Shown here piece after piece: positions 1 to 64,000 of a DNA stretch of 64,000 bases (positions are counted from its first letter, which is position 1; every line of letters starts with the position of its first letter). A program made the translations under genes and the position numbers. The notes below the pieces were generated by a model. That model was not told the DNA's origin. It searched no databases and worked only from the letters and a program-made list of their open reading frames with translations. The stretch comes from Brevibacterium linens ATCC 9172 (GTDB lineage Bacteria > Actinomycetota > Actinomycetes > Actinomycetales > Brevibacteriaceae): contig NZ_FXYY01000001.1 of assembly GCF_900169165.1 (NCBI RefSeq), positions 248,001-312,000 on the forward strand, given 5' to 3'.

Positions 1-690
1 GAAGGCAAACAGGTCGAAGAGATCAAGGCGATCATGATCGAGTCGGGGATGGACGCCGATGAGGTCGACAAAGCCGTCGACGACAAGACCCCGAAGGAAT
101 ACGGACTCGATATCGAGGCCCCGAGCCTCGAAGGCTACCTGTACCCGGCGACGTACGACCTGAACAAGCAGAAGACCGCCGAGGACATCGTCCAGGAGAT
201 GGTCGACAAGACCGAGACCGAACTCGACGAACTGGGAATCGAGGGCAAGGACGCCAACCGCATCCTCACCCTGGCCAGCCTCGTGGAGAAGGAATCCCCG
301 GGAGATCCCGAGGTGCGATCGAAGGTGGCCAGGACCTTCCTCAACCGCATCTCCGAGAAATCGAAGACCGGGGGGCTGCTCCAATCGGATGCGACCGTGG
401 CCTATATCCACGGCGCCCGCTCCGACCTGACGACGACGGAGGAGGAACGCCAGTCGGACTCGCCGTACAACACGTACAAGAAGAAGGGCCTGCCTCCCGG
501 GCCCATCAACTCGCCGAGCCAGGGAGCGGTCGAAGCTGCGCTCGAACCCGCCGACGGCGATTGGCAGTTCTTCGTCGCGACGAATCCGGACACGGGGGAG
601 ACGAAGTTCGCCGACAACTACGAGGATCACAAGAAGAACGTCGAGATCTACCGCAAATGGCTGCGCGAGCACAGGAAGGACAACGGATAG
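1..690 (+). CDS. mltG: Endolytic murein transglycosylase MltG (YceG-like), 3' part
   Basis: The reading frame is open from base 1, so the N-terminal membrane anchor and the start of the periplasmic domain lie outside the window; 229 residues are visible. MltG is a membrane-anchored lytic transglycosylase that cleaves nascent peptidoglycan strands near the synthesis site. The segment ASLVEKES (bases 274-297) matches the family active-site motif, with the first Glu (bases 286-288) as the likely catalytic residue; GLPPGPINSPS near the C-terminus is also typical. It ends three bases before aroE, and mltG-aroE is a common actinobacterial order. The family is clear from motif and neighbour; only the 5' end is missing. 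Confidence 0.93.
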   Translation, partial: EGKQVEEIKAIMIESGMDADEVDKAVDDKTPKEYGLDIEAPSLEGYLYPATYDLNKQKTAEDIVQEMVDKTETELDELGIEGKDANRILTLASLVEKESPGDPEVRSKVARTFLNRISEKSKTGGLLQSDATVAYIHGARSDLTTTEEERQSDSPYNTYKKKGLPPGPINSPSQGAVEAALEPADGDWQFFVATNPDTGETKFADNYEDHKKNVEIYRKWLREHRKDNG

Positions 691-693
691 CCG

Positions 694-1587
694 GTGAGGA
701 TCCTCGCCGCAGTGCTCGGTTCGCCGATCGCCCATTCGAAGTCCCCGCTGCTCCACCGTGCCGCCTTCGCGGCGCTGAACATGGAGTCCAGCGAATACTC
801 GCGATTCGAACTCGCAGCCGACGAGCTCGAAGGGTTCCTCGACTCCCATCCCGAGCACATCGGGTTCTCGCTGACGATGCCGTTGAAGGACCGTCTCGTC
901 ACACTCGCCGCCGTTCGCGGATGGGACATCGACGAAACGGCGGCACTGACAGCGGCCGGCAACACCCTCATCCGGCGCAGCAACCGGGTGCAGGTGGCGA
1001 ACACCGACGTGCGCGGCATCGTGCGGGCGCTCTCTGCGCACAGAGACGGCGGAGCTGACAGTGCGGGAGCCGGTCGGGCGACGATCCTCGGCGCCGGGGC
1101 CACGGCCGCCTCGGCGCTCGTGGCCTGCCGCGACCTCGGGATCGCACACGTGGACTTCCGCGTCCGCAACCCGGACCGTGCCCGGCGGGTCCTCGATCTG
1201 GCCGAACGGATCGGACTGACCGCCTCGGTGGGGGATCTGAGCCGGATCGGTCCCTCGGCGATCGTCATCTCCACCCTGCCCGCCGAGGCGGCTCCCGACC
1301 CGGTCTGGGATGATGCCTTCGCCCCCGGTGCCATCGCCCTCGACGTCGCCTACGCCGCCGATTCGACGTTCCTCGCCGCGGCCGCCGCGCACGGCCTGCG
1401 CCCCGTCGCCGGAACCGCCATGCTCGTCGAACAGGCGGTCGCCCAGTTCGAGATGTTCCTCGCAGCGGCCAGGGCCGATGACGCATCGACGTCGGACAAC
1501 CTGCCGGCGGCAGACGACCTGACTGCGCGGGTCGCGTCGGCCATGTACGCAGCACTCGAGAGCCCACCCGCCCGGGTCCGGGACTGA
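694..1587 (+). CDS. aroE: Shikimate dehydrogenase (NADP+)
   Basis: Reduces 3-dehydroshikimate to shikimate with NADPH in the chorismate pathway (cytosol). The 297-residue protein opens with LGSPIAHSKSP, giving the two shikimate-binding serines (S15, S17). K65 in TMPLKD and D105 in NTDVRG form the expected catalytic pair. The dinucleotide loop is GAGATA at about 133-138, so the second Gly of the usual GAGG is Ala, which is tolerated in the family. The C-terminal G-x-AMLVEQA-x-QFEMF segment is also typical. The GTG start follows the mltG stop by 3 nt. The next gene, an A24 peptidase, and then aroC follow on the same strand. Confidence 0.93.
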   Translation: MRILAAVLGSPIAHSKSPLLHRAAFAALNMESSEYSRFELAADELEGFLDSHPEHIGFSLTMPLKDRLVTLAAVRGWDIDETAALTAAGNTLIRRSNRVQVANTDVRGIVRALSAHRDGGADSAGAGRATILGAGATAASALVACRDLGIAHVDFRVRNPDRARRVLDLAERIGLTASVGDLSRIGPSAIVISTLPAEAAPDPVWDDAFAPGAIALDVAYAADSTFLAAAAAHGLRPVAGTAMLVEQAVAQFEMFLAAARADDASTSDNLPAADDLTARVASAMYAALESPPARVRD

Positions 1588-1600
1588 ACCGGGGATCGCG

Positions 1601-2380
1601 ATGGACACCGGAGTGCTGCACGCGATGACTGTCGGGCTCACGGTGCTGACCGCTCTGGCCGGCGGGCTCATCCTCGCGGCAACTCCGCAGACCTGGCTCA
1701 ACGACTCAGCACACCTGCACCGGTGGCACGCCTCCAGATGGGCTCGAGGGCCGGGACCGCTGGTGGTCGGACTCGTCATCGCCGCAGTCGCCGCCGTCGT
1801 CTTCACCCTCACGGTGCTCGCACCACCGGAGACGGGGTGGAGCGCATATGCGCCGCTGAGCGGGACGACGTTCACCCCGGCCGAGCCGAACTCGGCCGAC
1901 CGCATCGTCTCCGCCCTGCTGCTGGGCCTCGTCTCCGGCGCCACACCGTTCCTCGCCACCGCGGATGTCAGCCTACGCAGACTGCCTGATCGGATCGTTA
2001 TCCCGCTGTCGCTGCTGGCCCTGGGGCTCATCATCACAGGCTCCGTGCTCGGAGACCTGCCGATGTGGTTCTCAGCATTCTTCGCCGGACTCCTCGCCCT
2101 CGTCTTCTTCACGGCACTGCACCTGGTGGGGCGTGTGCTGCGGGTTCGGTCGATGGGGCTCGGGGACGTCAAGCTCGCGTTCATCGTCTTCGCCGTGCCC
2201 GGTCTCTTCGATCCGTGGGCGCCCGCGCTCGTGCTGGCCGCCATGATGCTCATCAGCGGGATCTGGGCGCTCATCGCTGCGGTCCGAGCCGGTCGGGTCC
2301 GCGGGGTGACCATCGCCTTCGGACCGGCGATGCTTTCCGGCATGTGGCTCGGGTGCCTGTTCGCCCCAATACTTTTGTAG
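1601..2380 (+). CDS. A24-family prepilin leader peptidase, short form
   Basis: A polytopic membrane protein of 259 residues with about seven hydrophobic segments. The two aspartates expected of the aspartic prepilin peptidases are present: D122 in [12 protein letters not shown] and D189 in the GxGD motif GLGDVK; FGPAM near the C-terminus is also family-like. The N-terminal cysteine-rich methyltransferase domain of proteobacterial PilD is absent, as in many actinobacterial homologues. In the family the enzyme cuts type IV pilin-like leader peptides on the cytoplasmic face of the membrane. It sits alone between aroE and aroC and no pilin or assembly gene is in this window, so its substrates must be encoded elsewhere. 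Confidence 0.85.
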
Positions 2381-2383
2381 AAT
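2378..2383 (+). promoter_or_regulatory. -10 box of a predicted leaderless aroC promoter
   Basis: TAGAAT lies 7 nt before the aroC ATG at 2391, so the start codon itself would be the transcription start. It overlaps the last codons of the upstream peptidase gene. A weak SD-like GGTGG is also present, so a leadered transcript from upstream could be translated too. Confidence 0.6.
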
Positions 2384-2390
2384 CGGTGGA

Positions 2391-3590
2391 ATGTTGAGAT
2401 GGCTGACTGCAGGCGAATCCCACGGCGAAGCGCTGACCGGGATCATTGAAGGGCTTCCCGCCCATGTACCGATCACCAGGGACGATATTCGTGCGAGCTT
2501 GGCTCGGCGCCGACTCGGCTATGGCCGCGGTGCACGGATGAAGTTCGAAGCCGACGAGGTGCGTCTCCTCGGCGGTGTCCGACACGGGCAGACCTTGGGC
2601 TCGCCCGTGGCCATCGAGGTCGGCAACACCGAATGGCCGAAATGGGAGTCCGTGATGAGCCCGGACCCCGTCGACGCCTCCGAACTCGAAGGACTGGCCC
2701 GCAACGCCCCGCTGACCCGGCCGCGTCCGGGGCATGCCGATATCGTCGGGATGCAGAAGTACGGCTTCGATGAGGCCCGTCCCGTGTTGGAGCGCGCCTC
2801 GGCACGTGAGACCGCGATGCGTGTGGCGCTGGGCACCGTGGCGGCGAACTTCCTCGCCGAACTGGGCATCACCCTCGTCTCCCACACCGTGGCCATCGGC
2901 GGTGCCGAACACTCAGCCGATGCCCTGCCCGCACTGCCGACCGCAGCCGATGTCGACGCCCTGGACGCCGATCCGGTCCGCTGCTTCGACGCAGACCTCT
3001 CGGCCGCGATGGTCACCGAGATCGACGCGGCGAAGAAGGCCGGAGACACCCTCGGCGGAGTCGTCGAGGTCCTCGCCTACGACCTGCCTCCGGGGCTGGG
3101 CTCCCATGTGCACTGGGACCGTCGTCTCGACTCCCGCCTGGCCGGCGCCCTCATGGGCATCCAGGCGATCAAGGGAGTCGAGGTCGGAGACGGATTCCTC
3201 ACCACGAAGCGTCCCGGCTCGCGAGCCCATGACGAACTGGACGTCGGACCCGACGGATTCCGCCGCACGAGCAACCGCGCCGGCGGCACCGAAGGCGGCA
3301 TGTCCACGGGCGGACCGCTGCGCGTGCGGGCGGGAATGAAGCCGATCGCGACAGTTCCGCGCGCCCTGGCGACGGTCGACGTCGAGACCGGTGAAGCCGC
3401 GAAGGCGAATCATCAGCGCTCCGACGTCTGCGCGGTGCCCGCCTCCGGCGTCGTCGCCGAAGCCATGGTGGCCCTCGTGCTCGCCGAGGCGGTCGTCGAG
3501 AAGTTCGGCGGAGACTCCGTTGCCGAGACGAAGCGGAACCTGGACGCCTATGTCGCGGCCATTCCGGAGAACTTCCGCATCGGACGATGA
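2391..3590 (+). CDS. aroC: Chorismate synthase
   Basis: Converts 5-enolpyruvylshikimate-3-phosphate to chorismate with reduced FMN, the last shared step to aromatic amino acids, folate and quinones. The 399-residue protein begins with [16 protein letters not shown] (H11 is the family's active-site histidine), followed by [13 protein letters not shown] and the signature [18 protein letters not shown]. Length and motifs are normal for the bacterial enzyme. The ATG start is supported by a -10 box 7 nt upstream. The stop overlaps the aroK start as ATGA, which implies translational coupling. Confidence 0.97.
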
Positions 3591-4225
3591 ACCACCCCCC
3601 GCTGCCCAAACCGGTCCCGCCCCTGGAACCGGTCCCCGCCGCGCTCTCGCGCATCGTGCTCTCCGGTCCGCCGGCGGCAGGGAAGTCGACGATCGGTCGG
3701 CTGCTCGCCGACCGGCTCGGCCTGCCGCTGACGGACACGGACGCGAACATCGTCGACAAGTACGGGGTCATCTCGGAGATCTTCGTCGAACGCGGCGAAG
3801 ATCACTTCCGACGCATCGAACGCGAGGTCGTGCGCAGAGCACTGCGTCGTCTGCTCGATCGTCCGGGCATCGTGTCCCTGGGCGGAGGAGCGATCCTCAA
3901 CCCCGGCACCCGTGCCCAGCTGCGACACCCGGCGATCAAAGTCGTGCACATCGATATCGATGTCGACACCGTGGCACAGCGACTGACCGCCCCGCACCGG
4001 CCCCTGCTGCGTGGCGCCGGAAGCCCGGTGGAGAACTGGCTGGCCCTGGTCAGCGAACGCGAACCGCTCTACGAACAGGTCGCGACCTTCCGGGTCCAAG
4101 CGTCGAACTCACCGCCGTCGACGGTGGTCAACCGAGTCGTCGACGTCCTCACCGGTCTGCAGCGAGCCGAAGAGTACGCGAAGTACGCCGATCCCGACGA
4201 CGACGGCTCCGGTCAACAGCGCTGA
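3587..4225 (+). CDS. aroK: Shikimate kinase
   Basis: Phosphorylates shikimate with ATP in the aromatic pathway. The 212-residue protein has a Walker A loop GPPAAGKS at 27-34, the shikimate/Mg2+ motif DTDANI (D50, D52), the SLGGGAIL glycine loop, and the lid segment RPLLRG. It is about 35 residues longer than a minimal shikimate kinase because of a Pro-rich N-terminal stretch and an acidic C-terminal tail. Start overlaps the aroC stop by 4 nt. After it comes a 147-nt gap before aroB with its own likely promoter. Confidence 0.94.
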
Positions 4226-4296
4226 GCACAGCCCCGGCGGTGAGACGTCTGCGACCACATCGGTCACCCGTTTCGCCGCCGGGCACCGGTGAGAGC

Positions 4297-4302
4297 TAGG
4301 CT
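4297..4302 (+). promoter_or_regulatory. Possible -10 box of an aroB promoter
   Basis: TAGGCT fits the TANNNT pattern seen elsewhere in the window. Here the first start codon is 70 nt further on, so this transcript would have a leader of about 60 nt that contains a small CACGG-AAG-CCGTG hairpin. No good -35 box is visible. Confidence 0.4.
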
Positions 4303-4372
4303 GGATCCGGGCCACGGAAGCCGTGCCTCGACTCCGAGCACTCACCGGGCGGCCGAGCCTTGAGAGAAGACG

Positions 4373-5518
4373 ATGAACGATCAGGAAGACGGACGAATGA
4401 GCCTCACACGCATCAATGTGGACGCCGGCGGGAACTACCCCGTCCTCGTCGGCCAGGGACTGCTCGGCGAACTGCCCGAGCTGCTCGGCAACCGCGTCGA
4501 GAAGGTCCTCGTCATCCACCCCCGCGCCCTGCGGACGACCGGTGAGACCGTCCGCGACGACCTCGCCGCCGCCGGCCTCGAAGCCGTGGCCGCGGAGATC
4601 CCCGACGCCGAAGAGGCCAAGCACGTCCAGGTCGCCGCATTCTGCTGGCAGGTCCTCGGCCAGTCCGACTTCACCCGCACCGACGCGATCGTCACCGTCG
4701 GCGGGGGAGCGGTGAGCGATCTCGGCGGATTCGTCGCCGCCACCTGGCTGCGCGGAATCACGGTCATCCACATCCCCACCACCGTCCTCGGAATGGTCGA
4801 TGCCTCCGTCGGCGGCAAGACCGGAATCAACACCGCCGAAGGCAAGAACCTCGTCGGCTCCTTCCACGCACCCGCCGGGGTCCTCGTCGACCTCGACACG
4901 CTCGGGACCCTGCCGGAGAACGAACTGTTCACCGGACTCGCCGAGGTGGTCAAGACCGGATTCATCGCCGACCCCGCGATCCTCGACCTCGTGGCGAACC
5001 ATTCCAAGGACGAGATCGCCGATGTGCACGGACCCGTGCTGCGCGAGCTCATCGAACGCTCCATCCGGGTCAAGGCCGAGGTCGTCTCCGGAGACTTCAA
5101 GGAATCCGGACGTCGGGAGATACTCAACTACGGTCACACCCTCGGCCATGCGATCGAACACAAGGAGCGCTACCAGTGGCGCCACGGTGCCGCCGTGTCG
5201 GTGGGCATGGTCTTCGCCGCCGAGGTGGCGTCGATGATCAAGAGCCTGCCCTACGAAGTCGTCGACCTCCACCGCGAACTGCTCGGCAAGCTCGGGCTGC
5301 CCGTGGGGTACCGCTCCGACGTCTGGCCGCAGCTGCTCGAGACGATGAAGAGAGACAAGAAGGCCCGCGGAGCGATGCTGCGGATGGTGCTGCTCAGCGA
5401 CATCGGCGAACCGAGCACCGTCGAGATCCCCGATGCCTCCATCCTCTTCACCGCCTACCAGGAGATCGGTGAGGATTCGCCGACGGTTCCCCTCGGCATC
5501 GGACTCGGCCTCGACTGA
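4373..5518 (+). CDS. aroB: 3-dehydroquinate synthase
   Basis: Converts DAHP to 3-dehydroquinate using NAD+ and a divalent metal, the second shikimate step. Diagnostic stretches are TVGGGAVSDLGGF (nucleotide loop), PTTVLGMVDASVGGKTG, LAEVVKTG (metal-binding Glu), NYGHTLGHAIE and HGAAVSVGM (metal-binding His residues). The start at 4373 gives 381 residues. A second in-frame ATG at 4397 (373 residues, starting MSLTRINVD) has the better ribosome-binding site, AGGAAG 8 nt upstream, and may be the true start. No aroQ follows; the next genes are efp and nusB. Confidence 0.95.
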   Translation: MNDQEDGRMSLTRINVDAGGNYPVLVGQGLLGELPELLGNRVEKVLVIHPRALRTTGETVRDDLAAAGLEAVAAEIPDAEEAKHVQVAAFCWQVLGQSDFTRTDAIVTVGGGAVSDLGGFVAATWLRGITVIHIPTTVLGMVDASVGGKTGINTAEGKNLVGSFHAPAGVLVDLDTLGTLPENELFTGLAEVVKTGFIADPAILDLVANHSKDEIADVHGPVLRELIERSIRVKAEVVSGDFKESGRREILNYGHTLGHAIEHKERYQWRHGAAVSVGMVFAAEVASMIKSLPYEVVDLHRELLGKLGLPVGYRSDVWPQLLETMKRDKKARGAMLRMVLLSDIGEPSTVEIPDASILFTAYQEIGEDSPTVPLGIGLGLD

Positions 5519-5553
5519 CCCCGCCCAAATGGAAGCGTCCCGCTGAAGCTTGC

Positions 5554-5559
5554 TAGACT
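5554..5559 (+). promoter_or_regulatory. Extended -10 box upstream of the mini-ORF and efp
   Basis: TAGACT preceded by TGC (an extended -10 form) lies 6 nt before a GTG at 5566. This predicts a transcript starting at that GTG, 101 nt before the efp start. Confidence 0.5.
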
Positions 5560-5565
5560 TGCCCA

Positions 5566-5637
5566 GTGGCGCATTCGTCGACCCCGAACCGCGGGGCTGG
5601 GCGGCGCGCCGTGCCGACTGCGATCACCATTCGGTGA
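5566..5637 (+). CDS. Candidate 23-residue leaderless leader peptide before efp
   Basis: A GTG placed exactly where the predicted transcript would begin opens a short frame of 23 codons, [20 protein letters not shown] followed by TIR, ending in TGA at 5635-5637. The stop codon lies in the 3' arm of a perfect 7-bp hairpin (GATCACC-ATTC-GGTGATC, 5622-5639) that is 27 nt before the efp start. A ribosome finishing the mini-ORF would open that hairpin. The peptide is Arg-rich, has no Pro-Pro run and resembles nothing I recognise. It could be a chance frame; the only support is the spacing to the -10 box and the stop/hairpin overlap. Confidence 0.35.
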
Positions 5638-5666
5638 TCAGGACTGAACCGAAGAAGGACGAATTA

Positions 5667-6227
5667 GTGGCGACAACGAACGACCTGAAGAACGGCCTTG
5701 TGCTCAACCTCGACAACCAGCTGTGGCAGGTGCTCGAATTCCAGCACGTCAAGCCCGGAAAAGGACCGGCCTTCGTCCGCACCAAGCTGAAGAACGTCAT
5801 CTCCGGCAAGATCATCGACAAGACCTTCAACGCCGGCACCAAGGTCGAGACCGCGAATGTCGACCGCCGCGATATGCAGTACCTCTACCATGACGGCACC
5901 GACTACGTGTTCATGGACGCCAAGGACTACGACCAGGTCAACATCTCCGCAGAGCTCGTCGGCGACGCCGCGAACTACATGCTCGAGAACCAGGATCTGC
6001 AGATCTCCTTCCACGAAGGCACCCCGCTGTCGGTGGAGCTGCCGCCCTCGGTCGAGCTGACCATCACCCACACCGAACCCGGACTCCAGGGCGACCGTTC
6101 GACCGGCGGATCGAAGCCGGCGACTCTCGAGACCGGCTACGAGATCCAGGTGCCCCTGTTCCTCGAAGAGGGCGTGAAGGTCAAGGTCGACACCCGCAGC
6201 GGCGACTACCTCGGTCGCGTCAAGTAA
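5667..6227 (+). CDS. efp: Translation elongation factor P
   Basis: EF-P binds ribosomes stalled at proline runs and promotes peptide bond formation. I place the start at GTG 5667 ([17 protein letters not shown]), giving 186 residues, the family length; an upstream in-frame ATG at 5550 would add 39 residues that do not look like EF-P. The tip loop is KPGKGPAF, with the Lys that in other bacteria may be modified; no epmA/epmB or ymfI-type gene is in this window. The C-terminal [22 protein letters not shown] segment (split here only by my reading) carries the usual GxxxxVPLFI-like motif. The stop is immediately followed by the nusB GTG. Confidence 0.96.
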
Positions 6228-6638
6228 GTGGCATCCGCACGTACCCGAGCCCGTCGCCGGGCTCTCGAGCTGCTCTTCGAAGCCGGGCAGCGTCGACTGG
6301 CCATGGACGAACTCGTCACCCTGCGGTCGAACGATCCCGACTACCCGATGAAGGAATACGCGGTCGAGATCGTCACGGGCATCACCGAGAAGCACGCGGA
6401 GATCGATGAGATCATCTCCACCTACTCAGAAGGCTGGACCCTGGACCGGATGCCGGCCGTCGACCGGTCTCTGCTCGAGATCGGAACCTGGGAGATGCTG
6501 TTCAACGACGAGGTCCCCGACAAGGTGGCCATCGACGAAGCCGTGTCACTGGCCAGACAGTTCTCCACAGATGACTCACCCGGTTTCGTCTCGGGGCTGC
6601 TCTCCCGCATCCTCGACGTCAAACCGACACTCATCTGA
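6228..6638 (+). CDS. nusB: Transcription antitermination factor NusB
   Basis: NusB with NusE/S10 binds boxA RNA and supports rRNA antitermination. The 136-residue all-helical protein opens MASARTRARRRALELLFEA, typical of NusB, and ends with AIDEAVSLARQFSTDDSPGF, the conserved C-terminal helix. GTG start directly abuts the efp stop, so the pair is an operon. A perfect hairpin at 6640-6664 closes the unit. The same fold occurs at the N-terminus of RsmB encoded at 22278. Confidence 0.95.
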   Translation: MASARTRARRRALELLFEAGQRRLAMDELVTLRSNDPDYPMKEYAVEIVTGITEKHAEIDEIISTYSEGWTLDRMPAVDRSLLEIGTWEMLFNDEVPDKVAIDEAVSLARQFSTDDSPGFVSGLLSRILDVKPTLI

Positions 6639-6639
6639 C

Positions 6640-6664
6640 GGCGGGTCCGCACTTCGGACCCGCC
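6640..6664 (+). terminator. Hairpin after nusB
   Basis: Perfect 10-bp stem GGCGGGTCCG / CGGACCCGCC with a 5-nt loop, 1 nt after the stop codon. There is no U-tract; a second perfect hairpin (CCGGTGGG-TTT-CCCACCGG, 6667-6685) follows at once. Together they probably end efp-nusB transcription. Confidence 0.6.
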
Positions 6665-6688
6665 CGCCGGTGGGTTTCCCACCGGGTC

Positions 6689-6694
6689 TACAAT
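6689..6694 (+). promoter_or_regulatory. -10 box of the pyr operon promoter
   Basis: TACAAT lies just after the two nusB hairpins and before the PyrR-binding hairpin. Transcription would begin near 6701, giving a leader of about 45 nt that is almost entirely the regulatory hairpin. No convincing -35 box is seen. Confidence 0.55.
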
Positions 6695-6706
6695 CGAATC
6701 GAAGCA

Positions 6707-6742
6707 CTCCTTTAACCACCGTCCAGAGAGGCGGAGAAGGGG
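6707..6742 (+). promoter_or_regulatory. PyrR-binding RNA hairpin overlapping the pyrR ribosome-binding site
   Basis: The segment TTTAACCACCGTCCAGAGAG plus GCGG matches the conserved PyrR-binding loop (UCC-AGAGAGGC core at 6722-6732). A lower stem CTCCTT (6707-6712) pairs with AAGGGG (6737-6742), and CCG (6719-6721) pairs with CGG (6732-6734). AAGGGG is the Shine-Dalgarno sequence of pyrR (ATG 6747). UMP- or UTP-bound PyrR would stabilise the hairpin and block translation of pyrR and the coupled genes. This is the translational mode described for mycobacterial PyrR rather than the Bacillus attenuator; no terminator lies between the hairpin and pyrR. Confidence 0.82.
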
Positions 6743-6746
6743 AAAT

Positions 6747-7298
6747 ATGACACAGCGAACAGTGCTGGACGCCCCCGATATCTCGCGGGCGATCACCCGG
6801 ATCGCCCATGAGATCATCGAATCCAACAAGGGCAGCGACGACCTCGTGCTCCTCGGCATTCCGCGCCGCGGAGTCCCGCTCGCCCACCGACTCGCCGAGG
6901 CGATCGCCTCGATCTCCGGGAATCCCGAGGCCGCTGCCGAACTCTCCGGCAGCCTCGACATCACGATGTACCGCGACGATCTGCGAGGCGGCTCCTACCG
7001 GGCGCCCGAACCCACCACCATCCCGAGTGCGGGAATCGATGCGAAGACCGTCGTCCTCGTCGACGATGTGCTCTTCTCCGGACGCACCATCCGTGCCGCC
7101 CTCGATGCCCTCGCCGATGTCGGCCGGCCCGCCAAGGTCCGGCTCGCCGTCCTCGTCGACCGCGGCCACCGGGACCTGCCGATCCGTGCCGACCATGTCG
7201 GCAAGAACCTGCCGACCTCGAGCAGTGAACGCGTCAACGTCTGTCTGACCGAAATCGACGGAGACGACTCCGTGAGCATCTCGGGAGGCCGGGAATGA
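6747..7298 (+). CDS. pyrR: PyrR pyrimidine operon regulator / uracil phosphoribosyltransferase
   Basis: A type I phosphoribosyltransferase-fold RNA-binding regulator of 183 residues. The PRPP loop [20 protein letters not shown] is complete, so it may also make UMP from uracil and [18 protein letters not shown] and the central TMYRDDLRG segment are PyrR-specific. It heads the operon and its own ribosome-binding site lies in a PyrR-binding hairpin, so it probably regulates itself and the downstream genes. The stop overlaps the pyrB start as ATGA. Confidence 0.96.
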
Positions 7299-8275
7299 AG
7301 CATCTGCTCGACACCGCGACGCTCAGCCGAGACGACGCCATCGGCATCCTCGACATCGCCGAGGAGATGACGCTGGTCTCCGAACGCGAAGTCAAGAAGC
7401 TGCCCGTGCTGCGCGGACGCACGGTGGTCAACCTCTTCTTCGAGGACTCCACACGCACCCGCCTGTCCTTCGAAGCCGCGGCCAAACGGCTTTCGGCCGA
7501 TGTGCTCAACTTCTCCGCCAAGGGCTCCTCCGTTTCGAAGGGCGAAAGCCTCCAGGACACGATCCAGACGATCTCGGCGATGGGCGCCGATGCCATCGTC
7601 GTCCGCCATCCCGGAGCCGGCACGGCCCATCGTCTCGCCCACACCGGGTGGATCGACGTCCCCGTCGTCAACGCCGGCGACGGCACCCACGAACATCCCA
7701 CCCAGGCGCTGCTCGACGCGTTCACCCTGCGTCGGGCACTGGCCGGAGTCCCCGCCTCGGGGCCGGTGGCCGGGGGACCGCGCGGTCAGGGACTCGACGG
7801 AGCGAAGGTCGCCATCGTCGGGGATATCCTGCATTCCCGTGTGGCCCGGTCGAACGTGCACCTGCTCGCCCGCCTCGGCGCGGATGTCCACCTCATCGCC
7901 CCGCCCACCCTGCTGCCGTGGGGAGTCGACGACTGGCCGGTGACCGTCCACTTCGACTTCGATTCGGCCCTGAGCGCGGTGGACTTCGCCGCCGTGATGA
8001 TGCTGCGGGTCCAGCACGAGCGGATGCACGAGTCCTTCTTCCCCAACGAACGCGAATACGCCCGCTTGTGGGGACTGAGCGCGGCCCGGCTGGCCACACT
8101 GCCGGCCTCGACCTTCATCATGCACCCGGGTCCCATGAACCGCGGTTTCGAGATCTCCGCTGCCGCAGCGGACTCACCCCGCGCCCTCGTTCTCGACCAG
8201 GTCGAGAACGGAGTGAGCGTGCGCATGGCGGTCCTCTACCGTCTGCTGACCGGTCAGGAGGAGACCAATGACTGA
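7295..8275 (+). CDS. pyrB: Aspartate carbamoyltransferase catalytic subunit
   Basis: Joins carbamoyl phosphate and aspartate, the first committed pyrimidine step. The 326-residue protein has the carbamoyl-phosphate motif [13 protein letters not shown] (S52-R56), [17 protein letters not shown] and the aspartate-loop region HPGPMNRG. An insert around residues 150-165 ([13 protein letters not shown]) is longer than in many homologues. No pyrI regulatory subunit is present, consistent with Gram-positive enzymes. Start overlaps pyrR by 4 nt and the stop overlaps pyrC by 8 nt. Confidence 0.97.
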
Positions 8276-9581
8276 TTACCTCATCCGCGGCGCCGACGTC
8301 CTCGGCCGCGGCGTCGCCGATATCGCGATCCGTCACGGACGCATCGTCGACCCCGAGCTTCTGGGCACAGGCGACCACGAGATCGTCGACGCTGCGGGCC
8401 TCGTGGCTCTGCCCGGCCTCGTCGACATGCACACCCACCTGCGCGAACCCGGCAAAGAGGACGCCGAGACCGTGCTCACAGGGTCCCGATCGGCGGCGTC
8501 GGGCGGCTACACCTGCGTCCACGCCATGGCCAACACCGCGCCCGTGGCCGACACGGCAGGAGTCGTCGGACAGGTCCACCGCCTCGGCCGCTCGTCCGGA
8601 TTCACCGAAGTCGTGCCCGTCGGCGCCGTGACCACCGGCCTCGAGGGCCGTCAGCTCGCCGAATTGGGCGCCATGGCACGTTCGGGTGCCCGCGTGCGCA
8701 TGTTCTCCGATGACGGCATCTGCGTCTCCGATCCGCTGCTCATGCGCCGCGCCCTCGAATACGTCAAGACCTTCGGCGGGATTATCGCCCAGCACGCACA
8801 GGAACCGCGCCTGACCGAGGGCGCACAGATGAACGAGGGAACGGTCTCGGCCGAACTCGGACTGCCCGGCTGGCCCGCCGTCGCCGAGGAATCGATCATC
8901 GCCCGTGATGTGCTCCTGGCCGAACACGTCGGATCCCGGCTGCACATCTGCCACGTCTCCACCGCCGGCAGCGTCGACCTCGTCCGCTGGGCCAAGGCCC
9001 GAGGGATCGCCGTGACCGCCGAGGTGACACCGCACCATCTCATGCTCACCGACGAACTCGTACGCACCTTCGACCCCGTGTACAAGGTCAACCCGCCGCT
9101 GCGCACCGACCGTGACGTCCAGGCGCTGCGGACTGCCCTGGCGGACGGCACGATCGACGTCGTCGGCACCGACCACGCCCCGCACACCGCCGAACACAAG
9201 TGCAGCGAATGGACCGCCGCGGCCATGGGCATGGTCGGCATGGAATCCGCGCTGTCCATCGTCGTCGCCGCCATGGCCGACCACGACTTCGACTTCGGCG
9301 ATGTGGCCCGTGTGATGTCGTCGGCCCCGGCTCGGATCACCGGAGCCTCCGGGCACGGCAGCCTCGAAGTCGGGGCGAGCGCGAACATCGTCCTCGTCGA
9401 CCCGGCCGCACCGCACCGCATCGAACCCGCCGACCACGCCACGAAGGGACGGAACAACCCCTTCGCCGGCGTCGAAGTGACCACGCAGGTCACCGACACC
9501 TTCTTCTACGGCCACCGGGTCTTGGCCGCAGGGGCACTGACCACACCCCACCCGGCAGGAGCAACATGGACACAACAGTAG
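8268..9581 (+). CDS. pyrC: Dihydroorotase
   Basis: Cyclises N-carbamoyl-aspartate to dihydroorotate. The 437-residue amidohydrolase has the metal motif [10 protein letters not shown] (H55, H57), later histidines in HAQEP and [16 protein letters not shown], and the catalytic Asp segment GTDHAPHT. Length and motifs place it in the class I group of Gram-positive bacteria. It overlaps pyrB by 8 nt and the next gene by 16 nt, so translation is coupled on both sides. No pyrD or pyrE is in this window. Confidence 0.96.
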
Positions 9582-10060
9582 GCACACTGATCGTCGCCGC
9601 AGTCATCGTCATCGTGATCGTCGCGATCGCCTGGGGATGGAGCCGACGCAAACAGGCCCAGGCGGAAGTCGTCACCCCGCCGAAGCCCCATATGGGCATC
9701 AAAGCCGTCGCCGAACCCGTCGAAGGCTCCTATGTGTCGACGACGAAAGCCGGCCATCCGCTCGAACGCGTCGCCGTCCACGGCCTGGGCATCCGCACCA
9801 CCGGGGAACTCGTCGTCACCGACGGGGGAGTGATCATGGACCTGGCCGGACGCGACGACTTCCTCATCCCGCGCCGCGACATCGTCTCCGTGGACACCAC
9901 GAACGGGATGATCGGCAAATTCGTCGAACGCGGAGGCATCATCCGCATCACCTGGCACCTCGGCGACACCCTCGTCGACACGGGCTTCCGCGCCCGCTAC
10001 GCCGCATCCACCACCCCCACCGTCGACCGCATCCGAGAAATGATCGAAGAGGCACAATGA
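9566..10060 (+). CDS. Single-span membrane protein with PH-like domain, conserved in actinobacterial pyr operons
   Basis: 164 residues: a short outside N-terminus, one strongly hydrophobic helix (about 6-27), a basic stretch, then a soluble beta-rich domain (about 55-150) that resembles bacterial PH-like domains. The ATG at 9566 is inside the pyrC end and the stop overlaps the carA start as ATGA, so it is translated within the pyr operon. A membrane protein at this place, between pyrC and carA, is known in mycobacteria (annotated there as export or membrane protein) and has no proven role. It might link the pathway to the membrane, where dihydroorotate oxidation occurs, but that is inference. 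Confidence 0.8.
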
Positions 10061-11217
10061 GCTTTTCCACCACCCCCGCCGTCCTCGTCCTCGAAGACGG
10101 CCGGACCTTCCACGGATCCGCCTACGGACAACTCGGCGAGACCACCGGGGAGGCCGTGTTCGTCACCGCCATGTCCGGCTACCAGGAGACGCTGACCGAC
10201 CCGTCCTACCACCGGCAGATCATCATCCAGGCCGCTCCGCACATCGGCAACACCGGCGTCAACCGCACCGATGACGAATCCGCCCGGATCTGGGCGGCCG
10301 GCTACGTCGTCCGCGACGCCTCCCGGATCTCGTCGAACTGGCGGTCCGAAGGCGACCTCGTCGACTGGCTGACCGAGTCCGGGATCGTCGGCATCTCCGA
10401 CGTCGACACCCGCGCGCTGACCCGACATCTGCGCGACAAGGGAGCCATGCGCGTGGGCATCTTCTCCGGCCCCGCTGCCGAGGCGCCCGAGTCCGAACTC
10501 CTCGCCCGTGTCCAGGCCTCCCCGCAGATGGCCGGAGCCAATCTCGTCGACGAGGTCTCGGTCACCGAACCGACCCTCGTTCCCGCCCGCGGGGAGAAGA
10601 GGTTCAGCGTCGCCGCCGTCGACCTCGGCATCAAGTCGATGACCCCCGAGCGACTGTCCGAACGCGGAATCGACGTCCATGTGCTGCCGTCGACGATCAG
10701 CTTCGAGCAGATCCGAGCCCTCGGCGTCGACGGAGTCTTCTTCTCCAACGGCCCCGGCGACCCTGCCACCGCAGACGACCAGGTCGAACTGCTGCGCGCC
10801 GTGCTCGATGCAGGCATGCCGTTCTTCGGCATCTGCTTCGGCAACCAGCTGCTCGGTCGGGCCCTGGGCTTCGGCACCTATAAGCTGCCCTTCGGCCACC
10901 GCGGCATCAACGTGCCCGTGATGGATCGGACCACGGGCAAGGTCGAGATCACCTCGCAGAACCACGGCTTCGCCGTCGACGCTCCGCTGACGGGTGAGAC
11001 CATCGCCCCGCACAAGGCCGACTACGGCCGGGTCACTGTGTCCCATGTGTGCCTCAACGACGATGTCGTCGAGGGACTCGCCTGCCTCGACATTCCCGCC
11101 TTCTCCGTCCAATTCCACCCCGAGGCCGCGGCCGGACCGCACGATTCGAGCTACCTGTTCGATCGCTTCGTCGACCTCATGTCCGCTTCCCAGGCCGATT
11201 CGGCTGCCCAGGCCTAA
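10057..11217 (+). CDS. carA: Carbamoyl-phosphate synthase small (glutaminase) subunit
   Basis: Hydrolyses glutamine and channels ammonia to CarB. The 386-residue protein has the CPSase small-chain N-terminal half and a class I glutamine amidotransferase half. The nucleophile is C260 in [10 protein letters not shown]; the His/Glu partners are in [15 protein letters not shown]. The start is ATG 10057, overlapping the previous gene by 4 nt ([14 protein letters not shown] follows); a longer in-frame extension upstream is only open frame. CarB follows after 12 nt with SD AAGGAG. Confidence 0.97.
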
Positions 11218-11229
11218 GGAGAACACCCA

Positions 11230-14501
<3,272 letters not shown>

Positions 14502-14502
<1 letters not shown>

Positions 14503-15347
14503 TGTTCGGCACTCGGCTGGCAGCCGCCATGGAACAACACGGGCCGCTGTGCGTGGGCATCGACCCGCACGAGCATCTGCTGGCCTCCTGGGGGCTGCCG
14601 GCCAGTGCTGCAGGCGTCCGCGAGTTCGCCCTTCGTACGGTCGGGCAGCTCAAGGGATCGGTGGCAGCCGTGAAACCGCAGTCCGCGTTCTTCGAACAGT
14701 ACGGCTCCGCCGGAGTCGCCGCTCTCGAAGAGACCCTGGCCGCGGCCAAGGACGCCGGTCTGCTCACCGTCCTCGACATCAAACGCGGTGACATCGGCTC
14801 GACCATGGGTGCCTACGCGAGGGCCTACCTCGACCCCGCCTCGGCGCTGGCCGCGGACTCGATCACGGTCTCGCCCTACCTCGGGTTCGGAGCCCTGGAG
14901 CCGGCATTCGAGCTCGCGGCCGCTCACGGCAAGGGCATCTTCGTCCTTGCGCTGACCTCGAACCCGGAAGGGGCGGAGGTCCAGCACGCCGTGCGAGACG
15001 GCGAATCGGTGGCCGCAGCGATCGTGTCCCGAGTGCGGCAGCGCAATGCTCGGGCATTGGAGTCGGCCGACGAGCTCGGTTCGTTCGGGCTCGTCGTCGG
15101 AGCGACCATCGGCACCGCAGCAGCGGACCTGGGATTCGATCCCAGCGACTGCGGGGGACCGATCCTCGCCCCCGGCGTCGGCGCACAGGGCGCAGGTCTG
15201 GCCGAACTGCGCGCAGTCTTCGGAGACCGGGCCCTGTCGTCGGGTCAGGTGCTCGCCACCGCGTCCCGGGCAGTCCTCGGCGCCGGTCCCGACGGATTGG
15301 CCGACGCCGCAGCCGCACTCAACCGTGACCTGAGGGCAGCGGACTGA
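14502..15347 (+). CDS. pyrF: Orotidine 5'-phosphate decarboxylase, long (mycobacterial) type
   Basis: Decarboxylates OMP to UMP, ending the pathway. The 281-residue length and opening CVGIDPHEHLLASWGL mark the type 2 form of actinobacteria. The catalytic core is LDIKRGDIGST (D92, K94, D97). AVKPQSAFFEQYG and the phosphate loop near LAPGVGAQG are also seen. It is the last gene of the pyr operon and is followed by a 12-bp hairpin. Overlap with carB of 1 nt gives reinitiation coupling. Confidence 0.96.
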
Positions 15348-15350
15348 ACA

Positions 15351-15385
15351 CCGGTGCCCGGATCGCGGGGCGGTCCGGGCACCGG
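15351..15385 (+). terminator. Hairpin ending the pyr operon
   Basis: Perfect 12-bp stem CCGGTGCCCGGA / TCCGGGCACCGG with an 11-nt loop, starting 3 nt after the pyrF stop. No U-tract follows. Confidence 0.65.
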
Positions 15386-15469
15386 ATTCGGCGTCCGGCG
15401 GAGGAGTGGATTCCGGCTCGCCGAGGCATAAATTTCGGCTCATATCGCCTCTCGGTAGGGAATGTGTCT

Positions 15470-15475
15470 TAGACT
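15470..15475 (+). promoter_or_regulatory. -10 box upstream of mihF
   Basis: TAGACT lies 46 nt before the mihF GTG, giving a leader of about 40 nt with the SD GAGGAG at 15511-15516. It follows the pyr terminator, so mihF starts a new unit. Confidence 0.45.
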
Positions 15476-15521
15476 GAGACAACTTCCCTACCTGCCCGTT
15501 CATGGTGACAGAGGAGACAAA

Positions 15522-15833
15522 GTGGCACTCGAACCGTTGACCCCGCAACAGCGTTCCGCTGCGTTGGACAAAGCGTTCAAGGCACGTCAGGCACGAGCCG
15601 AAGTGAAGTCGGCGCTCAAGACCGGCGATACCGATCTCGCGGCCGTGCTCAAGAAGGCAGCAGACGACGAAGCACTGGCGAAGATGCGTGTGCTCGATCT
15701 GCTCAGGGCCCTGCCCGGGGTCGGCGATCGGCGAGCCGAAGCCGCCATGGAAGAGGTCGGCATCGCCACCTCCCGGCGGATCAAGGGGCTGGGCGTGCAC
15801 CAGAAGTCCGCCCTGTTGGAGAAATATTCCTGA
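15522..15833 (+). CDS. mihF: Mycobacterial-type integration host factor (sIHF/mIHF)
   Basis: A small nucleoid-associated DNA-binding protein specific to actinobacteria, 103 residues from GTG 15522 ([19 protein letters not shown]). An upstream in-frame start would add 20 residues of no family likeness. The helix-two-turn-helix segment is [20 protein letters not shown] followed by [12 protein letters not shown], matching mIHF. The N-terminal half is a long, charged helix. It lies just upstream of gmk, as in Streptomyces and Mycobacterium. SD GAGGAG is 5-6 nt before the start. Confidence 0.95.
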
Positions 15834-15852
15834 GTGTGACAACCTCAGACCT

Positions 15853-16416
15853 GTGAATAATCGACTCACCGTCCTCGCGGGTCCGACCGCCGTCGGAAAA
15901 GGCACCATCAGCACCTATATTCGGCAGAACCACCCCGAGGTCTGGTTCTCCGTATCGGCCACGACCCGGCCCCGGCGTCCCGGTGAGATCGATGGTGTCC
16001 ATTATCACTTCCTCACCGACGATGCCTTCGACACCCTCATCGCCGAAGGTCGGCTGCTCGAATACGCCGTCGTCCACGGACGCCACCGCTACGGCACGCC
16101 CTCGGCTCCGGTGGAGGAGAAGCTCGAACAGGGGATTCCCGCACTGCTCGAGATCGACCTGCAGGGAGCCCGCCAGGTCAAAGAGAAGATGCCCGATGCC
16201 CGCTTCGTCTTCCTCGCCCCGCCCAGCTGGGACGAACTCGTCTCCCGACTGACCGGCCGCGGCACCGAAACCGAGGAGGAGCAGGAGCGGCGACTGGCCA
16301 CCGCGAAACGCGAATTGGCCGCCGAATCGGAGTTCGACGTGACCATTGTCAACGACCACGTTCGCACTGCGGCCGAAGAACTCCTATCATTGATGGGTAT
16401 ATCCACTTCCGATTAG
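15853..16416 (+). CDS. gmk: Guanylate kinase
   Basis: Phosphorylates GMP to GDP. From GTG 15853 the protein is 187 residues ([10 protein letters not shown]), the normal size; an upstream in-frame start lies in the mihF coding region and is unlikely. The P-loop is GPTAVGKGT (10-18); the GMP-binding region [19 protein letters not shown] and [11 protein letters not shown] are complete. No SD is evident, so translation may depend on upstream mihF ribosomes (19 nt gap). The rpoZ ATG follows the stop directly. Confidence 0.95.
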
Positions 16417-16764
16417 ATGGGAATCTCCTTGCCCGCACAGCCTGAAGGCATCACCAACCCTCCGATCGACGATCTGCTGAGCGTGACCGGTTCGAAGTAC
16501 GAACTGGTCTCGATCGCGGCAAAGCGCGCCCGTCAGATCAACTCGTACTACGCCCAGCTGCAGGAGGGACTGCTCGAGAACGTCGGTCCGCTCGTCACGC
16601 CCGGCACCAACGAGAAGCCCCTGTCGATCGCTTTGCGAGAGGTCAACGAGTCGAAGATCGTCGCCCGCGAGGTCTCCGAAGCCGACTTCATCCAGGCCGC
16701 ACCCGAGGCCGAAGCCACCGCTCCCGTGAGCAACGACGGCGCGATCGACTTCAGCGACCAGTGA
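16417..16764 (+). CDS. rpoZ: RNA polymerase omega subunit
   Basis: Small subunit that helps assemble the beta' subunit. The 115-residue protein has the actinobacterial pattern [32 protein letters not shown] and [15 protein letters not shown]. The last 25 residues are acidic and variable. The ATG directly abuts the gmk stop with no clear SD. Its stop overlaps the coaBC GTG (GTGA). Confidence 0.95.
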
Positions 16765-18041
16765 GAATCGTACTCGGCGTCGCCGGTGGGATCGCCGCCT
16801 ACAAGGCGGCACACATCATCCGGCGGCTCCGGGAACTCGACCACAGCGTCAAGGTCGTCCCGACGGCCAACGCACTGAAATTCATCGGTGCCCCCACTCT
16901 TGAGGCCCTGTCCGGCCAGACCGTGACCACCGATGTCTTCGACGAGATCGACACCGTCAACCATGTCCGCATCGGACAGGAAGCCGAACTCGTCATCATC
17001 GCCCCGGCGACCGCCGACCTGATCGCGAAGATCGCCGCCGGGCGAGCCGATGATCTGCTCACCGCCTCCGTGCTCACGACGACCGCCGAGGTCGTGGTGG
17101 CTCCGGCCATGCACACGGAGATGTGGCTCAATCCCGCCACCGTCGCCAACATCGCGACCCTGCGCTCCCGCGGCGTCCACGTCCTCGATCCTGCAGTCGG
17201 GCGACTCACCGGACCCGATTCCGGTCCCGGACGCCTGCCCGAACCCGAAGAGATCGTCGACTTCGCGCTCTCGGTCACGGACGGCACCGCCGGCGACCCG
17301 ACCGACGCGCCCACCGACCCCAGCGGAGCTCTGTCCGGTCGCCGCATCGTCATCAGTGCCGGCGGCACGCGGGAAGCACTCGACCCCGTGCGCTTCCTCG
17401 GCAACCGCTCCTCGGGCAAACAGGGCGTCGCCCTGGCCAAGGCCGCTCATGCCGCGGGTGCATCAGTCGAACTCGTCGCCGCGAACATCGACACCGGGCT
17501 GCTGACGGGACTGCCTGCTGACATCACGGTCACTGCGGTCGAATCCACTCTGGAGCTGCAGGAGGCGATGCATGCCGCTCAGGCCCGCGCCGATACCATC
17601 ATCATGGCCGCCGCCGTCGCCGACTACCGACCCGCCGAGACCACGGACTCGAAGATGAAGAAGACCGGAGACGAGGGGCTGACCCTGCGTCTGACGCAGA
17701 ACCCGGACATCCTGCGCGGACTCGTCGACGAGCGCCGGCGTCAGAGCAGCCTCGGCCGTCAGATCATCGTCGGGTTCGCCGCCGAGACCGGTGACGCCGA
17801 CACGACCGCGCTCGACTACGCGCGAGTCAAGTTCGAGCGCAAGGGCGTCGACCTGTTCGTGTTCAACGACGTCTCCGACGACCGTGCCTTCGGCCGCGAT
17901 GACACCATGGTCCAGATCATCTCCTCCGACCACGGGACCATCGTCGTCGGTGAGGAATTCCACGGATCGAAGGACCATGTTTCACAAAGGGTCATTGCGG
18001 CCGTCTCCGACCAATTCACCCACGTAGAATCGACAACGTGA
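16761..18041 (+). CDS. coaBC: Bifunctional phosphopantothenoylcysteine synthetase/decarboxylase
   Basis: Carries out two consecutive coenzyme A steps: CTP-dependent coupling of phosphopantothenate to cysteine, then FMN-dependent decarboxylation. The 426-residue protein has an N-terminal flavoprotein domain (about 1-175) with [18 protein letters not shown] and PAMHTEMW, and a C-terminal synthetase domain (about 190-426) with [20 protein letters not shown] and AAAVADYRP. The substrate clamp is [17 protein letters not shown], without the Cys seen in E. coli, as in mycobacteria. GTG start overlaps rpoZ by 4 nt. Confidence 0.95.
18025..18030 (+). promoter_or_regulatory. -10 box of a predicted leaderless metK promoter
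   Basis: TAGAAT is 7 nt before the metK GTG at 18038, within the last codons of coaBC. There is no SAM riboswitch and no room for one. Confidence 0.65.
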
Positions 18042-19243
18042 CACACACAAGCCTGCGCCTCTTCTCTTCCGAGTCCGTCACCGAGGGACATCCCGACAAG
18101 ATCTGCGACCAGATCAGCGATGCGGTGCTCGACGACCTGCTCCGGCAGGATCCCAACGCCAAAGTGGCCGTGGAGACCATGGTCACCACCGGACTCGTCC
18201 ACGTCGCCGGTGAGGTGAATACGGCCGCCTACGCCGATGTCGCCGGAATCGTGCGCAGCCTCATCACCGGAATCGGCTACGACTCCTCGGACACCGGCTT
18301 CGACGGACACTCCTGCGGAGTCTCCGTGTCGATCGGCAGCCAGTCCACGGACATCCACTCCGGTGTGACGAACCCGCTGGACTTCCGCGAGGCCGTCGAA
18401 TCCTCCGACCACGGCACCAGCCTCGGTGCCGGAGACCAGGGGCTGATGTTCGGCTATGCCGACAACTCCACCGACGTGCTCATGCCGCTGCCCATCCACC
18501 TGGCCTCCCGCATGGCCGAGCAGCTCTCAGAGGTGCGCAAGTCCGGTCGCCTCGACTACCTGCGCCCCGACGGCAAGACGCAGCTGACCTTGGGCTACGA
18601 CGGGGACGAAGCCGTGTCGATCGAGAACGTCGTCGTCTCCACCCAGCATTCGGCGCAGACCAGCCAATCCCAGCTGCACACGGAGATCAGGGAACTCGTC
18701 ATCGATCCGGTCATCGCCGACTCCGGTCTCGACGTCTCTGGTGCGAACATCCACATCAACCCGGCCGGTCCCTTCGTTACGGGCGGTCCGATGGGCGATG
18801 CCGGTCTGACCGGGCGGAAGATCATCGTCGACACGTACGGCGGGTTCTCCCGCCACGGAGGCGGCGCGTTCTCCGGCAAGGATCCTTCGAAGGTCGACCG
18901 TTCCGCGGCCTACGCGATGCGCTGGGTGGCGAAGAACGTCGTCGCCGCCGGTCTGGCCGACCGGGCCGAAGTGCAGGTGTCCTATGCGATCGGCCGAGTC
19001 GACCCGATGGGCCTGTACGTCGAGACATTCGGAACGGAGAAAGTCGATCCGAACGCGATTTCACGGGCCATCCGCGAGGTCTTCGACCTCCGCCCGGCGA
19101 TGATCATCGCCGAACTCGATCTGCTGCGCCCGATCTACTCGCAGACCTCGACCTACGGCCACTTCGGACGCGAACTGCCCGACTTCACCTGGGAGGTCAC
19201 GGACCGCGCCGAGGATCTGCTGCGCGCCGTGTCCTCCAACTAG
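18038..19243 (+). CDS. metK: S-adenosylmethionine synthetase
   Basis: Makes SAM from methionine and ATP. The 401-residue protein has [20 protein letters not shown] (catalytic H18), [12 protein letters not shown], the hallmark [20 protein letters not shown] and the P-loop-like [19 protein letters not shown]. Length and motifs are normal. The GTG overlaps the coaBC stop (GTGA), and a -10 box 7 nt upstream suggests an additional leaderless transcript. PriA follows after 12 nt. Confidence 0.97.
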
Positions 19244-19255
19244 TCTGCCGTCGGC

Positions 19256-21310
19256 GTGGACGAACCCCTCCCGATCGACACCGGCACCTCGGCCGAGGGC
19301 CAGGTGCCGCTGGCCCCGACCGATCCGGTCGCCCGCGTGCTCATCGACCATCCCGTCCCGCACCTGGCGCGTACCTTCGACTATGCGGTCCCGGACAAGC
19401 TCGCCGAGGCGGCCCTGCCCGGAGTGCGCGTGCGCGTGAAGTTCGCCGGGAAGCTGCGCGACGGCTATCTGCTCGAACGCGTCGAATCCTCGGACCACGT
19501 CGGGCCGTTGGCGACGATCCAACGCATCAGCGGACCCGTCCGAGTGCTCAGTGAGGATCTGCTCGCCTTGAGCGAAGCGGTCGCGCGTCGCTACGGCGGG
19601 ACGCTCGCCGATGTGCTGCGTCTGGCCATCCCTCCGCGCCACGCTCGTGGTGAGAAGGCCGTGCTCAAGGCCGAGAAGACCGGGACGGCTGCGAACGAGT
19701 CCGATGCGGCGACCGACGATCCTGTACTGGGCCCGAACGAGGGTTCGGCGGATGATCCGCAGCTGCTCGGCCGCCTCGGCGAGTGGGTCCTTGCGGCGGG
19801 GGAGGAGCCGAGGGACGACGATGTCTCCGGGTCGCCTCGGCGCAGGGCCGTGGCATGCACACCCGGGTCGACTCCGGGACTCAGTTGGATCCGTGCCGGA
19901 CTCGATGCTGCGCGGACGGTGCTCGAGGCGGGCAGGTCCGTGCTCTGGCTCGTGCCCGACCATCGTGAGCTCGCCGTGCTCCATTCGGCGCTCACTCACG
20001 CCGGGATCGCGGAGGTCTCGGTACTCAGCGCCGAGACGTCACCGGAGCTGCGATGGCAGGCCTGGCTGCGCGGACTGCTCGGACACACGCGGATCACGAT
20101 CGGCACGCGTGCGGCGGCCTTCGCTCCCGTCGCGGACCTGGGGCTCATCATCTGCACCGACGACGCGAACCTCAACTATCTCGATCAGCACGCCCCGTAT
20201 CCGCACGCCAGGGAAGTCTGCCTGCTGCGATCGACGATCGAGGACACCGAACTGCTCTTCGCCTCCACCGACCGCAGCGCCGAAGTCCAGCGCCTCGTCG
20301 AGATCGGCTGGCTGGCCGACGTCACTCCGGTCGGTCCGGCCAGACGCCATGCCGCCCCGGTCGTCTTCGTCCCCGACGAGGACCGGGACCCCTTCGCCTG
20401 GCAACGCATTCCCAGCCGCGCCTGGCAGATCATGCGCACGGCGCTGCGTCCGCGTCCCCGGGACGGGGGAGTGCCCGGTCCGGTGCTCGTACAGGTGCCG
20501 CGGTCCGGCTACTATCCGGTCTTCGCGTGTGCTCGCTGCCAGGAAGTCGCCCGCTGCCCGCAATGCCAGGCGACGCTGACCACACAGTCGGAGGTCGGTC
20601 CCTTCGCCTGCCGGACCTGCGGCTATCACTCGGAGACCTTCAGCTGCCTGCGCTGCCGCTCGCACCAGGTGCGGTCGATCGTGCGCGGCCGGGCCCGCAC
20701 CGTCGAAGAGCTCGCCCGTGCACTGCCGGATGTCGAGATCGTCGAATCCGGAGGCGACCACATCTCCACTGTCCTCGACGAGACCCCGCGACTCGTGGTC
20801 GCCACGACGGGAGCCGAACCCTATGTGCTCGGCGGCTACGCCGCGGCGATCCTCCTGGACTCGCTGTGGCCGGGACCGTGGATGCGCTCGATCGACGAAA
20901 GCGTGGCCCGTCGACTGCGCGGCGCCTCCCTCGTGCGCTCGCGCGATGACGGCGGAGTCGTCTACCTCGGCGACGAAGACGAACTCATCCGGCAGACCCT
21001 GACCGCCTTCGACCCGACGACGTTCATGTCACGGCAGCTGAGCGACCGAAAGGTCCTCGGCTTCCCGCCCTACCGACGGATCATCGAACTCACGGGAGCC
21101 GGTGCGGACATCGACGAGGTGATCGGCGAGATCGGCGAAGTCGAGGAGCTCCTGCGCGAAGACGCCGAGGACGGGCAGCGCAGCGTCAGCGCCTACCCGT
21201 TCTCCGCCGGAGACCGGGTCGGAACGAGAGTGGCCGAGATCATCGCCTCCCGCTCGGCGAAGAAGCAGCCACAGGTGCGAGTGCGCATCGATGATCCCCG
21301 GTCGCTGTGA
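19256..21310 (+). CDS. priA: Primosomal protein N' (PriA), actinobacterial form without helicase motor motifs
   Basis: The family restarts collapsed replication forks. The 684-residue protein keeps the N-terminal 3' DNA-binding domain (HPVPHLARTFDYAVPDK) and the zinc-binding cysteine array (CARCQEVARCPQCQ, CRTCGY, CLRCRS, about 424-470). The ATPase motifs are lost: the Walker A site reads GSTPGLSW instead of GxxGSGKT, and the DEEH box reads TDDANLNY. Such motor-less PriA is known in actinobacteria, so it may act as a structural loader. GTG start, 12 nt after metK; the stop overlaps a GTG in the fmt frame. Confidence 0.9.
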   Translation: MDEPLPIDTGTSAEGQVPLAPTDPVARVLIDHPVPHLARTFDYAVPDKLAEAALPGVRVRVKFAGKLRDGYLLERVESSDHVGPLATIQRISGPVRVLSEDLLALSEAVARRYGGTLADVLRLAIPPRHARGEKAVLKAEKTGTAANESDAATDDPVLGPNEGSADDPQLLGRLGEWVLAAGEEPRDDDVSGSPRRRAVACTPGSTPGLSWIRAGLDAARTVLEAGRSVLWLVPDHRELAVLHSALTHAGIAEVSVLSAETSPELRWQAWLRGLLGHTRITIGTRAAAFAPVADLGLIICTDDANLNYLDQHAPYPHAREVCLLRSTIEDTELLFASTDRSAEVQRLVEIGWLADVTPVGPARRHAAPVVFVPDEDRDPFAWQRIPSRAWQIMRTALRPRPRDGGVPGPVLVQVPRSGYYPVFACARCQEVARCPQCQATLTTQSEVGPFACRTCGYHSETFSCLRCRSHQVRSIVRGRARTVEELARALPDVEIVESGGDHISTVLDETPRLVVATTGAEPYVLGGYAAAILLDSLWPGPWMRSIDESVARRLRGASLVRSRDDGGVVYLGDEDELIRQTLTAFDPTTFMSRQLSDRKVLGFPPYRRIIELTGAGADIDEVIGEIGEVEELLREDAEDGQRSVSAYPFSAGDRVGTRVAEIIASRSAKKQPQVRVRIDDPRSL

Positions 21311-21326
21311 CTGACGGTCGAACAAG

Positions 21327-21332
21327 TAGAAT
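21327..21332 (+). promoter_or_regulatory. -10 box of a predicted leaderless fmt promoter
   Basis: TAGAAT lies 7 nt before GTG 21340. This favours 21340 over the upstream in-frame GTG at 21307 as the fmt start. Confidence 0.6.
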
Positions 21333-21339
21333 TCCCCGT

Positions 21340-22272
21340 GTGGATATCGTCTTCGCCGGCACCCCTGATGTCGCAGTTCCCGCCCTCGAGGCCTTAGCCG
21401 ATTCGGACCATCGGATCCGTGCGGTGCTCACCCGACCCGATGCGCCCGTGGGGCGGAAAAGAGTCCTCACCCCGTCACCGGTGAAGACCCGCGCCCTCGA
21501 ACTCGGACTGCCCGTCATCGAAGCCGGTCGTCTGCGCGGCGACGTCATCTCCCAGCTGCGGGAACTCGATGTCGACGCCGTCGCCGTCGTCGCCTTCGGC
21601 GCCATCGCCGGACCCGCCGCACTGGACACGGCCCGCCTCGGCTGGTTCAACCTCCACTTCTCCCTGCTGCCGGCCCACCGCGGAGCCGCCCCCGTCCAAC
21701 GCGCGATGATAGGCGGCGAGACCACCAGCGGAATCAGCGTGTTCCGCATCGATACCGGCATGGACACCGGGCCGGTGCTGCGCCGGTTGGAACTGCCGCT
21801 CGACCACGCGGACGTCGCCGAGGCCCTCGACGACTATGCCCACCGCGGGGCCCCCGAACTCGTCGCCGCCTTCGACGATCTCGCCGCCGGCACCGCCGTG
21901 ATGACCCCGCAGACCGGTGAGCCCAGCCATGCGGAGAAGATCACCGTCACCGACGCCCACCTCGACCTGTCCGCATCCACGGCTGAGGTCATCGACCGGG
22001 CCCGCGGAACCAGTCCCGCACCGGGGCCGTGGGTGGAACTCGACGGCAAGAGGACGAAGCTCTTCGGACTCACACCCGCACCCGAGGCGACGGCCTCCGG
22101 CCCCGTCGGCGAACTGACGACCTGGCAGCAGCGGCCGGTGCTGCGCTGCGGTGACGGCTGGGTCCGTGTCGAGGAGATCCAACCCTTCGGCAAGCCCCGG
22201 ATGAATGCGGCCGACTTCCTGCGCGGCCGCGGTGACGTGACCTTCGACCCCTATACCGATGAGGAATCATAA
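21340..22272 (+). CDS. fmt: Methionyl-tRNA formyltransferase
   Basis: Formylates initiator Met-tRNA. I use GTG 21340, which gives the canonical MDIVFAGTPDVAVPALEAL start and 310 residues; GTG 21307 (overlapping the priA stop) would add 11 residues. The catalytic core is NLHFSLLPAHRGAAPVQRA, with TSGISVFRIDTGMDTGPVL carrying the catalytic Asp. The C-terminal tRNA-binding domain begins about residue 200. No def gene lies next to it. RsmB follows after 5 nt. The start is supported by a -10 box 7 nt away, so leaderless translation is likely. Confidence 0.95.
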   Translation: MDIVFAGTPDVAVPALEALADSDHRIRAVLTRPDAPVGRKRVLTPSPVKTRALELGLPVIEAGRLRGDVISQLRELDVDAVAVVAFGAIAGPAALDTARLGWFNLHFSLLPAHRGAAPVQRAMIGGETTSGISVFRIDTGMDTGPVLRRLELPLDHADVAEALDDYAHRGAPELVAAFDDLAAGTAVMTPQTGEPSHAEKITVTDAHLDLSASTAEVIDRARGTSPAPGPWVELDGKRTKLFGLTPAPEATASGPVGELTTWQQRPVLRCGDGWVRVEEIQPFGKPRMNAADFLRGRGDVTFDPYTDEES

Positions 22273-22277
22273 GAGCC

Positions 22278-23792
22278 ATGGCTGAGTCAGCAGACAGAGA
22301 CCGCCGAGGCGGCAGCCGCGGCCGAGGCGGCCACCGAGGCACCGACCGACGCGGCGGCCACGGCCGCGGCAGAGGCGATCGGGACCGGACAGGTCAGGAA
22401 CGCGGAACACCGCAGGGTGAACGAACGGGCAAGAACCTGCCGCGGCGCATCGCCTGGGAAGTCCTCCTCGATGTGGCGACGAAGGACGCCTATGCGAACC
22501 TGCTGCTGCCGGCCAAACTCTCCCGCACGCATATGGGTGCCCAGGATGCGGCCTTCACGACCGAACTCACTTACGGAGCCCTGCGTCGGCAGAAGTTCTA
22601 CGATGCGGTCATCGAAATCGCCTCCTCCCGCGCCATCGACAAGATCGATCCCGAACCCCTGGCCGCGATGCGCCTCGGCGCCCATCAGCTGCTGTCGATG
22701 CGGGTGCCCAACCATGCGGCACTGTCCGAGACCGTGGCCGTGGTCAAACGCTCGGCTGCGAAGACCGCCGGATTCGTCAATGCTGTGCTTCGTCGCATCT
22801 CGGAAGCCGAACCCGACGTGTGGCTCGACCGTGTCACCGCCGGGGCTGACGAGACCACCCGACTGGCGATCGAGCACTCGCACCCCGAATGGGTCGTCCG
22901 GGCACTGACCCAGGCGCTCAAGGGACACGGCCGTGACGCGGCCGAGCTCGAAGCCCTGCTGGCAGCCGACAACGCACCCGCGAAGGTCGGTGTGTCCGCC
23001 CTGCCCGGGCTCATCGACCGCAGCGACCTGCCGGGAGAGCCCACCCCGCTGTCACCGATCGGCGTCGCTTTGGACACCGCAGTGCCTCGGGAGGTGGCAG
23101 CCGTGGCCGACGGACGTGCCCGCGTCCAGGACGAAGGATCGGCCCTCGTCGCCCTCGCCCTGGCCGAGGTCGACGCACCCACCGGAACCTGGGCCGACCT
23201 GTGCGCCGGACCCGGCGGCAAGGCCGCCGTCCTCGCGGCCAGAGCCGCCGGCGAATCGACGACGGTGGAGGCCTTCGACTCGAGCGAGCACCGTGTCGAC
23301 CTCGTCCGCGACTCCACCAAGGCGCTGACCAACGTCAGCGCCGCACTCCGCGACGGCCGCGACGCCCGCGGTCCCTACTCGAAGACCCTCGTCGACGTGC
23401 CCTGCTCCGGTCTCGGTGCCCTGCGCCGCCGCCCCGAAGCCCGCTATCGCAGACGACCCGAGGACATCACGGCGCTGACCGGACTCCAGAGAGAGCTGCT
23501 CGCCGCTGCCCTCGACGCCTGCGCTCCCGGGGGAGTGGTCGCCTACTCGACGTGTTCGCCGCACTACGCGGAGACCGTACTCATCGTCGACGAAGTGCTG
23601 CGCCTGCGAGCCAAGTCGGGAAGCGCTGACGTGGAGATCCTCGACACCCCGGCCGTGCTGTCGGCGATCACCGGCACCGAGGCGGAGTCGTTCGCCTCGG
23701 TGAGCCGGGCCGGCGGGCGATACGCTCAGCTCTGGCCCCACGTCCACAACAGCGACGGAATGTTCCTGGCCCTCCTGCGAAAGGCGGAATGA
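22278..23792 (+). CDS. rsmB: 16S rRNA m5C967 methyltransferase RsmB (Sun/Fmu)
   Basis: SAM-dependent methyltransferase of 504 residues. An N-terminal stretch (about 1-48) is almost only Arg, Gly, Asp and His in RGG-like repeats and looks disordered and RNA-binding. A NusB-like RNA-binding domain follows (about 50-180). The catalytic domain has the SAM loop WADLCAGPGGKAAVLAARA and the two motif cysteines, DVPCSGLGALRR and YSTCSPHYAET. It is 5 nt after fmt and 3 nt before rpe, so fmt-rsmB-rpe form an operon. Confidence 0.94.
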   Translation: MAESADRDRRGGSRGRGGHRGTDRRGGHGRGRGDRDRTGQERGTPQGERTGKNLPRRIAWEVLLDVATKDAYANLLLPAKLSRTHMGAQDAAFTTELTYGALRRQKFYDAVIEIASSRAIDKIDPEPLAAMRLGAHQLLSMRVPNHAALSETVAVVKRSAAKTAGFVNAVLRRISEAEPDVWLDRVTAGADETTRLAIEHSHPEWVVRALTQALKGHGRDAAELEALLAADNAPAKVGVSALPGLIDRSDLPGEPTPLSPIGVALDTAVPREVAAVADGRARVQDEGSALVALALAEVDAPTGTWADLCAGPGGKAAVLAARAAGESTTVEAFDSSEHRVDLVRDSTKALTNVSAALRDGRDARGPYSKTLVDVPCSGLGALRRRPEARYRRRPEDITALTGLQRELLAAALDACAPGGVVAYSTCSPHYAETVLIVDEVLRLRAKSGSADVEILDTPAVLSAITGTEAESFASVSRAGGRYAQLWPHVHNSDGMFLALLRKAE

Positions 23793-23795
23793 CCC

Positions 23796-24458
23796 ATGCC
23801 CATCGACATCAACCCTTCCATCCTGTCCTCGGACTTCGCCGATCTGCGCGGTGAGCTCGACAAGATCAGCACCGCCGATATGGCCCACATCGACGTCATG
23901 GACAACCATTTCGTCCCGAACCTCACCTTCGGCCCGCCCGTCGTCGAACGCATCCAGGCGATCTCGCCGATCCCACTCGACGCCCACCTCATGATCGCCG
24001 ACGCCGATCGCAACGCTCCCGTGTACGCGGAGATCGGCTGTGCCTCGGTGACCTTCCACGCCGAGGCGGCTGCCGCGCCCGTCCGTCTCGCCCGGGAACT
24101 GCGCCGCCTCGGAGCCAAGGCGAGCCTCGCTCTCAAACCGGCCACCCCGATCGAACCCTACATCGACCTCCTCGGCGAGTTCGATCAGATCCTCATCATG
24201 ACCGTCGAACCCGGATTCGGCGGGCAGAAGTTCCTCGATGTGTGCCTGCCGAAGATCACCCGGACTCGCGAAGCGATCTCGGCTGCCGGACTCGAGATCC
24301 GGCTGCAGGTCGACGGGGGAGTCTCCGCGGCGACGATCGACCGCGTCGTCGACGCCGGCGCCGACGTCCTCGTCGCCGGCTCCGCCGTCTACGGTGCCGA
24401 CGATGCCGCAGCGGCCATCAGCGAGCTGCGCACTCTCGCCGCCGCACACACCCACTGA
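23796..24458 (+). CDS. rpe: Ribulose-phosphate 3-epimerase
   Basis: Interconverts ribulose-5-phosphate and xylulose-5-phosphate in the pentose phosphate pathway, a source of PRPP precursors. A 220-residue TIM barrel with [30 protein letters not shown] (metal His/Asp), [18 protein letters not shown] and [10 protein letters not shown]. Length and motifs are standard. It starts 3 nt after the rsmB stop and ends the fmt operon. Confidence 0.96.
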
Positions 24459-24508
24459 CCGATCCGGGCCGGATGCTGCCTGCGGCCCACACCTGAAGAG
24501 AGCCTGCG

Positions 24509-25174
24509 ATGGACCTGTTCGACTGGTTGAACACCCCGGCATTCGAACTGCTGGGCAAACCCGTGCCGTACTCCGACCTGTTCGGCAACATCTGCGCGCT
24601 GGCCACGGTCGTCCTGGCACTGCGGCGGAACATCCTGTCCTGGCCGGTGCAGATCCTCGGTTCCATCCTCCTGTTCTCCGCGAGCCTGTCCGCCGGCCTC
24701 GGCGGGAACGCCTCTCGGCAGGTCGTCATCATCGTCGCCGCGGTCTGGGGATGGACGCAGTGGAAGAAGTCCAAGGCCGCCGCCGGCGAAGTCCTCGTCC
24801 GCTGGGCGACCTGGAAGGAACGGGCGATCCTGCTCGCGGCTCTCGTCATCGGCACCGGAGTCTTCGGCTGGGTCCTCGCCGCAGGCGGGTGGTCCTGGAA
24901 TCCGTATCCCGACGCGTACATCTTCATCGGCTCGATCGTGGCCATGTATGCCCAGGGTCGAGCCGTCGTCGAATTCTGGTTCGTCTGGCTCGCCGTCGAC
25001 CTCGTCGGCATTCCGCTGGCGATCTCCGGCGGGCTCGTCTTCTCCGGAGCCGTGTACCTGTTCTTCCTCGTCATGGTCATCCTCGGACTCGTCGACTGGT
25101 CGAAGCGCTCCCGCCAGACGATCTCGGCGCCGCATCGTCCCGCCACCGACATCGGCCGCGAACCCGAGGACTGA
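24509..25174 (+). CDS. pnuC: PnuC-family nicotinamide riboside transporter
   Basis: A membrane protein of 221 residues with about seven hydrophobic helices, in the family that moves nicotinamide riboside (or related vitamins) by facilitated diffusion. The family's aromatic pattern is visible as WGWTQWKKSK and WPVQILGSILLF, with NPYPDAYIFIGSIVAMY downstream. No nadR kinase gene is next to it, so the exact vitamin is inferred from the family. It is 50 nt after rpe and ends 94 nt before hisE. No clear riboswitch is seen ahead of it. Confidence 0.87.
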   Translation: MDLFDWLNTPAFELLGKPVPYSDLFGNICALATVVLALRRNILSWPVQILGSILLFSASLSAGLGGNASRQVVIIVAAVWGWTQWKKSKAAAGEVLVRWATWKERAILLAALVIGTGVFGWVLAAGGWSWNPYPDAYIFIGSIVAMYAQGRAVVEFWFVWLAVDLVGIPLAISGGLVFSGAVYLFFLVMVILGLVDWSKRSRQTISAPHRPATDIGREPED

Positions 25175-25256
25175 GAGGCGGCGGCCGCAGTGCCGTCGGC
25201 TGACTGCCGCGTTTTGGAACATGAGACCCCGAACGCTGCGGTCGAGAGGCATGCAT

Positions 25257-25262
25257 TAGGCT
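25257..25262 (+). promoter_or_regulatory. -10 box of a predicted leaderless hisE promoter
   Basis: TAGGCT lies 6 nt before the hisE GTG at 25269. The intervening GGAGAG looks like an SD but abuts the start codon, too close to work as one, which favours leaderless initiation. Confidence 0.65.
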
Positions 25263-25268
25263 GGAGAG

Positions 25269-25532
25269 GTGAAGACCTTTGATTCTCTCTACGCCGAACT
25301 CCAGCAGAAATCCCTCGATCGCCCCACCGGTTCGAAGACCGTGGCCGAACTCGACGCCGGAGTCCATGCGATCGGCAAGAAGGTCGTGGAAGAGGCCGCC
25401 GAAGTGTGGATGGCCGCCGAGTACGAGACCAAGGACGAGCTCGCCGAGGAGATCTCGCAGCTGCTCTACCACGTGCAGGTGATGATGCTCGCCAAGGGAC
25501 TGACCCTCGACGACGTCAACACCCACCTCTGA
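25269..25532 (+). CDS. hisE: Phosphoribosyl-ATP pyrophosphohydrolase
   Basis: Second step of histidine synthesis, hydrolysing PR-ATP to PR-AMP. An 87-residue all-helical MazG-like protein with [16 protein letters not shown] and [14 protein letters not shown], the metal-binding Glu/Asp helices. HisE is separate from HisI here (30361), as usual in actinobacteria. It precedes hisG by 53 nt, as in mycobacteria. The GTG start is set by the nearby -10 box. Confidence 0.95.
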
Positions 25533-25585
25533 GACCTTCCCCCGAACCTGACCGACCCGCCGCCATCGAACTCCAAAGGGACCCC

Positions 25586-26425
25586 ATGCTGCGTGTAGCC
25601 GTGCCCAACAAGGGCGCACTGTCCGAAGCCGCCTCTGACATGCTCAGCGAGGCCGGATACTCCACTCGACGCGGAACCAAGACACTCGTCCATCAGGACG
25701 AGGTCAACGGAGTCGAATTCTTCTACCTGCGCCCCCGCGACATCGCCATCTACGTCGGCTCCGGCATCCTCGACGCCGGAATCACCGGCCGTGACCTGCT
25801 GCTCGAGTCGCAGGCCGAAGCCGATGAGGTGCTCGGACTCGGATTCGGCGCGTCCCGCTTCTTCTACGCCGGCACCACCGGCTCCTTCACCTCGCCCGAC
25901 CAGCTGGCCGGTGCCCGCATCGCCACGAGCTTCCCGAATCTCGTGGATGCCGACCTGCAGCGGCGCGGCATCGCCGCAACGACCGTGCAGCTCGACGGAG
26001 CGATCGAGGTCTCCATCCAGCTCGGAGTCGCCGACGCCATCGCCGATGTCGTCGAGACCGGTTCCACTCTGCGGGCCGCGGGACTCGAGACCTTCGGCGA
26101 GCCGCTGCTCGAATCCGAAGGCGTGCTCATCCAGCGCGCCGGCGCCGAATCCCGCATCAGCGTGCTCAAACGCCGCCTCGAATCGGTCATGGTCGCCCGC
26201 CAGTACGTGCTCGTCGACTACAACATCGAACAGCGCCTGGTTCCCGAGGCGATCTCGCTGACCCCGGGGCTCGAATCCCCGACCGTGTCACCGCTGCAGG
26301 AGACCGGGTGGGTCGCAGTGCGCGTCATGGTCGAAGCGAAGGAAGTCAACAACGTCATGGACCGTCTCTACGGAGTCGGGGCGCGTGCGATTCTGGTGAC
26401 GAACATTGGCGCCTGCCGAATCTGA
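25586..26425 (+). CDS. hisG: ATP phosphoribosyltransferase, long form
   Basis: First, feedback-controlled step of histidine synthesis (ATP plus PRPP). The 279-residue protein starts at ATG 25586 (MLRVAVPNKGALSEAASDML) with SD AAAGGGA; an upstream in-frame extension lies inside hisE. IYVGSGILDAGITGRDLL and the PRPP loop VVETGSTLRAAGLE mark the catalytic domains. The C-terminal 75 residues form the ACT-like domain that binds histidine, so no HisZ is needed. The next gene begins within its last codons. Confidence 0.95.
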   Translation: MLRVAVPNKGALSEAASDMLSEAGYSTRRGTKTLVHQDEVNGVEFFYLRPRDIAIYVGSGILDAGITGRDLLLESQAEADEVLGLGFGASRFFYAGTTGSFTSPDQLAGARIATSFPNLVDADLQRRGIAATTVQLDGAIEVSIQLGVADAIADVVETGSTLRAAGLETFGEPLLESEGVLIQRAGAESRISVLKRRLESVMVARQYVLVDYNIEQRLVPEAISLTPGLESPTVSPLQETGWVAVRVMVEAKEVNNVMDRLYGVGARAILVTNIGACRI

Positions 26426-26867
26426 TCTTGCCGTGTTCCGGCCTCGGCAGGTGCGCATCATCAGCATCGTCGGTGCCGTTGCCGTGACCGCAGGGTTCGC
26501 GGTCCTGTCCGTGGCGCTGTTCGTCGTGGACTGGGAACCGTGGACAGTGCTCGACATGGTATGGATGAACCTGCTGGGCATTCTCTTCGGAGCCGCCCTG
26601 CTGCGCATCTCGGACATCCAGGCTCGGCCCACCGAGGAGGGCCTGGTCGTCAAGAACATGGTGCGCACTCGGCGGCTCGACTGGGGGCAGATCCTCGGTG
26701 TGACGTTCTCACCCGAGGGCGATGACCCGTGGCCCCTGTTGGATCTTACCGACGGCACCACCTGTGCGGTGATGGCGATCCAGCATGCAGACGGTCGCCG
26801 CGCCCATGCGGAGGTCGCACGATTGCGTATGCTCATCAAGAGACGCACCCACTTCAAGGAGGACTAG
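26406..26867 (+). CDS. Membrane protein with PH-like domain, neighbour of hisG
   Basis: 153 residues with two hydrophobic helices (about 17-40 and 48-66) followed by a soluble domain that looks like a bacterial PH domain (ISDIQARPTEEGLVVKN, RRLDWGQILGVTF). The TTG start at 26406 overlaps the hisG end by 20 nt; GTG 26433 is an alternative. A two-helix PH membrane protein after hisG is also found in mycobacteria and has no assigned role. It ends 2 nt before the CoA-transferase gene, so it is in the operon. Confidence 0.75.
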   Translation: MAPAESDLAVFRPRQVRIISIVGAVAVTAGFAVLSVALFVVDWEPWTVLDMVWMNLLGILFGAALLRISDIQARPTEEGLVVKNMVRTRRLDWGQILGVTFSPEGDDPWPLLDLTDGTTCAVMAIQHADGRRAHAEVARLRMLIKRRTHFKED

Positions 26868-26869
26868 GA

Positions 26870-28075
26870 ATGGCGAACGAGACACCCGAGACCACGGCGG
26901 GACCCCTGACCGGATATACCGTCGTCGACCTTTCCCGAGCCCTCGCAGGCCCTCATGCGGGAATGATGTTCGGCGACCTCGGTGCGCGCGTGATCAAGGT
27001 CGAGAACCCCGGCAAGGGCGATGATTCGCGGTCCTGGGGACCTCCCTTCGTCGGGCCTGCGGACAACCCTCAGGCCACCTACTTCTTCTCGTGCAACCGC
27101 AACAAGGAATCCATCGCCCTCGACCTCAAATCCGACACGGGCAGAGACACCCTGACCGGACTCATCGCACGCGCCGATGTGCTCATCGAGAACTTCCGCT
27201 CCGGTGTCCTCGACCGCCTCGGCTTCTCCACCGCCCGCTGCATGGAGATCAACCCCCGCCTGGTCATCCTCTCCATCACCGGATTCGGCCATGACGGCCC
27301 CGAAGCCTCCCGGGCAGGCTACGACCAGATCGCCCAGGGCGAAGCCGGACTGATGTCGCTGACCGGCTCGGGGCCCGATGACATGCAGCGCGTGGGTGTG
27401 CCGATCGCCGACCTGCTCGCCGGAATCTACGGCTCGTACGGGGTGCTGGCGGCCCTGCTCGAACGCGAACGCACCGGCAAGGGCAAGGTCGTGCGCACCT
27501 CGCTCATCGCCGGAATGGTCGGCGTCCACGCCTTCCAGGGAACCCGTGCCACCGTGGCCGGTCAGGAACCGCAGCCGGGCGGCAACCACCACCCGTCGCT
27601 GTCTCCGTACGGACTCTTCACCTGCCGCGACGGCGCCGTGCAGATCTCCGTGGGCAACGAGAACCTGTGGCAGAAGTTCTGTGCGGCCTTCGACATCGAT
27701 CCCGCCACCGAGGGCTTGGCCGACAACGCCTCACGCGTGGCCAACCGGCCCGCCCTCATCGAACTCATCGAGGACCGCTTCTCCGCCTACGACGCCGCCG
27801 ATCTGCTGCACAGACTCACCGAGGCGGGAATCCCGTCCGGCACGGTGCGCACCCTGCCCGAGGTCTACCAGTGGGACCAGGCACTCAGCCAGGGACTCAA
27901 GGTCTCCGTCGACCACCCGGTGCTCGGCGACATCGACCTGCCCGGACCGCCGCTGCGCTTCTTCGACGCCGACGCCTCCGGTGAGGTCGAAACCACCCGC
28001 ACCGCTCACGACGCCCCGCCGCTGCTCGACGAAGACGCGGAATCCATCGTGGCGTGGCTCGCCGACGGAAACTGA
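26870..28075 (+). CDS. Type III (CaiB/BaiF, formyl-CoA transferase family) CoA-transferase
   Basis: Family members move CoA between carboxylic acids through an Asp-bound anhydride. The 401-residue protein starts at ATG 26870 (SD AAGGAGG) with YTVVDLSRALAGPHAGMMFG, GARVIKVENPGKGD and the likely catalytic D152 in AGYDQIAQGEAGLM. The substrate cannot be read from the sequence. It is 12 nt before a carboxyltransferase gene and both lie between hisG and hisF, which suggests a linked acyl-CoA role unrelated to histidine. It could equally be an alpha-methylacyl-CoA racemase-like member. Confidence 0.85.
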   Translation: MANETPETTAGPLTGYTVVDLSRALAGPHAGMMFGDLGARVIKVENPGKGDDSRSWGPPFVGPADNPQATYFFSCNRNKESIALDLKSDTGRDTLTGLIARADVLIENFRSGVLDRLGFSTARCMEINPRLVILSITGFGHDGPEASRAGYDQIAQGEAGLMSLTGSGPDDMQRVGVPIADLLAGIYGSYGVLAALLERERTGKGKVVRTSLIAGMVGVHAFQGTRATVAGQEPQPGGNHHPSLSPYGLFTCRDGAVQISVGNENLWQKFCAAFDIDPATEGLADNASRVANRPALIELIEDRFSAYDAADLLHRLTEAGIPSGTVRTLPEVYQWDQALSQGLKVSVDHPVLGDIDLPGPPLRFFDADASGEVETTRTAHDAPPLLDEDAESIVAWLADGN

Positions 28076-28087
28076 GGGGGAGACCTC

Positions 28088-29590
28088 ATGCCGCGTCTCA
28101 ACGCCTTCGAACTCGTCGACATCGTCCTCGACGAAGGCTCCTTCCTGTCCTGGGACTCCGCACCGATCCGACCCGCCGGCGGGATCTCGGCCGCCTACGC
28201 GGCTGCACTCGACGCCGCTGCGCAGAAGTCCGGCGTCGACGAATCCATCATCACCGGCGAAGGCACCATCGACGGCCGCCGAGTGGCCGTGATCGCCGGC
28301 GAATTCCGGTTCCTCGCCGGCTCGATCGGCGTGGCCGCGGCCGAGCGCCTCGTCGACGCGATCGAACGCGCGACCCTCGAAGGGCTGCCGCTGCTGGCCG
28401 GCCCCGCCTCGGGCGGCACCCGCATGCAGGAGGGCACGATCGCCTTCCTGTCGATGGTGAAGATCACCAACGCCGTCATCGCCCACCGCAAGGCCGGACT
28501 GCCCTACCTCGTCTACCTGCGCCATCCGACCACAGGCGGCGTCTTCGCCTCCTGGGGATCGCTGGGGCATGTCACCGTGGCTGAGCCCGGATCCCTCATC
28601 GGATTCCTCGGCCCCCGAGTGTATGAGGCAATCTACGGGGAGACGTTCCCTCAGAACGTGCAGACCGGGGAGAACCTGCACAAGATGGGCATCGTCGACG
28701 CCGTCATCGGTCCCGAACGCATCGCCGGCACCGTCTCCCGCGTCCTCGATGTGCTCATGGGCGCCCAGGAGGTTCCGAGCCAGGTGCCGAATCCGGACAC
28801 AGCCCCGGCCACCGTCGACCCGAACTCCGATGCCTGGGCCGCGATCACCAGCTCGCGCCGGCCCGAGAGGCCCGGCGTCCGTGACCTGCTGCGGACCGCC
28901 GCGAACACCGTGCTGCCGCTCAACGGCACCGGCGAAGGCGAGAAGGATCCCGGACTGCTGCTGGCCCTGGCGAAGTTCGGTTCCGCACCGTGCATCGTCC
29001 TCGGCCAGGACCGGTTCCGGCAGGACTCCCGGGCCCCCATGGGACCGGCGGCCCTGCGTGAGGCCAGGCGCGGAATGCGTCTGGCAGCGGAACTGCGCCT
29101 GCCGCTCGTCACCGTCATCGACACCCCCGGTGCGGCCCTGTCGAAGGAAGCCGAAGAGGGCGGAATCGCCGGTGAGATCGCCCGCAGCCTCGCCGACCTC
29201 GCGAACCTCGACGCCCCCTCCGTCTCGCTCATCCTCGGCGAGGGCTCCGGAGGCGGCGCACTGGCACTCATCCCCACCGACCGGGTGCTCAGCGCCGAGA
29301 ACGGCTGGCTCTCGCCGCTGCCGCCCGAAGGCGCCTCGGCGATCGTGCACCGCACCACCGAGAAAGCTGCCGAGATGGCTCAGAACCAAGGTGTGCACGC
29401 CCCCATGCTGCAGGCCAACGGAGTCGTCGACCGGATCATCGCCGAACACCCCGACGCCAGCGACGAGCCGTTGGACTTCGTCGCCCGGGTCGGTGAGACA
29501 CTCGAATACGAACTCATCTCGCTCATGCGCGAACCATCGGCCAGACGCCTGGCCCGCCGGATGGATCGCTATCGGGGCCTGGGAATCTAG
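28088..29590 (+). CDS. Biotin-dependent carboxyltransferase with AccD- and AccA-like halves
   Basis: A 500-residue protein with two crotonase-fold halves: AccD-like (about 1-240; EFRFLAGSIGVAAAERLVDA, GPASGGTRMQEG, TTGGVFASWGSLGH) and AccA-like (about 260-500; DTPGAALSKEAEEGGIAGEI, LGEGSGGGALALI). The order matches single-chain acyl-CoA carboxyltransferases such as mycobacterial AccD3. The four-cysteine zinc ribbon of bacterial AccD is absent. It would transfer carboxyl from biotin carrier protein to an acyl-CoA, but the carrier subunit is not in this window. It follows the CoA-transferase by 12 nt and precedes hisF by 9 nt. Confidence 0.85.
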   Translation: MPRLNAFELVDIVLDEGSFLSWDSAPIRPAGGISAAYAAALDAAAQKSGVDESIITGEGTIDGRRVAVIAGEFRFLAGSIGVAAAERLVDAIERATLEGLPLLAGPASGGTRMQEGTIAFLSMVKITNAVIAHRKAGLPYLVYLRHPTTGGVFASWGSLGHVTVAEPGSLIGFLGPRVYEAIYGETFPQNVQTGENLHKMGIVDAVIGPERIAGTVSRVLDVLMGAQEVPSQVPNPDTAPATVDPNSDAWAAITSSRRPERPGVRDLLRTAANTVLPLNGTGEGEKDPGLLLALAKFGSAPCIVLGQDRFRQDSRAPMGPAALREARRGMRLAAELRLPLVTVIDTPGAALSKEAEEGGIAGEIARSLADLANLDAPSVSLILGEGSGGGALALIPTDRVLSAENGWLSPLPPEGASAIVHRTTEKAAEMAQNQGVHAPMLQANGVVDRIIAEHPDASDEPLDFVARVGETLEYELISLMREPSARRLARRMDRYRGLGI

Positions 29591-29599
29591 GAGGACTGC

Positions 29600-30364
29600 G
29601 TGGTAGCTGTCAGAGTCATCCCCTGTCTGGACGTCGACGGCGGACGCGTCGTCAAGGGAGTGAAGTTCGCCGACCTCAAGGATGCCGGCGACCCCGTCGA
29701 ACTCGCCCGCCGCTACGGCGAGTCCGGAGCCGACGAACTCACCTTCCTCGACGTCACGGCCAGCAGCGGTGACCGGGAGACCGTCCACGACGTCGTCCGC
29801 GCCTGCGCCGAAGAGGTCTTCATCCCGCTCACCGTCGGCGGAGGCATCCGCAGCGGCGCCGACGTCGACCGTCTGCTGCGCGACGGGGCCGACAAGGTCT
29901 CGGTCAACACTTCGGCGGTGACGAACCCGGAGCTCATCAGTGAGATCTCCCGGCACTTCGGCAACCAAGTCCTCGTCCTCTCCCTCGACGCCCGCCGGAC
30001 ACAGGGGACGACCACGGCATCCGGATTCGAGGTCACCACCCGCGGCGGCCGCGAAGGCACGGGACGCTGCGCCATCGACTGGATCCGGGAAGCCGCCGAC
30101 CGCGGGGTCGGCGAGATCCTGCTCAACTCCATCGACGCCGACGGCACCCGTGAGGGATTCGATCTCGAGCTCATCCGTGCCGCCCGCGCCGCCGTCGACG
30201 TGCCGCTCATCGCCTCGGGCGGAGCCGGCAAGGTCGAACACTTCGCCCCGGCGGTGGAAGCAGGAGCCGATGCTCTGCTGGCCGCCAGCGTCTTCCACTT
30301 CGGCACTCTGAGCATCGCCGAGGTCAAGGACGCACTGCGGAAGGAGGGAATCGAGGTCCGATGA
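29600..30364 (+). CDS. hisF: Imidazole glycerol phosphate synthase cyclase subunit
   Basis: With HisH, makes imidazole glycerol phosphate and AICAR from PRFAR and ammonia. The 254-residue TIM barrel has the catalytic pair D11 ([16 protein letters not shown]) and D130 (LSLDARR), and phosphate loops VGGGIRS and ASGGAGK. GTG start with SD GGAGG. HisH, HisA, HisB, HisC and HisD are not in this window. Its stop overlaps the hisI ATG (ATGA). Confidence 0.96.
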
Positions 30365-30717
30365 GCAGCGATATCGATGCCACCCCGGAGAACTGGCGGG
30401 AGATCATCCGGCTGAACGACGACGGACTCGTCCCCGTCATCGTCCAAGAGGCCACGAGCCGCGACGTGCTCATGCTCGCCTGGATGGACGTTGAGGCCGT
30501 CTCCCGCACACTCGAGACGAAGCGGGCCACCTACTGGTCCAGGTCCCGGCAGGAATACTGGGTGAAGGGCGAGACCTCCGGCCATGTCCAACATGTCCGT
30601 TCACTTGCCCTCGACTGCGATGCCGACGCCCTGCTCATGCTCGTCGACCAGACCGGACCCGCCTGCCATACGAACACCCCGACCTGCTTCACCGGAAGGA
30701 TCATCAGTGTCGACTGA
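30361..30717 (+). CDS. hisI: Phosphoribosyl-AMP cyclohydrolase
   Basis: Third histidine step, opening the adenine ring of PR-AMP with Zn2+ and Mg2+. The 118-residue protein has [18 protein letters not shown], the metal motif DCDADALLM and the zinc cysteines in [10 protein letters not shown]. It is the stand-alone form. It overlaps hisF by 4 nt and the start of trpE by 11 nt, so histidine and tryptophan genes are translated from one message. Confidence 0.96.
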
Positions 30718-32260
30718 CCCAGCGGCGAACCCGACCGACCTGCCGATCCGACCCAGCCTCGACCAGTTCCGAGCCCTCGGCGCCGAACACCGGCTGGTAC
30801 CGGTCCACACCCAGGTACTCGCGGACTCGGAGACCCCGCTGAGCCTCTACCGCAAACTCACCGACGGCGGACCGGGAAGCTTCCTCTTCGAATCCGCCGT
30901 CGCCGGTTCCTGGGCCCGGTACTCCTTCATCGGATCCGCACCGGTGGCCACCCTCATCTCGACCGATGACGGATTCCACTGGACCGGCACCCCGCCGGTG
31001 GGCATCCCCACCGACGGCGACGTCCTCGACGCGGTCACCGCGACTCTCGAGCTCCTCGCCGTGGCCGAGGCGGAATCGGAGCTGCCGCCCATGGTCTCGA
31101 GCTTCGTCGGCTATTTCGGGTGGGACATCGTCCGCCGCTTCGAGAAGCTCGGCCCGCCGCGGCCCAACGAACACCACCTGCCGACCGTGCAGCTGATGAT
31201 CCCCGGCGATATCGCCGTCTTCGACCACTATTCGGGAATGGTCACCCTCGTGGCCAACGTGTTCAACGTCAACGGCGCCGATACCGGCATCGACGACGCC
31301 TACGCCTCCGGAGTCGAACGCATCGCCGCGATGTGTGAGCGCCTCCAGCAGCCCAGCCCAGCCGATATCCTGCGCCCCAGGAAGGCCGACCCCGAGGTGG
31401 CCACCCGTACCGAACCGCAGGTGTACCTCGACGGTGTGGAGACGGCGAAGCAGAAGATCGTCGACGGAGAGATCTTCCAGGTCGTCGTCGGCCAGCGCTT
31501 CGACACCCCCTGCGATGCCGATGCGCTGAGTGTGTACCGGATGCTGAGGCATGCGAACCCGAGCCCATTCATGTACCTGCTCAACCTCCACGACGACGGA
31601 GGGGAGCCGGTGAGCATCGTCGGCTCCTCACCGGAAGCGCTCGTCACCGTCCGGTCCGGAGAGGTGGTCACGCACCCGATCGCCGGTTCTCGCCCCCGCG
31701 GTGCCACACCGGAAGCTGATGACTCCCTGGCACGGGAGCTCCTGGCCGATGAGAAGGAGCGAGCAGAGCACCTCATGCTCGTTGACCTCGCCCGCAATGA
31801 TCTGGCGAAGGTCTGCGCGGCCGGAACCATAGACGTCAGCGAGTTCATGGACATCGTCCGCTACAGCCACATCATGCACATCAGCTCGACCGTGCGCGGT
31901 GAACTCGAGCCCGGAACCACCGCCATCGACGTGCTCCGGGCGACCTTCCCCGCCGGGACGCTCTCGGGTGCGCCCAAACCCCGGGCGCTGCAGATCATCG
32001 ACGAGCTCGAACCCGTCGGACGCGGAATCTACGGGGGAGTGGTCGGCTACATGTCCTTCACCGGTGACCTCGATCTGGCCATCGCCATCCGCACCGGAGT
32101 GCTCCGGGACGGCACGATGAGCGTCTTTGCCGGAGGTGGGCTCGTCGCCGATTCCGTGCCGGAGACCGAATACCAGGAATCCGAGAACAAGGCCGCGGCC
32201 GTGCTGCGTGCGGCCGCCGCGGCCGATGCCCTGGACTCGACGGAGGGAATCCGGAGGTGA
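30707..32260 (+). CDS. trpE: Anthranilate synthase component I
   Basis: Makes anthranilate from chorismate and ammonia with TrpG. The start is GTG 30707, inside the hisI end, with SD GGAAGGA 6 nt upstream; 517 residues. The tryptophan-feedback motif is FLFESA (E62, S63), and the catalytic half has [27 protein letters not shown]-type segment THPIAG and [13 protein letters not shown]. No trpG or trpD is in this window. No attenuator or leader peptide precedes it, as it lies within an operon. Confidence 0.95.
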
Positions 32261-32264
32261 GGCC

Positions 32265-32813
32265 ATGACGAAATCACGCGGAGTCCTCATCGTCCTCGTC
32301 ATCGCCGCCGCACTGTGGGCGCTGACGATCTCCGCCTGGCAGGCCGGCGCCGGCGGCGACACACTCGGACCCACCGGTGTGGCGAAGGTCACCGAGGATG
32401 CGAGTTCGCAGGCCTCGCCCGTGGCCACCGCCTGTGTGGCGATCATCGCCGTCTCGGGTCTGCTCGCCGCAATGCTCGGTCGGATCGGACGCTTCGTCGT
32501 CCTCGGTCTGGCCGGGATCGCCGGCATCGGCTACGGGATCACGGCCCTGAGTGCCGCCTCGGCGCCGGGAGCGACTTCCTGGGCGATCATCGCGGCAGTG
32601 GCTGCGGGCATCGGCGCCATCGGCATCATCTGGGTCGCCGTCGCCTCGGACGGGTGGACGAACTCCAACCGCTACGCCCGCACCGCCGAATCCGCCGGCG
32701 GGGAATTCGACTCGGCCGCGACCTGGGACGCCCTGTCCCGCGGAGACGACGTCGAGGACGCCCCCGACGATGAAGAGCCGAACGGTCCTGATGCCGAGCG
32801 GGATTCGAAATGA
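32265..32813 (+). CDS. Trp biosynthesis-associated membrane protein
   Basis: 182 residues with four hydrophobic helices (about 8-24, 45-63, 67-88, 95-115) and an acidic C-terminal tail of about 50 residues. A protein of this layout between trpE and trpC is conserved in actinobacteria and was named only for its position. The start ATG 32265 is 4 nt after trpE with SD GGAGG. Function is unknown; a role in placing the Trp enzymes at the membrane is speculation. Confidence 0.8.
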   Translation: MTKSRGVLIVLVIAAALWALTISAWQAGAGGDTLGPTGVAKVTEDASSQASPVATACVAIIAVSGLLAAMLGRIGRFVVLGLAGIAGIGYGITALSAASAPGATSWAIIAAVAAGIGAIGIIWVAVASDGWTNSNRYARTAESAGGEFDSAATWDALSRGDDVEDAPDDEEPNGPDAERDSK

Positions 32814-32909
32814 CCTTGTGACCGGGTCGGTGTCCGGTCAGCAGACGAAGCGTGACACAATGGAGGAAAGATTCCACACGCGTGTCACGCACTCACACTA
32901 AGGAGCGCC

Positions 32910-33179
32910 ATGTCGCAGTCCATCGCCCGCAACGGGGCCGCAGATCTCGACAAATCCACGATCGACTACGCAGCGATCGCCGATCCCGGTCACGGCAACT
33001 CTGTGGCGGGATGGACCGGAGTCATCATCATGCTCATCGGCGTGAGCGTCGGCTGTGTGGGCTTCACGATCCATAACCCCACGATCACCTACATCGCCAT
33101 CGGCATCGTCGCCCTCGGCGTCGTCGTCGGACTGATCCTGCGTGCCGTCGGGCTGGGCAACAAGCCGAAGAAGAAATGA
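32910..33179 (+). CDS. Small HGxxPAAW-motif membrane protein
   Basis: 89 residues with two hydrophobic helices (about 34-52 and 58-80) and a Lys-rich end (NKPKKK). The segment HGNSVAGWTGV is a variant of the HGxxPAAW motif for which this actinobacterial family is named, with Pro-Ala replaced by Val-Ala-Gly. It is always a neighbour of trp genes in related bacteria; function is unknown. SD AAGGAG is 7 nt before ATG. The stop overlaps the trpC start as ATGA. Confidence 0.82.
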   Translation: MSQSIARNGAADLDKSTIDYAAIADPGHGNSVAGWTGVIIMLIGVSVGCVGFTIHNPTITYIAIGIVALGVVVGLILRAVGLGNKPKKK

Positions 33180-33973
33180 CGGTTCTGGGCGACATCATCT
33201 CCGGTGTGCGGGACGACCTGCAGTCACGCCGGAGAGAGGTTCCGTTGAGCGCGATCACGGCTCGGGCCGCAGCGGCCGAACCGGTCCGTCCCTTCGACCT
33301 GTCCGCCGACTTCGGCGTCATCGCCGAGGTCAAGCGGAAATCGCCCTCCCGTGGGGACCTCGCCCGGATTCCCGACCCGGGCACTCTCGCGGGCCTCTAT
33401 GCCGCCGGCGGAGCCCGGGCCATCAGCGTGCTCACCGAGGCCCGCCGCTTCAACGGCAGCCTCGCCGACCTCGACTCCGTGCGGGCGTCCGTGGACATCC
33501 CGGTGCTGCGCAAGGACTTCATGGTCGACGAATACCAGTTCCATGAGGCCCGTGCCCACGGCGCCGATATCGTGCTGCTCATCGTCGCGGCCCTCGATCC
33601 CATCCAGCTGGGCGACTTCCATGCCCTGGCCACGGAGCTGGGGATGACCGCGCTCGTCGAGACCCACAACCGCGAAGAACTGGAGATCGCTGCCGCGCTC
33701 GGTGCCGAACTCATCGGCGTCAACACCCGCAACCTCAAGGATCTCAGCGTCGACACCGACCGGTTCGCACCTCTGGCCGATCTCGCCCCGGCCGGCTGCA
33801 CCCTCGTCGCGGAGTCCGGCGTCGCCGGTGCCGCCGAGGTGACGAAGTACGCGGATGCCGGCGCCGACCTCGTGCTCGTGGGCGAAGCCCTCGTCACCGG
33901 CGGTCGTCCGCAGGCCGCGGTCGACGAGTACACCGCGCTCGGCCGGGAACAGCGCTCCCTGTCCGCATCCTGA
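33176..33973 (+). CDS. trpC: Indole-3-glycerol phosphate synthase
   Basis: Closes the indole ring from CdRP. The 265-residue TIM barrel has VIAEVKRKSPSRG, the catalytic lysine in VLRKDFMVDEYQ, VETHNREELE, IGVNTRNLKDL and AESGV. It is monofunctional; no TrpF domain is fused, and in actinobacteria that step is often done by the HisA/PriA isomerase. It overlaps the preceding small gene by 4 nt. Confidence 0.96.
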   Translation: MTVLGDIISGVRDDLQSRRREVPLSAITARAAAAEPVRPFDLSADFGVIAEVKRKSPSRGDLARIPDPGTLAGLYAAGGARAISVLTEARRFNGSLADLDSVRASVDIPVLRKDFMVDEYQFHEARAHGADIVLLIVAALDPIQLGDFHALATELGMTALVETHNREELEIAAALGAELIGVNTRNLKDLSVDTDRFAPLADLAPAGCTLVAESGVAGAAEVTKYADAGADLVLVGEALVTGGRPQAAVDEYTALGREQRSLSAS

Positions 33974-34032
33974 ACCCGCCCCCCGTCGGCTGCCTGAAGT
34001 GGCCGACGATGGGCCGATACCGTACCCATCCG

Positions 34033-34072
34033 GTCGTCGGGCGCAGCGGGGCCCTCCGCCCCGCTCGACGAC
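34033..34072 (+). promoter_or_regulatory. Large hairpin between trpC and trpB
   Basis: A stem of two perfect 7-bp parts, GTCGTCG/CGACGAC and AGCGGGG/CCCCGCT, joined with a 5-nt one-sided bulge and a 7-nt loop. It lies 27 nt before the trpB ATG and has no U-tract. It may reduce readthrough or protect the downstream message. Nothing identifies a ligand. Confidence 0.45.
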
Positions 34073-34099
34073 ACCACGAGGAGATCGAGAAGGATCGCA

Positions 34100-35314
34100 A
34101 TGACCGATTTGAGCCAGGAGACAGGACCGTACTTCGGCGAGTTCGGAGGCAGGTTCATCGCCGAAGCGCTGATCCCGGCGCTCGACGAGATCGAAGAGAC
34201 CTGGCGCAAGTCCCAGGTGGACCCGGCCTTCACCGACGAACTGCTCACCCTGCAGCGCAACTACATCGGCCGTCCCTCTCTGCTCACCGAGGCCACTCGC
34301 TTCGCCGAGCACTGCGGTGGGGCGCGCGTGTTCCTCAAACGCGAAGATCTCAACCACACGGGCAGCCACAAGATCAACAACGCACTGGCTCAGGCGCTGC
34401 TGGCGAAGCGGATGGGCAAGACCCGTCTCATCGCCGAGACCGGAGCCGGTCAGCACGGAGTCGCGACGGCGACAGCGGCGGCCCTGCTCGACATGTCCTG
34501 TGTGGTCTACATGGGTGAGGAGGACACCCAGCGTCAGGCTCTCAACGTCGCGCGCATGCGTCTGCTCGGCGCCACGGTCAACGCCGTGACCAACGGCACG
34601 CGCACGCTCAAGGACGCGATGAATGAAGCCCTGCGCGACTGGGTGGCCAACGTCGACGACACCCACTACGTCATCGGCACGGTCGCCGGCCCCCACCCGT
34701 TCCCGGCGATGGTCCGCTCGTTCCAGAAGGTCATCGGCATCGAAGCGCGCGAGCAGATCCAGGAGCTGGCCGGCCGTCTGCCCGATGCCGTCTGCGCCTG
34801 CGTGGGCGGCGGATCGAACGCGATGGGACTCTTCGCCGCATTCCTGTCCGATGCCGATGTGAAGATCTACGGCTTCGAAGCCGGCGGCGAAGGAGTCGAC
34901 ACCGGCCATCACGCCGCTCGGTTCTCCGGGGGGCGCCCGGGCGTCCTCCACGGCTCGGCCACCTACATCCTCCAGGACTCCGACGGACAGACCCTGGCCT
35001 CCCATTCGGTCTCCGCCGGCCTCGACTACCCGTCGGTCGGTCCCGAACACTCCCACCTCCACGACACCGGCCGGGTGACCTACCAACCTGTCGTCGACGA
35101 CGAGGCGATGGAGGCCATGCGGCTTCTTTCCCGCACCGAAGGCATCATCCCCGCCATCGAATCCGCCCACGCTCTGGCCGGGGCCATGCGCATCGGCCGT
35201 GAGCTCGGACCCGATGCGGTCCTGCTGGTCAATCTCTCCGGCCGCGGCGACAAGGACATGACGACCGCCGCGAAATGGTTCGACTACATCGACGAAGGAG
35301 CGGTGCAGGTATGA
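34100..35314 (+). CDS. trpB: Tryptophan synthase beta subunit
   Basis: PLP enzyme that joins indole and serine. The 404-residue protein starts [18 protein letters not shown]; the PLP lysine is K91 in [11 protein letters not shown], the phosphate loop is GGGSNAMG, and SGRGDKD is near the end. The SD GAGAAGG at 34086-34092 fixes the start. It follows trpC after a 126-nt gap with a hairpin, the largest gap in the trp unit, and overlaps trpA by 4 nt. Confidence 0.97.
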
Positions 35315-36102
35315 CGCACGCAGGCCCACGCACAGGAACCACCCTCGACGCCGTCGCCGAGGCGGGCCGCAAGGCCGCGCTCATCGCCTACCTGCCGGTC
35401 GGCTTCCCCACTGTGGCGGGATCGACCGAGGCCATGGTCGAACTCGTCCGCAGCGGCGTCGACATCATCGAGGTCGGCATGCCCTACTCCGATCCCGGAA
35501 TGGACGGACCCGTCATCCAGCGTGCCGGTGAGACTGCCTTGGCCAACGGGGTGCGCACCGCGGACATCTTCACCGCAATCGAAGCCATTGCCGACGCCGG
35601 CGGCACCGCCGTCGTCATGAGCTACTGGAACCTCGTGCTCCAGTACGGCATCGACAGCTTCGCCCGCGATCTCGCCTCGGCCGGCGGCGGCGGCATCGTC
35701 ACCCCCGACCTCATCCCCGATGAGGCCGGACCGTGGTTGACGGCGTCGGAGAAGCACGGCCTCGACCGCATCTTCCTCGCCGCACCCTCATCGACGCCCG
35801 AGCGGCTGGCCCGCATCGTCGAGAACAGCTCCGGTTTCGTCTACGCCGCCTCGACCATGGGTGTCACCGGCGTCCGCTCGGAAGTCGACAACCACGCCCG
35901 CGAACTCGTCGCCCGGCTGAAAGAAGCCGGTGCTGAACGCGCCTGCGTCGGCCTGGGCGTGTCGAACCGCGACCAAGCGGCCGAGGTCGCCGAATACGCC
36001 GACGGCGTCATCGTCGGTTCCGCCCTCGTCCGCGCACTGGGCTCCGAGGGAGCGGCCGGGGTCGGTCGACTCGCCGGCGAGCTCGCAGAAGGGTGTGCAT
36101 GA
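35311..36102 (+). CDS. trpA: Tryptophan synthase alpha subunit
   Basis: Splits indole-3-glycerol phosphate to indole, which passes to TrpB. From ATG 35311 it has 263 residues; an upstream in-frame start lies inside trpB. Catalytic E54 and D65 are in [16 protein letters not shown], and GVTGVRSE and VGLGVSN form the phosphate site. Both ends overlap neighbours by 4 nt (ATGA). Confidence 0.96.
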
Positions 36103-37145
36103 GCTTCAGCCCGGCATGGGTCGTCTTCACCGTCCTCGGCATCGGACTCGCACTGTGGATGACAGGCATCCAATGGCGCTCCCGCGGCGGCCACAAGGGA
36201 GACCTGTGGGCCATCACGGTCGTCGGTCTTCCTGCCGCCGTCATCGGCGGGCGGCTCGGCCATCTGATCGCGGCGTCGGACACCTATTTCGGCCCCGCCG
36301 GCGATCCGTTGCGGGCGCTGGCCGTCTGGGACGGGGGCTTCAGCTTCTGGGGAGCGACCATCCTCGGCTTCGTCTCCGTGTGGGTGCTCACCCGCTTCCA
36401 GGGCATCAGGTTCCGACCGCTGCTCGACTCCGTCGCACCGGGACTCATCCTCGGCCACGTCGCCGGTGCCTTCAGCGACTGGTTCGACGGTCGCCTCGAA
36501 CTGGTCACGGTCCTCACCGAATCGGTGTGGAACCTCATCGCCTGCATTGTGCTCATCATCGTCTCCAAGCGCCTCCGGCTCGGCTACGGCCAGGTCTTCG
36601 CCCTCTACCTGTGCCTGTTCGGCCTCGGCCGCATCCTGCTCGAAGCCCTGCGCGTCGGCAGCCCGGCCGCCGAGGATGCACGGCTCCTCCTGGGACTGCC
36701 GTTCAACGTGTGGACGGCCGTCCTCGCCCTGCTCATCGGTCTCTGCTGGCTCGTCGTCTCCCGTCTGCGCCACCGCACCCATGAGACCGGCGTCTACGCG
36801 CACGGATCTCGCACCCTGCTGCGTCGACACCGCCGTGGGAAGCACACCTTCGGGATCAATGCACCCAATATCGCCGAGGCGGCCGAGACCTCCGGAGCTC
36901 CGCTGCCGTCCGTGGCGCGGGTGGCCGACCCCGATGACCGCGCGAGCGCGGACGCGCCCGTCGCCGCGACTGACACCGAGGCTGACGAGATGGAGATCGA
37001 GCGCGAATCAGACATCGATCTCAGCGGTCGCCACAGCTTCGGTTTCTTCGGAGCCGTGACCTCGGCGATCTCGATCGTGCCCGATGTGCGCGGAAATTCG
37101 GCGCCTGCCTCCCACGAAGAGAACCCGCGAAGGTCCAACAAATGA
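36099..37145 (+). CDS. Lgt-like membrane protein lacking the catalytic signature
   Basis: A 348-residue polytopic membrane protein at the position where lgt (prolipoprotein diacylglyceryl transferase) follows trpA in actinobacteria. Framework segments fit Lgt: VIGGRLGHLIAASDTYF, WDGGFSFWGATILG and GRILLEALRVGSP. Key residues do not. The His of the HGG motif is W84, and the 13-residue signature GRxGNxxNxExxG reads GHVAGAFSDWFDG (119-131), so Arg, Asn and Glu are His, Gly and Trp; the N-terminal Tyr region has no Tyr. A charged 110-residue tail follows. It may be a divergent paralogue or an inactive relative. A functional lgt must be elsewhere if this one is inactive. Confidence 0.78.
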   Translation: MSFSPAWVVFTVLGIGLALWMTGIQWRSRGGHKGDLWAITVVGLPAAVIGGRLGHLIAASDTYFGPAGDPLRALAVWDGGFSFWGATILGFVSVWVLTRFQGIRFRPLLDSVAPGLILGHVAGAFSDWFDGRLELVTVLTESVWNLIACIVLIIVSKRLRLGYGQVFALYLCLFGLGRILLEALRVGSPAAEDARLLLGLPFNVWTAVLALLIGLCWLVVSRLRHRTHETGVYAHGSRTLLRRHRRGKHTFGINAPNIAEAAETSGAPLPSVARVADPDDRASADAPVAATDTEADEMEIERESDIDLSGRHSFGFFGAVTSAISIVPDVRGNSAPASHEENPRRSNK

Positions 37146-37214
37146 GACGAATTGGTTCGCTGTTCGTTCCTTTGTCTGCTTTTTCTGAAATTGCACATGG
37201 TGTAAGTTAGGACT

Positions 37215-37242
37215 CCGGCTGTGAGAGTGATCTCACAGCCGG
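37215..37242 (+). promoter_or_regulatory. 12-bp perfect inverted repeat upstream of gltB
   Basis: CCGGCTGTGAGA and TCTCACAGCCGG flank a GTGA loop, 89 nt before the gltB ATG. A TAGGAC box at 37208-37213 just before it could be a -10 element, placing the repeat at the start of the transcript. It has no adjacent U-run (TTTTT comes 14 nt later). It may be the terminator of the trp unit or an operator/leader hairpin for gltB. Confidence 0.5.
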
Positions 37243-37330
37243 GTTCGGAAACGCTGTTTTTCGGACTCGTCCACACCGCAAGGGACAGCGCCGTCTTTTC
37301 GGGAAGCACTCAACACCGAGAAGGCAGGAT

Positions 37331-42023
<4,693 letters not shown>

Positions 42024-42031
<8 letters not shown>

Positions 42032-43487
42032 TCCGCACGGATTCCTCACCGTCGAACACCGGGAGCTGCCGAAGCGGCGCCCCGTCCCGATCCGTCTCAT
42101 GGACTTCAAGGAGGTCTACGAGGCGGGTGATCCCGAGCAGCTGCGACGGCAGGCGTCACGCTGCATGGACTGCGGCATCCCCTTCTGCCATCAGGGCTGC
42201 CCGCTGGGCAACCTCATCCCGGAGTTCAACGACGCGATGTACCGCGGCGAGCTCCCGCGCGCCGTCGAACTGCTCCACGCGACGAACAACTTCCCGGAGT
42301 TCACCGGGCGTGCCTGTCCGGCCCCGTGCGAGAACGCCTGCGTCCTCGGCATCAACCAGCCGGCAGTGACGATCAAACAGGTCGAGGTCACGATCGTCGA
42401 TCAGGGCTTCGAGGCCGGTCTCATCCAGCCGATCATCCCCGAGCGGATCACGGGCCACACGGTCGCCGTGATCGGATCCGGTCCCACCGGGCTGGCCGCG
42501 GCCCAGCAGCTGACCCGAGCCGGGCATACGGTCGTCGTCTACGAACGCGCCGACCGCCTCGGCGGACTTCTGCGCTACGGCATCCCGGACTTCAAGCTGG
42601 AGAAGCACCACATCGATCGTCGACTCGATCAGATGCGTGCGGAGGGCACCCGCTTCAAGACCTCGGTCGAGGTCGGACGCGATGTCACGCTCGAATCCCT
42701 GCGTTCGAGCTTCGATGCCGTCATCGTGTGCACGGGTGCGACGGTTCCGCGCGACATGCCGATCCCCGGCCGCGATCTCGACGGGGTCGAATTCGCCATG
42801 GACTACCTCGTGCCCTCGAATCGGGATCAGGCGGGCGATCATCGCGGCCCCGAGGCCGACTCGTCGGCGTTCATCGATGCCGCGGGCAAACACGTCATCA
42901 TCATCGGCGGCGGGGACACGGGCGCCGACTGCTTGGGCACTGCCCTGCGCCAGAAGGCCGCCTCGGTGACGACTCTGGCGATCGGCGCCCAGCCGCCTGC
43001 CGAACGCAGTGAGAGCGATCCGTGGCCGACCGTTCCTCGCGTCTTCGAAGTCCAGTCCTCGCACGAGGAGGGCGGAACGCGGAAGTACCTCGCCTCGACC
43101 ACGCGCTTCGTCGGCGACGACACCGGCCGCGTGAGCGGGATCGAGGTCGCCGAGACCCAATTCGTCGACGGCCGCCGGATTCCGACACCGGGCACCGAAC
43201 ACGTCCTCGAGGCCGATCTCGTGCTGCTGGCACTGGGCTTCTCCGGACCGGAATCGGAATCGTTCGATCTCGACGTCGCGAAGACCGGAGCCTTCACCCG
43301 TGATGACTCCTACGCTTCGGAGACCCCCGGAGTCTTCGTCGCCGGCGATGCCGGACGCGGGCAGTCGCTCATCGTGTGGGGCATCGCCGAGGGGCGCGCC
43401 GCGGCCGCCGAAGTCGACCGGTTCCTCACCGGGTCGACGAGGTTGCCGGCACCCGTGCAGCCCACCGACGAAGGGTTCAAATGCTAA
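42024..43487 (+). CDS. gltD: Glutamate synthase small subunit
   Basis: The FAD/NADPH and 4Fe-4S subunit that feeds electrons to GltB. From ATG 42024 it has 487 residues; an earlier in-frame start lies within gltB. Cysteine clusters are RCMDCGIPFCHQGCPLG and CPAPCENACVLG. The FAD loop is VAVIGSGPTGLAAAQQL, the NAD(P) loop is IIIGGGDTGADCLG, and the C-terminal GDAGRGQSLIVWGIAEGR completes the flavin site. It ends before a long hairpin at 43516. Confidence 0.97.
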
Positions 43488-43515
43488 GATAGGTTATTTC
43501 AGAAATTGAGAAAAG

Positions 43516-43551
43516 GCGGTGGGGCGGCACAGCGCAGTGCCGTTCCACCGT
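43516..43551 (+). terminator. Hairpin ending gltBD
   Basis: A 14-bp stem GCGGTGGGGCGGCA / TGCCGTTCCACCGT with three G-U wobbles and an 8-nt loop, 28 nt after the gltD stop. No U-tract. It sits before the pyk promoter. Confidence 0.6.
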
Positions 43552-43597
43552 CCGTGACCAGCGCCGATCGGTGAAAACCGTCAGCTGAGACTTTAGG

Positions 43598-43603
43598 TAG
43601 GGT
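43598..43603 (+). promoter_or_regulatory. -10 box of a predicted leaderless pyk promoter
   Basis: TAGGGT lies 7 nt before ATG 43611 and overlaps the upstream GTG at 43602, so a transcript from here could not use that GTG. It therefore supports 43611 as the pyk start. Confidence 0.65.
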
Positions 43604-43610
43604 GGAGCGT

Positions 43611-45158
43611 ATGAGGCGTGCAAAGATAGTCGCAACTTTAGGTCCGAACCAGAACTCCTATGAAGAGATCCGCGAGCTCGTCGATGAAGGCGTCGATGTC
43701 GCCCGATTCAATCTGAGCCACGGAAAACGAGAAGAGCACGAAGAGAAGTTCGCCTGGGTCCGCCAGGCCGCCCTCGACACCGGACGCCCCGTCGCCGTCC
43801 TGCTGGACCTCCAGGGTCCGAAGATCCGCGTGGGCACCTTCGCCAACGGGAAGGAAGAGCTCGTCGAAGGGGCCACCTTCACCATCACCAGCCGTGATGT
43901 CCCCGGCACCGCAGAGCTCGTCTCCACGACACTGCCGACCCTGGCAGAAGACGTGTCCGTGGGAGATCCGCTGCTCATCGACGACGGACGCCTGCGCCTG
44001 CGCGCCACCGAGGTGACCGCCACCGATGTGGTCACCGAGGTCGAGATCGGCGGAACCATCTCCAACCACAAGGGCATCAACCTGCCCGGAGTCCCGGTCT
44101 CCGTTCCCGCTCTGTCGGAGAAGGACGTCGACGACCTCAAGTGGGGTCTGCAGCTCGGCTTCGACTGGGTCGCCCTGTCCTTCGTCCGCAGCCCCGAGGA
44201 CATGAACGATGTGCGAGCGGTCATGGACGAGGTGGGAATCACCGCTCCGGTCATCGCCAAGCTCGAGAAGCCGCAGGCGGTCGACCAGCTCGATGAGATC
44301 ATCGACGCCTTCGACGGCATCATGGTCGCCCGCGGCGACCTCGGCGTCGAACTGCCGCTCGAACAGGTCCCGATCGTGCAGAAGCGGGCCGTCGAAATCG
44401 CCCGTCAGCAGGCCAAGCCCGTCATCGTGGCCACTCAGATGCTCGAGACGATGATCGACGCACCGCGGCCCACCCGCGCCGAAGCCAGCGACTGCGCGAA
44501 CGCCGTCCTCGACGGCGCCGATGCGCTCATGCTCTCCGGTGAGACCTCGGTGGGCAGTCACTGGGTCGAAGCGATCCGGACGATGAGCCGGATCATCGGC
44601 TCCACCGAAGAGCACGGTCTCGAACGGATTCCCGCGCTGGGCACCGTTCCCCATACGAAGGGCGGAGCCGTCACCGCGGCAGCTGTGCAGATTGCTCAGC
44701 AACTGGATATCGACCTTCTGTGCACCTTCTCGCAGACGGGCGATTCGGTGCGGCGCATGTCGCGTCTGCGCCCGGCCTGGCCGATCCTCGGCTTCACCCC
44801 CGACCCGCAGGTCCGTCACCAGCTGGCGCTGACCTGGGGAGTCCGGCCGTATCTCGTGAAGACCGTGCGTCACACCGACCAGATGGCACGCCAGGTCGAC
44901 GCCGTTCTGCTCGCCGACGGCACGGCTCGCGAAGGCGATCAGAGCATCCTCGTGGCCGGTTCGCCTCCCGGGATCCCCGGCTCGACGAACGCCCTGCGCA
45001 TCCACACCATCGGCGATGCCGCCAAGGGTGTGACGGCCGCCTACCAGGACGCCTCGGACTCGGAGGAGGATCCGCTGGCCGGGTACGGGGTCGTCGCCGA
45101 AGCGCCCATCACCCGCGAGGTGCCGATCGTGCGCGAGGGCCACTCGCCCCGCCACTGA
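43611..45158 (+). CDS. pyk: Pyruvate kinase
   Basis: Last glycolytic step, PEP plus ADP to pyruvate plus ATP. From ATG 43611 it has 515 residues (MRRAKIVATLGPNQNSYEEI). RFNLSHGKREEH, the catalytic Lys region VIAKLEKPQAVDQLDEII, MVARGDLGVELPLEQVP and the VATQMLETMI/RAEASDCANAV segments are complete. The C-terminal allosteric domain spans about 350-485; a 30-residue tail is acidic. It is a single-gene unit bounded by strong hairpins. Confidence 0.96.
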   Translation: MRRAKIVATLGPNQNSYEEIRELVDEGVDVARFNLSHGKREEHEEKFAWVRQAALDTGRPVAVLLDLQGPKIRVGTFANGKEELVEGATFTITSRDVPGTAELVSTTLPTLAEDVSVGDPLLIDDGRLRLRATEVTATDVVTEVEIGGTISNHKGINLPGVPVSVPALSEKDVDDLKWGLQLGFDWVALSFVRSPEDMNDVRAVMDEVGITAPVIAKLEKPQAVDQLDEIIDAFDGIMVARGDLGVELPLEQVPIVQKRAVEIARQQAKPVIVATQMLETMIDAPRPTRAEASDCANAVLDGADALMLSGETSVGSHWVEAIRTMSRIIGSTEEHGLERIPALGTVPHTKGGAVTAAAVQIAQQLDIDLLCTFSQTGDSVRRMSRLRPAWPILGFTPDPQVRHQLALTWGVRPYLVKTVRHTDQMARQVDAVLLADGTAREGDQSILVAGSPPGIPGSTNALRIHTIGDAAKGVTAAYQDASDSEEDPLAGYGVVAEAPITREVPIVREGHSPRH

Positions 45159-45175
45159 TCAACTGCGGTCCGACG

Positions 45176-45221
45176 CGCCGGCGGCGCCTGTCCTGTCATC
45201 ACAGGGCAGGCGCCGCCGGCG
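45176..45221 (+). terminator. 21-bp hairpin after pyk
   Basis: The stem begins CGCCGGCGGCGCCTG and pairs with CAGGCGCCGCCGGCG, then continues with T-G and CCTGT/ACAGG to a CATC tetraloop; only one wobble in 21 pairs. It starts 18 nt after the pyk stop and lacks a U-tract. Confidence 0.8.
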
Positions 45222-45377
45222 TCTGCGTGCCCGCGGGCGCGTCGCGAGCCGATTCCAGGATGCGAGACAGATCACAGAAGATCGAGGAATTTCAGGGATT
45301 GCTCAACAGTTGTGCTCTCTGTTGCCCAATCCTCCCTGCGGATCACAGAGGGGAGGACCCGCTAGGAGAGGAATTCA

Positions 45378-46751
45378 ATGAGACTGCCCGCGTGGAGCAA
45401 GTCCTTCGGAGTGCAGGTGACCATCGCACTCATCGCCGGTGTCATCCTCGGGCTCATCGCCCGCTCATGGGGACCGGTCAGCGACAGTGCTGACAACTGG
45501 CTCGGCCAGACCCTGGACACCATCGGCTCGTCGTATGTCACCCTGCTCAAGGCCGCCGTCGTACCGCTGGTGATCACTGCGATCATCGCGAGCATCGGCA
45601 ACCTGCGCAAGGTCACCAATGCCGCCCGGCTTGCGGTGTCGACCCTGCTGTGGTTCGCCCTCACGGCGCTGATCGCCGTCATCCTCGGACTCATCATAGG
45701 CGTCGTCATGCAGCCCGGTGCCCATGCCGATGCTGCGTCGCTGAGCACCGGCGCTCCCGAATCCCAGGGCAGCTGGCTGGGCTTCCTGACCGGTCTGATC
45801 CCGGTGAACGTCCTCGGACTCGAGGTCGCCACGTCGGCGGATGAGGCCGGAGCGCTGACCTCCGATGTCAACTTCAACATCCTCCAGCTCATCATCGTCT
45901 CCGGCGCCATCGGCATCGCCGCGGTCAAGGTGGGCAAGGCCGCAGAGCCGTTCCTCCAGTTCACCGAGGCGGCTCTGGCCGTGGTTCAGAAGGTCGTCTG
46001 GTGGATCGTGCGGATCGCTCCGATCGGTACGCTCGGCCTCATCGGCAACGCCGTGAACTCCTACGGCTGGTCGACGATGGGATCGCTGCTGTGGTTCGTC
46101 GTCGCCGTCTATGTCGGTCTCGCGATCGTCTTCTTCGTCGTCTACCCGGCCCTGGCTCGTGCCAACGGTCTGTCCGTGCGCCAGTACTTCTCCGGAGTCT
46201 GGCCGGCCACGCAGATGGGCTTCGTCTCTCGGTCCTCGATCGGCACCATGCCCGTGACGCAGAAGGTCGCCACCGACAATTTCGGGGTGCCCCATTCCTA
46301 CGCCGCCTTCGCCGTGCCCTTCGGCGCAACGACGAAGATGGACGGCTGCGCGGCGATCTACCCGGCGATCGCGGCGGTGTTCGTTGCTCAGTTCTTCGGC
46401 ATCGATCTCTCCCTCATCCAGTATCTGCTCATCGTCTTCGTCGCCGTCATCGGTTCGGCCGCCACGGCCGGCACGACGGGTGCGACCGTGATGCTCACCC
46501 TGACGCTGTCGACGCTGGGGCTGCCCCTCGAGGGCGTGGGTCTGCTGCTGGCCATCGAGCCGATCGTCGACATGGGCCGCACCGCGCTCAATGTCTCCGG
46601 TCAGGCACTCGTTCCGGCCATCGTGGCCAAGCGGCATGAGATCCTGGATGTCGAACGCTTCGATGCCCCGCGCATCAACGGCTACGTTCTGACCGAGGAG
46701 GATGCCGATGTCGACGAGACCCGCACCGAGGAGGCCCACAGCCGGAGTTGA
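45378..46751 (+). CDS. Dicarboxylate/amino acid:cation symporter (DAACS family)
   Basis: A 457-residue transporter of the glutamate/C4-dicarboxylate family with eight predicted helices and two re-entrant loops. The serine-rich hairpin is SRSSIGTMPVT, the second hairpin region AGTTGATVMLTL, and the last helix DMGRTALNVSG. The usual NMDG motif of helix 7 reads KMDG (K320), which changes a residue involved in cation binding. Substrate cannot be told; glutamate, aspartate, succinate or cystine are possible. SD GGAGAGG precedes ATG 45378. It is one gene after a 219-nt gap. Confidence 0.88.
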   Translation: MRLPAWSKSFGVQVTIALIAGVILGLIARSWGPVSDSADNWLGQTLDTIGSSYVTLLKAAVVPLVITAIIASIGNLRKVTNAARLAVSTLLWFALTALIAVILGLIIGVVMQPGAHADAASLSTGAPESQGSWLGFLTGLIPVNVLGLEVATSADEAGALTSDVNFNILQLIIVSGAIGIAAVKVGKAAEPFLQFTEAALAVVQKVVWWIVRIAPIGTLGLIGNAVNSYGWSTMGSLLWFVVAVYVGLAIVFFVVYPALARANGLSVRQYFSGVWPATQMGFVSRSSIGTMPVTQKVATDNFGVPHSYAAFAVPFGATTKMDGCAAIYPAIAAVFVAQFFGIDLSLIQYLLIVFVAVIGSAATAGTTGATVMLTLTLSTLGLPLEGVGLLLAIEPIVDMGRTALNVSGQALVPAIVAKRHEILDVERFDAPRINGYVLTEEDADVDETRTEEAHSRS

Positions 46752-46799
46752 TCTCCTCTCAGCCGAGGGACCGGCCGAGCCCGATGTCCTGCAGGTGAC

Positions 46800-46976
46800 A
46801 TCGCTGCTCGGCCGCCTCGTCGAGGGCCGACCTTCCGACCCCATGTCGACATCGAAGAGGTCGCAGTCGCCCCGCAGGCGCAGGGCAGAGGTGTGGGGAA
46901 GGGGCTGCTGGCCGCGCTCGTCCGGGCGGCGCGTGAGAGCGGGACGGAGATCCTCACCCTCGGCCTGCGGCGCTGA
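46800..46976 (+). pseudogene. Fragment of a GNAT-family acetyltransferase
   Basis: In frame 3, bases 46833-46973 encode FRPHVDIEEVAVAPQAQGRG followed by VGKGLLAALVRAARESGTEI and LTLGLRR, then TGA. This is the acetyl-CoA-binding motif A of GNAT enzymes (V-x-P-x-x-Q-G-R-G-x-G). The normal first half is not in this frame, and the chain stops where the last strands should begin. No start codon or SD fits. The reading upstream is RPPRRGPT-like and not protein-like, which points to an old frameshift or deletion. It lies in a 383-nt stretch with no intact gene between the symporter and tRNA-Leu. Confidence 0.6.
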
Positions 46977-47094
46977 ATCGGCCGAATGAGCCGAATGGTG
47001 TGCACGGGCGGCTTCGAAAATCATAGGTAGTGATCTTGATCAGTGCGTATGCACTTCGAGCCCGCGGGTGCTGACACCCCCGAGGGAATGCAAG
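46977..47094. other. Non-coding gap between GNAT fragment and tRNA-Leu
   Basis: I see no gene here. It contains two small palindromes, AGTGC-GTAT-GCACT (47042-47055) and GGGTG-CTGA-CACCC (47067-47080), which are too short to call terminators. Confidence 0.6.
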
Positions 47095-47128
47095 AAGGCA
47101 CTGTCGACAACATGGTCGACAGTGCCTT
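47095..47128 (-). terminator. Terminator of tRNA-Leu
   Basis: Perfect 14-bp stem AAGGCACTGTCGAC / GTCGACAGTGCCTT with a 6-nt loop, 6 nt past the tRNA 3' end on the minus strand, followed by a TTCTTG run on that strand. It could work for either strand. Confidence 0.8.
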
Positions 47129-47134
47129 CGTCTG

Positions 47135-47216
47135 TACCGGATGCGGGACTCGAACCCGCACGTCTTTCGACAATGCATTTTGAGTGCACCGCGTCTACCG
47201 ATTCCGCCAATCCGGC
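47135..47216 (-). tRNA. tRNA-Leu (anticodon CAA)
   Basis: On the minus strand the sequence folds as a class II tRNA of 82 nt. The acceptor stem is GCCGGAT/ATCCGGT plus discriminator A; the D arm has GGTAGACGC; the anticodon stem GTGCA/TGCAT holds the loop CTCAAAA with anticodon CAA; a variable arm TTGTCGAAAGACG follows; the T arm is GCGGG-TTCGAGT-CCCGC. It reads UUG codons. CCA is not encoded. The gene is transcribed opposite to its neighbours. Confidence 0.96.
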
Positions 47217-47260
47217 TCGTCACGAGCTGTCCTGTCAGGACCGCCTGTGCAACGGGGACG

Positions 47261-47266
47261 ATTCTA
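47261..47266 (-). promoter_or_regulatory. -10 box of the tRNA-Leu promoter
   Basis: On the minus strand TAGAAT lies 44 nt before the mature tRNA 5' end. A G-rich stretch follows and no clear -35 is seen. Confidence 0.45.
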
Positions 47267-47396
47267 CTGCGCGCGCGGACCGATTGCACATTCGCCACCC
47301 GCCGAGGATGCCCGCCGGTGGCCACCGTCACCGGCCGTGGCCACCCTCACAGAAGAAACTTACCGGTCCGCTGGCCACGACGCTGAGCGCCTGGTC

Positions 47397-47402
47397 TAGA
47401 CT
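47397..47402 (+). promoter_or_regulatory. -10 box of a predicted leaderless pdtaR promoter
   Basis: TAGACT lies 6 nt before the GTG at 47409. The six intervening bases are GGTGAC, with no SD at usable spacing. Confidence 0.65.
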
Positions 47403-47408
47403 GGTGAC

Positions 47409-48029
47409 GTGCTTTCAAACAGCGAAGAATCAACTTCAGATGAGTCCGTGCCGGTCCGCCGCGTAGTCGTGGCCGAAGACGAGGCCGTGATTCGTCTCGA
47501 TATCGTAGAAATGCTCCGCGAGGTCGGCTATGACGTCGTCGGTGAGGCTGCGGACGGCGAATCCGCCATCCGCCTGGCCGAGGAGCTGCGCCCCGACCTC
47601 GTGGTCATGGACATCAAGATGCCGATCCTCGACGGAATCTCCGCGGCTGAGCGCATCGCCCGCGCCCGCATCGCGCCCGTGGTGCTGCTCACCGCCTTCT
47701 CGCAGAAGGAGCTCGTCGAGCGTGCCCGCGATGCCGGCGCAATGGCCTATGTCGTCAAGCCGTTCACCTCGGCCGACCTCATCCCGGCATTGGAGATCGC
47801 GCTCTCGCGTCACGCCGAGATCAGCTCGCTCGAGTCCGAGATCTCCGATCTCACAGAACGTTTCGAGACCCGCAAGCTCGTCGAACGCGCCAAGAGCCTG
47901 CTGCAGACGTCCATGGGGCTGAGCGAACCCGAGGCCTTCCGCTGGATCCAGAAGACCTCGATGGACCGCCGACTGACGATGCGCGAGGTCGCCGAGACCG
48001 TGCTCAAGCAGATCGGCAGCAAGAAGTAA
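47409..48029 (+). CDS. pdtaR: PdtaR-type response regulator with RNA-binding ANTAR domain
   Basis: 206 residues: a receiver domain (about 17-135) and a C-terminal ANTAR domain (about 142-200; LVERAKSLLQTSMGLSEPEA, DRRLTMREVAETVL). The phosphorylation site is D68 with acidic E23/D24, T95 and K117 in place. ANTAR proteins bind paired hexanucleotide-loop hairpins in mRNA leaders and prevent termination. Its sensor kinase pdtaS is not in this window. It is a single gene near polA, the same setting as in mycobacteria. GTG start is fixed by the -10 box. No ANTAR target hairpins were recognised in this window. Confidence 0.93.
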   Translation: MLSNSEESTSDESVPVRRVVVAEDEAVIRLDIVEMLREVGYDVVGEAADGESAIRLAEELRPDLVVMDIKMPILDGISAAERIARARIAPVVLLTAFSQKELVERARDAGAMAYVVKPFTSADLIPALEIALSRHAEISSLESEISDLTERFETRKLVERAKSLLQTSMGLSEPEAFRWIQKTSMDRRLTMREVAETVLKQIGSKK

Positions 48030-48067
48030 CCACCTTCCGGACCAGGCAGGTCCGGACCCGGAACTCA

Positions 48068-48107
48068 AGAAGGCCGGCGGATCCCGAGATGGATTCGCCG
48101 GTCTTCT
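48068..48107 (+). terminator. 17-bp hairpin after pdtaR
   Basis: AGAAGGCCGGCGGATCC pairs with GGATTCGCCGGTCTTCT (two G-U) around a 6-nt loop, 38 nt after the stop. The 3' arm ends in TCTTCTGCGTT. It lies between convergent genes and may stop both. Confidence 0.75.
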
Positions 48108-48130
48108 GCGTTCGCTGCGGAAGGTCCTGT

Positions 48131-48180
48131 CTCGGCCCTTCGCCTCGGCCCTTCGGTTCGGACCTCAGCCCTTCGGCTCG
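48131..48180. repeat. Three imperfect 13-15-bp direct repeats at the thioesterase 3' end
   Basis: CTCGGCCCTTCGC (48131), CTCGGCCCTTCGGTT (48144) and CTCAGCCCTTCGGCT (48164). The third copy includes the stop codon and last codons of the minus-strand thioesterase; the others lie beyond it. Probably local slippage or duplication. Confidence 0.6.
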
Positions 48181-48626
48181 GTTTTCAGGATCATGTTCGT
48201 GATCCGCACGATCGAGAGCAGCCGCCCCGCCTCGTCGGTCATCTTCACTTCATGGGAGACGATCGTGCGTCCCTGGTGGAGCACCTCGGCGCGACCGGTG
48301 ACCACGCCCTCACGTGCGGCACGCAGGTGAGTGGCATTGAGATCGACTCCGACGACGTTCCTACCCCCGGAGAGCAGGTACGAATGCATCGATGCCAGCG
48401 ACTCGGCGAGGACGACGTGGCCGCCTCCGTGGAAGAGTCCCATCGGCTGCCGATTGCCGGCGACCGGGGCCGTGGCCACGACATGGTCATGGGCGAGCTC
48501 GACGAATTCGATTCCCATCCTCTCGGCCAGCTCACCACCGGAGCCCGGACCACGCAGCTGCTCGAGCAGCGTGTCGATCTCCTCAGATGTGGTGTGAGTA
48601 GTCAGGGACACGTCGGGATGCAGCAT
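48165..48626 (-). CDS. PaaI-family hotdog-fold thioesterase
   Basis: Hydrolyses acyl-CoA thioesters; the 153-residue protein has the motif GLFHGGGHVVLAESLAS, with the His-Gly-Gly and the catalytic Glu of this group, and RAEVLHQGRTIVSHEVKM, as in phenylacetyl-CoA or menaquinone-pathway (DHNA-CoA) thioesterases. Substrate is not decided by sequence. ATG 48626 has SD AAGGAGA on the minus strand. It is divergent from polA with only 42 nt between the two starts, and convergent with pdtaR. Short direct repeats surround its stop codon. Confidence 0.88.
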   Translation of the reverse strand: MLHPDVSLTTHTTSEEIDTLLEQLRGPGSGGELAERMGIEFVELAHDHVVATAPVAGNRQPMGLFHGGGHVVLAESLASMHSYLLSGGRNVVGVDLNATHLRAAREGVVTGRAEVLHQGRTIVSHEVKMTDEAGRLLSIVRITNMILKTEPKG

Positions 48627-48655
48627 CGGTTCTCCTTCAAGTCAGCTTCGAACGC

Positions 48656-48661
48656 TAGGCT
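48656..48661 (+). promoter_or_regulatory. -10 box of a predicted leaderless polA promoter
   Basis: TAGGCT lies 7 nt before GTG 48669. It is in the 42-nt divergent gap, back-to-back with the thioesterase SD. Confidence 0.65.
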
Positions 48662-48668
48662 ATGCCAT

Positions 48669-51332
48669 GTGAGTCACTCAAACGAATCCCTCCTGCTCAT
48701 CGACGGACACTCCCTGGCCTACCGGGCTTTCCATGCCCTGCCGGTCGAGAACTTCTCCACCAGCACCGGTCAGACGACGAACGCCATCTACGGCTTCATC
48801 TCGATGCTCATCAACGTCCTCCGCGACGAGGACCCCAGCCATGTGGCCGTGGCCTTCGACCTCGGACGCCAGACCTTCCGCCTCGAAGAGTACCCCGAGT
48901 ACAAAGCCGGCCGGGCGAAGACTCCGCCCGAGTTCCATCCGCAGATCGACCTCATCAAGGACATCGTCACGGCGATGGGCATCCGGGTCGTGACGAAGGA
49001 GGGCTTCGAAGCCGACGACGCCCTGGCGACGATGGCGAAGATGGGCACCGAGGCCGGCTCGTTCGTCGAGGTGATGAGCGGAGACAAGGATTCGTTCCAG
49101 CTCGCCTCCGACCGGGTGACGGTCCTCTACCCGAAACGCGGAGTCAGTGATCTCAACCGGATGACTCCTGCCGCGGTCGAGGAGAAGTACGGGGTCAGCC
49201 CCGCGAACTATCGGGGGCTGGCCGCGCTCGTCGGTGAGAAGGCCGATAATCTGCCCGGCGTGCCCGGAGTCGGTGACAAGACCGCTGCCAAATGGCTCAC
49301 CGCCCACGGCGACCTGCCCGGCGTGCTGGACAACGCCGACAAGATCGGCGGCAAGGTCGGCGAGAAGCTGCGCGACCATATCACCGAGGTGGAGCGGAAC
49401 TACCGACTCAACCGCCTCCTCGACGACGTCGACCTGGGCCTGGAGTTCGACGACCTGGCCTGGGGCGAAGGCGACCCGGCCGAACTGTCGACCCTGTTCG
49501 ATCAGCTCGAGTTCCAAGCCCTCGGCAAGCGTCTGGCCGCGATCTTCCCGGAGGCCGGAGACGATTCCGAGCCGGCCCCGGCCCGCGAGACCACCGTCGA
49601 GACCGTCGACATCGAAACGCTGCTGTCGAAGATCGCCGACCACGATGTGCTCGCGCTCGATTCGGATGCCTCCTTCGAGCTCGGTCACGGTCAGGCCCGG
49701 ACCCTTGCGGTCTCCGCCGAACCCGGGCAGGCGTGGGTCGTCGACCTCGCCGAGGCGGGGCAGAAAGCCGTCGGCAAGCTCGGTTCCGCCCTGGGCGGGC
49801 ATGCGCTCATCCTCCACAGCTCGAAGCTTCAGGTCAAGGCGTGGGAGTCGATGGGGCTGTCCGTGACCGATATCGCCGGGGACACGGCTCTGGCCGCCTA
49901 CCTCCTCGTTCCCGATGCCCGTTCCTACGAGCTCGGGCAGATCGCCGCCGACCGCGCCGGCATCGACCTCAGCGAACCCGAAGCTGATTCAGGACAGCTC
50001 GCCCTCGACCTCGATTCGGATGCCGCGGTGACCACGCACGGTCAACGCGCCGCCGCTCTGCTCGAAGTCCACGAGGTGCTCGCCGCCGCCGTCGACGACG
50101 CGAACATGACGCAGGTGTACCGCGAGATCGAGCTGCCGCTCGTGCCCGTGCTCGCGCGGATGGAAGCGACCGGAATCGCCGTCGACGAGGATGGACTGTC
50201 GAATCTCATCGACGAATTCACGAAACAGGCCGAAGCCAGCGCGCAGGAAGCCTACGACGCGATCGGCCACGAGGTGAATCTCGGTTCTCCCAAGCAGCTG
50301 CAGACCGTGCTCTTCGACGAACTCGATATGCCCAAGACCAAGCGGACGAAGACCGGCTATACGACGGATGCCGAAGCCCTGGCCGAACTGTTCGTCAAGA
50401 CCGAACATCCCTTCCTCCAGCATCTGCTGGCCTACCGGGATTCGACGAAGCTCAAGCAGACCGTGGTCGGACTGCTGAAGACCGTCGCCGACGACGGCCG
50501 CATCCACACCACGTACCAGCAGACCGTGGCTGCCACCGGACGGCTCTCCTCGCTGGATCCGAACCTGCAGAACATTCCGGTGCGAACCGAATCGGGCCGA
50601 CGCATCCGGGAGATCTTCATCGCCGATCCCGAGGTGTCGGGTGGGACTCTGCTCACCGCCGACTACTCGCAGATCGAAATGCGGATCATGGCTCACCTGT
50701 CCGGCGACGACGCGCTCATCCAGGCGTTCAAGGACGGCGAGGACCTCCACTCCTATGTCGGCTCGAAGGTCTTCGGCGTCGGTATCGACGAAGTCGACTC
50801 CGAGATGCGTTCGAAGGTCAAGGCCATGTCCTACGGGCTGGTGTACGGACTCTCCGCCTACGGGCTCTCCCGGCAGCTGGCGATCGGGGTCGATGAAGCC
50901 AAGGGGCTGATGGACCAGTACTTCGAACGGTTCGGGGCCGTCAAGGACTACCTCGACGACATCGTCGAACAGGCCCGCGCCAAGGGGTTCACAGAGACCA
51001 TCATGGGCCGCCGCCGCTATCTGCCGGCGCTGCACAGTGACCGCCGACAGCTGCGGGACATGGCCGAGCGCGCCGCACTCAACGCACCGATCCAGGGGTC
51101 GGCCGCCGACATCATGAAGATCGCCATGCTCAGGGTCGCCGCGCGGCTGCAGGACCTGCACTCGCCGATGCTGCTGCAGGTTCATGACGAGATCATCGTC
51201 GACGTCCGCCCTGATGAGATCGACGAGGTGACGACGATCGTCACGGAGGAGATGGGGTCGGCGTTCGAGCTCGATGTGCCCCTCGACGTCAACGTCGGCA
51301 CCGGCCGCTCCTGGCATGCCGCCGCCCACTGA
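48669..51332 (+). CDS. polA: DNA polymerase I
   Basis: Gap filling and primer removal. The start is GTG 48669 (MSHSNESLLLIDGHSLAYRA); the frame is open far upstream but that part overlaps the divergent thioesterase gene. 887 residues: 5' nuclease domain (about 1-295, GDKDSFQLAS, GVPGVGDKTA), an exonuclease-fold domain (about 310-470) without the DxE metal residues (VLALDSDASFEL), and the polymerase (about 490-887) with DPNLQNIPVRT, TADYSQIEMRIMAHLS and VHDEIIVDV. Lack of proofreading residues is usual in actinobacterial Pol I. Confidence 0.96.
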   Translation: MSHSNESLLLIDGHSLAYRAFHALPVENFSTSTGQTTNAIYGFISMLINVLRDEDPSHVAVAFDLGRQTFRLEEYPEYKAGRAKTPPEFHPQIDLIKDIVTAMGIRVVTKEGFEADDALATMAKMGTEAGSFVEVMSGDKDSFQLASDRVTVLYPKRGVSDLNRMTPAAVEEKYGVSPANYRGLAALVGEKADNLPGVPGVGDKTAAKWLTAHGDLPGVLDNADKIGGKVGEKLRDHITEVERNYRLNRLLDDVDLGLEFDDLAWGEGDPAELSTLFDQLEFQALGKRLAAIFPEAGDDSEPAPARETTVETVDIETLLSKIADHDVLALDSDASFELGHGQARTLAVSAEPGQAWVVDLAEAGQKAVGKLGSALGGHALILHSSKLQVKAWESMGLSVTDIAGDTALAAYLLVPDARSYELGQIAADRAGIDLSEPEADSGQLALDLDSDAAVTTHGQRAAALLEVHEVLAAAVDDANMTQVYREIELPLVPVLARMEATGIAVDEDGLSNLIDEFTKQAEASAQEAYDAIGHEVNLGSPKQLQTVLFDELDMPKTKRTKTGYTTDAEALAELFVKTEHPFLQHLLAYRDSTKLKQTVVGLLKTVADDGRIHTTYQQTVAATGRLSSLDPNLQNIPVRTESGRRIREIFIADPEVSGGTLLTADYSQIEMRIMAHLSGDDALIQAFKDGEDLHSYVGSKVFGVGIDEVDSEMRSKVKAMSYGLVYGLSAYGLSRQLAIGVDEAKGLMDQYFERFGAVKDYLDDIVEQARAKGFTETIMGRRRYLPALHSDRRQLRDMAERAALNAPIQGSAADIMKIAMLRVAARLQDLHSPMLLQVHDEIIVDVRPDEIDEVTTIVTEEMGSAFELDVPLDVNVGTGRSWHAAAH

Positions 51333-51466
51333 CCACCCGTCGCTCGTTCAGGGCCCGACGCACTCTTCGCGGCGTGCACCTGCCGCGGAGCGTGCTCACA
51401 CGTGTTCGAGGGCGCCGGGCGCGGGGGACCGGTCGGAGACGTCAGCGTGCTCGGCTGAGCGGCACC

Positions 51467-52306
51467 TCAGTCTGTGGTCAGTGTGGTGGAGAAGATCACG
51501 GTGCCGGGCATGAGCGCTCCGCGCAGCGGTGACCAACCGCCCCAGGCGGTCCGATTCTCTTCCGGCCATTCGGGTTCGGTCACCGAATCGATCGTGAAGC
51601 CGGCCTCGACGAGCAGACGGACCCAATCGCTCATCGTGCGATGGTGCTCGGCGTAGACGGGCTGACCGTCGGAGGACAGTTCGACGTACGGTGTGCGGTC
51701 GAAATACGAGTACTCGACGGTCAGACCGGCCTCACCCGGAACATCGGGGAACATCCACCGCATCGGGTGAGTTGTCGAGAAGACCCACTGTCCGCCGTTG
51801 CGCAGCACTCGGGCCACCTCGGCGAAGACGACCTCGGCGTCTTTGACGAAGGGCAGGGCACCGTAGGAGGAGAACGCGCGATCGAAGCTGTTCGATGCGA
51901 ACGGCAGCTGTCGGGCATCGGCGAGGAGGAACGTCGGGGGAGTCGCCTCGGCGCTCAGGGGATGCTCGCGCTGCAGACGCGAGGCCTGCTCGAGCATTCC
52001 GGCGGAGACGTCGACACCTGTGGTGATCGCGCCCTGCTCGGCCAGCCACCGGGAGCACTGACCGGCACCGCAGCCGACCTCGAGAACCTGCTTCCGGGCG
52101 ACATCGCCGAGGAGGCGCACATCGGATTCGTGAATTCCTTCCGGACACCAGATGAAATCCGAAGCCCCGAGGAACGTGCCGTGATCGGCGAGATACTCCT
52201 CGGCAGAGTTGTCCCAATAGCTGCGATTGGCCCGGACTGAAGCCTCTTCGTCGATCGGGAGATAGCCACCGCTGATGACCTCGGCTCCGTCAGTTCCTTC
52301 GCTCAT
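51467..52306 (-). CDS. Class I SAM-dependent methyltransferase
   Basis: 279 residues with motif I VLEVGCGAGQCSRWLAEQG, motif II VDVSAGMLEQASRL, the acidic ADARQLPF segment and LRNGGQWVFSTTHP after the fourth strand. The family includes small-molecule and ubiquinone-type methyltransferases; the substrate is unknown. It has a long N-terminal helix (ANRSYWDNSAEEYLADHG) typical of this subgroup. The gene is the reverse of polA and rpsA around it, divergent from rpsA with the promoter of the latter in the gap. Start ATG 52306 has SD GGAGGAA on the minus strand. Confidence 0.85.
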   Translation of the reverse strand: MSEGTDGAEVISGGYLPIDEEASVRANRSYWDNSAEEYLADHGTFLGASDFIWCPEGIHESDVRLLGDVARKQVLEVGCGAGQCSRWLAEQGAITTGVDVSAGMLEQASRLQREHPLSAEATPPTFLLADARQLPFASNSFDRAFSSYGALPFVKDAEVVFAEVARVLRNGGQWVFSTTHPMRWMFPDVPGEAGLTVEYSYFDRTPYVELSSDGQPVYAEHHRTMSDWVRLLVEAGFTIDSVTEPEWPEENRTAWGGWSPLRGALMPGTVIFSTTLTTD

Positions 52307-52373
52307 GGTTCCTCCGTGGCCCCAGGTGGTGATGATTCGTCTCTTCGGCGTGCATTCACACCCGAAAAGGTGC

Positions 52374-52379
52374 TAGCAT
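52374..52379 (+). promoter_or_regulatory. -10 box of the rpsA promoter
   Basis: TAGCAT with TGCATT 17 nt upstream (52351-52356) as a weak -35. Transcription would start near 52387, giving a leader of about 125 nt. Confidence 0.5.
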
Positions 52380-52512
52380 TGACAACCGTATGCGCCTGTG
52401 CATACAAGTCCAAATTCGCAATCGAGACCGGATTCGGTTCTTGCGGCAACTTACACGACCTGTCGCCAGGGTACCGGATCTGGACCAATATTCCATCGGA
52501 GTCCCTACCTAT

Positions 52513-53997
52513 ATGACCACCACCACGCCGGAATCGGTGCAGCCGAAGCAGGTCGCTGTCAACGACATCGGAACCGCTGAGGATTTCCTCGCCGCCGTCG
52601 ATGAGACCATCAAGTACTTCAACGATGGCGACATCGTTGAGGGCGAAGTCGTCAAGGTCGACCGTGACGAAGTCCTCGTCGACATCGGATACAAGACGGA
52701 AGGCGTCATCCTCGCACGTGAGCTTTCCATCAAGCACGATGTCGATCCCGGCGAAGTCGTCGAGGTCGGGGACGAAATCGAAGCCCTCGTTCTTCAGAAG
52801 GAAGACAAAGAGGGTCGTCTCATGCTGTCGAAGAAGCGCGCTCAGTACGAGCGTGCCTGGGGCGACATCGAGAAGATCAAGGAAGACGACGGCGTTGTCA
52901 CCGGCACCGTCATCGAGGTTGTCAAGGGCGGCCTGATCGTCGACATCGGACTGCGTGGCTTCCTGCCCGCGTCCCTCGTCGAGATGCGCCGCGTCCGCGA
53001 CCTCGCCCCCTACATCGGCCAGCAGGTCGAAGCCAAGATCATCGAGCTCGACAAGAACCGCAACAACGTGGTCCTGTCGCGCCGTGCCTGGCTCGAGCAG
53101 ACCCAGTCGGCCGTCCGTCACGACTTCCTGCAGACCCTGCAGAAGGGCCAGGTCCGTCCTGGTGTCGTGTCCTCCATCGTCAACTTCGGTGCGTTCGTCG
53201 ACCTCGGTGGTGTCGACGGACTCGTCCACGTCTCCGAACTGTCCTGGAAGCACATCGATCACCCGGGTGAGGTCGTCACCGTGGGCGACGAGGTCACTGT
53301 CGAGGTTCTCGACGTCGACATGGACCGTGAGCGCGTTTCGCTGTCGCTCAAGGCCACCCAGGAAGATCCGTGGCAGCACTTCGCTCGCACGCACGTCATC
53401 GGACAGATCGTGCCGGGCAAGGTCACCAAGCTCGTTCCGTTCGGTGCATTCGTGCGCGTCGAAGACGGCATCGAGGGCCTCGTCCACATCTCCGAGCTGG
53501 CCGTGCGCCACGTCGACCTGCCCGAGCAGGTCGTTTCGGTCGACGAGACCATCTACGTCAAGGTCATCGACATCGACCTCGAACGCCGCCGCATCTCGCT
53601 GTCGCTGAAGCAGGCGAACGAAGGCGTCGACCCCGAGGCCGAAGAGTTCCTCGACCCCGCTCTGTACGGCATGCCGCAGGAGTACGACGAGGACGGCAAC
53701 TACAAGTACCCCGAGGGCTTCGATCCCGAGACCAACGAATGGGTCGAGGGCTACGAGGCTCAGCGCGAGGCCTGGGAGCAGCAGTACGCCGCCGCTCAGG
53801 AACGCTGGGAAGAGCACAAGAAGCAGGTCGCCAAGGCCATCGCAGCGGATGCCGAGGCCTCCGCAGCCGATGCCGTCGGTTCTGCCGAAGCCGCTCCGGC
53901 CACCGGATCGTTCTCCTCCGAAGAGGCGAACGACGAGGGCACTCTGGCCAGCGACGAAGCTCTCGCAGCCCTGCGTGAGAAGCTTGCAGGCAGCTGA
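52513..53997 (+). CDS. rpsA: 30S ribosomal protein S1
   Basis: Binds mRNA at the 30S subunit. From ATG 52513 it has 494 residues with four S1 (OB-fold) repeats at about 40-110, 125-190, 205-275 and 290-360 ([80 protein letters not shown]). The C-terminal 130 residues are acidic and Ala-rich. The start matches the actinobacterial consensus [20 protein letters not shown] nearby. The frame stays open to 52390, but no S1 likeness is found there. SD is poor (GGAG 11 nt upstream). Confidence 0.96.
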
Positions 53998-54012
53998 TAG
54001 CAGCCATCACTT

Positions 54013-54047
54013 GGGCTCCCGGTCGGAAGGCCGGGAGCCCTTTGTGT
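54013..54047 (+). terminator. Intrinsic terminator of rpsA, also carrying the next gene's SD
   Basis: GGGCTCCCGG / CCGGGAGCCC perfect 10-bp stem, 8-nt loop, then TTTGTGT. This is the most canonical terminator in the window. The 3' arm contains GGGAG at 54033-54037, a plausible SD for the GTG at 54044. Confidence 0.88.
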
Positions 54048-55867
54048 ATGCCCCCACGACTCGAGAGCGCCTGCGCCCCTGGCTGTGGTACGCCCTCCTC
54101 CTCTGCGTCGGCAGCCTGACCGTCTTCGGCTCCGTCGCCGCGGACCCCGGCGGCAGCGTCGTCGCGTCCAACGACGACACCTCCCTGTTCATCTGGTGGC
54201 TCGGCCACGGCGCACACGTGCTCGCCGACGCCCTCGGATTCGGAACCGGTGAGACCGACGGCCTGCTGTACACGGAATCGATGAACGCCCTCGGTGGGGG
54301 AGTCAACGGTGCCTGGAACACCTCTTTGGCCGGCTTCGCGATCCTGCTCGCTCCCGTGACGTGGGTGGCCGGCCCCATCGTGAGCTACAACCTGCTCGTC
54401 CTCGCCTTCCCGGTGCTGGGCAGCCTGGCCACGGCGGTGCTCTTCCGCCGCTTCCTCGACCGTCTGCCCGCTTTCCTCGCCGCTGCCGGGGTCGGCTTCT
54501 CCAGCTATGTCATCGCCCAGCTCGGCGGCCACCCGAACCTCGCCTATATCGTCACCCCGCCCCTGACCGCGTGGGCGATCGTTGCCCTTCTCGACCTCGG
54601 GCGGACGACCGCCGCTCATGGCCGTTGCCTTCTCCGCGATCGCCGCCTCTGGGCGCTCGGCGGAGGTTTCGGGCTCCTCCTCGGCTTCCAGTTCTACGTC
54701 TCCACCGAAGTTCTGGCCGGAACCTTCCTCGCCGCACTCTGCTTCCTGGCCAGCCTCGTCGTCTTCGGACGCCGCCTCTACCGCGCCCGGTCATGGGGCG
54801 CCCTCGGTCTCGGTTCCGCAGTCGCCGGCTGCATCGCCATGCTGTGTGCGATCCCGCTGCTGGTGACCATGTCCGGGCCGAACGCCCCACAGGGCGCCAT
54901 TCGCCCACACGGAGTATGGAACACCGACCTGCTCGACCCGATTCTGCCTGCGGCCCCGGCCTGGCTGAGCTCCGGGGTCTCCCCGCTGCCCCGGATCATG
55001 GAGATCGACCCGGCCGAACTCGGCGCCTACATCGGCGTACCGGCTCTGGTGGCCTCCGTGCTCATCGTCGCCGGCCTCGGCCGCCGCTCCGTGTCTGCGG
55101 TGCCGGTGCGCATCGCGGCCGCAACCGGATTCCTCGTCTTCCTGCTGGCGTTGGGTTCCCCGATCCTCCTGGGCGGCCGCGTGCTTGTCGAGACCGGTCC
55201 GTTCGCGCTCGTCGAGGCCGTCCCCGTACTCAACAACATCCTGCCCATGCGGCTCGTCTTCCACTCGACGATCGCGCTCTTCTCCGTGCTCGGAATCGGC
55301 CTCCAGTGGGCCCTGAGCCACCGGAAGCTGCGTCGCGCCCGCGCCCTCCTCATTCTGCTCGTCCTCGCCGCCGTTGCCATCCTCCCTGCTCCGCAGACCG
55401 CCCATGAGGTGACAGTTCCAGACTTCTACGAGCACTCCATCGCCGAGGTGATCCCCGCCGGATCCGTCGTCAAGACTTTCCCCCGCCCCCTCGCATGGGC
55501 CGAGCCCCACGCCGACGAGGCCATGGTGTGGCAGTCGGTGAGCGGATTCCGCTACCGCGAGACCGGCGGTTACTTCATCGGTTCGAGCCCGGAATCGCCG
55601 GTGACCTATTCCGCCCCCGAGGATGCCCTCGACGAACTCCTGCACGGCTCCGTCTTCGACGGTGAGCCCATGCCGGGCGCGGACAGTCCGGAAGTCGCCT
55701 CGGCGATCGCCGAACTGAGGGAGACCGGGGTCGACTTCATCGTCCTCGCGCCCGAAGCTCCGCTGCTGCCGGGAGGCGACGGAGACTATGCGGAATTCCT
55801 CGATGCCGCCGTCGGAGATCCGATCTTCGCCGAGGAGGGAGTGCGGGTGTACCGACTGGATCAGTAA
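54044..55867 (+). CDS. Polytopic membrane protein, glycosyltransferase GT-C-like
   Basis: A 607-residue protein with 10-11 hydrophobic helices and a soluble C-terminal domain of about 130 residues (DFYEHSIAEVIPAGSVVKTF onward). The first outside loop holds the acidic pair in ASNDDTSLFIWWLGHG and then SMNALGGGVNGAWNTSLAG, as in actinobacterial GT-C-fold glycosyltransferase-like proteins. The donor and acceptor are unknown. GTG 54044 is the best start; its SD lies in the rpsA terminator arm. The stop TAA is part of the coaE -10 box. Confidence 0.65.
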   Translation: MYAPTTRERLRPWLWYALLLCVGSLTVFGSVAADPGGSVVASNDDTSLFIWWLGHGAHVLADALGFGTGETDGLLYTESMNALGGGVNGAWNTSLAGFAILLAPVTWVAGPIVSYNLLVLAFPVLGSLATAVLFRRFLDRLPAFLAAAGVGFSSYVIAQLGGHPNLAYIVTPPLTAWAIVALLDLGRTTAAHGRCLLRDRRLWALGGGFGLLLGFQFYVSTEVLAGTFLAALCFLASLVVFGRRLYRARSWGALGLGSAVAGCIAMLCAIPLLVTMSGPNAPQGAIRPHGVWNTDLLDPILPAAPAWLSSGVSPLPRIMEIDPAELGAYIGVPALVASVLIVAGLGRRSVSAVPVRIAAATGFLVFLLALGSPILLGGRVLVETGPFALVEAVPVLNNILPMRLVFHSTIALFSVLGIGLQWALSHRKLRRARALLILLVLAAVAILPAPQTAHEVTVPDFYEHSIAEVIPAGSVVKTFPRPLAWAEPHADEAMVWQSVSGFRYRETGGYFIGSSPESPVTYSAPEDALDELLHGSVFDGEPMPGADSPEVASAIAELRETGVDFIVLAPEAPLLPGGDGDYAEFLDAAVGDPIFAEEGVRVYRLDQ

Positions 55868-55870
55868 GAT
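55865..55870 (+). promoter_or_regulatory. -10 box of a predicted leaderless coaE promoter
   Basis: TAAGAT includes the stop codon TAA of the membrane protein gene and lies 6 nt before the coaE ATG at 55877. Confidence 0.6.
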
Positions 55871-55876
55871 GATCCC

Positions 55877-57052
55877 ATGCTGAGAATCGGTCTCACCGGC
55901 GGAATCGGCGCCGGAAAGTCAACGGTGTCCGCAATGCTCGTCGAACACGGGGCAGTGCTCGTCGACTCCGACAGGATCGCCCGCGAAGTCGTCGAACCCG
56001 GACAGCCGCTGCTCGAGAAGCTGGCCGAGGCCTTCGGGCCGCAGGTGCTGCACTCCGACGGTTCGCTCGACCGGCAGGCACTGGCCGCGGAAGCCTTCGT
56101 CGACTCCGACCACACAGCACGGCTCAACGGCCTGATGCATCCGGCGATCCGCGACCGCACCGCCGAACACTTCGCCAGACACGCCGACGCCGAGATCGTC
56201 GTCCACGACGTTCCGCTGCTCGTCGAGAACGACATGACACCGGCCTACCACCTCAATCTCCTCGTCGACGTGCCCGCCGAGGTGCGCCTTCAGCGGCTCA
56301 TGGACTCCCGCGGAATGGACCGCGACGACGCCGCCGCACGGATCTCCCGCCAAGCCGATGACGACACCCGCCGAGCAGCCTGCGATGTCACCATCGACAA
56401 CTCCGGTCCCGTCGACGAGACGAAAGCTGCCGTCGGACGCCTCATCGAATCGCGGATCCGCCCGTTCGCCGCCAATCTCACGGCCGGCCGGTGGGCCCCG
56501 CGAACTGTTCTGGACCTCGTCGACCCCGCGGACGCGGACTGGTCCGGTGACGCACAGCGAGTAGTCGCAAAGCTGAGGCACGGCACCGCCGACGAATTCA
56601 CCGTCGAGCACATCGGCTCCACCTCGGTGCCGGGACTGCCCGCCAAGGACGTCATCGACCTGCAGCTCCTCGTCCCCGATCTCATCGCCGCCCGGGAGCT
56701 GGAGCCTCGATTGGCCGAGCTCGGGTATCCGGGCACAGAGATGAGTGACCACCTCGGTGAGGGCGGAACCGAGCCGAAGTGGTTCCACGCGAACACGGAT
56801 CCTGGTCGGGCCGTCAACCTGCATGTGCGCACAGCCGACTCCGTCGGTGCGCACTTCGCCCGAGCATTCCGGGACCTGCTCACCGAGGATGCGTGGGAGC
56901 GGGAGAGGTACCTGCAGGTGAAGCGCGAACTCACCGCCGAAGCGAAGGCAGCAGGCGCGACGGACGCGCAGATGACGCGAACCTATGCGGAGTCGAAGGA
57001 ATTGTACTTCCTCGAGATGCGTCGCAGGCTCGTTCCCGACAGCTTCGACTGA
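55877..57052 (+). CDS. coaE: Dephospho-CoA kinase with C-terminal GrpB domain
   Basis: Last coenzyme A step, phosphorylating dephospho-CoA. The 391-residue protein has CoaE (about 1-200; GLTGGIGAGKSTVSAML, DSDRIAREVVEPG, HDVPLLVEN) and a GrpB/UPF0157 domain (about 215-385; EHIGSTSVPGLPAKDVIDLQ, NLHVRTADS). The fusion is known in mycobacteria, where the C-terminal domain is reported to affect folding or regulation; GrpB belongs to the nucleotidyltransferase fold. The same window carries coaBC at 16761. Confidence 0.94.
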   Translation: MLRIGLTGGIGAGKSTVSAMLVEHGAVLVDSDRIAREVVEPGQPLLEKLAEAFGPQVLHSDGSLDRQALAAEAFVDSDHTARLNGLMHPAIRDRTAEHFARHADAEIVVHDVPLLVENDMTPAYHLNLLVDVPAEVRLQRLMDSRGMDRDDAAARISRQADDDTRRAACDVTIDNSGPVDETKAAVGRLIESRIRPFAANLTAGRWAPRTVLDLVDPADADWSGDAQRVVAKLRHGTADEFTVEHIGSTSVPGLPAKDVIDLQLLVPDLIAARELEPRLAELGYPGTEMSDHLGEGGTEPKWFHANTDPGRAVNLHVRTADSVGAHFARAFRDLLTEDAWERERYLQVKRELTAEAKAAGATDAQMTRTYAESKELYFLEMRRRLVPDSFD

Positions 57053-57130
57053 CGCGGTGACATACGGCACCAGGCATTCAGTCGGTGGCGTCGTTCCGGC
57101 TCCGGCCTGCCCAATGTCAGGGGCGGGGGC

Positions 57131-57136
57131 TAGGGT
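57131..57136 (+). promoter_or_regulatory. -10 box of a predicted leaderless uvrB promoter
   Basis: TAGGGT lies 6 nt before the uvrB ATG at 57143. No LexA-type box (GAACnnnnGTTC) is visible next to it. Confidence 0.6.
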
Positions 57137-57142
57137 TGGACT

Positions 57143-59275
57143 ATGAGCTCAGAACGCCCCCTGCCAGCGATCGGCCACCGCCCCGACGTCACCCGCGAGG
57201 TGGCGCCCTTCGAGGTCGTCTCCGAGTACTCTCCCTCCGGTGACCAACCGACGGCGATCCGAGAGATCTCCGACCGGCTCGACGCAGGAGAGCGGGACAT
57301 CGTCCTCCTCGGTGCCACCGGCACAGGCAAGTCGGCGACGACGGCATGGCTCATCGAGCAGGTGCAGAGACCTACCCTGATCATGGCGCCGAACAAAACT
57401 CTCGCCGCGCAGCTGGCGAACGAGTTCCGACAGCTGCTGCCCAACAACGCGGTCGAGTACTTCGTCTCCTACTACGACTACTACCAGCCGGAAGCCTATG
57501 TCCCGCAGACGGATACGTTCATCGAGAAGGACTCCTCGATCAACGACGAGGTCGAACGTCTCCGGCACTCGGCCACGAATTCGCTGCTGACCAGGCGTGA
57601 TGTCGTCGTGGTCTCGACGGTGTCGTGCATCTACGGTCTCGGCACACCCGAGGAGTACGTCGACCGGATGGTCACCCTTCACAAGGGCGACGAATGCGAT
57701 CGGGACGAACTGCTCAAACGCTTCGTGTCGATGCAGTACGCCCGCAATGATATGGCCTTCACCCGCGGCACTTTTCGTGTGCGCGGAGACACCGTGGAGA
57801 TCATCCCGCAGTACGAGGAGCTTGCGCTGCGCATCGAGTTCTTCGGCGACGAGATCGAATCGCTGCAGACCCTCCACCCGCTGACGGGTGAGATCGTGCG
57901 CGACGAGGAGACCATCCACGTGTTCCCGGCCAGCCACTATGTCGCCGGTGAGAACCGGATGGCAAAGGCCATCAGCGGGATCGAGGACGAGCTGCAGAAG
58001 CAGCTGAGCGAATTCGAGTCTCAGAACAAGCTGCTCGAAGCACAGCGGCTGAAGATGCGCACGACCTATGACCTCGAGATGATGGAATCGATGGGCTTCA
58101 CCTCCGGCATCGAGAACTACTCCCGGCATATCGACGGTCGCGCACCCGGCTCGGCACCGAACTGCCTGCTCGACTACTTCCCCGAGGACTTCCTGCTCGT
58201 CATCGACGAATCGCATGTCACCGTCCCGCAGATCGGCGGCATGTACGAAGGCGATATGTCGCGCAAGCGCACCCTCGTCGAGCACGGTTTCCGTCTGCCC
58301 AGTGCCATGGACAACCGGCCGCTGAAGTTCGACGAGTTCCGGGAGCGCGTGGGACAGAGCGTGTACCTGTCGGCCACACCCGGCAACTTCGAACTCGGCA
58401 ACGCCAACGGATACGTCCAGCAGATCATCCGCCCCACCGGACTCGTCGACCCGGAGATCAAGGTCAAGCCGACGAAGGGGCAGATCGACGACCTGCTCGA
58501 TGAGATCAAGACACGCGTCGATGCGAATGAGCGTGTGCTCGTGACCACGCTGACGAAGAAGATGGCCGAAGATCTCACCGACTATCTGCTCGAACACGAT
58601 ATCCGCGTCCAGTACCTCCACTCCGACGTCGACACCCTGCGACGTGTGGAACTGCTCACAGAACTGCGCGCCGGTGAATTCGATGTGCTGGTCGGCATCA
58701 ACCTCCTGCGTGAGGGCCTCGACCTTCCCGAGGTCTCCCTCGTGGCGATCCTCGATGCCGATAAGGAAGGCTTCCTCCGATCGTCGACATCGCTCATCCA
58801 GACGATCGGTCGTGCCGCACGCAACCTCAACGGCCAGGTGCACATGTACGCCGATACGATCACGGATTCGATGCGCACCGCCATCGACGAGACCGACCGC
58901 AGGCGCGCCATCCAGATCGCCTACAACGACGAGCACGGAATCGATCCGGCGCCGCTGGTCAAGCGGATCGCGGACATCACCGAACGACTGCAGCGTGAGG
59001 ACGAGGACACGCGTGAGCTGCTCACGGAGTTCGACTACGGCAAGGGAAAACGCGGTTACAACTCGACCCTGACCGACGACCAGAGGGAAGCCGCGGGCCA
59101 AAGCGGTTCGCTGCGCCCGCCGGCCGCTGACCTCACCGAGCTCATCGAATCGCTGACCTCGCAGATGCATTCGGCTGCCGCGGAACTGCAGTTCGAGCTC
59201 GCCGCACGTCTGCGCGATGAGCTCTCCGACCTCAAGCAGGAGCTGCGTCAGATGAAGGAGGCCGGGCACGCCTGA
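57143..59275 (+). CDS. uvrB: Excinuclease ABC subunit B
   Basis: Damage-verification helicase of nucleotide excision repair. The 710-residue protein has Walker [14 protein letters not shown] (57-64), the beta-hairpin [30 protein letters not shown], and helicase motif [17 protein letters not shown]-terminal UVR coiled-coil motif binds UvrC ([20 protein letters not shown]). It is 10 kb from uvrA at the window end on the same strand. UvrC is not in the window. Confidence 0.97.
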
Positions 59276-59288
59276 GCCGTGCCGGTGA

Positions 59289-59314
59289 CGCGTGAGCGAT
59301 GCTCGCGTGTTTAT
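59289..59314 (+). terminator. Hairpin after uvrB
   Basis: CGCGTGAGC / GCTCGCGTG with two wobbles and a GAT loop, followed by TTTAT. Its tail is shared with the terC -10 box TATACT, so end of one unit and start of the next overlap. Confidence 0.65.
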
Positions 59315-59317
59315 ACT
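59312..59317 (+). promoter_or_regulatory. -10 box of the terC promoter
   Basis: TATACT; transcription would start near 59324, at the first base pairs of the riboswitch. Confidence 0.55.
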
Positions 59318-59325
59318 GGTGTGCT

Positions 59326-59430
59326 GGCGAAAGGGAGTATCCCGTCCATCCGCGGTCGTCACCACGACTCCACACCGGGGTCCGGACGCGGAGCGCACGC
59401 AGATTCACCGCGTGGGAGAGACTTTCGACC
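59326..59430 (+). ncRNA. yybP-ykoY manganese riboswitch upstream of terC
   Basis: The aptamer pattern is complete. P1 is CGAAAG (59328-59333) with CTTTCG (59422-59427). The first conserved loop strand GGGAGTA follows at 59333-59339. P2 is TCCGCG/CGCGGA (59349-59354, 59387-59392). P3 is CACGC/GCGTG (59396-59400, 59410-59414), and the second loop strand GGAGAGAC precedes the P1 3' arm. In this class Mn2+ bridges the two loops and stabilises P1, raising expression of exporters. Here the P1 3' arm CTTTCG can instead pair with CGAAAG at 59451-59456, which is the terC SD, giving a simple on/off switch. Confidence 0.85.
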
Positions 59431-59462
59431 TGGATACATCCTATTCACCACGAAAGGCATCC

Positions 59463-60530
59463 ATGGATATCCTGTCCTCCACGCTGGCCGCCGGCGGCAA
59501 CGCCGCTGCAACGAGCGAATCTCCGATTCCCGTCTGGTTCATGATCACCTCGGGAATCATCGTCGTCGCGATCCTCGTCTTCGACCTCCTCCTCGTCGTC
59601 AAACGACCACACACCCCGTCGATGCGCGAAGCGAGCATCTGGGTCGCCTTCTACGTCGCCCTGGCGCTGGTCTTCGCCGGTGCGCTGTTCGCCATCGGCG
59701 ATGCCCAGCACGGCAGCGAATTCCTCACCGGCTGGCTGCTCGAGTACTCGTTGAGCATCGACAACCTGTTCGTCTTCATCATCATCATGGGCAGCTTCTC
59801 GGTACCGCGGAAGTACCAGCAGGAAGTGCTCATGGTCGGCATCATCATCGCCATCATCTTCCGCGGCATCTTCATTCTCGCGGGTGCGGCGATCATCAGC
59901 GCCTTCGTCGAAGTCTTCTTCATCTTCGGCATCTTCCTCCTCATCGTCGCCTACCGTCAGGCCTTCAGCTCCGAAGACGAGGGCGACGGCGAGAACGGCC
60001 TCATCCGGTTCCTGCGGAAGCGGATCAACGTCGTCGACGAATTTCACGGCAACAAGCTGCGGGTGACCCTCGACGACAACAAGAAGTACTGGACCCCGAT
60101 GTTCATCGTGTTCATCGCCATCGGCTCGACCGATGTGATGTTCGCACTCGACTCGATCCCCGCGATCTTCGGCGTCACGCAGAATGCGTTCCTCGTGTTC
60201 ACCGCGAACGTGTTCGCCCTGATGGGACTGCGTCAGCTGTACTTCCTGCTCGGAGGGCTCGTCGACAAGCTCGTGTACCTCCACTACGGAATCGCTGCGA
60301 TCCTCGGGTTCATCGGCATCAAGCTCATCATCCACGCTCTGCACTCGAGCGATTGGGAGTTCCTGGCGTGGGGACATTCGATCCCCGAGGTGCCGACGTG
60401 GCTGTCCCTGACCGTCATCGTCCTCGCCATGGCGGTCGCCACGATCGCCTCGCTGATGAAGATGAAGAAGGACGGAATCTCCTTCAAGGACGTCAGCGCC
60501 GACCAGTCAGACGAGTCCGAAGAGGCCTGA
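59463..60530 (+). CDS. TerC/Alx-family membrane transporter, probable Mn2+ exporter
   Basis: 355 residues with about nine hydrophobic helices. The two family aspartate motifs are LLEYSLSIDNLFVF and VMFALDSIPAIFGVT, within two repeated halves. A cytoplasmic loop of charged residues (SSEDEGDGENG) splits them. The start is ATG 59463 (SD AAAGG, 5 nt upstream); the longer open frame overlaps the riboswitch. Family members export Mn2+ or help metal loading of exported proteins, and the Mn2+ riboswitch supports that role here. It is a single-gene unit. Confidence 0.92.
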   Translation: MDILSSTLAAGGNAAATSESPIPVWFMITSGIIVVAILVFDLLLVVKRPHTPSMREASIWVAFYVALALVFAGALFAIGDAQHGSEFLTGWLLEYSLSIDNLFVFIIIMGSFSVPRKYQQEVLMVGIIIAIIFRGIFILAGAAIISAFVEVFFIFGIFLLIVAYRQAFSSEDEGDGENGLIRFLRKRINVVDEFHGNKLRVTLDDNKKYWTPMFIVFIAIGSTDVMFALDSIPAIFGVTQNAFLVFTANVFALMGLRQLYFLLGGLVDKLVYLHYGIAAILGFIGIKLIIHALHSSDWEFLAWGHSIPEVPTWLSLTVIVLAMAVATIASLMKMKKDGISFKDVSADQSDESEEA

Positions 60531-60547
60531 GCCGATCGGATTCGGTC

Positions 60548-60574
60548 GTGCCGACACCGCCTCGGTGTCGGCAC
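60548..60574 (+). terminator. 12-bp hairpin after terC
   Basis: GTGCCGACACCG / CGGTGTCGGCAC, loop of 3 nt (CCT). It is the first of two perfect hairpins between convergent terC and the YciI gene. Confidence 0.65.
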
Positions 60575-60577
60575 AGA

Positions 60578-60621
60578 ACGAGCGGGGTCCGTCTCGATCT
60601 CTCGAGACGGACCCCGCTCGT
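60578..60621. terminator. 20-bp perfect hairpin between convergent genes
   Basis: Arms start ACGAGCGGGG and TCGAGACGGA, 20 bp each with no mismatch and a TCTC loop; the longest perfect palindrome I found in the window. No U-tract on either strand. Likely a two-way terminator for terC and the YciI gene. Confidence 0.75.
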
Positions 60622-60662
60622 GTCTGCTCCGTCCGGGCAGACCCGAACCGGAAGGAGGCCGC

Positions 60663-60953
60663 TCAGCCCAGGGCGAAGGGCCCGAACACGGGAGTCCACT
60701 CGCGGATGTCCGTCGACTCGATGACACCGAGCGAGGCATAGGGATCGGCGGCCAGGTGCCCTTCGACCTCTGCACGGTCGGCGGCGCTGAGGATCAGCAG
60801 ACCTCCCGGCTGCGGATCGTTGTCCAGGGGACCGGAGGCGAGGATCGTTCCGGCCTCATTCATCTCCGCCTGCCATTGACGGTGCGCGGGGCGGTGCTCC
60901 ATCCGCGTATCGGTATCGGGACCGTAGTGATAGGTGACGGCGAAGACCGGCAT
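60663..60953 (-). CDS. YciI-family protein
   Basis: A 96-residue alpha-beta barrel protein of the dimeric ferredoxin-like fold (MPVFAVTYHYG, HRPAHRQWQAEMNEAGTILA, SGPLDNDPQPGGLLIL, DPYASLGVIESTDIREW). The family's His/Asp pair is in HRPAHRQW and DPYA. Some members are dehalogenase-like, but most have no known role. ATG 60953 has SD GAGGAG 6 nt upstream on the minus strand; a start 8 codons earlier has none. It is divergent from the helicase gene. Confidence 0.85.
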   Translation of the reverse strand: MPVFAVTYHYGPDTDTRMEHRPAHRQWQAEMNEAGTILASGPLDNDPQPGGLLILSAADRAEVEGHLAADPYASLGVIESTDIREWTPVFGPFALG

Positions 60954-60977
60954 ATGTGACTCCTCGGTGTCGAGCAA

Positions 60978-60983
60978 TAGGAT
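60978..60983 (+). promoter_or_regulatory. -10 box of the helicase promoter
   Basis: TAGGAT lies in the divergent gap; the reverse strand reads ATCCTATTG, with TATTGC 2 bp away that may serve the YciI gene. Transcription of the helicase gene would begin near 60990, leaving a leader of about 28 nt. Confidence 0.45.
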
Positions 60984-61018
60984 GGAACCAGTCTAATCGG
61001 AAAGGTCTGTGCATCAGC

Positions 61019-63514
61019 GTGGCCAGATTGCAGGAGATCCCAGCGGAATTCGCGGACGACGACACGATCTATGAGTCCTTCGGCGAATACTGCCAAGCGA
61101 TCGGAGTGGAGCCGTATCCGGCTCAGGACGAGGCGTTCCTCACGATCCTCGCCGGCGACAATACGATCATGGCGACCCCGACCGGTTCGGGGAAGTCACT
61201 TGTCGCTCTCTTCGCGCTCTACCAGTCCTTCACCCGGGGGATCCGGTCCTACTACACGGCCCCGCTCAAGGCCCTTGTGAGCGAGAAGTTCTTCTCCCTC
61301 ATCAACGCCTTCGGTGCCGAGAACGTCGGCATGATCACCGGCGACTCCACGGTCAACCCCGACGCTCCCGTCATCTGCGCCACGGCAGAGATCCTGGCCA
61401 ACCAGGCGCTGCGTGAGGGCGGAATGCTCGACGCCGGAATGGTCGTCATGGACGAGTTCCACTATGTCGCCGATCCCTCCCGGGGCTGGGCCTGGCAGGT
61501 GCCCCTCCTCGAGATGCCGCAGACCCAGTTCGTTCTCATGTCCGCCACCTTGGGCGACACGACCGACATCCGGTCGACCATGACGGAGACGACCGGACGC
61601 GGATCCTCCGTGGTCACCTCCGCGACCAGGCCCGTCCCACTCGACTACGAATACTCGACGGAGACGCTTTCTGACACTCTGCGCGGACTCGTCCGCAACG
61701 ACAAAGCCCCGGTCTACGTCGTCTCCTACTCCCAGAACGGAGCCATCGACCTCGCCACCAACCTGCTTTCGGTCGACCTCGCCTCCAAGGAGCAGAAAGC
61801 CGCGATCGCCGCAGCCATCAAGGGCTTCACCTTCGGCAAGGGATTCGGGCAGAGCCTGCGCAAACTGCTTCTGCACGGCGTCGGCGTCCATCACGCCGGA
61901 ATGCTGCCGAAGTACCGCCGACTCATCGAACAGCTTGCGCTCAAGGGCCTGCTCCTCGTCATCTCCGGCACGGACACCCTCGGCGTGGGCATCAACGTGC
62001 CCATCCGCTCCGTGCTCCTGACCGGACTGACGAAGTTCGACGGACGGAAGATGCGCAGACTCAGCGTCCGCGAATTCCAACAGCTCGCCGGACGTGCCGG
62101 CCGCGCCGGATTCGACACCCGCGGTTACGTCATCGCCCAAGCCCCCGAACACGTCATCGACAACCTCAAGGCCGAAGCGAAGGCCGCGAACGATGAGAAG
62201 AAGAAAAAGAAGAAGATCAAGAAGAAGTCCGCCCCCGTCGGCTTCGTCGGCTGGTCCGAAGAGACCTTCACGAAACTCATCGAGGGCGAATCCGAGACCC
62301 TGCGGCCGCGGATGAAGATCGACCATTCGACGATCCTCAACCTCGTCGCCCGCCCCGGCTCCGACGTCTCGACCATCAGCGACTTCATCGACAAGACGCA
62401 TGAGAGCAGCGACCGCCGACTCGACCTCAAACTCACCGCGATCAGCATCGGACGCTCCCTCATCGACGCCGGTCTCATCGAGGTCCGCGGCAGCGAGCTC
62501 GTCGCCACCCAGGACCTCGGACCGCAGTTCGCGCTCAACCAGCCCCTGGCGCCCTTCGTTCTCGCCGCACTCGACCTTCTCGACGAGGACGACGACACCT
62601 ACGCCCTCGACGTGGTATCCATCGTCGAGGCGACCACCTCGGTGCCGTTCCAGATACTGAAGGGCCAACTCGACCGGATCAAGGGAGAGACCCTGGCCGA
62701 GCTCAAGGCCGAAGGCGTCGAATACGCCGAACGCATGGCGATCCTCGACGAGATCGAAAGCCCCGCACCCCTGGCCGAGTTGCTCGACCCGGCCTTCGAC
62801 CATTTCGTCGAGACTCATCCCTGGCTCCACCGGGGCGGCTTCGAACCCAAATCCGTCGTCCGCGACATGATCGAGCAGGCTATGGGCTTCACCCAGTTCG
62901 TCGGCTACTACAGTCTCGCCCGGGCCGAGGGCAGCCTGCTGCGCTACCTCACCGACGTCTACCGCGCACTGCTCCACAACGTTCCCGCGGAGAACCGGAC
63001 CGAGGAACTCGAGACCATCATCGAATGGTGTGGTGAGACCATCGCGCGGACTGATTCGTCGCTGCTCGACGAATGGCGCACCCTGCAGGGTCTCGACCCC
63101 ACTCAAGCTACCGACGATCTGCCGGCCCTCGACCGCCGCTTCTCCGAGAACACGAAGGTCTTCACCGCGGAGATCCGCAATGCTCTGTTCCACCGAGTCC
63201 TGCTGGCCGAACGTGCGAACTACACGGAGCTCGGCCGTCTCGACGCCGAATCCGGGTTCGACTCACGGGCCTGGGAGGACGCGATCGAGGACTTCTACGA
63301 CGAATACGGGGAGCTCATCGTCGACCAGAAGGCCCGCGGACGGGAATATATCGACATCACACCCGGTTCAGACACATGGAGCGTCCGACAGATCCTCGCC
63401 GACCCCGACGACAACAGGGACTGGGCCATCGACGCCGAGGTGGACGTGGCCGCCAGCGACGAATCCGGAGACATCGTGCTCCGCATCCTCTCCGTCGGAG
63501 AGATCGGCGGATGA
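61019..63514 (+). CDS. DEAD/DEAH box helicase with DUF3516-type C-terminal region
   Basis: A large superfamily II helicase of 831 residues from GTG 61019 (MARLQEIPAEF; GGAAAGG lies 13 nt upstream); an earlier in-frame GTG at 60956 would add 21 residues across the promoter. Motifs: TPTGSGKSLVALFA (I), DEFHY (II, an F for the usual E/A), SATLGD (III), GVHHAGMLPKYRR, GTDTLGVGINVP (V) and QLAGRAGRAGFDTRGYV (VI). A Lys cluster (NDEKKKKKKIKKKSAP) follows. The C-terminal half is the winged-helix and DUF3516-type region of actinobacterial Ski2/Mtr4-like helicases; the RNA or DNA substrate is unknown. Confidence 0.85.
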   Translation: MARLQEIPAEFADDDTIYESFGEYCQAIGVEPYPAQDEAFLTILAGDNTIMATPTGSGKSLVALFALYQSFTRGIRSYYTAPLKALVSEKFFSLINAFGAENVGMITGDSTVNPDAPVICATAEILANQALREGGMLDAGMVVMDEFHYVADPSRGWAWQVPLLEMPQTQFVLMSATLGDTTDIRSTMTETTGRGSSVVTSATRPVPLDYEYSTETLSDTLRGLVRNDKAPVYVVSYSQNGAIDLATNLLSVDLASKEQKAAIAAAIKGFTFGKGFGQSLRKLLLHGVGVHHAGMLPKYRRLIEQLALKGLLLVISGTDTLGVGINVPIRSVLLTGLTKFDGRKMRRLSVREFQQLAGRAGRAGFDTRGYVIAQAPEHVIDNLKAEAKAANDEKKKKKKIKKKSAPVGFVGWSEETFTKLIEGESETLRPRMKIDHSTILNLVARPGSDVSTISDFIDKTHESSDRRLDLKLTAISIGRSLIDAGLIEVRGSELVATQDLGPQFALNQPLAPFVLAALDLLDEDDDTYALDVVSIVEATTSVPFQILKGQLDRIKGETLAELKAEGVEYAERMAILDEIESPAPLAELLDPAFDHFVETHPWLHRGGFEPKSVVRDMIEQAMGFTQFVGYYSLARAEGSLLRYLTDVYRALLHNVPAENRTEELETIIEWCGETIARTDSSLLDEWRTLQGLDPTQATDDLPALDRRFSENTKVFTAEIRNALFHRVLLAERANYTELGRLDAESGFDSRAWEDAIEDFYDEYGELIVDQKARGREYIDITPGSDTWSVRQILADPDDNRDWAIDAEVDVAASDESGDIVLRILSVGEIGG

Positions 63515-63572
63515 GTCTTCGAACCGTTGCGAATACAGCAATGTCAGTGCCGAGTAATACAGTGGTCAGGTG

Positions 63573-64000
63573 ATGAAAACCAATAACGGTGAGCAAGTGA
63601 CAGGCGTTTCCCATCTCGACACCCTGTGGGTCAAGGGAGCCCGAGCGCACAATCTCAAGAACGTCGAGATCGCGCTGCCGCGCGACTCGATGGTCGTGTT
63701 CACCGGCTTGTCCGGTTCCGGCAAATCGTCGCTCGCCTTCGACACGATCTTCGCCGAGGGGCAGCGACGCTACGTCGAATCCCTGTCCTCCTATGCCCGG
63801 ATGTTCCTCGGACAGATGGACAAACCCGACGTCGACTTCATCGAAGGGCTGTCCCCGGCGGTGTCGATCGACCAGAAGTCGACGTCGCGCAATCCGCGTT
63901 CGACCGTCGGCACGATCACCGAGGTCTATGACTTCCTGCGCCTGCTGTGGGCACGGATCGGCACCCCGCACTGCCCCGTCTGCGGTGAGGTCATCACGAA
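63573..64000 (+). CDS. uvrA: Excinuclease ABC subunit A, 5' part
   Basis: DNA-damage sensor of nucleotide excision repair. The frame runs off the window; 142 codons are seen. The first ATP-binding domain shows Walker [21 protein letters not shown], then [20 protein letters not shown] and the Q-loop region [16 protein letters not shown]. The zinc module begins at the window end with HCPVCGEV. The start is ATG 63573 (after in-frame GTG 63570); GTG 63597, with [12 protein letters not shown] soon after, is possible. TAATAC at 63555-63560 is a possible -10 box. Confidence 0.93.

Follow-up and report, generated by a model that had tools for sequence, protein, structure and literature searches.

Pseudoenzymes in general combine a dead active site with a kept fold and purifying selection. 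Our search of the open literature returned no paper on 'pseudoenzyme' together with 'lipoprotein diacylglyceryl transferase', none on Brevibacterium with lgt and trpA, and none on the tail motif described below. The enzyme itself has been dissected in E. coli, where, according to the available text of two studies, Lgt mutants at Y26, R143, N146, G154 and Y235 are inactive; the same two texts disagree on E151 and E243 (PMC4728403, PMC13251419). The accessible part of the second describes three departures from the E. coli pattern: Actinobacteria have W in place of H103; M. smegmatis carries a second Lgt copy, MSMEG_5408, with Y26H and N146C, alongside its major Lgt; and Deinococci, Acidimicrobiales and others have Lgt homologues without R143 and R239 (PMC13251419).

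We analyzed a 64,000-nucleotide stretch of Brevibacterium linens DNA (the window), in which a gene with an Lgt fold lies between trpA and a downstream neighbor that we take to be gltB (Table 1). At its start codon the frame overlaps the end of trpA by 4 nt. Eight named relatives were found, all in Brevibacterium, with that of B. iodinum at 91% identity. The protein scores 101 bits against PF01790, for which the gathering score is 24.9, and stays under the cut-off of the NCBIfam Lgt equivalog TIGR00544 (56.2 versus 118.9 bits); an intact relative and the second Lgt copy reach 164.6 and 147.8 bits against the same model. Across residues 1-230, an AlphaFold2 model made with 34 relatives had confidences of 70-96 in every block but one, which was at 62. 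When this predicted structure was overlaid on E. coli Lgt, as the earlier note had suggested, the two matched closely (Table 1), and the next entry in the comparison reached a Z of 7.2. Thus, by fold and descent, the gene is an Lgt, and it keeps both the fold and the trp-locus place of the intact Lgts of the genus, as that note had stated.

Table 1. Features of the trp-linked Lgt-fold gene and its neighbors, in window coordinates.
Feature	Position	Strand	Content	Basis
Whole gene	36099..37145	+	348 aa + stop; dead Lgt domain, linker, C-terminal motif	Open frame, ATG overlapping trpA stop
Lgt-fold membrane domain, residues 1-222	36099..36764	+		PF01790 match; model vs 5azb Z 17.6, rmsd 2.8 over 213 residues
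W84 codon, at the position of E. coli H103	36348..36350	+		Alignments; W usual in intact relatives
Lgt signature remnant AGAFSDWFDGR	36462..36494	+	R143, N146, N149 replaced; head deletion follows	
LCLFGLGR	36609..36632	+	Y235 -> F174; R239 retained as R178	
Variable linker, residues 223-312	36765..37034	+	Without confident structure from residue 270	dN/dS 0.37 (residues 223-302)
Conserved C-terminal motif SFGFFGAVTSAISIVPDV, residues 313-330	37035..37088	+		In 57/57 Brevibacterium genomes
trpA	35311..36102	+	Upstream neighbor, stop overlapped by the gene	Sequence
gltB	37331..42031	+	Downstream neighbor	Named from sequence

What an Lgt enzyme needs is largely missing from this fold. In the alignment, Y26, R143, N146, N149 and Y235 are replaced in all 19 dead-form relatives (Y26 by W, R143 by A, N146 by D or E, N149 by D, A or E, and Y235 by F), the window protein having A124, D127 and D130 at the R143, N146 and N149 positions. 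The G154 position falls inside a deletion, again in 19/19, that takes away most of the periplasmic head and leaves 9 residues, versus 37-43, between the signature and TM5. The N-terminus of the window protein is shortened as well, and its E151 position is R132 in an ungapped pairing and lies inside the deletion in two other alignments. Some of the conserved positions survive: R239 (R178), E243 (E182) and R246 (R185) in the window protein and, among the dead forms, R239, R246 and W256 in 19/19 and E243 in 18/19. The available text of PMC13251419 provides a list of essential residues, from which we left out the sixth, H103, as variable among intact Lgts; in the remaining set (Y26, R143, N146, G154 and R239), four of five are lost in 19/19 genomes and R239 is kept. 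Judging from these alignments, the gene very probably no longer encodes an Lgt enzyme.

The earlier note had reached a similar view by another argument. It took W84 to replace the catalytic histidine. W84 is indeed aligned with H103 of E. coli, yet a W at this position is no proof of lost catalysis, being normal in intact relatives: it is found in 20 of the 22 sole intact Lgts of the genus (the other 2 have G), in 3/3 from sister genera, and in 17 of 22 other Lgts sampled from the order, where F (3), Y (1) and H (1) make up the rest. The intact second Lgt copies have F here in 34/34. We therefore ruled out W84 as a mark of dead catalysis. The signature changes that the note had named, from R, N and E to H, G and W, came from a shifted register, and the register given by our alignments does not restore the signature either, since R143, N146 and N149 are replaced and G154 is deleted. 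The part of the observation that concerned the gene, its fold and the second Lgt stands, as does the expectation that relatives share the losses, once the true ones are counted. The note had missed the loss of Y26 and Y235, the short N-terminus, the head deletion, the retained R239, E243 and R246, and the tail motif.

Compared with E. coli Lgt (PF01790, 5azb), the window protein has the same fold and R239/E243/R246 but is without Y26, R143, N146, G154, Y235 and most of the head, and it coexists with an intact Lgt in the same genome. It resembles MSMEG_5408, as that protein is described in the available text, in being a homologue with altered essential residues beside a major Lgt, but it has lost far more residues and the head, and has a conserved tail motif (PMC13251419). 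With the Deinococci and Acidimicrobiales homologues, again as described there, it shares the absence of R143; unlike them it keeps R239, and its loss is recent, within one genus, and has intact direct relatives (PMC13251419).

Elsewhere in the window's genome, at C46:5124-5882, lies another Lgt that is intact (211 bits), as the earlier note had predicted. We then compared 57 Brevibacterium genomes, which fall into three states. In state A (22/57), an intact trp-linked Lgt is the sole Lgt; in state B (19/57), the trp-linked Lgt is dead and an intact second Lgt lies elsewhere; and in state C (16/57), the trp locus has no Lgt, with an intact Lgt elsewhere in 15 of the 16. For the remaining state-C genome (G049, L082; 89% complete), the PF01790 profile search gave no match, probably because of an assembly gap. 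There is exactly one intact Lgt per genome in 56/57, and the dead form is accompanied by a second Lgt in 19/19. In an Lgt tree that took in 22 Lgts from outside the family, the dead forms, on a branch of 0.598, were one clade nested among the trp-linked Lgts of Brevibacterium, and the second copies grouped separately, closest to two Lgts from a different family. It is thus the vertically inherited copy that has gone dead, in genomes that possess a different Lgt. The second Lgt lies in one common neighborhood in the state-B and main state-C genomes examined, and in a different neighborhood, common to the three, in G033, G001 and G022 (L087, L088, L089 and L090 versus L025, L026 and L028); the two sites perhaps reflect two arrivals or a move.

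The earlier note had mentioned a long charged tail. The tail is there, but it had been treated as an afterthought, although it holds the most conserved part of the protein: the motif FG[FYS][FY]GA[VM]TS[AT]ISI[VIT]P[DQ][VL]. By profile search, this motif is present in all 57 genomes, one copy each (E < 1e-13), and always in the gene after trpA; in G032, contig ends break this gene in two and leave the motif on the other contig. An intact sole Lgt carries the motif in 22 genomes and the dead Lgt in 19; in the other 16 it belongs to a small membrane protein with a single helix. This distribution argues that the motif, and not lipid transfer, is what is conserved at this locus. The F, G, G, A, T, S, I, S, I and P of the motif are identical in 57/57, with varied codons (for its second residue, G: GGA 28, GGG 13, GGC 12 and GGT 4), and the distance from motif to stop ranges from 8 to 51 residues.

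We found no further copy in the window's genome at E up to 10, and none at E 0.01 in 361 other-genus genomes sampled from the order or in 392 sampled from the class, two samples that overlap in some genomes. Extra weak matches in five genomes of the genus (E 0.017-0.1) were taken as chance. Among three sister-genus genomes, one (G058) has a weak form of the motif: its intact Lgt (L140:1862-3079) ends in HRFGAHGAMTSNIRIVPE, a diverged version with E 0.0015, so the motif may predate the genus. The motif is unmatched in Pfam and NCBIfam searches, its best hit among solved structures has E 2.5, and it is without confident structure in the predicted models of both the window protein and the small form. 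Its amphipathic-helix score, compared with 5000 shuffles, was reached by 146 for the core FFGAVTSAISIV, 457 for the whole 17-mer and 1196 for the Y/T variant.

Two further elements were seen in these tails. About 15-35 residues before the main motif, six of them (L020, L022, L023 and L024 in G030, G021, G024 and G039; L139 in G032; and L077 in G022) have a second element, [IV]GFGP-x-T-x-x-LP-x-[IV], that resembles a faint repeat of it. In the linker of the window protein, GKHTF (window:36837-36851) is similar to the start of the main motif, RHSFG, and takes the form GKH[TID][FY] in the dead forms displayed.

The small forms came to light because genomes that have no Lgt at trp also gave matches to the window protein, in frames of about 107 codons. 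In state C, the gene after trpA encodes one hydrophobic helix, then basic residues, then the C-terminal motif; there is a single helix in 16/16, and the motif lies on whichever side of it is more basic, by a margin of one charge in G022. By the positive-inside rule, the more basic flank of a membrane helix faces the cytoplasm. The motif would therefore be cytoplasmic, in line with the Lgt C-terminus, which we take to lie on that side. Four small forms searched against Pfam gave nothing over cut-off (the best, 20.8 versus 22.3, fell on the membrane helix), and two searched against NCBIfam gave no match. In the predicted small-form structure, the helix is confident and the motif is not. Alignment of the main small-form helix with TM1 of the old Lgt gave a hhalign E of 0.0033 at a probability of 9.7%, a hint only.

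If TrpA and GltB follow the species, then the Lgt domain has been removed at least three times. In a TrpA+GltB tree, with GltB absent for 11 of 60 rows, a single clade of state-C genomes was rejected (p-AU 6e-51), as were groupings of G022 with G001 and G033 (1.5e-6) and of G022 with the main group (8e-8). State B alone as a clade was not rejected (p 0.124), state B with the main state-C group was borderline (p 0.049), and the state-A genomes G006, G034 and G042 were placed among the dead forms with low support. A candidate start overlapping the trpA stop is present in 56/57 genomes, by 4 nt in 44, by 8 nt in 11 and by 17 nt in G001; in G033 we found no candidate start that overlaps it.

In the model that best fits our data, Brevibacterium inherited this gene vertically as its original trp-linked Lgt. 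Where a second Lgt without the tail handles lipoprotein lipidation, the old copy, as its sequence shows, is missing most of its periplasmic head as well as residues for phospholipid binding and catalysis, and yet it remains under purifying selection. Its present job would be to keep the C-terminal peptide FGFFGAVTSAISIVPDV on the cytoplasmic side of the membrane, where the peptide would dock a putative partner, and the amount may be coupled to TrpA translation. On this view the dead Lgt probably serves to anchor, at the membrane, a cytoplasmic docking peptide that is co-produced with TrpA. For the genus as a whole, we lean towards the view that a membrane-tethered cytoplasmic peptide module, first noticed as an Lgt tail, is now the selected function of the trp-locus gene, and that the enzyme part is by this stage just one of several interchangeable anchors. 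As the motif is essentially confined to one genus, recent descent may explain part of its conservation.

To gauge selection, we pooled dN/dS over four regions of the gene; the motif region was set at residues 303-329 and so includes ten variable flanking residues. Among the 12 close state-B genomes, dN/dS is 0.14 for the Lgt domain, 0.064 for the motif region, the lowest of the four, and 0.39 for the last residues (linker, Table 1), with TrpA at 0.092 and the second Lgt at 0.093. Over all 19 dead forms the corresponding values are 0.23 for the domain, 0.49 for the linker, 0.18 for the motif region and 0.49 for the last residues, against 0.16 for TrpA and 0.11 for the second Lgt. Selection thus clearly acts on the dead domain, if less tightly than on the second Lgt, and the view that the gene is not decaying randomly holds. 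With catalytic residues lost, the fold conserved and purifying selection acting, the protein fits the pattern of a pseudoenzyme with a putative non-catalytic role. Two of these values count against the anchor reading: 0.14 in the domain is tighter than a mere anchor needs, and the motif region, over all 19 dead forms, is not below TrpA.

This conservation leaves room for an extra role of the domain's own in state B. The dead Lgt domain could have acquired a new function, as a lipid binder or as a partner or regulator of the second Lgt in trans, with the motif a locus accessory. Such a role would fit the close agreement between the domain value in the 12 genomes and that of the active Lgt domain in the nearest intact group (0.139), as well as the retained R239, R246, W256 and E243 positions and the second Lgt that accompanies every dead form. 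Against it, the domain over all 19 is looser than either TrpA or the second Lgt, and 15 of the 16 small-form genomes have an intact Lgt elsewhere and none at trp, so that the domain is dispensable there. We consider this explanation unlikely. The earlier note had offered a scaffold as one possible new role, which is near what the comparison suggests; it had also offered transfer of a different group, and nothing we found speaks for that.

It seems very improbable that the protein still works as an Lgt, or that it transfers diacylglyceryl to another substrate or by another chemistry. R239, E243 and R246 are retained, and for Lgt homologues of other phyla that are without R143 and R239, the available text of PMC13251419 suggests other substrates or mechanisms. 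Here, however, R143, N146, Y26, Y235 and most of the head have all gone together, and each of the 19 genomes with the dead form also has an intact Lgt.

A decaying pseudogene would account for the long branch at the origin of the dead forms and for their faster change relative to the second copy, but the frame is open in 19/19 genomes and dN/dS is well under 1 in all regions, and we give this reading next to no weight. Just as hard to credit is the idea that the tail codons are conserved as a nucleic-acid element, DNA or RNA, that serves gltB, about 240 nt downstream of the motif near the 3' end of the gene: synonymous codons vary at invariant residues, dS in the motif region (0.34) is similar to that in the remainder of the gene, the distance from motif to stop is variable, there is no Rfam match, and we looked for a promoter- or terminator-like site and found none.

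Returning to the putative docking peptide, its invariant T-x-x-I resembles the pattern that FHA domains recognize once the threonine carries a phosphate. As a bold extension, the motif might couple kinase signaling to the metabolism of amino acids where the trp and glt genes meet.

The window protein is like pseudoenzymes in general in its dead active site, kept fold and purifying selection; it differs in that sister lineages keep the tail motif alone after removal of the enzyme domain. For annotation in Brevibacterium, the gene after trpA should not be called 'lgt' from its place or a Pfam match, as 35/57 genomes are without an intact Lgt there. Collectively, one locus in one genus offers a natural series in which the peptide is joined to an intact enzyme, to a dead enzyme or to a single helix. 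The series suggests that a conserved lipid-modification enzyme can bear a tail function separable from catalysis, and it provides a ready-made route to finding what such a tail does.
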